Positions 1 to 34,312 of a stretch of DNA of 34,312 nt are shown here, piece by piece. The stretch lies in IMG/VR virus record IMGVR_UViG_3300002835_000611, positions 1 through 34,312 of that record; one strand, 5' to 3'. Numbering within the stretch: position 1 is the first letter of the stretch; each line of letters starts with the position of its first letter. The notes under the pieces were generated by a model. That model searched no databases and was not told the DNA's origin. It saw nothing but the letters and a program-made list of their open reading frames with translations. Source of the DNA: a virus. Both the position numbers and the translations under genes were made by a program.

Positions 1-770
1 ATTACAATCTCTTTGATTATTGTATTCTCTGAGTCAGGAACTATAAAGCTGCATTTTATTCCTAATGACTTCATTACCATTGTATCTTTAAGACTAGATG
101 CTATTATAAGACAATGTCCTTCTTCTAATTGGTCAGATCCTTGTAGATAATCTTTGATCTTTATAAACTTATGCTCCTTTACATTCGGTTGATATATTTT
201 GTATAAAGTACCTTCAGCAGTAAAGTAACCATATAATAGTAATCCCTTAATTTCTAAACTCTTAAGCTCACCGTCTTCTTCTTTAGACATTGTATAGCTT
301 TCTAAGGGTTTTATATTATATCGCTCAAGTAATAAAGATGAGATGTTAAACTGAGACCAGAATTTTTGATCGCGTGCGGTCCATTTTCTTATCTTATGAC
401 TAGTAACTTTAAACCTACTTCTCACCTTAAATTCGGTAATCTTATGAGCATCACCATTATTTAGGAGAATGTAATTGTTATAGTCTTCTATAATCTTTTC
501 TCTAGCTGTGTGGTAGTCTATAGAAAATAGTTCTTGAACAAGCTTTATTGGACCACCACCCTTACCTGTAGAGAAGTCTTTAAATACATACTTATTAGTC
601 TTCTCAAATACGTAGATGCACATACTAGGTGTCTTATCTTTTGAATTAAACACCGAGTTGATCTTAATACTTTGTCCTGTAAGTTTTTCTGTAAGCTTAC
701 AGTAGTGTTCAAACATCCACGTATCCGGAACATTTTTACATGTTTGTAAAAGATATTTCGTGGATAGCAT
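1..770 (-). CDS. dnaG: DnaG-type primase, 5' part (C-terminus outside window)
   Basis: The frame is open from the ATG at 770 to the window edge (256 codons). It would make RNA primers for phage DNA replication. Residues about 50-85 look like the CHC2 zinc-binding domain: the KDFSTGKGGGPIKLVQEL stretch matches the CFxCGKGGDxIxFV region of DnaG, but the expected cysteines are mostly missing (only one C, in PSMCIYVF). Around residues 215-250, GHCLIIASSLKDTMVMKSLG resembles a TOPRIM strand-helix seen in phage DnaG proteins, with S where E is often found. It is the most downstream gene of the minus-strand replication block, after the SSB-like and Sak4-like genes. The start was chosen because it is the first ATG after the hairpin at 781-801. 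The family call is fairly safe; activity of the degenerate zinc domain is uncertain. Confidence 0.75.
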   Translation of the reverse strand, partial: MLSTKYLLQTCKNVPDTWMFEHYCKLTEKLTGQSIKINSVFNSKDKTPSMCIYVFEKTNKYVFKDFSTGKGGGPIKLVQELFSIDYHTAREKIIEDYNNYILLNNGDAHKITEFKVRSRFKVTSHKIRKWTARDQKFWSQFNISSLLLERYNIKPLESYTMSKEEDGELKSLEIKGLLLYGYFTAEGTLYKIYQPNVKEHKFIKIKDYLQGSDQLEEGHCLIIASSLKDTMVMKSLGIKCSFIVPDSENTIIKEIV

Positions 771-775
771 AGACA

Positions 776-803
776 AAATAGGGGTGAGAAACTCCCACCC
801 CTT
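776..803 (-). terminator. Hairpin between SSB-like and primase genes
   Basis: Inverted repeat GGGGTG/CACCCC (781-786 and 796-801), with short T-rich tracts on both sides. On the minus strand it lies 20 nt after the SSB-like stop and 11 nt before the primase ATG, so it may partly terminate or attenuate transcription into the primase gene. Confidence 0.55.
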
Positions 804-823
804 TTGTTTTAAATGTTAATGTA

Positions 824-1519
824 TTAGAGTTCGAATCCTGTTGGTTTCCAGTTTTCTGATTTAGAAGCTGCTGGAGCATCCCAACCTGATACAGGTTCAT
901 CTGCTTTCTTTGTATCGTCTTGCACATGCTTTTCATATGCAAACTTTGTTACAGCATCTGCTTTTTCTAGTGGTGCAAAATTAACTGTAGATACTGATCT
1001 ATCATATTTTGGTAGATAGAGAGTGTAATCTTTGTTGCCATCATCTTTTAGATATGCAGAACCACCAATGCACCAGTTTAGAAATACTCCGTTATTAAGA
1101 AACTTTGATGCAGCTGCTACAAAATCTTCAATGCTCTCAGATTCGATATTATCAATTTCAGTTCTTACACCTAATGCTTCTGCTAAAGAAACAATGTCAC
1201 GTAAAATCTGACGGTCTCTTGAAACAGGGTAACCAGATTTAGTCACCATATCTTTATATGAGTATTGTGAGAACTTAACGCGTGCCACTTGACCTTTTGC
1301 ACGACCTAGTTCAGGTTTCTCTGAGTTATAATAAAACCCTTCAAACTCTGGACCTAGATCTTCTCCTTCTAGATTCATTATAAGAAACAATGCATCGGGA
1401 TTAGACTTTTGTTGCTGAACAAATATGCTGTTCACTTTAGCTTTAATGTTGCTAGGTCTAAAAATTTTGGGTGTCTTACCACCACTTTTCTGTGTTTGGA
1501 TGTCCTTTGTTGTTAACAT
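824..1519 (-). CDS. Probable phage single-stranded DNA-binding protein
   Basis: 231 aa. The body (residues about 20-190) is a mixed beta protein with the stretches IFVQQQKSNPDALFLIMNLE and GQVARVKFSQYSYKDM, followed by a low-complexity acidic/aromatic tail (about 200-231, DEPVSGWDAPAASKSENW...). A flexible tail after a compact domain is usual for SSBs. It lies between the Sak4-like ATPase and the primase; a Sak4 gene beside an SSB gene is a recurrent phage arrangement. No motif proves ssDNA binding, so the call rests on layout and context. No membrane segment or signal peptide is seen. Confidence 0.5.
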   Translation of the reverse strand: MLTTKDIQTQKSGGKTPKIFRPSNIKAKVNSIFVQQQKSNPDALFLIMNLEGEDLGPEFEGFYYNSEKPELGRAKGQVARVKFSQYSYKDMVTKSGYPVSRDRQILRDIVSLAEALGVRTEIDNIESESIEDFVAAASKFLNNGVFLNWCIGGSAYLKDDGNKDYTLYLPKYDRSVSTVNFAPLEKADAVTKFAYEKHVQDDTKKADEPVSGWDAPAASKSENWKPTGFEL

Positions 1520-1540
1520 GATTGATAGTTTATAAAGTTA

Positions 1541-2224
1541 TTAATTCTCATAAGCAATGATTGCTTCTCTTACAAATTGCAAATCGTTTGGAATCTCGAA
1601 GGTAGTAAACATACCCTTTGGACTTTTACAGGTGTTCTCACTATTATTCTGCGTCTCAAATACATAACGTAACTCTCCTTCTTTATTCTTCTTCACTTTG
1701 CCGAACAAAACTATGGAAAATAATCCTTCCAACGTCAACTTTTCGTCAACCATTTTTCCAATAGTTTTTGCTTTCACTCTACGCTTACCTTCTAGGTCAG
1801 TAGATTCTTCAGCGTGTGTAAGATAGAATACCATAAGATCGTCACGCATTAAAATAGGAAGCTTTGCAATGTGAGCTAGAGCAGCACCCATCTGGGTAAA
1901 CTTCTCATAACCTTTCTCGCTAGCTCTTCCAAAATATTCAAATGCACTCATATACTGAAAGTCATCAATAACAATGTTTTTAATCTCTTTACGCTCATTG
2001 TTAATAATCTTCAGAACTGCTTCAATATCAGCAGGTTTTGATACAGCTGCTACATTACCTTTCTTGGTGGCAATGTCAAATTGCGTGTACTTTTTTTTCC
2101 ATCCTTTAAACGGAAGAGGTTTGTTTGCTACGTTGATGATAAATGTTTCTTCTGGTTTCAGATTCTCAATCGAGGTAGACTTACCCGATCCAGACTCTGC
2201 GATGATGAGGATACTTTGTGCCAT
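1541..2224 (-). CDS. Sak4-like RecA/AAA-type ATPase
   Basis: 227 aa, the usual size for Sak4-type phage recombination ATPases. A P-loop is visible at residues 9-17 (AESGSGKST), directly after the first strand, and a Walker B strand at 83-88 (NIVIDD). FYLTHAEE near residue 135 and the VKAKTIGKMVDEKL segment are typical of the phage nucleotide-binding family with a lysine-rich DNA-facing side. The expected role is loading or exchange of phage single-strand binding and annealing proteins during recombination-dependent replication. It is 21 nt upstream of the SSB-like gene and 2 nt from the preceding gene, so surely one transcript. Alternative: a generic RecA-fold ATPase of unknown role. Confidence 0.75.
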   Translation of the reverse strand: MAQSILIIAESGSGKSTSIENLKPEETFIINVANKPLPFKGWKKKYTQFDIATKKGNVAAVSKPADIEAVLKIINNERKEIKNIVIDDFQYMSAFEYFGRASEKGYEKFTQMGAALAHIAKLPILMRDDLMVFYLTHAEESTDLEGKRRVKAKTIGKMVDEKLTLEGLFSIVLFGKVKKNKEGELRYVFETQNNSENTCKSPKGMFTTFEIPNDLQFVREAIIAYEN

Positions 2225-2226
2225 TG

Positions 2227-2772
2227 TTATTGTTTATTTGATTTTTTGATGAGATCGTTTAACCACTGCTTATTACTCTCTGGAACACGTAAGTCAATAC
2301 AAGCTCTATCTCTTGCTGTTAACTCAGAATAGTGACAGTCAGGATATTCTTCATCTGTTGGTTGTGGTAATTCTATATTTTGACTACTTGTACTTTTAGA
2401 TTCTTTTGGTACATCTACAAGGATGAGAGTATCAAGAGGAACTAGATAGCGATCAGCTCCTGACTTCTGTAAATGATTAACATATGCTTGTTTATAATCT
2501 GCTCTATACGGAAGATAATAAAGTGTAGGTTCAGTGTTCAGAGGTAGGTTATCACCATCTGTTAACTCAATGTATACACCTTCTGTCTTTGTTAATTCTG
2601 AGTCAAACATTCCTACAACCAGTTCAGATACTATTCTGTCCGTAGGGATGTACGCCATCTTAATCTTAAAGAATGGCGGTTCCATAAATCCTAATCGTTT
2701 AAAGTTGTCCATATTCCTTTCTCTAAGGATGGACTCTGCTACTTTTCTTTCCATTTTGTTTTGTGTTTTCAT
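2227..2772 (-). CDS. Unknown protein of the replication block
   Basis: 181 aa, not recognised. The first 20 residues are basic, the middle is beta-rich (TLYYLPYRADYKQAYVNHL, YLVPLDTLILVDVP), then comes a serine/proline linker and a C-terminal piece with YSELTARDRACIDLRVPES and WLNDLI. That last pattern (LTARDxxAIxLRVPxSxxxWLDxMI) recurs at the ends of otherwise unrelated phage proteins. The gene lies between DnaB and the Sak4-like ATPase with 2-8 nt gaps, so a replication or recombination accessory role is likely but unproven. Confidence 0.7.
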   Translation of the reverse strand: MKTQNKMERKVAESILRERNMDNFKRLGFMEPPFFKIKMAYIPTDRIVSELVVGMFDSELTKTEGVYIELTDGDNLPLNTEPTLYYLPYRADYKQAYVNHLQKSGADRYLVPLDTLILVDVPKESKSTSSQNIELPQPTDEEYPDCHYSELTARDRACIDLRVPESNKQWLNDLIKKSNKQ

Positions 2773-2780
2773 TTTGATGT

Positions 2781-3725
2781 TTATTTGGGTCTTATTGCTG
2801 TTGGTGGAGCATCCATATCATATATCATCATACGATCAAATTCTGCACGCATAAAGGATAACTGATTAGATTCTCCGTGTCTATTTTTTAAATAGTGTAC
2901 TACTAAAGTTGATTTATCTCTTATTGTATACTTGAGTGGACCATATTGTGTAAGACCGTGTTTGAATGGATTGTTAATTCCAAGAACAAGATCTGCGTGT
3001 TGCAACAATGCATCACCTCCATATATATCTGAATCAAGTAGGTAGTTACCAAAAGTTCCAGGTTTTAATCTTTCAACACTTTCACAATCTCTATTGAGCT
3101 GTGTCAGGACTATAAAGATAACCTTAAATCTCTTAAGTTCCGTCATCATTTTGGATAAATTATGAAGAGTTTCAAAACTATCCTTTTCTGATGCATCCTT
3201 TCTCACCAAAATAGAGTGATCTATAGTGACAATCAAGGGTTTATTAAAGTCTATTAAAGCTTGTTCTATATCCTTACGTATCTGCTTTACAGATCCGGGT
3301 TGTTCTATGATATAGATGTCTTTATTCTTATTGTTTTCTACATAACTAAGTACTGCTTGCACTTCTGCATCGCTCACCTCATCAAATACGCTGGCAAGTT
3401 TTGTAGACTGTACTCCTGTTTTTGCAGAAAACTCTCGCATTGCTGTATGCTTTGCTAACATTTCAAATTGAAAGTCTAACACTGCAAAGTCTTGATCTGG
3501 ATTAAGTTTATGTGCTTCTCTTGTTATAAGATTAGCAAGCATTGTTTTACCACCTCCAGGTCTACCACCTATTACAATAATGTTGTTCCATTCTAATCCG
3601 TTAAATGTTGCACGATTCATTTTTTCCCAAGGAGTCTTGATGCTTTTTTCTTCACCGCTTCTCCTCTTATGAATGTAATCAATTGCACTACTATAAGCTT
3701 CACTAATGTGTATCCTTTTGCTCAT
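2781..3725 (-). CDS. dnaB: DnaB-type replicative helicase (C-terminal ATPase domain)
   Basis: 314 aa. It matches only the RecA-fold C-terminal half of DnaB; the N-terminal primase-binding domain of the usual 450-aa protein is absent. Walker A is GGRPGGGKT at 53-61, followed by ANLITREAHKLNPDQDFAVLDFQ, typical of DnaB. The Walker B strand is LIVTIDHSILV, and near the C-terminus YGGDALLQHADLVLGI and VHYLKNRHGES match motifs H3/H4 and the KxRxG arginine-finger region. It would form the 5'-3' helicase ring at the phage fork. The start overlaps the small membrane-protein gene by 23 nt. Confidence 0.88.
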   Translation of the reverse strand: MSKRIHISEAYSSAIDYIHKRRSGEEKSIKTPWEKMNRATFNGLEWNNIIVIGGRPGGGKTMLANLITREAHKLNPDQDFAVLDFQFEMLAKHTAMREFSAKTGVQSTKLASVFDEVSDAEVQAVLSYVENNKNKDIYIIEQPGSVKQIRKDIEQALIDFNKPLIVTIDHSILVRKDASEKDSFETLHNLSKMMTELKRFKVIFIVLTQLNRDCESVERLKPGTFGNYLLDSDIYGGDALLQHADLVLGINNPFKHGLTQYGPLKYTIRDKSTLVVHYLKNRHGESNQLSFMRAEFDRMMIYDMDAPPTAIRPK

Positions 3726-3918
3726 CTTTTTCGTCTGGTTCTATTCCTGTTAATTTATATACAAATATAAGGCAATGTGACATACCAAGTATCGATATTT
3801 CTATAAGTATATACTTGATAAATCCAATATCAATAATCAAAAAATCTACAAGTTTCCAGTTTATAATTGAGAAAAGGATAGATATAATCAATCTGTGTAT
3901 CCACTCTGGTAGTCTCAT
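3703..3918 (-). CDS. Small hydrophobic membrane protein
   Basis: 71 aa with two predicted hydrophobic stretches (residues about 9-33, IISILFSIINWKLVDFLIID..., and about 36-57) and a charged C-terminus (EPDEKDEQKDTH). It abuts the following gene (the stop of 3919 is one base away) and overlaps the helicase start by 23 nt, which supports translation. Function unknown; a membrane anchor for the replication complex is possible but not shown. Confidence 0.5.
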   Translation of the reverse strand: MRLPEWIHRLIISILFSIINWKLVDFLIIDIGFIKYILIEISILGMSHCLIFVYKLTGIEPDEKDEQKDTH

Positions 3919-4503
3919 TTATAATACTTTATGGGTTTCTACACTTGTTGGTATATGATCATCACCTTCTTTTATCATATCACAATAAGATGCTAATGTG
4001 GATATAACTATGTTCTTTTCTGTTTTTGCTATAAAGTAACCAGATGTCTTCATATACTTATAAGACTGAGATTCATATTCTGATACATACTTTTTAGCAG
4101 CTTTGATAATAGTATCCCAGTCATAATCGTAGTTTAAATGAAACCACAAGAACTTCTTTTCCAACTCCTTTACAGGGACTCTTGATGGATATCCTGAAGG
4201 TAACATACCTTTTGGAAATACCTCTCTATATTCTTTTACTCTTTCGAGCTCATCATCTGAAAGTTTCACATTACGTGTAACCTTCCCAGCAGAAGACTTA
4301 AACGTTGCTTCAAACTTTTCTACCACTTCAACTGCTTTGTTAGTCAGCTTGCTGTCTTGTATATATCCTGTTGACTCTAACTTCTTTAGCTCATACTGCA
4401 AAGTGGGAATCTTTGGAATTTGTTTGTGGTAGATAGAAAGGAGTGTATAAAACTCATTAGGTGTCAGATTTAGGTTTGTTATGTAATCAAACAGCATCAA
4501 CAT
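3919..4503 (-). CDS. Probable DNA-binding protein with winged-helix-like N-terminus
   Basis: 194 aa. Residues about 10-60 (LNLTPNEFYTLLSIYHKQIP, LQYELKKLESTGYIQDSKLT) read like a winged helix of the replication-initiator or MarR type. The central part has EYREVFPKGMLPSGYPSRVPVKELEKKF, and a helical region follows (WDTIIKAAKKYVSEY). The combination is reminiscent of phage replication proteins but no exact family is claimed. It overlaps the DnaA domain IV-like gene by 17 nt, so the two are translated together. Confidence 0.6.
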   Translation of the reverse strand: MLMLFDYITNLNLTPNEFYTLLSIYHKQIPKIPTLQYELKKLESTGYIQDSKLTNKAVEVVEKFEATFKSSAGKVTRNVKLSDDELERVKEYREVFPKGMLPSGYPSRVPVKELEKKFLWFHLNYDYDWDTIIKAAKKYVSEYESQSYKYMKTSGYFIAKTEKNIVISTLASYCDMIKEGDDHIPTSVETHKVL

Positions 4504-4951
4504 GTTGTTCTTTATTTAAAGCGTCAAAAATAATTTTGTAAAAGTTCCTGAATCTTTCATCAGTCTCCAGCAGTTGATCTGCTCTTTTGTTCATATGAAG
4601 AATACTTGTGTGATCACGTTTGATATGTCTAGCTACAGCAACCAGACTAAATCCCAACACTTTACAAGCAATGTGACAAAATACACATCTCACTTCTACA
4701 TACTCTCCTTTTCTTGAGTTGGTTCTCATTGGGTTTTTGTCCAAAGGAATTGGGACAACTTTCAGTAAATTGTTTTCTAAAATATCAAGACTAATTATCT
4801 TATTGATTGGTCCATTTTCCAAGTAGGACATCTTAAGATTCTCAATTTTGATAGTTGCGTGCATACCAGTTTTTTCAAATAGTTCCTCTATAAAAGCTTT
4901 GCTCATCTTATAAGCAAGTCTTTGTTGGTACTCTTTGGTCGAAAGCATCAT
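4487..4951 (-). CDS. DnaA domain IV-like DNA-binding protein
   Basis: 154 aa. The C-terminal half (about 84-130) matches the double-stranded DNA-binding domain IV of DnaA: YVEVRCVFCHIACKVLGFSL, then VARHIKRDHTSILHMNKRAD, where DHTSILH at 113-119 corresponds to the DnaA signature RDHTTVLH. The AAA+ domain of DnaA is absent; the N-terminal 80 residues are unrecognised. A phage protein with this domain could bind DnaA-box-like sites at the phage origin. A perfect DnaA box occurs at 28346-28354. This is the first gene of the leftward replication operon and faces the divergent rightward block. Confidence 0.72.
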   Translation of the reverse strand: MMLSTKEYQQRLAYKMSKAFIEELFEKTGMHATIKIENLKMSYLENGPINKIISLDILENNLLKVVPIPLDKNPMRTNSRKGEYVEVRCVFCHIACKVLGFSLVAVARHIKRDHTSILHMNKRADQLLETDERFRNFYKIIFDALNKEQHVDAV

Positions 4952-5068
4952 AAATGCAGAAGGTTTAGGGGTTAATACATTGAAGATTCCAAAAAAATCG
5001 TTATATTATACTGTAGAGTATGCTCTGCATACACTATGTATATTTATATAGACGAAGGTACAGAATCA
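4952..5068. promoter_or_regulatory. Divergent intergenic control region
   Basis: This AT-rich stretch separates the leftward replication operon from the rightward lysis operon. It holds a 6-bp hairpin GTATGC-TCT-GCATAC (5018-5032) flanked by TATA-rich sequence (TTATATTATACTG and TGTATATTTATATAG) that could supply -10 boxes for both directions. No precise promoter can be assigned. Confidence 0.4.
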
Positions 5069-5179
5069 ATGAAATATTTACAAGTAATTCACAAAATATT
5101 TTTAAAGAACCATAACCTGTTGAATATAAGTGGGTTAGAGGTTGCTGTCCTGTCTATGGTTAAATGTTTCACCGCATAA
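5069..5179 (+). CDS. Possible 36-aa peptide, maybe a broken HTH protein
   Basis: An ATG-to-TAA frame of 36 codons (begins MKYLQVIHKIFLKNH, continues NLLNISGLEVAV). The NISGLE pattern is like the start of a small XRE-type helix-turn-helix protein, but the frame stops soon after. A truncated or frameshifted regulator, or chance, are both possible. It lies 21 nt upstream of the first clear lysis gene. Confidence 0.3.
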   Translation: MKYLQVIHKIFLKNHNLLNISGLEVAVLSMVKCFTA

Positions 5180-5200
5180 TGCGCTAAAACCCCATGGATT

Positions 5201-5530
5201 ATGTCCCAGCAAGATATCGCTACTAAACTAAAAATATGGCTGTTCCCGTCCCTAGTAACGATCTTAGGGACACTAATATGGAGAGATGTATCAGAGATGA
5301 AGTCTGATATTAAGGAACTGCTAGCACAGTCTAACATTGATAAAACTAGGATCGATAACCTAGAAAGACTGGTTTATAATGACAACAAAACAACTGCTAT
5401 GTTGTTGGAAACCAGTCCATTAGGAGAAGAACCTAAAGAAAATAATATATACTACGCATCTAAAGATCTGATTATCAATGAAAGCAAAAAGAAAAAGTTC
5501 AACATCTACCTTAAAAGAGTCACTTCTTAA
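5201..5530 (+). CDS. Small membrane protein with coiled coil, lysis operon
   Basis: 109 aa: an N-terminal hydrophobic helix (residues about 10-27, IWLFPSLVTILGTLIW), then a helical segment likely to form a coiled coil (DVSEMKSDIKELLAQSNIDKTRIDNLERLV), then a basic tail (INESKKKKFNIYLK). This layout is common in small proteins at the start of Bacteroidota phage lysis cassettes. It overlaps the next gene by 53 nt. It may be a holin partner or a spanin-like component; not certain. Confidence 0.65.
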   Translation: MSQQDIATKLKIWLFPSLVTILGTLIWRDVSEMKSDIKELLAQSNIDKTRIDNLERLVYNDNKTTAMLLETSPLGEEPKENNIYYASKDLIINESKKKKFNIYLKRVTS

Positions 5531-6143
5531 TCACTTGAAGGGTAATATCCATAACCTAATAGTGATTGTACTGATTCTTTTGGTGTTGTTACAACGTTGT
5601 AATGATCCTAAACCGCCTGGTACACCCACTGTAGTTCGTGATACAGTATGGGTGGTAAAGGATTCTACTATTTATTCTAGACCGCAGATTATTAAAACTA
5701 TTCCTATAGATGTTCCACGTGAAACAATCATTAAAGAATATCTACCCGATACTAACTATAATGCACTATTAAAACAATACGAAAGTGTTGTAAATGAACT
5801 ACTTACGAAGAACATCCAACGAGATAGTATATCTGTAGATTCAATCGGATACGTTAAAATTACAGATACGGTGCAGAAAAACATGGTGGTTGGTAGATCC
5901 ACCCAGGTGAATGTAAAGTATCCTATTATAAAGGAAACAATCACCTTACCTGCTCCTAAGACGAGACAGGTGTATGCTGGAGGTCAGATCTCAGGTAATT
6001 CTGCAGAACTGATTAATGGTATAAACGCAGGTTTGCTCTTGAAGAACAAGAGAGACCAAATCTATGGTGTATCAGTGGGACTTAATACTAGCGGACAAGT
6101 GTCTTATGGTTTACAATCCTACTGGAAAATTAAACTGAAATAA
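5478..6143 (+). CDS. Inner-membrane, periplasm-spanning lysis protein (spanin-like)
   Basis: 221 aa. A basic cytoplasmic N-terminus is followed by one strong transmembrane helix (about 24-40, IHNLIVIVLILLVLLQRC), a proline-rich stretch, a long segment rich in T/V/I with a probable coiled coil (YNALLKQYESVVNELLTKN), and a C-terminus of alternating hydrophobic residues ending GVSVGLNTSGQVSYG. A single N-terminal anchor with a large outside domain just before holin and endolysin genes fits an i-spanin-type role in disrupting the envelope. The identity is inferred from topology and position. Confidence 0.6.
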   Translation: MKAKRKSSTSTLKESLLNHLKGNIHNLIVIVLILLVLLQRCNDPKPPGTPTVVRDTVWVVKDSTIYSRPQIIKTIPIDVPRETIIKEYLPDTNYNALLKQYESVVNELLTKNIQRDSISVDSIGYVKITDTVQKNMVVGRSTQVNVKYPIIKETITLPAPKTRQVYAGGQISGNSAELINGINAGLLLKNKRDQIYGVSVGLNTSGQVSYGLQSYWKIKLK

Positions 6144-6144
6144 T

Positions 6145-6369
6145 ATGAAGTTCGGATTCAAACACTACTTTGCTCCCACTCCTAAACGCCTGCGCGTTTT
6201 GGGTGATAGTCTTGCAGCAGCTGGTACTTTTGGTGCTAGCATTGTCATTATGAATGGACATCCTTTAGCGGGAACCATTATTATGGTGGTAGCAGTGCTT
6301 GGTAAGTTCATTTCTAACTTCTTCACTGAAGAAACTATCGAGGTTAAACCTTCAAAGAAAAAGAAATGA
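6145..6369 (+). CDS. Putative holin
   Basis: 74 aa with two hydrophobic segments (about 20-37, GDSLAAAGTFGASIVIM, and about 40-60, PLAGTIIMVVAVLGKFISNFF) and a lysine-rich tail ending KPSKKKK. Size, topology and position directly before the amidase gene (4-nt overlap) fit a class II-type holin that opens the inner membrane for the endolysin. Confidence 0.68.
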   Translation: MKFGFKHYFAPTPKRLRVLGDSLAAAGTFGASIVIMNGHPLAGTIIMVVAVLGKFISNFFTEETIEVKPSKKKK

Positions 6370-7010
6370 ATCTGATCCAGACTCCTTTTCCTGAAAGTCA
6401 ATACATTAAGGAAGAGCATCCTAAATCTCAGATATATTTACATCACACTGCAGGTAATTCTGATGGTGTTAATGTATTTAAACACTGGGAAGCTAATAAA
6501 GAAAGGATTGCCACTTGTGTATCTATATCTGGTAAAGGATCTGTAGATGGACAAATAGTACAAGGATTTAGTTCTAAGTACTGGGCATTCCATCTAGGAT
6601 TAAAAGAAAGTACATTCCAGAAACATGGAGTTTCTTATAGAAGTCTTGATAGAATATCTATAGGAATAGAAATATGTAACTGGGGTCAATTAAAAAAAGT
6701 TGGTGGTAAGTATTTTAACTATGTTAATAGAGTGGTTCCTGAAGATGAGGTGATCCAATTAGATACCCCATACAAAGGATATGAATACTTCCACAACTAC
6801 ACTGATAAACAGATTGAATCTGTAAAAGATCTTCTACTTCTATGGAACAACCGCTATGGTATTCCATTAGATTACAATGAGGATATATGGGATGTGTCAA
6901 AACGTGCATTAAGAGGAGAGAAAGGAGTTTTCACTCACAATTCTGTCCGCACTGATAAGATAGACATCTACCCACATCCTAAGATGATTGAAATGCTTAA
7001 ATCTTTGTAA
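6366..7010 (+). CDS. N-acetylmuramoyl-L-alanine amidase (endolysin)
   Basis: 214 aa, Amidase_2/PGRP fold. Visible motifs in order: IYLHHTAGNSDG near residue 22 (first zinc histidine), the conserved core YWAFHLG near 75, SIGIEICNWGQ near 98, and FTHNSVRTDKIDIYPHP near 195, which supplies the last zinc ligand (H) and the K/D pair. It would cut the amide bond between muramic acid and the stem peptide to lyse the host. No signal peptide is seen, in line with release by the holin encoded just upstream. Confidence 0.88.
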   Translation: MNLIQTPFPESQYIKEEHPKSQIYLHHTAGNSDGVNVFKHWEANKERIATCVSISGKGSVDGQIVQGFSSKYWAFHLGLKESTFQKHGVSYRSLDRISIGIEICNWGQLKKVGGKYFNYVNRVVPEDEVIQLDTPYKGYEYFHNYTDKQIESVKDLLLLWNNRYGIPLDYNEDIWDVSKRALRGEKGVFTHNSVRTDKIDIYPHPKMIEMLKSL

Positions 7011-7081
7011 TGATAAAGAATAACATTTTATATGGCTGTGGTTGTGGTAAACCAAAACCTATTGCTAAACCCAAAAAATAA
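7010..7081 (+). CDS. 23-aa Cys/Gly/Lys-rich peptide
   Basis: A very short gene whose ATG overlaps the amidase TAA by one base (TAATG). The product has the core YGCGCGKPKP and a basic end. Tiny GCGCG-K peptides next to tail-fibre genes are frequent in crAss-like and other Bacteroidota phages; their role is unknown. Confidence 0.5.
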   Translation: MIKNNILYGCGCGKPKPIAKPKK

Positions 7082-7086
7082 TAACA

Positions 7087-7863
7087 ATGAAAAAAAGAGC
7101 ATTTGTAAGGTACAGTAAGCATGGAAAGATTGTACCTGGGAGTTTGATCCTGACATCAGGATCATATCCAAATGGACCCTCTACATGGAGTGAGGTTCCA
7201 GCAGACTTATGTTGTAACACTATTCAAGATGGTGGATACACATGCTGTATAGCAATACAAGCTATTGCAGATAGTGAAAGTGGAGAGTATGGTTTCACAT
7301 TACAGGTTAGAGATGGAGGATCTAATTTAACAGGAAGTATTCAATGGACACCTACAGTGAGTGAGAGTTTTTCTCTTGTTGCTGATGGAAGTAATTATGA
7401 TTTTGAATATGACTTGGAAGGTTTAATCCCTCACACTGTTTATTTATGTATAGACAATCCTTCTCAAATTCAAGATTTTGAGATTGGGTTTGGTCCTGGT
7501 ACAGCTGTAGCAATAAGCAATCTTCAAAAATTAGAAGGTATTGGTGAATGGGATGGTGATGATATGGCATTTACCTCTTTAGATTTTACAGGTATCACTA
7601 CAATGACAGAGTTATATAATGTAAGTACAGGATTGCAACATATAAACATTACAGGTTGTGTAAACTTGAATGATGTTGAGTTGAGTTATAATGCTTTAAC
7701 AGAAGCTTCTGTAGATCATGTTCTCATTACACTTGATGACAATGGTCTTAGTAATGGTTATGTTGATCTTAGTGGAGGCACTAATGCTATACCATCTGCT
7801 CTAGGTTTAGCAGCTCAAGCTAGTCTTGTAATAAAAGGATGGGCTGCATTTGTTAACCCTTAA
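7087..7863 (+). CDS. Appendage/adhesin protein with FVRYTKSGKIVPGS module and leucine-rich repeats
   Basis: 258 aa. Residues 1-43 form a module (RAFVRYSKHGKIVPGSLIL, later SYPNGP, W, EVPADLCC) shared with both halves of the protein at 8031. Residues about 50-150 are a beta-rich domain. From about 150, strands such as FTSLDFTGITTMTELYNV, LQHINITGC and LNDVELSYNALTEASV are leucine-rich repeats, and the end (NGYVDLSGGTNAIP, LVIKGWAAFVNP) is typical of secreted Bacteroidota LRR proteins. Probably a virion tail or receptor-binding appendage. No signal peptide. Confidence 0.65.
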   Translation: MKKRAFVRYSKHGKIVPGSLILTSGSYPNGPSTWSEVPADLCCNTIQDGGYTCCIAIQAIADSESGEYGFTLQVRDGGSNLTGSIQWTPTVSESFSLVADGSNYDFEYDLEGLIPHTVYLCIDNPSQIQDFEIGFGPGTAVAISNLQKLEGIGEWDGDDMAFTSLDFTGITTMTELYNVSTGLQHINITGCVNLNDVELSYNALTEASVDHVLITLDDNGLSNGYVDLSGGTNAIPSALGLAAQASLVIKGWAAFVNP

Positions 7864-7875
7864 AATTTAAACATC

Positions 7876-8019
7876 ATGCCAATTAAAAAAGTAACCCCAG
7901 AAGAACAAGCAATTAGAGATGCTAAAGATAAAAGAGTGTCTGACTACTTAAAAGAAGGTAAAACTATTGAAGAAGCTAGAGCTTTGGTAGAAGCTGCAAA
8001 AGCTCTGTCTAACGATTAA
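7876..8019 (+). CDS. Small charged helical protein
   Basis: 47 aa, largely helical and charged (TPEEQAIRDAKDKRVSDYLK, then GKTIEEARALVEAAKALSND). It lies between the two appendage genes with 11-12 nt gaps and an AAATTTAAACATC leader. No family recognised; possibly a small structural or chaperone-like partner of the appendage proteins. Confidence 0.6.
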   Translation: MPIKKVTPEEQAIRDAKDKRVSDYLKEGKTIEEARALVEAAKALSND

Positions 8020-8030
8020 AATTAATTATT

Positions 8031-8411
8031 ATGTCCAAAAAACGTGCATTTGTTAGATATACTAAATCTGGAAAAATTGTTCCAGGTAGTATGATTATTA
8101 CACAAGGTAGTTACCCTGAAGGTCCAGCACTATGGGGAGAAGTGGTAACAGATCTATGTTGTGACGACCCTGCTTTTACTACTACAAGTAAAATGAAAGG
8201 ATTTGTTCGTTACACTAAATCAGGAAATATTGTACCTGGTTCACTAGTTCTAGGAGAATCTTATCCAAAAGATGGAGGTTTATGGAGAGACGTAACTATC
8301 AATCTCTGCTGTGATCCTGATCAGTTGGGTAACTTTATTCTTTTAGAAGATAGTGTACCTGGAGACAGTAATTATTTATTACAAGAAGACGGAAGTCGCA
8401 TAATCCTTTAA
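8031..8411 (+). CDS. Appendage protein with two FVRYTKSGKIVPGS modules
   Basis: 126 aa built from two tandem copies of a ~42-residue module: residues 3-44 (RAFVRYTKSGKIVPGSMII, SYPEGP, LWGEV, DLCC) and 55-94 (MKGFVRYTKSGNIVPGSLVL, SYPKDG, LWRDV, NLCC). Each ends in a Cys-Cys pair. A short tail follows (FILLEDSVPGDSNYLLQEDG) of the kind often found at the ends of phage structural proteins. Likely a virion tail component; function inferred from neighbours. Confidence 0.65.
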   Translation: MSKKRAFVRYTKSGKIVPGSMIITQGSYPEGPALWGEVVTDLCCDDPAFTTTSKMKGFVRYTKSGNIVPGSLVLGESYPKDGGLWRDVTINLCCDPDQLGNFILLEDSVPGDSNYLLQEDGSRIIL

Positions 8412-8431
8412 ACCCTTTAAAAATTATAAAA

Positions 8432-9136
8432 ATGTCAGACAAAAAAATTAGTCAGCTTACAGCAGCTGCACCCCTTACAGGGACAGAACAACTACCTCTT
8501 GTACAGGGAGGTGTAACATTAAAAGCAAGTACTCAAAATGTAGCAAATCTTGCAATTCCAACACAAACCGGGCAAAATGGTAAGTATCTTACCACAAATG
8601 GTTCAGTTGCGAGTTGGGATGCGATTAATATTAGTACCGCTGATGTTACCGGTACTTTACCAATTGCTAATGGTGGTACTGGACAAACGAGTGCAAGCAG
8701 CGCAATCAACGCTTTGTTACCATCACAAACGGGGGAAAATGGTAAGTATTTAACAACAAATGGTACAACAGCTTCATGGGCAAATGTAAGTGCTGGTTAT
8801 CCGACAATAGCTTTTGCAGTTACACTAACATCTGGTTTAGCTAGTACTACACAATTAATAAATACAACAGGAGCAACCATAAGTGTTACTAGTAGTACTA
8901 ACATTATTACAGTTACATCATCGAGCAATATTTTTACATTAAATAAAACATTTTGTACGTCTAATGCAATTAGAAGCACAAACGCTTTCACATTTGGAAT
9001 TTTGACACCTATATTTCAAAGAAGCAATGACAGCAGTTGCACATTTGATGTATTTACTAATGATGGTTCAGCAGCTAATATATCCCAAATAACAGCACCA
9101 GCAGTTTGGCAATTTGAAATTGTAATTTATCCTTAA
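8432..9136 (+). CDS. Tail fibre-like protein
   Basis: 234 aa. The N-terminus (KISQLTAAAPLTGTEQLPLV) is a fibre attachment pattern common in phage. Two copies of a short repeat, GKYLTTNGSVASW (50-62) and GKYLTTNGTTASW (104-116), flank GTLPIANGGTGQTSASSA, a hallmark of trimeric fibre shafts. The C-terminal 110 residues are rich in S/T/I strands and probably form the tip. Expected to be a virion appendage involved in host recognition. Confidence 0.75.
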   Translation: MSDKKISQLTAAAPLTGTEQLPLVQGGVTLKASTQNVANLAIPTQTGQNGKYLTTNGSVASWDAINISTADVTGTLPIANGGTGQTSASSAINALLPSQTGENGKYLTTNGTTASWANVSAGYPTIAFAVTLTSGLASTTQLINTTGATISVTSSTNIITVTSSSNIFTLNKTFCTSNAIRSTNAFTFGILTPIFQRSNDSSCTFDVFTNDGSAANISQITAPAVWQFEIVIYP

Positions 9137-9146
9137 TACCTAAAAA

Positions 9147-9275
9147 ATGGCAAAAGGAAAAGCAGGTGGTGAATCTCGTAAGATCACCTTTGGTAAACGT
9201 AAAGGTGGGAAAGCTAGAAAGTCTAGCGGTCCTAAAGATAAAGCTGTCTCTAAGTATAGAGGACAGGGTCGTTAA
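9147..9275 (+). CDS. 42-aa highly basic protein
   Basis: Very basic, rich in G/K/R: starts MAKGKAGGESRKITFGKRKG and ends KYRGQGR. Similar small basic proteins with a terminal RGQGR occur in other Bacteroidota phages, usually beside tail genes. It could bind nucleic acid or be packaged; unknown. Confidence 0.6.
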   Translation: MAKGKAGGESRKITFGKRKGGKARKSSGPKDKAVSKYRGQGR

Positions 9276-9302
9276 CGAATACTAAATGTATGGAAAGTGA
9301 AC

Positions 9303-9524
9303 ATGTTAAGAAAGCAAAGAAAGAAATTAACAACCTTAAGAGACGCATCCCTAATGCTAGCGATGTTCTTCCTACCGTTTGGGTACGACTTCCTTTTCAA
9401 ACTGATAATGGAGGTAACTGGCTCATTCTGGGTAGCAGATCTTATCTTCTATGGAATCTCCGCTTCCTTCTTTGCATCCTATATCTTGTTGTCCAAGTAC
9501 TTAAATAAAGATCGTACGTCTTAG
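9303..9524 (+). CDS. Small two-helix membrane protein
   Basis: 73 aa from ATG 9303 (a GTG at 9297 is an alternative). A basic N-terminus (LRKQRKKLTTLRD) is followed by two hydrophobic helices (ASLMLAMFFLPFGYDFLFKL and VADLIFYGISASFFASYILL) and a short basic tail. An overlapping frame starting with ATG 9290 lacks these features and is probably a shadow. Last gene of the rightward operon; a lysis or superinfection role is possible. Confidence 0.6.
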   Translation: MLRKQRKKLTTLRDASLMLAMFFLPFGYDFLFKLIMEVTGSFWVADLIFYGISASFFASYILLSKYLNKDRTS

Positions 9525-9539
9525 GTTAACATTTACATA

Positions 9540-9573
9540 AGCTTACACACCCCCTCAACATCTTCTGTAAGCT
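9540..9573 (+). other. 3'-UTR inverted repeat
   Basis: AGCTTAC (9540-9546) pairs with GTAAGCT (9567-9573) around a 20-nt C-rich loop, just after the last rightward gene and before the bidirectional terminator. It could stabilise the mRNA 3' end. Confidence 0.4.
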
Positions 9574-9587
9574 GCCTAAGCAAAAGT

Positions 9588-9615
9588 AAGGGTCCCATAA
9601 TCGGGACCCTTTTCC
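9588..9615. terminator. Bidirectional intrinsic terminator
   Basis: A 9-bp hairpin AAGGGTCCC/GGGACCCTT with a 6-nt loop and T-rich tracts on both sides (TTTTCCTTT rightward, CTTACTTTTG leftward). It lies between two convergent genes, the rightward tail/lysis operon and the leftward UDG gene, and can end both transcripts. Confidence 0.85.
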
Positions 9616-9619
9616 TTTA

Positions 9620-10348
9620 CTACCAAGATATACCACCAAGATTCTTAGATGCTAACCACGTATTTATATCATTAAATATATGACCACCATCCCAGTCTTT
9701 ATCTTTTTTATACGCTGCAGATGCAGGATGTGATACAGATATAATTGGATGTTGATATGCAGAAGCTCCCAGTATAGGACTTTCTATATACTCTCTGAAT
9801 GTTTCTGCTTGTTTACCTAACAGAACAAATAGTACATCATCTTTCTTTGCTCTTATCTGATCTATAACAAATATCAGGAAATCTTTCCAAATTCCATAGT
9901 GTGTACCTGGTTTATTCATCTGCACAGTGAGTGCTGAATTAAGGAGTAAGACACCCTGATTAGCCCAACGTGTAAGATCGGGATCTTGTTCATGTGATCC
10001 TAATGCATTAAACATATACTTTAAACTGGGTTGTGCTTTACCTGTTATTCCACAGGAAAACGCAATACCATCTGCTACACCAGGAGTGAAATAAGGATCT
10101 TGTCCTATTATCACCACCTTAGTTTTACTCCAAGCACATTGTTCAAATGCTCTGAATACATACTTTAATCCAGGAGTAAATCTCCTGTCCATTGTAACCT
10201 CGTCATACAATTTTTGTATAACTTGTTCAAAATCAGTACTGTTGAGGAATAGTTTTAGTACATCCCCCCATCCTGATTCTTGTAGTTTTGCTATAAGTTT
10301 TGTTTTGGTATCTTGTATAATACCTGTTTTTTCTTCAGTTGTTGTCAT
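9620..10348 (-). CDS. ung: Uracil-DNA glycosylase, family 1-like
   Basis: 242 aa from ATG 10348, the start that leaves room for the divergent promoter and matches family length. It removes uracil from DNA. Motifs: KVVIIGQDPYF at 77-87 (water-activating loop, Asp in GQDPY), VLLLNSALTV at 133-142 (uracil-binding Asn), and SVSHPASAAY at 204-213 (the HPSPLS-type leucine loop). Two positions differ from textbook Ung: GQDPYH has F for H, and HPSPLS reads HPASAA, so the minor-groove loop lacks its usual Pro/Leu pair. A UDG is a recurrent crAss-like phage gene. It is transcribed leftward from a 31-nt divergent gap. Confidence 0.9.
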   Translation of the reverse strand: MTTTEEKTGIIQDTKTKLIAKLQESGWGDVLKLFLNSTDFEQVIQKLYDEVTMDRRFTPGLKYVFRAFEQCAWSKTKVVIIGQDPYFTPGVADGIAFSCGITGKAQPSLKYMFNALGSHEQDPDLTRWANQGVLLLNSALTVQMNKPGTHYGIWKDFLIFVIDQIRAKKDDVLFVLLGKQAETFREYIESPILGASAYQHPIISVSHPASAAYKKDKDWDGGHIFNDINTWLASKNLGGISW

Positions 10349-10355
10349 AAGTTTG

Positions 10356-10376
10356 TATATTTGATGTAACAAATAT
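10356..10376. promoter_or_regulatory. Divergent promoter/operator with inverted repeat
   Basis: The 31-nt gap between UDG and the rightward gene at 10380 contains a perfect inverted repeat, ATATTTG (10357-10363) and CAAATAT (10370-10376), with a 6-nt spacer. On the plus strand TATATTTG (10356-10363) exactly fits the Bacteroidota -7 consensus TAnnTTTG; the minus strand has the near match AATATTTG. One regulator dimer could control both genes. Confidence 0.5.
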
Positions 10377-10379
10377 TGT

Positions 10380-10697
10380 ATGGAAAAGTTACAGATTGAA
10401 AGAATAAAGAATGAAGGAATCATAGATATAAAACTAAGTGGTAGTTTTTATAAAAGAATCCAGCAGGTTTTAAACTTTATAGCTTCTATAGAAGATAAAG
10501 ATTCTCTTACAGATCTTATCGATAAATTAAATGATGAAGTTTCTGATGAGAATTTTTCAGAATGGGAGACCGTTGTAGAAACAATGATGATCTTGTGTTC
10601 TGAAATAGAAACAAAAGCTAAAGAGCAAGGACATACAGAGATGGTAGATATAGAAGTTACACCTACCACCACTGATGCTCCCACTGCTAACCTATAG
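10380..10697 (+). CDS. Unknown acidic helical protein, lone plus-strand gene
   Basis: 105 aa, helical and acidic (GSFYKRIQQVLNFIASIEDK, SLTDLIDKLNDEV, WETVVETMMILCSEIETKAK) with a Thr/Pro-rich tail. It is the only rightward gene in an 18-kb leftward block and its 3' end overlaps the convergent gene by 11 bp. It has its own TAnnTTTG promoter. Not recognised; the isolated opposite orientation suggests separate timing or recent acquisition. Confidence 0.72.
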   Translation: MEKLQIERIKNEGIIDIKLSGSFYKRIQQVLNFIASIEDKDSLTDLIDKLNDEVSDENFSEWETVVETMMILCSEIETKAKEQGHTEMVDIEVTPTTTDAPTANL

Positions 10698-11085
10698 GAT
10701 AATCAATCGCTTGACCTATAGATACAATAGTCTCTATTACAAGAGATAGTTCTTCCTTACTGCATTTACCAAAGCTTTTACAATAGAGAAAGGTTTCTCC
10801 CTCTATTTCTTTTTCAATACATATACCAGCTCTGCGTTTAACTATCAGTTTCATATCTTCAAAAGTTTCTCCAATATGTTGCGATAGTTCTCTAATCATC
10901 GCGTGAATCTTTGCAAGCTGTGCAAGACTACCATCATCGCTTTGAACTTCCATATAAACTTCTAGCTTATAACCTTCAGGTAGGTTATTTATAAAAGCTT
11001 CATACTTTATTTTATCAGCAGCTGTTAGATAATCAATTTGACCATTCTTTTTTTCTAATATGGTCATCAACGTATTCTTTCTCAT
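10687..11085 (-). CDS. Possible NinB-like recombination-associated protein
   Basis: 132 aa. The central segment LAQLAKIHAMIRELSQHIGE followed by TFEDMKLIVKRRAG resembles the helical core of NinB/NinX-type phage proteins that act on single-stranded DNA, but the match is by eye only. It overlaps the helicase start by 4 nt (ATGA), so the two are translationally coupled, which supports a role in DNA metabolism. Confidence 0.5.
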   Translation of the reverse strand: MRKNTLMTILEKKNGQIDYLTAADKIKYEAFINNLPEGYKLEVYMEVQSDDGSLAQLAKIHAMIRELSQHIGETFEDMKLIVKRRAGICIEKEIEGETFLYCKSFGKCSKEELSLVIETIVSIGQAIDYPIG

Positions 11086-12203
11086 AAGTTTAGAATTTTT
11101 TCACCTTGTTTAACCCAGGTTATTTTAGAGCTATCAAAATCCTTGAGAGCTTCTGTAATCCATTTCTCATCAACTGTACCTTTATAGCACAGGATGTGAA
11201 TAATAGCACACTCATCTGGATTTAAACGTAGTAGTCGTCCTATTCTTTGCGAACTCTTGCGTTCATTACCGTAAGCGTGCATAATAATACCTTCTTTTAG
11301 TCCTTTTATATTTACACCCTCATTTAACTGCAGTACACAGGATAGCTTAGTTATTCTACCAGCAGAGAATGCTTGCAGGTTTTCTTCACTATCAGGATTT
11401 GCAGAGTCATAAGTAATAGGACATATCCTACGAGCTTGAGCTATCGTATTAGCAAACAGAATACATTTTTCTTCTGAACTATCTAATAGTTTTTTAGCAT
11501 ATACCTCTTTACTAAGATAATCCATCATAGACTTCATACGAAGAACACTAGTTATTTGCTTAGCTTTTTGTGTCTTAGCACCAGCTATTCTTCTTGTCCA
11601 ATACTCATACGAATCAAACTCTGATGTCCACCAACTTTTACCTTTACTTTCAATCTTAAGATTTTTTCTAGCATCAAGATATAGTTCGTGTACTACTATC
11701 TTATAGTCATTAAGAATTTGATCCTCTACAGCATAGTCAGTCATATACTTATATACAATAGGACAGAATCTATTTACCATACGTCCTTTCTCTGAATCTC
11801 TCCAGCGTGGAGGTGTACCAGTAAGTCCTAGTATATATCCGTTATATTCTTCTAAAAAAGGTTCGTGAGAATGTAATAAACTATGACATTCATCTAATAC
11901 AATATATGTATACTCTTTTGGATCTTTTTTGTTTAAAGATACATACGTAGTATATTCAATACGTTTCATTAGTGATTTAGAAATATGAAATCTTTCTGCA
12001 TCTTGTTTCCAAGATTCAAAAATGCTCAACTTTGGTGCTACCACTAATATCTTATGTATCTTCTCTGTTATCTTATGATAGTGTTCAAGGTATTTTAAAC
12101 CTATAAGAGTTTTACCAACCCCCATAGATATCCCTAATCCACATCTTTTATATTTAAGTGCTTCTGCAAGTGCTTCAGCTTGTACTTCATCTCTTTTACT
12201 CAT
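11082..12203 (-). CDS. SF2 helicase (DEAD/SNF2-type)
   Basis: 373 aa, a compact two-lobe helicase. Motif I/Walker A is GISMGVGKT (24-32), Ia ILVVAPKLSIFESW (52-65), II DECH (104-107), III LTGTPPRW (127-134), V near QLNEGVNIKGLKEGIIMHAY, VI SSQRIGRLLRL (about 315-325). It would translocate on double-stranded DNA or unwind branched DNA in replication or recombination. crAss-like phages commonly carry an SNF2/UvsW-like helicase. It overlaps HNH upstream by 8 nt and the next gene by 4 nt. Confidence 0.88.
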   Translation of the reverse strand: MSKRDEVQAEALAEALKYKRCGLGISMGVGKTLIGLKYLEHYHKITEKIHKILVVAPKLSIFESWKQDAERFHISKSLMKRIEYTTYVSLNKKDPKEYTYIVLDECHSLLHSHEPFLEEYNGYILGLTGTPPRWRDSEKGRMVNRFCPIVYKYMTDYAVEDQILNDYKIVVHELYLDARKNLKIESKGKSWWTSEFDSYEYWTRRIAGAKTQKAKQITSVLRMKSMMDYLSKEVYAKKLLDSSEEKCILFANTIAQARRICPITYDSANPDSEENLQAFSAGRITKLSCVLQLNEGVNIKGLKEGIIMHAYGNERKSSQRIGRLLRLNPDECAIIHILCYKGTVDEKWITEALKDFDSSKITWVKQGEKILNL

Positions 12204-12615
12204 TTTTAATGTTTAATCGTGATTCAGATAGTCCCAGTTCTTTTGCTTCAATAGGATGGAGTTCTATCCATCTATGACAACTATTGCAAGCAGCTAACCA
12301 GGTTGAAATGTTTAGATAATCATCACCCACTCTACCACGCTTATGATGTACTTCAGTTGCCACCTTTGTACAACTAGGTAAATTAGCTTGACAAAACTTA
12401 TTTAAAGCAAGAAATGCCAATCTACGTTTATCGTAGACTGACATTTCCTTCTTTCTTTTATCACTCACCTTTTTTACAGGTGTGCGTTGTTTTGGTTTAT
12501 CGGGAGGATTAATTGAATACCAGCATTCTTTACAATATTTCTGCTTCCCTTCGCTCTTCCAAATGTATTTCATCTGATTGCATTGAGCGCAGTTCTTGAG
12601 TTTTGATTGGATCAT
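12196..12615 (-). CDS. HNH endonuclease with N-terminal zinc ribbon
   Basis: 139 aa. A zinc ribbon (C9xxC12 and C28xxC31) precedes a basic linker and an HNH domain: CQANLPSC (75-82), TEVHHKRGR (88-95, the HH pair), then LNISTWLAACNSCHRWIELH with C110xxCH. This is a nicking or cutting nuclease fold; in a phage genome it may act in packaging, recombination or as a homing enzyme. Its position in a tight operon with a helicase, not as a free-standing insert, favours DNA processing. Its 5' end overlaps the upstream gene by 86 nt. Confidence 0.85.
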   Translation of the reverse strand: MIQSKLKNCAQCNQMKYIWKSEGKQKYCKECWYSINPPDKPKQRTPVKKVSDKRKKEMSVYDKRRLAFLALNKFCQANLPSCTKVATEVHHKRGRVGDDYLNISTWLAACNSCHRWIELHPIEAKELGLSESRLNIKNE

Positions 12616-12805
12616 ATTCTATTGATGATTCTATTAACATACCACCTATAGCAGGTCTACCCATAATATCTACAGGTCCTTTAATCATATTAGCAATTAC
12701 ACTCCCTCTTTTTAAGAGGTCTTCAAGTAATATTCTTTCTGCTGTTGTTTGTGGTAATAATACCAGTTTAGTTTCTTGATTGATTGTAACAAAAATTGTT
12801 TCCAT
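12530..12805 (-). CDS. Unknown 91-aa protein overlapping HNH gene
   Basis: 91 aa. The N-terminal part is beta-strand-like (METIFVTINQETKLVLLPQT), then a helix (TTAERILLEDLLKRG) and an acidic, charged C-terminus (DEIHLEERREAEIL). Its last 86 nt overlap the HNH gene in another frame, so both tails are constrained together. Not recognised. Confidence 0.6.
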   Translation of the reverse strand: METIFVTINQETKLVLLPQTTAERILLEDLLKRGSVIANMIKGPVDIMGRPAIGGMLIESSIEYDPIKTQELRSMQSDEIHLEERREAEIL

Positions 12806-12806
12806 T

Positions 12807-13115
12807 TTAGTAATTGTGGCTTGGAAAGATCATCTCCACTTCTTCAGCAAGTTCCGGTTGTACATCTTTGATAATTTCGTAAACCGGTTTTAGTTTATCG
12901 TGTATGGATTTCATATATAGATAATGATTACTCTGTAGCATTTCATCAAGTACTTTTTCAGGTACTTCTGTTTCTACATTAATAATACCGTGTTTAGTAG
13001 GTATTTTTTGATCCACTTTATGGTCTTCATACACTTTTTCATACTGTTCTTTAATAGTCTTTGCTGTAAAGAATAAAAAGATGATCTCTTGATTAGTTAA
13101 ATTAAGTTGAGTCAT
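12807..13115 (-). CDS. Unknown helical protein
   Basis: 102 aa, mostly helical and charged (NQEIIFLFFTAKTIKEQYEK, LDEMLQSNHYLYMKSIHDKL, ELAEEVEMIFPSHNY). It overlaps the preceding gene by 4 nt and is 1 nt from the following gene. No family recognised; a small DNA-metabolism accessory protein is likely from context. Confidence 0.65.
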   Translation of the reverse strand: MTQLNLTNQEIIFLFFTAKTIKEQYEKVYEDHKVDQKIPTKHGIINVETEVPEKVLDEMLQSNHYLYMKSIHDKLKPVYEIIKDVQPELAEEVEMIFPSHNY

Positions 13116-13657
13116 TGTTTGGGGAACAGACCTTTTAGACGCAGATATTCTACAATCTCCTGTTCGGACACTAAGGTACGAATATCTGTTCTACTAACAT
13201 CAGTTCCCACTGGGTTTTCTTTGCAGACGTCAACAAACTGCTTCATAAATTTTGAATGAGGGAATAGTTTTAACAGCAGGTTGTCTAGTCTTGTGCTAAT
13301 AATTTCTTTCTTCCAGTTATATAGCACTTTCTCCACCTTTCTTGCTACGTCTAGAATATAATACTGACGTATTAAAGGCATTTCCTTTATCTGCTTATCT
13401 GTATATCTGTGTTTAGAATACAAAATGTCATTAAGGATTCTCCTGTGCGTGGGTGATAAAAAGTCATCTTTACTGGATAGAGCTCTTTGTCCTTTGTACA
13501 CCTTGCCAAATAAAACAAGTTCTTTTGTAGGTGTTTGATTTTCAAGCTTGTAAACATAATGCTTGTTTGTGTCTGTATAGATAACAGACATCTTGTTAGC
13601 TTCAACGCTAATTGTTTTGAATTGGTTAGAGGGTTTTTTGGGTTTCTTCCTTGTCAT
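13112..13657 (-). CDS. Unknown basic protein
   Basis: 181 aa with a very basic start (MTRKKPKKPSNQFK). The middle (VYKGQRALSSKDDFLSPTHR, RRILNDILYSKH) and C-terminus (TDVSRTDIRTLVSEQEIVEY) are helical and contain several R/K clusters, suggesting nucleic-acid contact. First gene of a tight six-gene leftward operon (HNH, helicase) and directly downstream of a strong terminator, so it probably follows a promoter in 13658-13682, not identified. Confidence 0.65.
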   Translation of the reverse strand: MTRKKPKKPSNQFKTISVEANKMSVIYTDTNKHYVYKLENQTPTKELVLFGKVYKGQRALSSKDDFLSPTHRRILNDILYSKHRYTDKQIKEMPLIRQYYILDVARKVEKVLYNWKKEIISTRLDNLLLKLFPHSKFMKQFVDVCKENPVGTDVSRTDIRTLVSEQEIVEYLRLKGLFPKQ

Positions 13658-13682
13658 TTGACATTGATTTAAGGGTTTATAA

Positions 13683-13716
13683 ATAAAAAAGGGGATAGAA
13701 ATCCTATCCCCTCTTT
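13683..13716 (-). terminator. Intrinsic terminator
   Basis: A perfect 8-bp hairpin GGGGATAG/CTATCCCC (13689-13696, 13702-13709) with a 5-nt loop and T6 on the minus-strand side. It ends the transcript of the gene at 13753. The other side is also T-rich, but there is no rightward gene here. Confidence 0.85.
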
Positions 13717-13752
13717 TTAGAGTTGGTGTGTAAATACTTGATTTACTATATG

Positions 13753-14004
13753 TTATTCTTCATCAGGTGTGTAATCGATATCAGGTTCAACAGCATCTTC
13801 TACAATCTTATCTACTGGAGGAACAAAGTTATCTTCTGGATCAAATCTGGTGACTTTACCTTCTAATATAGATCCAAAGAATGGATCTTCAATTGGTTCA
13901 CCATAGTTAATGGACAGCAAAAACTCAAATTCCTCATCATCCATCTCAAGATACTGCTCTACAGATATTTCAATCACCTTACCATTTGGTAGACTGTACA
14001 GCAT
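13753..14004 (-). CDS. Small acidic protein
   Basis: 83 aa and strongly acidic (MDDEEFEFLLSINYGEPIED, DPEDNFVPPVDKIVEDAVEP). N-terminus MLYSLPNGKVIEISVEQYLE is strand-like. It is followed by a strong terminator. Not recognised; acidic small proteins of phages often mimic DNA or block host enzymes, but nothing here shows that. Confidence 0.65.
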   Translation of the reverse strand: MLYSLPNGKVIEISVEQYLEMDDEEFEFLLSINYGEPIEDPFFGSILEGKVTRFDPEDNFVPPVDKIVEDAVEPDIDYTPDEE

Positions 14005-14083
14005 TACTATTAATTTCTATACGAATTTAATAGATAACTGTCACATTTCCAATAGCTTACGCTAACAATTCAGCAGTATACAG

Positions 14084-14239
14084 CTATACCTTCTTTTTTT
14101 TCAGATCTCTTACCACTCCTTTCCAGTAAGCGTTGGTTTTGTTAATAGCTAACTGACGCTCTTCAAGCTTTCTTTTAAGCTCTTCATTCTCGCGTTCAAG
14201 TCTATCAATTCCTAGCAGCTTCTTAAATAGCTTCAGCAT
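14084..14239 (-). CDS. 51-aa basic coiled-coil protein
   Basis: A short frame from ATG 14239 to TAG 14084. The product starts MLKLFKKLLGIDRLERENEE and continues as a charged helix with heptad-like leucines (LKRKLEERQLAINK), ending in a lysine run. It is 15 nt downstream of the gene at 14255, in the same operon. Coding is supported by position and by the amphipathic design. Confidence 0.55.
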   Translation of the reverse strand: MLKLFKKLLGIDRLERENEELKRKLEERQLAINKTNAYWKGVVRDLKKKKV

Positions 14240-14254
14240 ATACTCTTATTTTAA

Positions 14255-14785
14255 TTAATCAATTAATCCATTTATAAACTTGTGATATAGATTTGTAAAT
14301 CTACCAGCAGTTTTTTGGGATTCTCCTTTGTCTTTAACTCTATCTGATTCGGTCAATTCTACTGTTGATTTAAGATCACCATTCTCATCCACCTCATATG
14401 GATGGCGTGTGATATTATATACAATTACATCATCGCCTTCTTCAGTACTTATATTGATAATAACAACTTCCTCTTTACTCTCTTGTTGTTTTTCTTTGTT
14501 GAATATTCTCATCCAAGCTTCTGCTACAAAAGAAATACATATAGGACTAATATTGTGCTTTTTTATCTTTTTGCATATTACTGGAATACCTTCTGACATA
14601 AAGAACTCTTTATCTTCTTCTCCTTTAAAATCTGTTTCAATATGAACTATTGCAAGTTGGTCTACATCTTCTTTTATTCCCATAATTTGTATATAAGCAC
14701 TTATATTTCCTGTTTTATTTATTTCTCTTCGGATATTTTCGATTAGTTCTTCTTTATAGTTTTGTATAATTAGATCATATTTCAT
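14255..14785 (-). CDS. Unknown 176-aa protein
   Basis: 176 aa. It reads as alternating helices and strands (KYDLIIQNYKEELIENIRRE, VDQLAIVHIETDFKGEEDKE, ISPICISFVAEAWMRIF, EEVVIINISTEEGDDVIVYN), a small alpha/beta fold. Overlaps the upstream gene by 4 nt (ATGA). Not recognised. Confidence 0.68.
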   Translation of the reverse strand: MKYDLIIQNYKEELIENIRREINKTGNISAYIQIMGIKEDVDQLAIVHIETDFKGEEDKEFFMSEGIPVICKKIKKHNISPICISFVAEAWMRIFNKEKQQESKEEVVIINISTEEGDDVIVYNITRHPYEVDENGDLKSTVELTESDRVKDKGESQKTAGRFTNLYHKFINGLID

Positions 14786-15108
14786 ATATGTACTGTTTCG
14801 TAATCAGTAATAATCTCTATTTGTCCCTTATAGAGTCCTGTACCTAATGTATTTAAATATGATAGTAGGATGTATAGTTCTGATACAACATCATACCCCA
14901 TTTCTTTGGAATTTACATTAGTTATTTTATAACCACTTCCTGTATCTTCAGCAGATATTGCTGTTTGTCCTTTTGCGTGATCATTCCACGCTGCACCAGA
15001 TCTAACGAGATTATATACAGGGTTACCTGTCTTTTCATTTTCTGTTTCTATAATCGTGTAGTTTTCTACACAGTCATCACCATAAGTATCGTAAACTCTT
15101 ACCTTCAT
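14782..15108 (-). CDS. Unknown 108-aa protein
   Basis: 108 aa, beta-rich (MKVRVYDTYGDDCVENYTII, NPVYNLVRSGAAWNDHAKG, GYKITNVNSKEMGYDVVSEL). It shares ATGA overlaps with the genes on both sides, so three genes are translationally coupled. Not recognised. Confidence 0.68.
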   Translation of the reverse strand: MKVRVYDTYGDDCVENYTIIETENEKTGNPVYNLVRSGAAWNDHAKGQTAISAEDTGSGYKITNVNSKEMGYDVVSELYILLSYLNTLGTGLYKGQIEIITDYETVHI

Positions 15109-15260
15109 AAATCTCTAGTCTTATCGAGTTTACCAAACACACCTTCACACATTTCATCAAAGTAGTCAGCGTTCCATACAAGAAGACTTGTAATAGCTGC
15201 CCATAAAATAATAGGAATTGATAACATCACTCCTACCCAGTAGTAAATAAACTTTAACAT
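15105..15260 (-). CDS. 51-aa single-pass membrane protein
   Basis: A frame from ATG 15260 to TGA 15105 that overlaps the next gene (ATGA). One long hydrophobic helix (FIYYWVGVMLSIPIILWAAI, TSLLVW) is followed by an acidic tail (NADYFDEMCEGVFGKLDKTR). First gene after the tmRNA terminator. Function unknown. Confidence 0.62.
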   Translation of the reverse strand: MLKFIYYWVGVMLSIPIILWAAITSLLVWNADYFDEMCEGVFGKLDKTRDL

Positions 15261-15278
15261 AGTTTAGTTTTTAGATTT

Positions 15279-15309
15279 AAAAAATGTCCCCAGTGTAGAA
15301 ACACCGGGG
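15279..15309 (-). terminator. Terminator after tmRNA
   Basis: On the minus strand, a 9-bp hairpin CCCCGGTGT/ACACTGGGG (one G-U pair, loop TTCT) is followed by ACATTTTTT. It lies 30 nt downstream of the tmRNA 3' end and would end the tmRNA-containing transcript. Confidence 0.85.
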
Positions 15310-15338
15310 TTGATTGCTTGTCATATGAAAAAAAACAG

Positions 15339-15693
15339 TGGAGGTGACGGGAATCGAACCCGTGTCCAACTAAGAACCTGTACATACAACGTCTCACATG
15401 CTTAGATCTGCAAGCTGATCAGTATAGGGAACCAAGAGGTCGCATCCACCACCTAGTTTTATGACTACTAGGAAAACTACTTGTCAGTTTCTGTTGCCAG
15501 GTATGACTACCCCGTAGGTTAGGCAGCGATTGCTACTTCACCGAAGATAGAAGCAAGGATTGCTTCACCTTCTGCTACACGCTCAGACTGAGTCATTGCG
15601 TTTATTAGTTGATTCCGAGATTAAAGTGGTTGGAGAACCATCCCACTGCATGTGTACATACCGACTGCATAGCTGTCAAATCCATGCACCCCC
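15339..15693 (-). ncRNA. ssrA: tmRNA (phage-encoded, long 26-residue tag)
   Basis: 355 nt, standard one-piece tmRNA size. The tRNA-like ends are clear: 5' GGGGGTG (15693-15687) pairs with 3' CACCTCC plus discriminator A; the 3' T-arm is ACGGG-TTCGATT-CCCGT; after the acceptor the 5' side has CATGGATTTGACAG, the tmRNA D-loop analogue. A hairpin TGGTT-CTCC-AACCA (PK1 region) precedes the tag. The resume codon is GCA at 15599-15597 and the tag frame runs 26 codons to TAA (15519-15521), beginning AMTQSERVAE and ending GEVAIAA, so the tail is protease-recognisable like ALAA but the tag is much longer than the usual ~10. The CCA end is not encoded. It starts 5 nt after the stop codon of the gene at 15699, so processing from a longer transcript is needed. 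It would rescue stalled ribosomes. Confidence 0.93.
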
Positions 15694-15698
15694 AAGAA

Positions 15699-15884
15699 TT
15701 ATTCTGAATCAGCGTCTTGCTCGTCAAACATTTCCATAATGTTATCCAGCTGATCATTAAACTCTCTGACAATTTCTTCTTCATCTACATGTATAATACG
15801 TGGTTTTTTATTATCCGCGTCATCAATGTAGTAATATACTGGAACCTTAATGTTTAGGTTCTTTATAAGTTTAGCCTTCGTCAT
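15699..15884 (-). CDS. 61-aa acidic protein upstream of tmRNA
   Basis: 61 aa: a basic start (MTKAKLIKNLNIKVPVYYYI), then acidic (DEEEIVREFNDQLDNIMEMF, EQDADSE). Its TAA is only 5 nt from the tmRNA 5' end, so gene and tmRNA share a transcript. Overlaps the upstream gene by 14 nt. Not recognised. Confidence 0.6.
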   Translation of the reverse strand: MTKAKLIKNLNIKVPVYYYIDDADNKKPRIIHVDEEEIVREFNDQLDNIMEMFDEQDADSE

Positions 15885-16080
15885 CTGATATAGTTATTTC
15901 AAGTGTGACTTCTTTAAATAAATCCCAAGGCATACTCTCATCTTGTAAGAGATCTTTAGCAGTTTGTTTAGTAAATGTCATAGGATAGAGCTGTGGTATT
16001 AAAGATGTGGTGTATGAACCGTCATCTGTAAAATGTACAAACTCATCCGTAATGATATACTGTAATGCTTTTAGTTTCAT
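15871..16080 (-). CDS. Unknown 69-aa protein
   Basis: 69 aa (MKLKALQYIITDEFVHFTDD, later MPWDLFKEVTLEITISDDEG). Overlaps both neighbours (14 nt downstream, ATGA upstream). Not recognised; part of the small-gene string that leads into the tmRNA. Confidence 0.6.
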   Translation of the reverse strand: MKLKALQYIITDEFVHFTDDGSYTTSLIPQLYPMTFTKQTAKDLLQDESMPWDLFKEVTLEITISDDEG

Positions 16081-16232
16081 TTGTCGATTAAAATTAGTTC
16101 AAGACCACGATTAAACCAAAGAATTTCTATAGAAAGATTACATAGTTCTTCTTCGTATGTTCTTTCATGCCATATACGTAGTGCAGGAAGAATATAGAAT
16201 GTACTGTGTAACTCACTGATTTGCAGTCTCAT
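16077..16232 (-). CDS. 51-aa protein
   Basis: A frame from ATG 16232 to TGA 16077 (starts MRLQISELHSTFYILPALRI, ends NRGLELILIDK). The stop overlaps the next ATG (ATGA) and the start is 3 nt after the preceding stop, so it fits the operon exactly. Not recognised. Confidence 0.58.
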   Translation of the reverse strand: MRLQISELHSTFYILPALRIWHERTYEEELCNLSIEILWFNRGLELILIDK

Positions 16233-16235
16233 ATG

Positions 16236-16517
16236 TTAATATTTATCTCTACCTCTACGATACGTTTCTAAATCGTCCATTTGTGTTTTTGCACGGGATT
16301 TTGACTTGATGGACTTTACAAAGTCTTCCCCTTTTCCTATAAGTTCCACTAGTGTTTTAATATTGCTAGACTTAAGTATACCTGGAGTATTTGGATTAGA
16401 CCAATACTCTTGATATTTATCTCTAGGAATAGCTGACCAGTTTTTAGTCATTGAATTGTAGTGGAATACATAATTGTATACATTCTCTTCCATATAAATG
16501 GTTTTATTCTTCGTCAA
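16236..16517 (-). CDS. Unknown 93-aa protein
   Basis: 93 aa with several aromatic residues (NVYNYVFHYNSMTKNWSAIP, DKYQEYWSNPNTPGIL), then a short helix (TLVELIGKGEDFVKSIKSKS) and an RGRDKY end. The IPRDKYQEYWSN pattern recurs in small phage proteins that handle gene-sized substrates, but no role is known. Overlaps the gene at 16504 by 14 nt. Confidence 0.62.
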   Translation of the reverse strand: MTKNKTIYMEENVYNYVFHYNSMTKNWSAIPRDKYQEYWSNPNTPGILKSSNIKTLVELIGKGEDFVKSIKSKSRAKTQMDDLETYRRGRDKY

Positions 16518-16962
16518 AGATTTTAATTTCTACGCTTTTAAGATAACCATCACTAGTGAAGTTACCATATACAGGATACATTCCATCACCTATCACAGTG
16601 GAAAATGCTACACCTGCACCAGTATGCCCCATCTTAAACTTTAGTTCACCAAATCCATCTTCAGATAGTGTATGCATAGCGCAAGCATTATAACTAAAAG
16701 GAGCTTTTGGTTCGTGCTCTTCAATAAGCACCCACTCACCAGTGGAGTTAAGCTCGTTCATTGTCTTTCCATACTTAGGAATAACGCTTTCGTAGTTTTC
16801 AAAATCTACACGATACTGTAATCTATCACCTGTAGTTTTGTGCTGATAGATACGGATGTCTTCAAAGTCTTCTTTCTGCCACTCGCTATCTATATAGCAA
16901 GGATCGCAGATTAGGAGCTGACCAGAGTCCACTGCAGCATATCCCATTAATAGTGTTTCCAT
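16504..16962 (-). CDS. DUF4241-like protein
   Basis: 152 aa. The N-terminus AAVDSGQLLICDPCYIDSEW and C-terminus GVAFSTVIGDGMYPVYGNF match the DUF4241-type pattern (VDSGQLxIxDPCY ... GDGxYPVY). These are small beta-rich cytoplasmic proteins of unknown function found in bacteria and phages. A Cys pair lies in ICDPCY. Confidence 0.72.
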   Translation of the reverse strand: METLLMGYAAVDSGQLLICDPCYIDSEWQKEDFEDIRIYQHKTTGDRLQYRVDFENYESVIPKYGKTMNELNSTGEWVLIEEHEPKAPFSYNACAMHTLSEDGFGELKFKMGHTGAGVAFSTVIGDGMYPVYGNFTSDGYLKSVEIKIFDEE

Positions 16963-16964
16963 TG

Positions 16965-17195
16965 TTATTGTTTTGGATTATTAAATGTTTCTTCGTAAAT
17001 CTCTTCAAATGTTTTGAAGTCTTTTCCTCTTCCAGCATTCCATGCTTGCTGTCCACCCATAATAAAGAACTGTCTAAGCAGACTTCTCTCCATTATACGT
17101 GCTTGTTCGTATGTAATGTCCCAAATAGCTTTTGATTTGGGTTGCTCATCTTGAATCTCTTTGATGAGTAGTTCTACTGCTGTTTTTTCTTTCAT
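16965..17195 (-). CDS. Unknown 76-aa protein, first gene of the tmRNA operon
   Basis: 76 aa, helical (KTAVELLIKEIQDEQPKSKA, QARIMERSLLRQFFIMGGQQ). The TAVELLIKEI start resembles the KTAVEWLIEQI pattern that begins many small phage proteins in Bacteroidota. It is the first gene after the palindrome cluster at 17217-17343, which probably holds its promoter. Function unknown. Confidence 0.65.
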   Translation of the reverse strand: MKEKTAVELLIKEIQDEQPKSKAIWDITYEQARIMERSLLRQFFIMGGQQAWNAGRGKDFKTFEEIYEETFNNPKQ

Positions 17196-17216
17196 ATTAT
17201 TTTTTTTAAACGTTAA

Positions 17217-17343
17217 TGTGCGTTATAATGCACAAAATATGGGGTTTTTGTCCGTTATAAGGGACATTATATTGCACTTATTGTTAAAAAACTATACCTA
17301 ATTCGGTATAATTCCGAATAAAGGTGCATTATTATACACTTTT
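17217..17343. promoter_or_regulatory. Cluster of four palindromes with TATAAT-like centres
   Basis: Four inverted repeats lie in tandem upstream of the gene at 16965: TGTGC-GTTATAAT-GCACA (17217-17234), TGTCC-GTTATAAG-GGACA (17249-17266), ATTCGG-TATAATT-CCGAAT (17301-17319) and AAAGGTG...CACTTTT (17320-17343, one G-T pair). The first two share the frame TGTSC-8-GSACA and the same GTTATAA centre. This looks like a multi-site operator or overlapping promoter array, or an origin-like iteron set. No gene is present in this gap. Confidence 0.6.
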
Positions 17344-17351
17344 ACATATAA

Positions 17352-18041
17352 TTATAGAGATAGGATATTACCAAAGGATATTAACCCCTTCTCAAACTCA
17401 CCATCCTCTACACACGCAGCGTTAGAAAACACGGTGGGAGTATTAGAGAAGTGACTAACTCCTTGATTATTAAGGTCTTTATAGTTGTGTATATGACCAA
17501 AGCATACCAGCTTAAGCGTATCTTTTAGAGCATAACAACGCTTCATCAGTGATAAGTCACCACACATCTCTAGGTTATTCTGTCTATCATAGCTTAGATC
17601 ACGGATACCCTTGGGAGGACCGTGTACAACAAGCACATCAGTATACTCTGGTATTTTCTGCCACACTGCGTGAGTTTTATCTCTAGCTTTCATAAATGCC
17701 CAGTCACCAAACGTTGGTGTAACAGGAGTTCCGTAGAAAACTACACCATTAATAGTGGTGGCAGCATTCTCTAGATAGATGATTTCAGCTTGAGCAAAAT
17801 GTGCTGGGGTAACTAAGTTCCTTTCGATAGATGTATCGTGGTTACCTGCTACATAAATCTTATGCTTTACAGGTACAGACTGATACCATTCTACAAAGTT
17901 GAGCACCTCTTCTCTGTTTCTATATGGATCTCTCCAGTTGGAGCAGTCCCCGCTGTGTACCACCACATCAACACCATCAAACCTTTCGTCAGGTATCATA
18001 TGATGGAAGCTGTGCGTGTCGCTAATGTGTAGAATTTTCAT
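17352..18041 (-). CDS. Calcineurin-like metallophosphoesterase
   Basis: 229 aa starting at ATG 18041 (MKILHISDTH); a longer frame upstream adds residues without family character. All metal-binding motifs are present: DTH (8-10), SGDCSNW (30-36), AGNHD (65-69), VVHGPPKG and CFGHIHNYKD. The family hydrolyses phosphoesters with two metal ions; members include nucleases and nucleotidases. In a phage it may act on nucleic acid ends or host signalling nucleotides, but substrate cannot be read from sequence. Confidence 0.88.
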   Translation of the reverse strand: MKILHISDTHSFHHMIPDERFDGVDVVVHSGDCSNWRDPYRNREEVLNFVEWYQSVPVKHKIYVAGNHDTSIERNLVTPAHFAQAEIIYLENAATTINGVVFYGTPVTPTFGDWAFMKARDKTHAVWQKIPEYTDVLVVHGPPKGIRDLSYDRQNNLEMCGDLSLMKRCYALKDTLKLVCFGHIHNYKDLNNQGVSHFSNTPTVFSNAACVEDGEFEKGLISFGNILSL

Positions 18042-18099
18042 AACAATAGGTTTTAAAATAACACTCTTATCTATCCAACTTACAAGTGTCATGGCTGTC

Positions 18100-18255
18100 C
18101 CCTTGCAGTGATTCTGCGTAGGTTAGGAATAGACTGTTCAGAAGTTCATCATCAGGTATAGTCAACCTGCTGTTACCAAGTAACCGCCACTTACCTATAC
18201 GGTTATCATACCGTTTCTCATCGTATTAGGCATACTATCCAGTGATTGAGCTGGA
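18100..18255 (-). other. Structured non-coding stretch downstream of tRNA-like D
   Basis: No convincing gene. On the minus strand it holds a stem AACCG...CGGTT within AACCGTATAGGTAAG then TGGCGGTTACT, and GCAG-AATCA-CTGC near the 3' end. The AACCGTAT/TGGCGGT.ACT block also occurs at 22578-22733, again after a tRNA-like element, so the two may be related RNA elements. Confidence 0.4.
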
Positions 18256-18260
18256 ACGTG

Positions 18261-18338
18261 TAGTCAGGACAGGATTCGAACCTATGAAGTACCACCACGG
18301 AAAAACAATCCTTGAGAAAACAATTCCGCCACCTGACT
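18261..18338 (-). tRNA. tRNA-like element D (tRNA-Leu-like, rearranged; function uncertain)
   Basis: 78 nt. Perfect 7-bp acceptor AGTCAGG/CCTGACT and T-arm ATAGG-TTCGAAT-CCTGT are canonical. The 5' part TGGCGGAATTG is the start of a typical tRNA-Leu D-arm, but the closing CGC and the GG of the D-loop are missing. The middle carries a direct repeat (GGAATTGTTTTC / GGATTGTTTTTC). A loop TTGTTTT closed by AAGGA/TCCGT (one mismatch) would give anticodon GTT (Asn), while CTCAAGG would give CAA (Leu) without a stem. So it is either a diverged tRNA or a tRNA-derived processing element. No encoded CCA. Confidence 0.5.
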
Positions 18339-18434
18339 ATATACCCCCATATTCATTCCTAGACCAAAACCCAATCTGATAAGTAAGTAATATAGGGGTT
18401 TGTTATGTCAGATTATAGACCTCCATAACACGGT
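18339..18434 (-). other. Hairpin-rich 3' region after gene 18435
   Basis: On the minus strand, TAGACC...GGTCTA just after the stop codon, AATCTGA/TCAGATT, and CCCCTATATT/AATATGGGGG (mutually exclusive with the previous one). No gene. These may shape the mRNA end ahead of tRNA-like element D. Confidence 0.35.
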
Positions 18435-19220
18435 CTATTTCAAAAATATCAAATCTTTTTCAGATGGAGTCCAATCTTCTGGCATTGGATCATCATCCAC
18501 ATCGGAATCTACTGTTATAGGAACAGGTTCATCACTAGCAGTTCTATTTATAAATGATAGATAATCAGCAGTGTATATGATTTTGAGATCTTTAGTGTCA
18601 TTTGTACAGATCTTATTATTCTTTACCATTACAGACCAAGAATGTTTAAAACCATACATACTCTTTACACCTGATATCCGAGGCATAACAAACTTATCAC
18701 TTCCTGTACGAATATCTTGACATATAACAAACTCACTGTGAGCAGGTGTAATATTAACAATGTTAACGCGACCAACTACTACATCTTTTGTTGAGCTAGG
18801 ACTACCAATAGTTGCTTGTACAAGACACCCCTCGTGATATTCTACATCATTAATGGTGACATAGTTTCTTTCATATAATGGTAAAATCCACTCAGTATCA
18901 TTAGATGTTATAATTCCAGCTTGATCTACATCAAATACCCAACCATATTCATACTCAAATTTTTCATTAGCTTCAGTGCAACCATTCCAATCATCATCAT
19001 CGTGACATATCCATGCTCTAAAAGCTCTATCTTCAAGATTCACCTTATTAATACAAAGCATTGCATCTGTAATTTCAACTGTTTCATCTGGATCATCTTC
19101 GTCTCCTCTAAATAGCTTTACTTTTATTTTATCACCATGAAATATTTTAATACCATCTACAACTATATACCATAACGACTTATCAATCTGTGCTTCTGAT
19201 TTAACTTTAAGTCTTTTCAT
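18435..19220 (-). CDS. Unknown acidic beta-rich protein
   Basis: 261 aa. It reads as repeated beta segments with acidic patches (LWYIVVDGIKIFHGDKIKVK, DEDDPDETVEI, WICHDDDDWNGC, EYEYGWVFDVDQAG, GCLVQATIGSPSSTKDVVVG, SWSVMVKNNKICTN) and an acidic end (VDSDVDDDPMPEDWTPSEKD). The SVMVKNNKI piece is reminiscent of YopX-type small domains but not enough for a call. No signal peptide or membrane segment. Single gene between two terminator-like structures. Confidence 0.65.
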   Translation of the reverse strand: MKRLKVKSEAQIDKSLWYIVVDGIKIFHGDKIKVKLFRGDEDDPDETVEITDAMLCINKVNLEDRAFRAWICHDDDDWNGCTEANEKFEYEYGWVFDVDQAGIITSNDTEWILPLYERNYVTINDVEYHEGCLVQATIGSPSSTKDVVVGRVNIVNITPAHSEFVICQDIRTGSDKFVMPRISGVKSMYGFKHSWSVMVKNNKICTNDTKDLKIIYTADYLSFINRTASDEPVPITVDSDVDDDPMPEDWTPSEKDLIFLK

Positions 19221-19231
19221 ACAAGAGTTTT

Positions 19232-19265
19232 AAAAAAGCTCCCAGGAATAATTTCCCAGGAGCTT
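19232..19265 (-). terminator. Strong intrinsic terminator
   Basis: On the minus strand, a 13-bp hairpin (AAGCTCCTGGGAA with TTCCTGGGAGCTT, two G-U pairs, 4-nt loop) followed by T6. It ends the transcript of the AAA/VWA downstream genes (19272) and isolates the gene at 18435. Confidence 0.9.
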
Positions 19266-19271
19266 ATATTA

Positions 19272-19694
19272 TCAATCATCATCCTCGTCATCACCGTGCT
19301 TATCCTTATGAGCTTTTGCTTCATTTTTGTAGCTGATGAATTTTTCTATAAACTTATCTTCATCACCATCTACAGCTTTATAAAGCATAGTCATACCAGC
19401 AAGAACGTGCTGTAGCTTCTTGTCGGTATCCATTCTCAAGTCAAGACGAGAATACTCCCATACAAGATAAACACGCTCATTATCAGTCCTCGCTTCATCA
19501 AGAATTTTTTCAATAACTCCTGTTTTTGTACGAAGATTTGAAGGAGCATCATCAGGATCATCAAACAAATCACGAATCATCATCGCTTGATTAATTATAC
19601 TAAATAACACCTTTGCGTCCAATACATCAGATCTGTGATCTGGAATACTCAAAGCAGCTTGGACATTACCTGCTGAGTGATCAAATTTTACCAT
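19272..19694 (-). CDS. Unknown protein with acidic tail
   Basis: 140 aa, mostly helical (ALSIPDHRSDVLDAKVLFSI, DLFDDPDDAPSNLRTKTGVI, DTDKKLQHVLAGMTMLYKAV) with an acidic end (KHGDDEDDD). It overlaps the gene at 19681 by 14 nt and closes the operon that holds the VWA-like gene. Not recognised; may work with the VWA/AAA pair. Confidence 0.65.
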   Translation of the reverse strand: MVKFDHSAGNVQAALSIPDHRSDVLDAKVLFSIINQAMMIRDLFDDPDDAPSNLRTKTGVIEKILDEARTDNERVYLVWEYSRLDLRMDTDKKLQHVLAGMTMLYKAVDGDEDKFIEKFISYKNEAKAHKDKHGDDEDDD

Positions 19695-20007
19695 TATCGG
19701 TAGTTTTAGGGGTGAAAGATTGTTTTACCATTTCCACTGCTTCAGTGTGACCTTGCAGTGACTCGTTATACGTTTTATATCGACGTTGAAACTCGTCGTA
19801 CTGTCCACCAAATATCATTGTCTCAAATAATATGGGTGTTGATTCGTCCATAAATGAATGATCCCATCCAAGGAAGACTGTTGATATTTTAATGTTGTCT
19901 ATATAATCAATAGCAACACGTTTCATATCATCAGTCATTCCTTTTCGGAACTCATCGAAACTCACAACGTATGGATTCTTGTTCTCGTCTAAAAGATAAG
20001 ATTTCAT
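19681..20007 (-). CDS. Unknown 108-aa protein
   Basis: 108 aa, helical with a few strands (FRKGMTDDMKRVAIDYIDNI, HSFMDESTPILFETMIFGGQ, YDEFQRRYKTYNESLQGHTE). It overlaps the VWA-like gene by 4 nt (ATGA). The paired EFRKG/DDMKR and FETMIFGG segments are typical of small crAss-like phage proteins; no function known. Confidence 0.65.
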   Translation of the reverse strand: MKSYLLDENKNPYVVSFDEFRKGMTDDMKRVAIDYIDNIKISTVFLGWDHSFMDESTPILFETMIFGGQYDEFQRRYKTYNESLQGHTEAVEMVKQSFTPKTTDNGKI

Positions 20008-20861
20008 GACTTAGTTTTGTGAAGTTGTTCGAAAATAGAGTTTACCTGCTTAACAGGACCAACAGCATTAAGACCAATGACAGCTGTATATCCAAAGTTT
20101 TCTTTGCTTTTGATATCACTGTCCTTCATCGGGCAACCTAAACCACCACTAATGTGGAACTCACTAAATATTTCAGCAAGAAACACAGACTCACGGAAAG
20201 ATCCTAATGTAAATACAGGAGCAAAGGTGGTCCAGTTAAAGCGCTCTTGTGCAGACTTAATCTTTGCATGCACCAAACAATACTTACCTGCTACTTTAGG
20301 ATCTCTGTATGTATCTGCTGAAAAAGAACAATACCACACCTCTGTCGCAATACCTGCTTGCTCTAGCGCATAGATGGTAGGGATTGCTGTTGCTGCCACC
20401 TTACGAAATGATTCTTGATCTACACACGCAGAACCACAGATGTTAATAGCAATCTTTACAACAGGCTTTCTAGCGTTCTTGTAAACACCAAAATATCTAT
20501 CCTCACCACTGAGTGCTTTTGGAACATTCAGTCTGAACCCGTGATCAGTAAACTCTATGCGTTTACGGTAGGTGCGTGCTTGTCTAATAAGATCTTTATA
20601 CTTCTTATCAGCCATAGTTTTCTTCACCTCAGCTAGACACATATCTTTACCCTTCTTAGGATCAAATCTCGTAGTGTGAAAACCATCTTTACTTTTTTCG
20701 TCACCATAACGCCAGCTTGAATCATCTGTCATATTATCCAATTGACCTTGATTTCTAGGGTGCATAGTGGCAGGAGGATTATCTATATCAGTATTAGCAA
20801 AGAAATCTGCAACAGATTCATACATAATATGATATGTATCATCTTTTATAAATCTTTTCAT
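20004..20861 (-). CDS. VWA-like protein, partner of the AAA+ ATPase
   Basis: 285 aa from ATG 20861 (MKRFIKDD); the longer upstream frame would run through a terminator hairpin and is rejected. The N-terminal 60 residues contain SVADFFANTD and DDSSWRYGDE. The core KPVVKIAINICGSACVDQES followed by FRKVAATAIPTIYALEQAGI is a VWA-type Rossmann strand and helix with a degenerate MIDAS: the DxSxS position reads INICGSA. Such proteins accompany MoxR/CobS ATPases and act as substrate adaptors. The ATPase gene is directly upstream. Confidence 0.68.
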   Translation of the reverse strand: MKRFIKDDTYHIMYESVADFFANTDIDNPPATMHPRNQGQLDNMTDDSSWRYGDEKSKDGFHTTRFDPKKGKDMCLAEVKKTMADKKYKDLIRQARTYRKRIEFTDHGFRLNVPKALSGEDRYFGVYKNARKPVVKIAINICGSACVDQESFRKVAATAIPTIYALEQAGIATEVWYCSFSADTYRDPKVAGKYCLVHAKIKSAQERFNWTTFAPVFTLGSFRESVFLAEIFSEFHISGGLGCPMKDSDIKSKENFGYTAVIGLNAVGPVKQVNSIFEQLHKTKS

Positions 20862-20880
20862 ATGATTTATTTTAAAGTTA

Positions 20881-20914
20881 AAAAAAAGCAAAGGGGTTTT
20901 TACGCCCCCTTGCT
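20881..20914 (-). terminator. Intrinsic terminator between ATPase and VWA-like genes
   Basis: On the minus strand, a 10-bp hairpin AGCAAGGGGG/CCCCTTTGCT (one G-U pair, 8-nt loop) followed by T7. It would reduce or stop read-through from the ATPase gene into the VWA-like gene, so their expression ratio may be set here. Confidence 0.88.
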
Positions 20915-20926
20915 ATAACCCATCCA

Positions 20927-22234
20927 TCAGGACACTCCAACAGTGTTTTTTAGCTTTTTCTGAAGCTCTTCATCCCAATGACTAGAAATCATATTTAGGA
21001 TATCCTGCTTACAGAAATTGTTGAACAGTAATGTAGATGCATCAAACACAGAGCGCGTTGAGAACTTCTCGCTTTCTACGTGAGAGTTCATAAATGCTCT
21101 GATGCCCTGCATCCATACATAATGATCACCAGCAATGCTCTTCTCGATGTTCTCATCATAGTCGATGAATATACGACACAGTTTAAAACGATCGAGGAAT
21201 GCCATATCCTGCATCTCTCTACCCTGATATTCAACAGAACCTGATCCCCACGTATTACCTGCTAGAATACAGAAGAAATCCTTATGCTTTTTAGCAATAG
21301 GATTACCTTGTCTATTAGGTACAGAGATCTGTCCGCTTCTGTCAAATACAGCGTTAAGCACTACAGCAATAGATGGTGACATTGCATCATACTCATCGAT
21401 TAGAAACAAACCACCGTTCTCATAGAAGTCTAGGAACTGTGATGTAACATAACCGTTGAGATTAGCAAATCCCACCAACTCTGACTTAGATGCCTCCATA
21501 TTACAGGAGAAGGATGCATAGCGAAGCTGCATAGAATCAGCAGCTTGTTTTGCTAGCGTTGATTTACCAGAACCTGTAGGTCCTACAATCATAGCTTGCT
21601 TAAACAGTTGCAGATAACTGATGAGCTTCGGAAGTTCTTTGTGTGCAGAAGGATTGTCAATTACTGCTTTCAATTCACCTTTTAAGTGAATCTGTGTGCG
21701 TTTGCTCTCTAAAAACGACTCAATAATCTTTTCTTTCTTACTAGAGTAGTCGTCTTTAAGTGCTTCCAACAGCTCCTTCTTTAACTGTTTGGTTAGTTTG
21801 TCTTTTTCTGATACCACGACATCAGACAATATACCGTGGATTTTTTCGTGTCTGAGCTTGTACATAACAAGTTTATCGACACGTTCTTGAATTGCTTGTT
21901 CGGGAATCATCACTTGAAATCCCGTTGTTGTTGAAGTGTTACTCATCTTCGTTTCTATTTTAGGGGGTTTTTGAATACTCTGTTCTTTTTTAACTGTTCT
22001 AATTACATTAAAGTAGGTGTTGGTACAACTCCATCTAATTGGTTCATTTTTATCACCATAAAAGAATAGATTAAAAATACCATCATGAGTGGTGCTACTT
22101 GATTTAGCTTTCACTGTATAAGTGCTACCTTTTGTAACATACGCATGTCCACCTGTATGTAATATCTCAATGGTGTCTCCTGCTTCTATATCCTCGTAAG
22201 CAATCTTTTCTATTCTAATTGTTGTTTTTTCCAT
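20927..22234 (-). CDS. MoxR/CobS-type AAA+ ATPase with N-terminal beta domain
   Basis: 435 aa from ATG 22234 (a start 12 nt earlier is possible). Residues about 5-85 form a beta-rich domain (EDIEAGDTIEILHTGGHAYV, GIFNLFFYGDKNEPIRWSC) of SH3/KOW type. A helical linker follows. The AAA+ module (about 210-400) has Walker A GPTGSGKST (218-226), Walker B LFLIDE (276-281), sensor 1 ILAGNTWG, and an arginine-finger region FLDRFKLCRIFID. Insertion VGFANLNGYVTSQFL is typical of the MoxR/CobS clade. These ATPases remodel complexes with a VWA partner; here that partner is encoded directly downstream. Confidence 0.85.
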   Translation of the reverse strand: MEKTTIRIEKIAYEDIEAGDTIEILHTGGHAYVTKGSTYTVKAKSSSTTHDGIFNLFFYGDKNEPIRWSCTNTYFNVIRTVKKEQSIQKPPKIETKMSNTSTTTGFQVMIPEQAIQERVDKLVMYKLRHEKIHGILSDVVVSEKDKLTKQLKKELLEALKDDYSSKKEKIIESFLESKRTQIHLKGELKAVIDNPSAHKELPKLISYLQLFKQAMIVGPTGSGKSTLAKQAADSMQLRYASFSCNMEASKSELVGFANLNGYVTSQFLDFYENGGLFLIDEYDAMSPSIAVVLNAVFDRSGQISVPNRQGNPIAKKHKDFFCILAGNTWGSGSVEYQGREMQDMAFLDRFKLCRIFIDYDENIEKSIAGDHYVWMQGIRAFMNSHVESEKFSTRSVFDASTLLFNNFCKQDILNMISSHWDEELQKKLKNTVGVS

Positions 22235-22523
22235 AGGATACACCATTTTTAACAGTGAGTAAGAAGCTTGTCACTACACCGCACTTTATAGAAAAGTCAG
22301 CGTTGTTGTGTGCATACTTGCACAAGTCCTTGAGAGACTTTGGTACATTTAATGTAACAGGTGACTTAGTCCAGCTATCAGATAGACGCTCTAATAGCAT
22401 CACTCTAACAGGTGCTGGGATTCTTGCATCACTAATGTTTTTTAGCACTTCAATAGTGCCAGTGATTGTACTATCTAACATATCAGATAGTGCATTTTGA
22501 ATGAATTGATGTTGGGTTTCCAT
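22215..22523 (-). CDS. Unknown 102-aa protein upstream of AAA+ ATPase
   Basis: 102 aa, helical (FIQNALSDMLDSTITGTIEV, VRVMLLERLSDSWTKSP, SLKDLCKYAHNNADFSIKCG). It overlaps the ATPase start by 20 nt and follows a strong terminator, so it opens the ATPase transcript. Not recognised. Confidence 0.62.
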   Translation of the reverse strand: METQHQFIQNALSDMLDSTITGTIEVLKNISDARIPAPVRVMLLERLSDSWTKSPVTLNVPKSLKDLCKYAHNNADFSIKCGVVTSFLLTVKNGVSYGKNNN

Positions 22524-22543
22524 ATGTTTAGGTTATTAATTAC

Positions 22544-22577
22544 AAAAAAAGCAGGAGACAATTACATTACCTCCTGC
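22544..22577 (-). terminator. Terminator of the tRNA-like-element operon
   Basis: On the minus strand, GCAGGAG/CTCCTGC (7 bp, 13-nt loop) followed by T7. It ends the transcript that carries elements A, B and C and the structured region 22578-22733. Confidence 0.88.
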
Positions 22578-22733
22578 GTTGGAACTACTTGAGTAGAAGT
22601 TATAGGAGCGACTATACGGGATGAGCTGACGCGTTCCAGAAACTAGTATTCTGTACTAAGCTAAATCAGAGTGACCGCCAATACGGTTCCGGTTTTTCTA
22701 CGTTTCGTTCCAGGATGTGTGTTTTACATCTTT
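22578..22733 (-). ncRNA. Candidate structured RNA after tRNA-like A
   Basis: 156 nt without a credible gene, ending in the terminator at 22544. On the minus strand: GATGT-AAAACAC-ACATC, a stem ACCG-TATTGG-CGGT, CAGAA-TACTAG-TTTCTG-like pairing, and CTACT-CA-AGTAG. The stretch AACCGTAT then TGGCGGTCACT is shared with 18100-18255. Could be a stable 3' RNA released after processing at element A. Confidence 0.45.
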
Positions 22734-22776
22734 GCATCAGGGGTGGAATCGAACCACCCTTAACACCATGCTGATA
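22734..22776 (-). ncRNA. tRNA-like element A (no anticodon arm)
   Basis: Minus strand: acceptor-type helix TATCAG/CTGATG (6 bp, one G-U), an 11-nt connecting loop CATGGTGTTAA, T-stem GGGTGG/CCACCC (6 bp) and T-loop TTCGATT. The 3' strand of both helices is continuous (12 nt), as in the acceptor/T minihelix of tRNA. The GG of ATGGT is placed where D-loop G18-G19 would dock on the T-loop. It starts 5 nt after the stop codon of the Fis-like gene. No encoded CCA. Confidence 0.75.
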
Positions 22777-22781
22777 AATTA

Positions 22782-23180
22782 TTATTCAATATCGTATTCT
22801 CTTATTTTACGATATAAAGTACGAGCACTAATACCAAGAGCTTCAGCAGCATTATCTCTATGTCCTTTATGTCTTCTTAAAGCATTAATTATAGATCCTT
22901 TTTCCAGTACTATCATAGAAAGAATATTTTCTTCATCGTCTTCATATCGGTTATTCTTATATTCTTCAGAAGGTACTTTTAATGGTTCATATTTAAAAGT
23001 GTCTATCTCTTTTTTTTCTAGCTCATCCTGTAGTATTTTTACAAACATGCGTTTTAATTCTGTTACATCTTTTTTCATGTCAAAGAAAAGCTTGTAAAGA
23101 ATTTCTTTTTCTGATGTATTAGCTTGTACTTCAGCTTTTAATTTTTCAATTAATTCAGATTTTAGGGTTTCAATATCCAT
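22782..23180 (-). CDS. Fis/NtrC-type helix-turn-helix protein
   Basis: 132 aa from ATG 23180 (MDIETLKSEL); a longer frame would begin inside tRNA-like element B and is rejected. The N-terminal two thirds are helical and charged, likely coiled coil (ELIEKLKAEVQANTSEKEIL, MKKDVTELKRMFVKILQDEL). The C-terminus (about 95-132) is a clear HTH_8/Fis domain: IINALRRHKGHRDNAAEALG then ISARTLYRKIREYDI, as at the end of NtrC-type regulators. A phage transcription factor or nucleoid-type protein without the sigma54 ATPase domain. Flanked by elements B and A. Confidence 0.82.
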   Translation of the reverse strand: MDIETLKSELIEKLKAEVQANTSEKEILYKLFFDMKKDVTELKRMFVKILQDELEKKEIDTFKYEPLKVPSEEYKNNRYEDDEENILSMIVLEKGSIINALRRHKGHRDNAAEALGISARTLYRKIREYDIE

Positions 23181-23194
23181 AGATTTAAGTTTTA

Positions 23195-23238
23195 GAACTA
23201 GGAGGGGGAATCGAACCCCCTCTAGAACCATTCTAGTT
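23195..23238 (-). ncRNA. tRNA-like element B (no anticodon arm)
   Basis: Minus strand: helix AACTAG/CTAGTT (6 bp), 10-nt connecting loop AATGGTTCTA, T-stem GAGGGGG/CCCCCTC (7 bp), T-loop TTCGATT. The first two A of the helix are the last two bases of the TAA stop codon of the ParB-like gene. An alternative fold CTAGAA-TGG-TTCTAG competes with it. The next gene begins 14 nt later. Confidence 0.78.
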
Positions 23239-24133
23239 AAGCACACTCATTAAAAAAGTTAAAGATGTTATCTTTATCTCCATTAACAAATGTGAGTTTT
23301 TCACTATTCTTTTTCAGATAGTTACAAAATCTTGTGTGATTATAAGTGGAAAAGTTTTGGGTTACGTATTCTACATAAGCACCTACAAAGAACTTATTAG
23401 AAATACGGTCCATACGAGGTACAATGTTCAATACATCAGTTACAAAATCTAAGATTTGTACTGCTCTATCTTCGTTTTTCACTTTAAATGTACCCTTCTT
23501 GATAACCGAGTTTACTCCACCACTACCAGCATTTCTACCACTAAGAATAGAAGCAATAGTTTGCACTTCAAGATCATACTGATTAAAGTAGTGAGATAGT
23601 TTCTTATAATCAGGACGGATAAATGACCATATTTGGATATAGTCTTTTAACTGCCATGACTTAGAACTTGAGTTTAACAATGCTGTTTTCTCTACTAATT
23701 CTTCTTCGTTTTTGATTTCTATCTCTACATATGGAATATCCATATTTAGACGAAGAAGAGCAAAATAGAGGTGTTGACCATCAATAATGTACCAACCTTT
23801 AAGACCAGCAAAATCAAGATATGCAACTACAACAGGACGGATGATCCCCATTAGTTGTATAGATGTTGCAAGAAGTGTCACTTGAGCAGGAATAATGGCA
23901 CGGTTGATACCTTCTAAGAACTTAAAACCAATCTTCGCTACTTTCTCAAGGATCTTTACATTAAATAAATCGCGCATCTTTCTACTATAGGTGTTACGCT
24001 GACCTTTTTCTTTTGATGATTGCTCCTCAGTTTGAGGTTCATCGGGAGTGACTCGCATTTTACCTTTCTCTATTACTAGAGCTTTTCTTTTGACAGTGAG
24101 TTTGTTACTGTCATTCTTTTTTTTGTTTTTCAT
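23237..24133 (-). CDS. ParB-like (ParB/sulfiredoxin fold) protein
   Basis: 298 aa. A basic, unstructured N-terminus (first 50 residues) precedes a ParB N-terminal-type domain at about 75-140: INRAIIPAQVTLLATSIQLM, IRPVVVAYLDFAG and WYIIDGQHLYFALLRLNMDI, where IIDGQH matches the ParB IxDGxH/R core that binds nucleotide. The C-terminal half is helical and unrecognised (about 190-298). ParB-fold proteins in phages may be CTPase clamps, nucleases or regulators. It is flanked by tRNA-like elements C and B, in an operon with an HTH gene. Confidence 0.75.
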   Translation of the reverse strand: MKNKKKNDSNKLTVKRKALVIEKGKMRVTPDEPQTEEQSSKEKGQRNTYSRKMRDLFNVKILEKVAKIGFKFLEGINRAIIPAQVTLLATSIQLMGIIRPVVVAYLDFAGLKGWYIIDGQHLYFALLRLNMDIPYVEIEIKNEEELVEKTALLNSSSKSWQLKDYIQIWSFIRPDYKKLSHYFNQYDLEVQTIASILSGRNAGSGGVNSVIKKGTFKVKNEDRAVQILDFVTDVLNIVPRMDRISNKFFVGAYVEYVTQNFSTYNHTRFCNYLKKNSEKLTFVNGDKDNIFNFFNECA

Positions 24134-24169
24134 ACAAAGATGAATTTAGGGTTTAAAATAAGGGTTTCA

Positions 24170-24214
24170 GAACCAGGGAGAGGAATCGAACCTCTCCTTG
24201 CTACCATACTGGTT
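24170..24214 (-). ncRNA. tRNA-like element C (no anticodon arm)
   Basis: Minus strand: helix AACCAG/CTGGTT (6 bp), 11-nt connecting loop TATGGTAGCAA, T-stem GGAGAGG/CCTCTCC (7 bp), T-loop TTCGATT. The first two A belong to the TAA stop codon of the gene at 24213. The connecting loop has the D-loop-like ATGGTAG. Followed by CTGAAAC, close to CTAAAAC after element B. The ParB-like gene starts 36 nt later. Confidence 0.78.
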
Positions 24215-24554
24215 AATATGTGATCACCAATCTCTGCACTCCATCTGCGTAGTTCATAATAGAAATGCTTTTGATGGGAACATAGATGGTGTTACCTTCT
24301 GTTTCAATAACAGTTGGTGTGGTGTACACATCGTTTGCTCTCACAGTTTTAGATCCTAGGGGTTTACCAAGTTTAACAGTCGGATCTATGTCTGTTAATC
24401 TTTTACCTGTTAGTTTACGCCAATAAGCGTATACAGAGGCATAACTGTGCTTCGTTGTCCGAGAAAAGGATCTAAGTTCTTTTCTGGTAGAGAGTGTAGC
24501 TAACTCTTTTAGCTGACTATCAGTGTAATACTGATATTTTTTACGTCTTCCCAT
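24213..24554 (-). CDS. Probable small DNA-binding protein, first gene of TLS operon
   Basis: 113 aa. Basic N-terminus (MGRRKKYQYYTDSQLKELAT) and a helical region (RKELRSFSRTTKHSYASVYA, YWRKLTGKR) that looks like a Myb/HTH-type DNA-binding domain; the C-terminus is strand-rich (NTIYVPIKSISIMNYADGVQ). It opens the operon (113-aa gene, C, ParB-like, B, Fis-like, A). Family not identified. Confidence 0.65.
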   Translation of the reverse strand: MGRRKKYQYYTDSQLKELATLSTRKELRSFSRTTKHSYASVYAYWRKLTGKRLTDIDPTVKLGKPLGSKTVRANDVYTTPTVIETEGNTIYVPIKSISIMNYADGVQRLVITY

Positions 24555-24593
24555 GATTTTTAACGGGTTTTATGGTGGATTAAAAAATACAAA

Positions 24594-24620
24594 TAAAAGG
24601 GGAGTGTAGAGACACCCCCC
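24594..24620 (-). terminator. Intrinsic terminator before the TLS operon
   Basis: On the minus strand, a 9-bp hairpin GGGGGGTGT/ACACTCCCC (one G-U, loop CTCT) followed by TTTTATTT. It ends the lipoprotein transcript (24641) and marks the 5' boundary of the TLS operon, whose promoter must lie in 24555-24593. Confidence 0.85.
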
Positions 24621-24640
24621 GTATTGCTTATGCTTACCTA

Positions 24641-24778
24641 TTACTGCTTTACGCGAGTAATAATCTTTGAGCGTCCTTTACATCCATATCCATTAGTGGC
24701 ACAGGAGGAGAACAAGGATGCTACAGTGAGTAGAAATGCGATGTACATAAGGATGTACGCTCCAGGGATCTTATTCAT
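24641..24778 (-). CDS. 45-aa lipoprotein
   Basis: A frame from ATG 24778 to TAA 24641. Hydrophobic signal (IPGAYILMYIAFLLTVASLF) with lipobox LFSSC and C26 as the modified cysteine, then a short mature part ATNGYGCKGRSKIITRVKQ. It would be anchored to the host membrane by a lipid. Phage lipoproteins often block receptors or DNA entry of competing phages; role not proven. Confidence 0.6.
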   Translation of the reverse strand: MNKIPGAYILMYIAFLLTVASLFSSCATNGYGCKGRSKIITRVKQ

Positions 24779-24789
24779 ATGATAGAATT

Positions 24790-25020
24790 TACATTACTTC
24801 CCCTCTGCGTTCAATGGTATGCTAAACACACATATGTCACCATATATGCAGACCTAATTACCACTGTCTGTCCTTGGGAAACAGATTATGACGCATTAAA
24901 AGTTCTGTGAATCTCCTTATAAAAGGATATACTACCTTCACAGACAAACCAGTAGTCTGGTATCACCCCTAACTATGTCCTTAAAAAAGGAGAAGGCACT
25001 TGCGTCTCCGGACACAGTGG
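24790..25020 (-). other. Structured region between two lipoprotein genes
   Basis: 230 nt, no credible gene. On the minus strand: GTCC...GGAC enclosing GGAGA...TCTCC, then CTGTGAA...TTCACAG enclosing ATATCCTT-TTAT-AAGGAGAT, and CATAT...ATATG. The nested pairs suggest an RNA structure or long 5' leader of the lipoprotein gene at 24641. It lacks the T-arm found in elements A-D. Confidence 0.4.
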
Positions 25021-25028
25021 GTATACTA

Positions 25029-25238
25029 TCATTCATTATCTGCCATAAACACGCTATCTAACACTCCTGTCTTTTCATATGGGACAGTGGCTACATGACG
25101 TCCGTGGTCAGATATCACCATAGCACTATCTTCAAGTGTGACTTGGTAGTGCCAGGATTTACAACATTCAGCGGGTGCTTGACGGGTGCTACAAGAGGCT
25201 AATAACACCCCTAATAACACAAACAACATCTTATACAT
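25029..25238 (-). CDS. 69-aa lipoprotein
   Basis: 69 aa. Signal peptide MYKMLFVLLGVLLASC with a perfect lipobox LLASC (C16), then a short mature domain with a Cys pair (AECCKSWHYQVTLEDSAMVI, DHGRHVATVPYEKTG) and an acidic end. A membrane-anchored protein; in a phage this suggests superinfection exclusion or envelope modification. Its neighbour at 24641 is a second lipoprotein, so they may act together. Confidence 0.72.
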   Translation of the reverse strand: MYKMLFVLLGVLLASCSTRQAPAECCKSWHYQVTLEDSAMVISDHGRHVATVPYEKTGVLDSVFMADNE

Positions 25239-25539
25239 ACACTATAACAGTTTTATTATATCATTATCCCTGTATGTCTATAATAGACACATAGGAAACA
25301 GATCTTAATACATATATATCTATAGCCATCTACTGGCGATGACACATTTACACTTTCTACCACTTTCTCCCACCCATAGAAATACCACTGAGGAGTCCAC
25401 CCACTCTCTAACTGCTTCACATTCAACGAATTACGTCGTTTAATCCTGTAAATCTATGCATTTGCACTGTGACACCCGACACGTGTAGGTGCAGTTCGTA
25501 TATTGTCCGTACAAGGTGCGGATGTGATGTGGTGAAAAA
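25239..25539. other. Gene-poor stretch with weak candidate ORF
   Basis: Only weak candidates: a minus frame 25256-25420 (54 residues from a GTG, core KQLESGWTPQWYFYGWEKV) with no good ATG, and a 12-residue frame at its upstream side. The DNA is mixed in composition with no strong repeats. It may hold the leader and promoter of the lipoprotein gene at 25029. I see no RNA gene. Confidence 0.35.
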
Positions 25540-25576
25540 GAAAAAAGAACCCCCGTCTATGTGAGCGAGGGTTCTT
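25540..25576 (-). terminator. Terminator of cassette 25587
   Basis: On the minus strand, AAGAACCC/GGGTTCTT (8 bp, long loop) followed by TTTTCTTTTTC. It ends the gene at 25587. Confidence 0.82.
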
Positions 25577-25586
25577 ATGTTAGTGA

Positions 25587-26126
25587 TTAGAACGGAGCGC
25601 TTTCTGTTTCAAGCGTCAGTTCAGCGGGTTGCTCCGCAGATGGTGTTTCATCTGTATCGGGAGCATCAGCAACAGCAGGGCGGGATGCTATGCGTGCGAG
25701 CAAAGCGAGTTTCTTTGCGTTCATAATCTCACGCTCTTTCGCAATCTTCACTTGCGCGTTGGTGCGAGCGAGCAGTTCGATGTTCTCTTCCTTGTAGATG
25801 TCACTACGCTCAATCGTGTGATTGAGGGAATTGAACAGCACTAAACGCTGTTTACCTTCGAGCGCCATTTCCACTCTCTCGTCTCCGTTGATGATTGCAC
25901 CTGTCTCACGGTCAACGAAGTCTTTCGTCTTAACAGAGCAACCTACCAAACGAGATAAGCTTTCAGGTGCAGTGTCATAACCTGCACGAGTTAGAGAGTT
26001 GTGGGTCACTCCGATTTCGAGGGAGTTACCGTCGCATACTGCGGAAAACATAGCGTACGCAGTTGCATTAGCACCAAATAATTGAGTAGGATTGGTGAGA
26101 CCTACGATTGTTAGCGTCTTTGCCAT
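25587..26126 (-). CDS. Unknown 179-aa protein, one-gene cassette
   Basis: 179 aa. N-terminal strands (TLTIVGLTNPTQLFGANATA, YAMFSAVCDGNSLEIGVTHN), a middle with VKTKDFVDRETGAIINGDER, a helical region (QVKIAKEREIMNAKKLALLA) and an acidic, Ala/Pro/Thr-rich tail. The gene looks richer in G+C than most of the window, by eye. It has its own promoter motif (26168-26181) and terminator. Not recognised. Confidence 0.68.
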   Translation of the reverse strand: MAKTLTIVGLTNPTQLFGANATAYAMFSAVCDGNSLEIGVTHNSLTRAGYDTAPESLSRLVGCSVKTKDFVDRETGAIINGDERVEMALEGKQRLVLFNSLNHTIERSDIYKEENIELLARTNAQVKIAKEREIMNAKKLALLARIASRPAVADAPDTDETPSAEQPAELTLETESAPF

Positions 26127-26167
26127 ACAATTTGAATTTAAAATTAAAAAAAAAGATTACGCATTTA

Positions 26168-26181
26168 TATAGTTTAAACTT
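26168..26181 (-). promoter_or_regulatory. Promoter motif copy 1 (TATAGTTTAAACTT)
   Basis: A 14-nt sequence identical to the one at 28391-28404. On the minus strand it reads AAGTTTAAACTATA and continues TAAATG; it lies 42 nt upstream of the ATG at 26126. Related copies precede the next two leftward genes at a similar distance, so it is probably the core of a phage promoter. Confidence 0.55.
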
Positions 26182-26263
26182 ACAGCTTTGATACTGTGTG
26201 ATAAACGCAAGATGCACGATAGTAAAGGTGTCCTGCGTAGCAGAGTGAAATAAAGCGGGATGT

Positions 26264-26288
26264 AAAAAAGGGGGAATAACCCCCCTTT
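26264..26288 (-). terminator. Terminator of cassette 26292
   Basis: On the minus strand, AAAGGGGG-GTTATT-CCCCCTTT followed by TTTA. It lies 4 nt after the stop of the gene at 26292, in front of the promoter of the next cassette. Confidence 0.88.
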
Positions 26289-26291
26289 GTG

Positions 26292-26711
26292 TCAACCTTC
26301 GTAAGACTGCATTTCAAATGCATTTAATTCTTTTTCGTTCTTTAAATCCTGCATAAATCTGTCGTAGTCGTCTTTCTGTTTCATTTGCTCGAACCAATGG
26401 TCCATAGCAGATGACTCTTCTGCTGGCGTAGCAAACCCGTATTTGATGTCGAGTCTGCGTTGCATTACAGATTTGAGGAACATATTTAGTTCCCGGATGT
26501 TAGCACTATGTACATTAGTGTCGGATGTAATCCAGCGGATGTGTACATAATACCATTGACCTGCATCTGCTGTTCTAACCTGTGCGTTAGCAAATGGTGG
26601 CATAAGAGTGTCTTTGTCTACGCGCACGCGGATTTTAGCGTAGAACAATTTGAATGTCTCGATGTTTACGGAGCTAATCCCGTAAGGAAGCATGATGACT
26701 TTGTTGTCCAT
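26292..26711 (-). CDS. Unknown 139-aa protein, one-gene cassette
   Basis: 139 aa, with strands (NKVIMLPYGISSVNIETFKL, YAKIRVRVDKDTLMPP) and a central segment (AGQWYYVHIRWITSDTNVHS) then helical (RELNMFLKSVMQRRLDIKYG, DYDRFMQDLKNEKELNAFEM). Leader of the type ...AACCTAAATCCATCATT-ATG is identical in part to that of the gene at 26805. Not recognised. Confidence 0.68.
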   Translation of the reverse strand: MDNKVIMLPYGISSVNIETFKLFYAKIRVRVDKDTLMPPFANAQVRTADAGQWYYVHIRWITSDTNVHSANIRELNMFLKSVMQRRLDIKYGFATPAEESSAMDHWFEQMKQKDDYDRFMQDLKNEKELNAFEMQSYEG

Positions 26712-26718
26712 AATGATG

Positions 26719-26735
26719 GATTTAGGTTAAGGAAA
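26719..26735 (-). repeat. 17-nt leader repeat, copy 1
   Basis: GATTTAGGTTAAGGAAA on the plus strand, identical at 27028-27044. On the minus strand (TTTCCTTAACCTAAATC) both copies end 7 nt before a start codon, so they form the ribosome-loading part of two leaders. There is no Shine-Dalgarno sequence between repeat and ATG. Confidence 0.65.
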
Positions 26736-26750
26736 TATATATCTAATTCA

Positions 26751-26761
26751 TATAGTTTAAA
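26751..26761 (-). promoter_or_regulatory. Promoter motif copy 2
   Basis: TATAGTTTAAA on the plus strand; minus-strand reading TTTAAACTATATGAATT, 40 nt upstream of the ATG at 26711. It directly follows the terminator of the upstream cassette. Confidence 0.55.
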
Positions 26762-26762
26762 T

Positions 26763-26797
26763 AAGAACCCCTACGGACTTTCGTCTTTCGGGGTTTC
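26763..26797 (-). terminator. Terminator of cassette 26805
   Basis: On the minus strand AACCCC/GGGGTT encloses a small GAC-GAAA-GTC hairpin and is followed by CTTATTT. It separates the gene at 26805 from the promoter of the next cassette. Confidence 0.75.
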
Positions 26798-26804
26798 CTA
26801 ACCA

Positions 26805-27020
26805 TTAAAAGGTCTCGTCTTCTAGACGACCGCAAACTTGCAGTTGATTGATACCACGAGCACCCCATTCTGTATGGTAGTTGATTTGCTCCTTGAGCGC
26901 TTCAATAGCACTCTGTTCGTCGCAAGCTACCACATCGAAGGTGTCCTGTTCTACATCAATCTCTTCTGGTGAAGAGAAGTTTACGGTGATGATTTCCACT
27001 ACAATAAAGTAGGTGTACAT
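26805..27020 (-). CDS. Unknown 71-aa protein, one-gene cassette
   Basis: 71 aa. Starts with a hydrophobic strand (MYTYFIVVEIITVNFSSPEE), then FDVVACDEQSAIEALKEQIN and a short C-terminus (INQLQVCGRLEDETF). The pattern (strand, ACDEQSAIEALKEQ helix) resembles small phage proteins of the type that convert environmental signals; no specific family. Same leader repeat as the gene at 26292. Confidence 0.62.
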   Translation of the reverse strand: MYTYFIVVEIITVNFSSPEEIDVEQDTFDVVACDEQSAIEALKEQINYHTEWGARGINQLQVCGRLEDETF

Positions 27021-27027
27021 AACAAAT

Positions 27028-27069
27028 GATTTAGGTTAAGGAAAATTGTTACATTCAAATAGTTTACTT
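27028..27069 (-). promoter_or_regulatory. Leader repeat copy 2 and promoter motif copy 3
   Basis: The 17-nt leader repeat (27028-27044) is followed upstream by AAATAGTTTACTT (27057-27069), on the minus strand AAGTAAACTATTTGAATG. Spacing to the ATG at 27020 (37 nt) matches the other cassettes. The motif overlaps the stop codon of the gene at 27064. Confidence 0.55.
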
Positions 27070-27255
27070 CCACCAGTAGTCTCTGGTCCAAACGAAGGGT
27101 AGTCCGAGTACGAGTAGAACATACGCATACCCCACCCATCCACCGTTTAGATTTTCATCACTCCAATACATTGTGTCATCTGAGGGTTCTACGAGCATAA
27201 GCATAAACAGCATCACCCAAATACTGAATAGCGCGATTCCGATAAACTTTTTCAT
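27064..27255 (-). CDS. 63-aa two-helix membrane protein
   Basis: 63 aa: an N-terminal helix (KFIGIALFSIWVMLFMLMLV), a polar loop (EPSDDTMYWSDENLNGG) and a second helix (WVGYAYVLLVLGLPFVW) with an aromatic end. No terminator separates it from the gene at 26805, whose promoter overlaps its stop. Function unknown; an envelope-acting early protein is possible. Confidence 0.65.
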   Translation of the reverse strand: MKKFIGIALFSIWVMLFMLMLVEPSDDTMYWSDENLNGGWVGYAYVLLVLGLPFVWTRDYWWK

Positions 27256-27281
27256 ATGATTAGAATTTAGATAACATAGTT

Positions 27282-27313
27282 AAGAAAAGGGGAAATGCGG
27301 AAATCCCCTTTTC
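27282..27313 (-). terminator. Terminator of cassette 27321
   Basis: On the minus strand GAAAAGGGGA/TCCCCTTTTC (10 bp) followed by TTAACTATGTTAT, itself a variant of the cassette promoter motif. So one cassette ends where the next begins. Confidence 0.82.
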
Positions 27314-27320
27314 TCTACAA

Positions 27321-27542
27321 TCAATCCCTGGTATCAGGATGATTACCTATGTAAACGCAGAATAGCAGGTTTAACATAGATAAGATCATACCAAATACAA
27401 AGAACCAATGCGTAATAATCTGCTTACTCTCATCCATCATAGCAAGCATCAGGTGGATTAATACCCAGAAAACTGAAAGTACGAACCACCAATTCCAATT
27501 GTACTGTGTCATACGACTTTTATTTTGAGTTAAGAAATACAA
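27321..27542 (-). CDS. 73-aa membrane protein
   Basis: 73 aa with two or three hydrophobic helices (NWNWWFVLSVFWVLIHLMLA, THWFFVFGMILSMLNLLFCV) and a short polar end (GNHPDTRD). First gene in the leftward cassette row, nearest the divergent control region. Function unknown; similar in design to the gene at 27064. Confidence 0.62.
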   Translation of the reverse strand: MYFLTQNKSRMTQYNWNWWFVLSVFWVLIHLMLAMMDESKQIITHWFFVFGMILSMLNLLFCVYIGNHPDTRD

Positions 27543-27577
27543 AATAAGGGGAGCATATACCTACCAAGTTGCTCCCC
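27543..27577 (-). terminator. Terminator of candidate ncRNA
   Basis: On the minus strand GGGGAGCA/TGCTCCCC (8 bp) followed by TTATTTTG. There is no good gene directly upstream of it, so it probably ends a short RNA. Confidence 0.8.
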
Positions 27578-27715
27578 AATAGCGCGGACTATCACTCCCT
27601 ATGCAATAAGAGAGCTAAAGGTCGTCCTTTAGAGGTTAATACATGAACCATTCTCACTCTGCATCTGTAAGAATGATGTAAGTCATTGAATCTCAACAAC
27701 TTACTAATTTAAATT
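27578..27715 (-). ncRNA. Candidate small RNA
   Basis: On the minus strand, after the promoter-like TGATAACTATGTAAG (27734-27750), two hairpins are visible: CATTCT...AGAATG and CTAAAGG-ACGA-CCTTTAG (7 bp), then the terminator at 27543. Very short frames exist (up to about 20 codons) but none looks like a gene. An untranslated regulator about 150-180 nt long fits best. Confidence 0.45.
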
Positions 27716-27759
27716 AAAAATATCGATACCAAACTTACATAGTTATCATTTCTACATCT

Positions 27760-28157
27760 TTCTAAAAATTACATAAACATTCTAAAACAATACTCTCACC
27801 CTCCTTGTACATTGATTTTCAAAACATTAGGTCTGCACATACGGGGGTAGCACCGCTTGTTTTTTTAGCTGGGGTCTTGATATTAGATGGTCCTCACCCT
27901 CTCACACACAATATAGTTGCATCGTCGGAATGTAAAGATGTAAAGAAAATAAAGGGTGTGGGGGGTTGAATATGGGTTTACAAACCGGGGGTGTTTGGAT
28001 TTTATATAGATTTGTGGTATATTATAGTGTACCCACCTGTAGACGCGGGTGATCCTGTTCGATGGTCCAAAGATAGTTAGAATGGTAGACGTTGGGTTAT
28101 GGGAGTAGCACACAACTTGTGATGTGAAACTGGTTTTCTCCAATAGGTACGAAAACG
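27760..28157. other. Non-coding control region, left part
   Basis: No gene supported. A minus frame over 27883-28143 has no ATG-type support and no family character. Visible elements: palindrome GGTTT-AC-AAACC near 27970, hairpin CACCTG/CGGGTG near 28036, and the TAnnTTTG match TAGATTTG near 28006. G-rich runs on the plus strand (GTGTGGGGGG, CCGGGGGTG) are uncommon in this genome. Confidence 0.4.
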
Positions 28158-28288
28158 ATAGTTCTTTAAAATAGTTTTGTAGGTGGAAACATTACACATA
28201 GGGTATGTGTTCCGAGGTCACGGAGATTTTAGTTTCCACGTGGGTGTAGGCATTATGCTAACGTACAGTACAAAACTGTTTGAACTAT
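28158..28288. promoter_or_regulatory. Large branched inverted-repeat structure
   Basis: Nested perfect arms: ATAGTTC (28158-28164)/GAACTAT (28282-28288); AGTTTTGTA (28173-28181)/TACAAAACT (28269-28277); inside them GTGGAAAC (28183-28190)/GTTTCCAC (28232-28239), which encloses ACACATA-GGG-TATGTGT (28194-28210) and TCCG-AGGTCA-CGGA (28211-28224); and a separate small hairpin TA(g)GCA-TTA-TGCTA (28247-28260). Together they form a closed multi-branch fold of about 130 nt. It may be a structured RNA leader, a cruciform-type origin or a protein-binding DNA structure. A frame at 28183-28368 overlaps it and is judged accidental. Confidence 0.65.
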
Positions 28289-28345
28289 TAAAGTATGTGA
28301 GTGGTGTAAAAATCACACGGGGAGTTCTATGTTCAATACACAAGG

Positions 28346-28354
28346 TGTGGATAA
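28346..28354 (-). promoter_or_regulatory. Perfect DnaA box
   Basis: TGTGGATAA on the plus strand is TTATCCACA on the minus, the exact DnaA-box consensus. A near match, TTATACAGA, follows at 28373-28381 on the plus strand. It sits in the divergent control region next to the branched structure. The phage encodes a DnaA domain IV-like protein (4487-4951). Confidence 0.5.
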
Positions 28355-28382
28355 GTAATATTATTTAAAGAGTTATACAGAT

Positions 28383-28404
28383 TAAATTTGTATAGTTTAA
28401 ACTT
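28383..28404. promoter_or_regulatory. Rightward promoter and copy 4 of the 14-nt motif
   Basis: TAAATTTG (28383-28390) fits the Bacteroidota -7 box TAnnTTTG and is 47 nt upstream of the first rightward gene. It is directly followed by TATAGTTTAAACTT (28391-28404), identical to 26168-26181, which contains the 10-bp palindrome AGTTTAAACT. Read leftward this is the cassette promoter motif, so the site may serve both directions. Confidence 0.55.
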
Positions 28405-28437
28405 TTTAAGTATATTATATTATAAACCAAGTGTATT

Positions 28438-28665
28438 ATGAATAAGCCAAAGACTGTTCAGAACGAGGGGCAACTTTCTTATTATATCCAAACAGAAAAC
28501 AAATATGGGCAAGCAGTGTATATTCCTGTTATTGATGTTAGAGATGGAATAGCAGAACGTGTTTTAGCTGAACAGATTATAAAAGCTCAAAATCGCAGTA
28601 GGTACATCAACTACAATCAGTATCATTTTTCCCAAAAACAAGACAAAAAACAATTTGATATATGA
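28438..28665 (+). CDS. Unknown 75-aa protein, first of the packaging operon
   Basis: 75 aa (SYYIQTENKYGQAVYIPVID, RDGIAERVLAEQIIKAQNRS, ending KQDKKQFDI): a small strand-helix protein with a basic end. ATGA-type overlap with the next gene. First gene after the control region. Not recognised. Confidence 0.65.
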   Translation: MNKPKTVQNEGQLSYYIQTENKYGQAVYIPVIDVRDGIAERVLAEQIIKAQNRSRYINYNQYHFSQKQDKKQFDI

Positions 28666-28967
28666 TGCATTCATGTAATGTACATTGTCATTCTATAAAC
28701 ATAGAAGACATGGGTATTATGGGTGTAAACGATAATGGTAAATGGTTACCCTTTGCTTTTTTATTAGATGTTGTTATTGCAATAAAGGTGGCATCTGATG
28801 ATGAAGAAGAGCCAGTGTTTAATTGTACCACTGTATTCACTGATGCGGGTGAATCATACACTATTGACACCCCGTATATGACATTTCAAGAAATCTGGAA
28901 AAACTATCTCACCTATTCTGAAGAAAATGAGGGTGATGATGAAGACGATGATAATTTTAAACTTTAA
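28662..28967 (+). CDS. Unknown acidic 101-aa protein
   Basis: 101 aa, with a mixed start (HCHSINIEDMGIMGVNDNGK), a hydrophobic middle (WLPFAFLLDVVIAIKVASDD) and an acidic end (EENEGDDEDDDNFKL). Overlaps the previous gene by 4 nt. Not recognised. Confidence 0.65.
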   Translation: MMHSCNVHCHSINIEDMGIMGVNDNGKWLPFAFLLDVVIAIKVASDDEEEPVFNCTTVFTDAGESYTIDTPYMTFQEIWKNYLTYSEENEGDDEDDDNFKL

Positions 28968-28978
28968 AACCAACAAAC

Positions 28979-29227
28979 ATGTCAGAGGAAAAAAAGATCC
29001 CAACCGTTGAAGAGTTCGTAACACATTTAAACGAACAGATTCAAATTGCTGAAGTGAGAGCTAAACTACAAGCTCTTAACACGCAAATTGCAAAAGACAG
29101 AGCTGAAGAGTTGAATGCTTTAGCATTTATTGCGCAAGTGACAAACCCACAATCAGGTTCTGATGCTGATTTAGATGAAGAAGAATCTGAGGAGCAGTTG
29201 CCAAAGAGAAAGCTTAAAAAAGACTAA
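28979..29227 (+). CDS. Small helical protein
   Basis: 82 aa, helical and charged (TVEEFVTHLNEQIQIAEVRA, KLQALNTQIAKDRAEELNAL) with an acidic stretch then a basic end (LPKRKLKKD). It has the look of a scaffold or accessory protein. 11 nt after the previous gene. No family. Confidence 0.65.
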   Translation: MSEEKKIPTVEEFVTHLNEQIQIAEVRAKLQALNTQIAKDRAEELNALAFIAQVTNPQSGSDADLDEEESEEQLPKRKLKKD

Positions 29228-29230
29228 TCT

Positions 29231-29596
29231 ATGGCTATTGTCAATCAGGTGGAGAAACGCGTAAAGCTGTCTCTCGATCAGGTGGTGCAATATCAAATAC
29301 TTACACATTGTTTTCTTTCGAATATTGCATTAAGTAGTGCGGATCTTAAATGTCTCACAATGTTAGCTCTGGAAAAAGATTCAGAGCTTAACACCTTTTG
29401 TACTAAGGTGTATCAGAAGGGGATATTTAAGAGTCCGCAATCTGTACGTAATGCAATCATTAAAGCAGAGAAAAATAATTTGATTAAGAAAGAAGGAAAA
29501 AGTAAGAAGAAGATTTGGATTAATCCAGATCTACGTATACAAGTGGAAGGTAATGTTTTTCTTGATTATAAATTTTTAAGTATTGCACCCCAATAA
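29231..29596 (+). CDS. Winged-helix DNA-binding protein
   Basis: 121 aa. The core is a winged helix: LSSADLKCLTMLALEKDSEL, then FKSPQSVRNAIIKAEKNNLI and the wing KKEGKSKKKIWINPDLRIQ. This type of protein recurs next to the IHF-like gene in crAss-like phages. It probably binds DNA to regulate late genes or packaging. Overlaps the next gene by 14 nt. Confidence 0.68.
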   Translation: MAIVNQVEKRVKLSLDQVVQYQILTHCFLSNIALSSADLKCLTMLALEKDSELNTFCTKVYQKGIFKSPQSVRNAIIKAEKNNLIKKEGKSKKKIWINPDLRIQVEGNVFLDYKFLSIAPQ

Positions 29597-29984
29597 ATTT
29601 CGTAATCTTTTACCATCCTTTGCAATGGAGATGGATAAATCTGTTGAGGAGGTGGATGCTGTAATGTCTTTTTTCTATAAGACATTAAGATCTAGTCTTT
29701 CTTCTTTAGAAAATCCCACGGTACATGTCCAAAACCTTGGGAATTTTTATATTAAGGAGAAAGCACTAGATGCTACTATTGAGCAATATAGTCGTTTATT
29801 AGAAAAATTAGATAACACTAGTTTTAAAGAATACGGAATTAAGAAAACATTGGTTACAGAAATAGAAACGATGCGTAAGGTGAAAGAAAAGTTAAATGAA
29901 GAACGTGGTAGAAGACGCGAAATAATTAATAAACGCTTTAACAATGAATCTACAAAAGAACATAATACAGATATGGAAGAGTAA
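29583..29984 (+). CDS. HU/IHF-like protein
   Basis: 133 aa, longer than HU (90 aa). Residues about 1-55 (FRNLLPSFAMEMDKSVEEVD, VMSFFYKTLRSSLSSLENPT) match the helical dimerisation part of HU/IHF, and VHVQNLGNFYIKEKALDATI the start of its beta arm (HU has xxLxGFGxFxVxxRxAR). The following long helix (about 65-115, KLDNTSFKEYGIKKTLVTEI) replaces the normal arms. crAss-like phages carry such IHF-type subunits; it would bend or compact DNA. Confidence 0.72.
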   Translation: MHPNKFRNLLPSFAMEMDKSVEEVDAVMSFFYKTLRSSLSSLENPTVHVQNLGNFYIKEKALDATIEQYSRLLEKLDNTSFKEYGIKKTLVTEIETMRKVKEKLNEERGRRREIINKRFNNESTKEHNTDMEE

Positions 29985-30273
29985 GGGTCAGATTATTGAG
30001 GGCATTACCAATTCCATATTTAAAAGAGAAGATGTAGAAGAGATTGCAGAGCAAAGACTGAGTGTATGTAAAGAATGCACACTTTATGATGGTAGTGGTA
30101 AAGGATGTGCAGTGCCAGGAACACAACCATGTTGTAATCAGGGTATGGGAGGATGTGGATGTTCTTTATCTTTAAAGACTAGAGCTCTTTCTTCTGAGTG
30201 TCCACTAGGATATTGGAAAGCTGTTCTTTCAGAGGAAGAAGAGGATAAACTGAATGAAAAATTAGGATTATGA
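29944..30273 (+). CDS. Cys-rich zinc-binding protein
   Basis: 109 aa. A helical N-terminus (IIQIWKSKGQIIEGITNSIF, EEIAEQRLSVCKECTLYD) leads into a cysteine cluster: CKEC, KGCAVPGTQPCCN, GGCGCSLSLKTRALSSECP. Nine cysteines suggest two zinc sites. Such proteins are conserved beside the nuclease and terminase of crAss-like phages and may assist DNA processing. Overlaps the previous gene by 41 nt and the next by 4 nt. Confidence 0.7.
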   Translation: MNLQKNIIQIWKSKGQIIEGITNSIFKREDVEEIAEQRLSVCKECTLYDGSGKGCAVPGTQPCCNQGMGGCGCSLSLKTRALSSECPLGYWKAVLSEEEEDKLNEKLGL

Positions 30274-31082
30274 GTTTAATATTTAAACCAGAAAAGCACG
30301 AGTATGTATCATTAAATGGAGAGAATGTAGATTGGACTAGTGTCACTAGTTTCATTTCTAACTTTAAACAACCATTTGATGCGGATACTATTGCTCTTAA
30401 GTCTTCTCGCAATAAAAAGAGTAAATGGTATGGAATGAGCGCAGATGATATCAAAAGTGCTTGGAAGTCTGAAGCAAAACGTGCTACAGACCTTGGTACA
30501 TGGTATCATAACTGTAGAGAAGCTGATCTTTGTCATTTAGAAACAATAGAAAGGGAAGGAGTTACGGTTCCTGTTTTTAAACCCGTAGAAATAGACGGTA
30601 TCAAGTATGCGCCAGATCAAAAACTTAAGGATGGCATCTATCCTGAGCACATGGTATATTTGAAATCTGTTGGTCTTTGTGGTCAGTCTGACTTAGTAGA
30701 AATAGTAAATGGTCATGTTAACATTACAGACTACAAAACTAACAAAGAAATTAAGATTGAAAGTTATGTAAACTGGGAAGGTGTCTCGCAAAAGATGTCT
30801 CCTCCAGTAGCGCACCTTGACGATTGTAACTTTAATCATTATGCGTTACAACTGAGTTTGTATATGTACATGATACTGAAGCATAATCCAAAGCTAAAAG
30901 CAGGAACCCTAACTCTTCATCACATTTTATTTGAAGAAGCAGGAAGAGATAAGTTTGACAATCCTATTACAGCATTAGATACAAATGGAGATCCAATTGT
31001 ACTAGACGTTGTGCAATATGATGTACCCTATTTAAAATCAGAAATAAGTGAATTAATAAAATGGAAAACCAGCAACCAGTAG
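30270..31082 (+). CDS. PD-(D/E)XK nuclease (RecB/Cas4-like)
   Basis: 270 aa. Motifs in order: GTWYHN (76-81, the N-terminal histidine of the RecB/Cas4 group), GQSDLVEI (138-145, Asp), ITDYKTN (152-158, D-x-K of the catalytic core) and QLSLYMYMI (194-202, QxxxY helix). The order and spacing are those of RecB-type exonucleases. It would resect DNA ends in recombination, genome maturation or host DNA breakdown. Located just before the terminase genes and conserved in crAss-like phages. Confidence 0.83.
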   Translation: MSLIFKPEKHEYVSLNGENVDWTSVTSFISNFKQPFDADTIALKSSRNKKSKWYGMSADDIKSAWKSEAKRATDLGTWYHNCREADLCHLETIEREGVTVPVFKPVEIDGIKYAPDQKLKDGIYPEHMVYLKSVGLCGQSDLVEIVNGHVNITDYKTNKEIKIESYVNWEGVSQKMSPPVAHLDDCNFNHYALQLSLYMYMILKHNPKLKAGTLTLHHILFEEAGRDKFDNPITALDTNGDPIVLDVVQYDVPYLKSEISELIKWKTSNQ

Positions 31083-31315
31083 TTTATAATCTTAGTGATC
31101 TTATTGATCTTTATTTAGCAGCAAGACTTCCAGAAGGAGAAAAGATTTTTAAATATCAATCTTCACCTGGTAATACAAAATGGATACATATTGATGAGCT
31201 TAGAATACAAGCTAACTTTAAAGCTTACTATCCAACTGGTCAAAAGTATATAGAAGGATTTGCTGGCGTAGTTAATAATCACCATCAAGTTAAAAAAGAT
31301 GATAAGACTATTTGA
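31061..31315 (+). CDS. Unknown 84-aa protein
   Basis: 84 aa (VYNLSDLIDLYLAARLPEGE, FKYQSSPGNTKWIHIDELRI, FKAYYPTGQKYIEGFAGVVN): a small alpha/beta protein. It overlaps the nuclease by 22 nt and the next gene by 17 nt. Not recognised. Confidence 0.62.
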   Translation: MENQQPVVYNLSDLIDLYLAARLPEGEKIFKYQSSPGNTKWIHIDELRIQANFKAYYPTGQKYIEGFAGVVNNHHQVKKDDKTI

Positions 31316-31811
31316 TATACAAAATGGACAGGTGATACCATCTGAACATTGTTATACGTTAGCATTTTTAAAAGATATAATGGACAATTTTCCTGACGAT
31401 TGTAATAAGATATATACATATCTTTTTTATATGACTTGTCCAAATCCAGATCTTAATCCTTTTTTTCATTTTCCAGATGAAGAAAAAGAAGAAATAATAT
31501 TACAAGAAATAGGAGCAGAGTTTTCTACAGATGAAGATATGATAGTTAGAGCATTGAAATTATGCGAAAAAATGTATCAGACAGAAACATCTAGAGCATA
31601 TTATGGTATTAAAAAAGCATTAGATAATATAGCAAGATATATGTCTAGTACACAAATTACTGATGGACGAGATGGGAATATTGCTCAAATAGGACGTATA
31701 GCAAAAGACTTTGACGCTATTAGACAGAGTTATAAAGGAGTGTATAAAGATCTTATGGAAGAGCAACAATCATCTGTACGTGGAGGTCAAAATCTAGCAT
31801 ATGATCAGTAG
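31299..31811 (+). CDS. Conserved crAss-like protein upstream of terminase
   Basis: 170 aa, helical. N-terminal part has DNFPDDCNKIYTYLFYMTCP and NPFFHFPDEEKEEIILQEIG; the C-terminal part (about 95-170) has MYQTETSRAYYGIKKALDNI and SVRGGQNLAYDQ. Its position directly before TerL is where small terminases often lie, but no DNA-binding domain is evident, so the call is only positional. The RGGQNLAYDQ end looks conserved in related phages, from memory. Confidence 0.6.
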   Translation: MIRLFDIQNGQVIPSEHCYTLAFLKDIMDNFPDDCNKIYTYLFYMTCPNPDLNPFFHFPDEEKEEIILQEIGAEFSTDEDMIVRALKLCEKMYQTETSRAYYGIKKALDNIARYMSSTQITDGRDGNIAQIGRIAKDFDAIRQSYKGVYKDLMEEQQSSVRGGQNLAYDQ

Positions 31812-31911
31812 TATGGCATTAAATGTATTTACGGTGTGGATTTTTATACTATCTATAATAGCGGTTATTATTGCTGGAATAGATGTATGGGATCAAACTA
31901 AGGACAAGTGA
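31801..31911 (+). CDS. 36-aa single-pass membrane peptide
   Basis: A frame from ATG 31801 (or ATG 31813) to TGA 31911. One hydrophobic helix (VFTVWIFILSIIAVIIAGID) and a charged end (VWDQTKDK). Its TGA overlaps the GTG start of the terminase gene (GTGA). Function unknown. Confidence 0.5.
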   Translation: MISSMALNVFTVWIFILSIIAVIIAGIDVWDQTKDK

Positions 31912-34118
31912 ATTTATCTGTATATAAAACAGTTCCTACGTGGAATAATGGTGTGTGGGAAACTACAGAATTTGAATCTAGAGATGATTGGAAAGAATTT
32001 GTGCGTTCTGTATTTATAGAAGAAGGTCCCGATATAGGGTATAAATTTGACGAGACATCTTTTCTTTTTAATGAACAAGCTAGAAAGTTTCAAAAAGATG
32101 GATATTATTGTTCAGCTCCTGTAAGAACTAAAGATTATATAAACTATTGGGACGATCAGAAAACAAAATGTAAGTCAGGAGTTATTTTTAAAAATAAGGA
32201 TAACACTTGGTATCTAAGTAGAGACTACTACATGTGGTTAAACTTTCTTCCTATTTATGACAAGGAAGAATCTAGATTTGACTTTGCTAAAGTGAGAGAC
32301 GCACAGTATCATATGGCGTTGTACGAATGTTTAGCAGAACTAGAATATAAACATTGTCCTATTTTAAAAAAGCGTCAGATAGCATCTTCCTATTTTCATG
32401 CTGGTAAACTTATTAATCAATACTGGTTTGAGTCTGGTGCGATTCTTAAAATAGGTGCTAGTCTTAAAGACTACATCAATGAAAAGGGTACATGGAGAAT
32501 GCTCAATGAATATAAAAACTTTTTGAATGAGCACACTGCATGGTATCGTCCTAACGACCCAGATAAAGTGTTAGCATGGCAGCAACGTATCAAAGTGAGA
32601 GTGAATGGCAGAGATACATTTAGAGGATTGTTTTCAGTGTTACAAGGAACATCATTTGAAAAAGATGCAACAGCTGGTGTCGGTGGTCCCGTAACCTACT
32701 TCTTTCATGAGGAAGCTGGTATTGCTCCTAAGATGGATGAAACATACGAGTATATGCGTCCTGCTATGCAATCAGGTATGATTACTACCGGAGTTTTTAT
32801 TGCTGCAGGATCTGTGGGTGATCTTGATCAATGCGAACCTCTTAAGAACTTTATCATGAATCCAGAGGTTTATGATATGTTGGCAGTAACAACATCATTA
32901 TTAGACTCAAAAGGTACAATAGGTAAGAGCGGACTTTTTATTCCAGAACAATGGTCTATGCCACCGTTCATAGATGAATATGGAAATTCAAGAGTGGTAG
33001 AAGCTCTGGAAGCAATCAAAAAAGAAAGAGAAAAGTGGAAGAAAGAGTTAAACCCTGAACAGTATCAATTACGTATATCTCAGAAACCTACAAACATAGA
33101 AGAAGCATTTGCATTTAGAAAAGAGTCTAAGTTTCCTCAGCATTTGGTTTCTAAACAAATGCAACGTGTAGAAGATAAAGAATATCCTTATGAGTTATTA
33201 GATCTTTACAAAAATGAACAGGGTAAGATTATTGCACAAGAGTCTAGAAAGCTTCCCATCTCCGAGTTTCCTATTTCTAAGACAGCAGAAGATAAAGAAG
33301 GATGTATTGTTGTTTGGGAAAAACCTGTTTCTAATCCTGGGTTTGGAATGTATTATGCATCTATTGACCCTGTAGGGGAAGGTAAGACGACCACCTCAGA
33401 TTCATTATGTTCTATTTTTATTTACAAAACTAAGGTGGAGGTGACAAAGGATGACGGATATGGAGACCGTAAAACATATGTAGAACATGATAAGATTGTA
33501 GCTAGCTGGTGTGGGAGGTTTGATGACATCAATAAAACACATGAGCGTTTAGAGCTAATAATTGAATGGTATAATGCCTGGACTGTGGTGGAAAATAATA
33601 TCTCACTATTCATCCAGTATATGATTTCTAGAAAAAAACAGCGCTATCTAGTACCAAAAGACCAAATCTTATTCCTTAAAGATTTAGGATCTAATGCCAC
33701 TGTATATCAAACATACGGATGGAAAAACACTGGGACACTCTTTAAGCAACACCTCTTATCCTATGGTATTCAATATCTTACAGAAGAAATAGACGAGGAG
33801 ATAAATGAAAAAGGAGAGACAACAAAAGTGATGTTTGGGGTGGAGCGTATTCCAGATCCCATGCTTTTAAAGGAGATGCAGGCATACCATGAAGGTTTAA
33901 ACGTGGACCGTTTAGTGGCATTCTGTGCACTTATAGCGTTTGCAAAAGTGCAGGAGTCAAACAGAGGGGTACATAAGCGTTTAGAAGCAAACTCAAATTT
34001 GGAAAAGTCAGAAAAAAGTTATAAATTAAAATTGAACCCTTTTAGACATATTGGAGGTTCACAATCAATTGGTTCTGGTATGTCTAAACCCCGTTCACCA
34101 TTTAAAAACTTAAAGTAG
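31908..34118 (+). CDS. terL: Terminase large subunit
   Basis: 736 aa with a GTG start coupled to the previous stop. The ATPase lobe has LKKRQIASSYFHAGKLI (near 154, in place of a classical P-loop) and a Walker B strand VTYFFHEEAG (near 262). The RNase H-fold nuclease lobe has MYYASIDPVGEGKTTTSDSL (catalytic Asp near 484), VENNISLFIQYMI (near 563) and RIPDPMLLKEMQAYHEGLNV plus DRLVAF for the last acidic residue. It would cut and pump genome DNA into proheads. The gene order and divergence from common TerL families fit crAss-like phages. Confidence 0.88.
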   Translation: MNLSVYKTVPTWNNGVWETTEFESRDDWKEFVRSVFIEEGPDIGYKFDETSFLFNEQARKFQKDGYYCSAPVRTKDYINYWDDQKTKCKSGVIFKNKDNTWYLSRDYYMWLNFLPIYDKEESRFDFAKVRDAQYHMALYECLAELEYKHCPILKKRQIASSYFHAGKLINQYWFESGAILKIGASLKDYINEKGTWRMLNEYKNFLNEHTAWYRPNDPDKVLAWQQRIKVRVNGRDTFRGLFSVLQGTSFEKDATAGVGGPVTYFFHEEAGIAPKMDETYEYMRPAMQSGMITTGVFIAAGSVGDLDQCEPLKNFIMNPEVYDMLAVTTSLLDSKGTIGKSGLFIPEQWSMPPFIDEYGNSRVVEALEAIKKEREKWKKELNPEQYQLRISQKPTNIEEAFAFRKESKFPQHLVSKQMQRVEDKEYPYELLDLYKNEQGKIIAQESRKLPISEFPISKTAEDKEGCIVVWEKPVSNPGFGMYYASIDPVGEGKTTTSDSLCSIFIYKTKVEVTKDDGYGDRKTYVEHDKIVASWCGRFDDINKTHERLELIIEWYNAWTVVENNISLFIQYMISRKKQRYLVPKDQILFLKDLGSNATVYQTYGWKNTGTLFKQHLLSYGIQYLTEEIDEEINEKGETTKVMFGVERIPDPMLLKEMQAYHEGLNVDRLVAFCALIAFAKVQESNRGVHKRLEANSNLEKSEKSYKLKLNPFRHIGGSQSIGSGMSKPRSPFKNLK

Positions 34119-34208
34119 ATGTACGTGTTTGAAACCACTTTTACTACACCAAGTATTTATACTTATTCTTCTAGCACTGCTGGAGACATTATTTTTTTTT
34201 ATAAGTAA
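34119..34208 (+). CDS. 29-aa peptide after terminase
   Basis: A frame whose ATG follows the terminase TAG directly (TAGATG). Rich in T/S/Y/F (MYVFETTFTTPSIYTYSSST, ending GDIIFFYK). Position supports translation; function unknown. Confidence 0.4.
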   Translation: MYVFETTFTTPSIYTYSSSTAGDIIFFYK

Positions 34209-34217
34209 CTCATAATC

Positions 34218-34312
34218 ATGCAGATATTAAATGCTTTAGATCTTAAATCTGGCAAAAAAGCTGAGTATAACAAGTTGGGTACACTCACCCAACCTATTCA
34301 GTTTTTACCCCT
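34218..34312 (+). CDS. Start of probable portal protein (cut by window edge)
   Basis: The last 95 nt begin a frame MQILNALDLKSGKKAEYNKL and continue with LTQPIQFLP. The gene after TerL in crAss-like phages usually encodes the portal, and the short TQPIQF pattern fits the N-terminus I recall for that protein, but 31 residues are too few to prove it. Confidence 0.5.
   Translation, partial: MQILNALDLKSGKKAEYNKLGTLTQPIQFLP

Follow-up and report, generated by a model that had tools for sequence, protein, structure and literature searches.

A structured RNA of about 305 nucleotides behind a Bacteroidota-type promoter in crAss-related phages: a candidate class of phage noncoding RNA

The stretch of DNA analysed here (the window) is a 34-kb fragment (34,312 nucleotides) of the IMG/VR phage IMGVR_UViG_3300002835_000611. 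Left of about position 28000 its main genes run leftward and comprise a helicase, an AAA ATPase, a ParB-like protein, a phosphoesterase and a tmRNA, and to the right the genes run rightward up to an exonuclease and the terminase large subunit. This terminase, a protein of 736 aa assigned to PHROG 6681, is about 25% identical to the terminases of crAss-like and Flavobacterium phages; the terminase of L131, a more distant carrier of the RNA described below, shows about 40% identity to gut Crassvirales. The near relatives of the window include a contig of 127 kb. The phage-encoded tmRNA (RF00023, 15336-15693 on the minus strand, 85.9 bits) has an unusually long predicted tag, AMTQSERVAEGEAILASIFGEVAIAA. 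In two other sequences (G032 C1:2164-5196 and G033 C1:19393-22503) the terminase match was split into two pieces about 1 kb apart, which suggests inserted DNA, for instance a homing element or an intein.

A sequence-only reading of this DNA had drawn attention to perfect nested stems at 28158-28288, at the junction between the divergent genes. Every one of these stems was present in the minimum-energy fold (Table 1). The structure is real, but the bounds first given to it were too short, as it forms the 3' domain of an RNA that also comprises a 5' domain and a conserved tail.

Table 1. Features of the divergent junction, in window coordinates.
Feature	Position	Strand	Description
Promoter of the RNA	27994..28023	+	TTTG (27994-27997), N19, GTATATT (28017-28023); Bacteroidota-type -33/-7
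Whole structured RNA, about 305 nt	~28028..28333	+	5' end placed from the promoter and P1, 3' end from the conserved tail
5' domain	28028..28151	+	P1 closes a multi-branch loop of P2, P3 and P4; model R2
P1	28028-28033/28146-28151	+	Closing helix of the 5' domain
P2 hairpin	28034..28051	+	Seen in predicted folds; missing in some clades
P3 stem	28055-28060/28080-28085 (28055..28085)	+	6 of 6 pairs vary on both sides
P4	28091-28096/28139-28144 (28091..28144)	+	Preceded by conserved AGAC; contains the variable hairpin P4b
3' domain (structure first reported)	28158..28288	+	P5a and P5b close P6, P6a, P6b and P7; covariation, model R1
P5a, outer 7 bp	28158-28164/28282-28288	+	Minimum-energy fold
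P5b, long second stem	28169-28181 with 28268-28281	+	Minimum-energy fold
P6, inner 8 bp	28183-28190/28232-28239 (whole 28183..28239)	+	Encloses P6a and P6b
P6a, 7-bp hairpin	28194-28200/28204-28210	+	Sequence invariant among near relatives
P6b, 4-bp hairpin	28211-28214/28221-28224	+	3 of 4 pairs covary
P7 side hairpin	about 28240-28267	+	Conserved GGGTGTAGG...CTRACGTACAG; flanks invariant, stem covarying
Conserved tail	28316..28333	+	CACGGGG-AGTTC-TATGTT in the window
TGTGGATAA, DnaA-box-like	28346..28354	+	Goes with the operon promoter, not with the RNA
Second (operon) promoter	28387..28416	+	TTTG-N19-GTATATT; coding portion of the rightward operon begins here; 28381-28430 conserved
First gene of the rightward operon	28438..28665	+	75 aa, function not assigned

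Among relatives, noncoding sequence is conserved from about 28007 to 28270 and again from 28381 to 28430, and no long conserved reading frame crosses the RNA region. P1 varies almost freely in sequence but stays paired: the UGUACC/GGUACG of the window becomes UGCACC/GGUGCA, AGAAGC/GCUUCU, CAGAGAC/GUCUCUG, UCCAAC/GUUGGA or UGAUACU/AGUAUCA in relatives. The P2 stem also differs in sequence between relatives with pairing retained, the apical loop of P3 is of the GNRA type in several of them, and the nucleotides joining P2, P3 and P4 are conserved. In one clade (L152, L147, L146, L158, L163 and L162) P4 carries an insertion of 60-80 nt with hairpins of its own, including CGCTGTGACAGCG-type repeats. 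Behind the 3' domain, the motif AGGGG-N5-7-TATRTYY was found at the same spot in the relatives inspected; both P3 and P4 were considered as pairing partners of the AGGGG tail, which is too conserved for covariation with either.

We then compared the fold with shuffled controls, as the sequence-only reading had proposed. On the plus strand, 28158-28288 reached -42.1 kcal/mol (z -4.3, 0 of 200 shuffles as low), and the z-score of the reverse strand was -5.4; for the full RNA of the window it was only -2.0, and most relatives ranged between +0.9 and -3.4. We regard the folding energy as weak support, since the stretch had been picked for folding and the energies of the homologs were mostly not significant. 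Covariation gave a clearer picture. In 13 near relatives, aligned without fitting to the structure, 18 of the 32 consensus pairs change on both sides and still pair, and 93% of the cells are paired (compare 79.6% for shuffled alignments and 28-42% for slid controls); one of the five measures, that of further pair types, was not above the shuffles (114/500). When 36 sequences were taken, in a model-fitted alignment of the kind that leans towards its own structure, 25 of the 32 pairs changed on both sides and all measures exceeded the shuffles (0/500). The 5' domain behaved likewise: over 33 distinct sequences 97.1% of the cells were paired (100% in P4), with two-sided changes in 12 of 17 pairs. 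The stems are thus conserved in close relatives, and it is the covariation, not the folding energy, that argues decisively for their being under selection.

The distribution of the RNA was studied with two covariance models built separately, R1 for the 3' domain (from the 13 near relatives) and R2 for the 5' domain. The window, which is among the sequences of both models, scored 129.1 bits with R1 and 94.2 bits with R2 (E 7e-30); because calibration was short, this E-value and those below are rough, and the alignments made with R1, R2 and R3 lean towards their own structure. R2 found the 5' domain in 49 loci at E < 1e-7, a few of them included in the model; of 71 pattern loci searched, about 67 had it as well. 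In most loci, distant phages included, R1 then recognised the 3' domain directly behind the 5' domain found by R2. Model E-values went down to 1e-30 in phages outside the model. R1 misses some loci (e.g. L201, L215 and L233) in which a variant 3' domain, apparently of the same plan and followed by the tail, was seen by eye. A pattern scan based on P4 returned at least 119 stretches, the true number being higher, and the RNA occurs in more than 100 related environmental IMG/VR phage contigs, with one convincing match in each large or full contig that carries it. A pattern based on P7 also matched about two dozen unrelated, mostly coding sequences. The phages carrying the RNA probably infect Flavobacteriia. 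In one contig (L241, IMGVR_UViG_3300006790_000188), however, the RNA region has about 57% G+C and no Bacteroidota-type promoter, which suggests another host group.

No convincing copy was found in the terminase relatives L012, L020, L049, L063, L067, L075 and others. Some of the relatives without a detectable copy have a terminase 65-72% identical, so that the RNA must be dispensable or replaceable. The divergent junctions of the terminase relatives lacking it are mostly short, and an alternative fold in L012 lacked significance. R2 and R3 gave nothing above chance in nine isolates or complete genomes (crAss001, cr114_1, cr4_1, cr52_1, cr124_1, cr55_1, phi14:2, FpV21 and Lbo-JY46).

Copies were also found, rarely, in Flavobacteriaceae genomes, where no crAss-type operon was seen beside the convincing ones; 4 of the 300 genomes scored in the family of Aquimarina had a match, one of them a false positive within a coding gene. 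Two chromosomal copies are present in G157, the second of which (C1, L336 5397-5508) lacks the 3' tail and is apparently a partial duplicate, and the copy of G308 (L337) stands alone, about 1 kb from a single tRNA gene. In an uncultured Aquimarina (L301/L330, G041 C6:128001-147784) a GIY-YIG/NUMOD homing endonuclease follows the RNA directly downstream; a recombinase-like ORF is found upstream, and PRTase-CE, ORC-CDC6-like and methyltransferase genes adjoin in what looks like a defence island. In view of this endonuclease a group I intron was considered and rejected, L301 having no Rfam match and no interrupted gene being seen in L330 or in the window. One match in a bacterial genome (L338, 31.8 bits) lay inside a coding gene and was discarded.

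Looking at the sequences around P1, we found a -7-like element beside it, between 28 nt upstream and 12 nt within the helix region, in 78 of 88 loci, with 5.7% and 12.9% in the controls, and the strict Bacteroidota motif TAnnTTTG near it in 63 of 88, the controls ranging from 2 to 13% over both element tests. The motif TTTG-N19-GTATATT has five matches in the 127-kb near relative. As the promoter element adjoins P1, this helix would form at the 5' end of the transcript; its location at the very 5' end of the predicted transcript is strongly supported. On the other side of the RNA, only about 55 nt, with no gene, separate the tail from the second promoter in the window, and the next ORF starts about 105 nt past the tail with this promoter of its own. 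No intrinsic terminator was found behind the tail in the window. A TGTGKATAA box, possibly a DnaA or activator site, is conserved about 35-45 bp before the operon promoter (28346-28354 in the window, and in relatives). The DnaA box that had been noted beside the structure is indeed nearby, in the form of the DnaA-box-like TGTGGATAA, but its position follows that of the second promoter. In L030 it adjoins this promoter and is separated from the RNA by a PhoH gene, meaning that it belongs to the promoter and not to the RNA.

In the contexts first examined, the RNA is almost always located between leftward genes and the rightward operon, the exceptions being L103 and L116, where it stands behind genes of the same strand. 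The first gene downstream varies by clade (PhoH, Cpn10, an amidase, a SET-domain protein or ORFs with no assigned function). Of 110 loci, 54 have a first ORF that begins within 60 nt of the tail, with no intervening promoter, and in these the RNA must be the leader of that mRNA; in 43 of the 110 the RNA and the first gene are separated by a second promoter-like element.

Taken together, these comparisons show or strongly support a two-domain fold, its strand, a promoter-proximal 5' end, the tail, the single copy and the position at the divergent junction. We consider it probable that the locus encodes a structured noncoding RNA that stands alone, is about 305 nt long, has its own promoter and acts in trans. 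The RNA would be transcribed rightward from its Bacteroidota-type promoter with P1 at its 5' end and, as a folded RNA or an RNA-protein particle, might bind a component of the phage or of its host at the time the rightward operon is turned on, rather than serve as a switch for the adjacent gene. As to its partner, the best guess is the host's gene-expression machinery. An autonomous RNA acting in trans appears likelier because of the second promoters, the chromosomal copies that stand alone and the elaborate fold. On balance, and somewhat more guardedly, we favour an undescribed class of RNAs of about 300 nt, widespread in environmental crAss-related Bacteroidota phages and occasional in integrated chromosomal elements, which would influence gene expression of the host or the phage in trans as the rightward transcription programme begins.

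Several observations count against an autonomous RNA. In nearly all contexts examined the RNA keeps its orientation and its place where an operon begins, directly behind the promoter, as a cis-acting element would; no terminator was found after the RNA in the window; half of the loci have a close ORF; and some relatives have no detectable copy. A cis-acting leader at +1 of the rightward operon, for antitermination in the manner of HK022 put or for operon-wide regulation, would accommodate the first three of these points, and we retain it as the main, though tentative, alternative because of the ORFs lying close behind the RNA in half of the loci. However, the second promoter of 43 loci would yield operon transcripts devoid of the RNA, which itself far exceeds the two short hairpins of put in size and complexity, and the chromosomal copies have no phage operon behind them.

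A riboswitch that senses a small molecule and regulates the adjacent gene, the AGGGG tail forming part of its expression platform, seems unlikely to us. The compact multi-junction fold with conserved junction nucleotides and the location of the tail 14-40 nt before a start codon in many clades would suit such a device, but the downstream genes are unrelated between clades and point to no single gene family or pathway, the next ORF of the window is distant and separately promoted, and no Rfam riboswitch matched. The suggestion of a riboswitch-like leader thus holds insofar as the rightward operon opens with a structured RNA placed directly behind a promoter, but the data do not support a gene-specific riboswitch, as the first gene differs by clade and a second promoter often follows.

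We then considered a DNA element at the junction, either an origin cruciform or a recognition site for a protein. In a DNA cruciform the constraint on pairing is expected to be symmetric between the strands. In the paired columns of the plus strand we counted G-U against A-C at 62:2 (A4), and at 34:5 and 37:4 on unfitted alignments, counts that carry a mild bias as the structures were predicted with RNA energies. This excess of G-U, with hardly any A-C, points to an RNA of the plus strand rather than a DNA cruciform, and it disfavours the origin cruciform put forward earlier. A GC-skew minimum is indeed found near the site, the skew turning there in two large relatives, and the TGTGGATAA box is close by; however, the minimum coincides with the switch in transcription direction, so that this check cannot separate an origin from the switch, the box goes with the second promoter, and the promoter of the RNA is placed exactly at P1. 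We therefore hold a DNA element to be very improbable. As for a chance fold in AT-rich intergenic DNA, with which the energies of most homologs, not below those of shuffled controls, would agree, it is refuted by the covariation in 36 sequences, whose score none of 500 shuffles reached, and by the matches of the models in phages outside them.

RNAs that are elaborate and conserved across many genomes usually serve central functions, and it is rare for a class of this complexity to be found. The RNA, at a fixed genomic position in the contigs examined of an abundant phage lineage, is a defined target for studying the onset of the main transcription programme in crAss-related phages, and with the covariance models the family can be found in other genomes.

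Known RNA families were searched at several levels. Rfam release 15, run on the whole window at gathering thresholds, matched only the tmRNA located elsewhere, and a permissive search of the window region, L131 and L215 gave chance-level matches far below the gathering scores. Only short chance matches were obtained by blastn of the window variant, L131, L117, L226 and L264 against GenBank phages, and no such RNA was described in the papers covered by a literature search.

The closest known systems are other structured RNAs of phages. GOLLD and ROOL are large ornate RNAs of phages and prophages, known from covariation, whose function is not established (PMC12286853). The RNA described here resembles them in being an elaborate multi-junction RNA carried by phages and mobile elements and recognised through covariation. 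It differs from them by its size (about 300 nt against many hundreds, GOLLD often exceeding 800), by matching no Rfam model, both families being assumed to be among the 4227 models, by the absence of tRNAs from the window, whereas GOLLD and ROOL lie near phage tRNA arrays, and by its occurrence in Bacteroidota phages, where it starts directly at the promoter of the main operon. It also shares with HK022 put the feature of a structured RNA opening a phage operon transcript. The put RNA is a polymerase-binding antiterminator of about 65-70 nt with two short hairpins; in contrast, the present RNA has about 305 nt in two multi-branch domains and is often followed by another promoter. The pRNA of phi29 is a phage-encoded structured RNA for packaging, and the RNA studied here, also phage-encoded and structured, lies upstream of the packaging operon; however, it gave no Rfam match, and the 736-aa terminase is, as far as known, not a phi29-type motor. 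The tmRNA is a further structured RNA encoded by the phage, but the RNA at about 28028-28333 does not match its model. By the tests made, the RNA is a member of neither GOLLD/ROOL nor HK022 put and appears to represent a class of phage RNA not described before; its newness is at the level of the RNA class, since structured phage RNAs have precedents in GOLLD, ROOL, pRNA and put.
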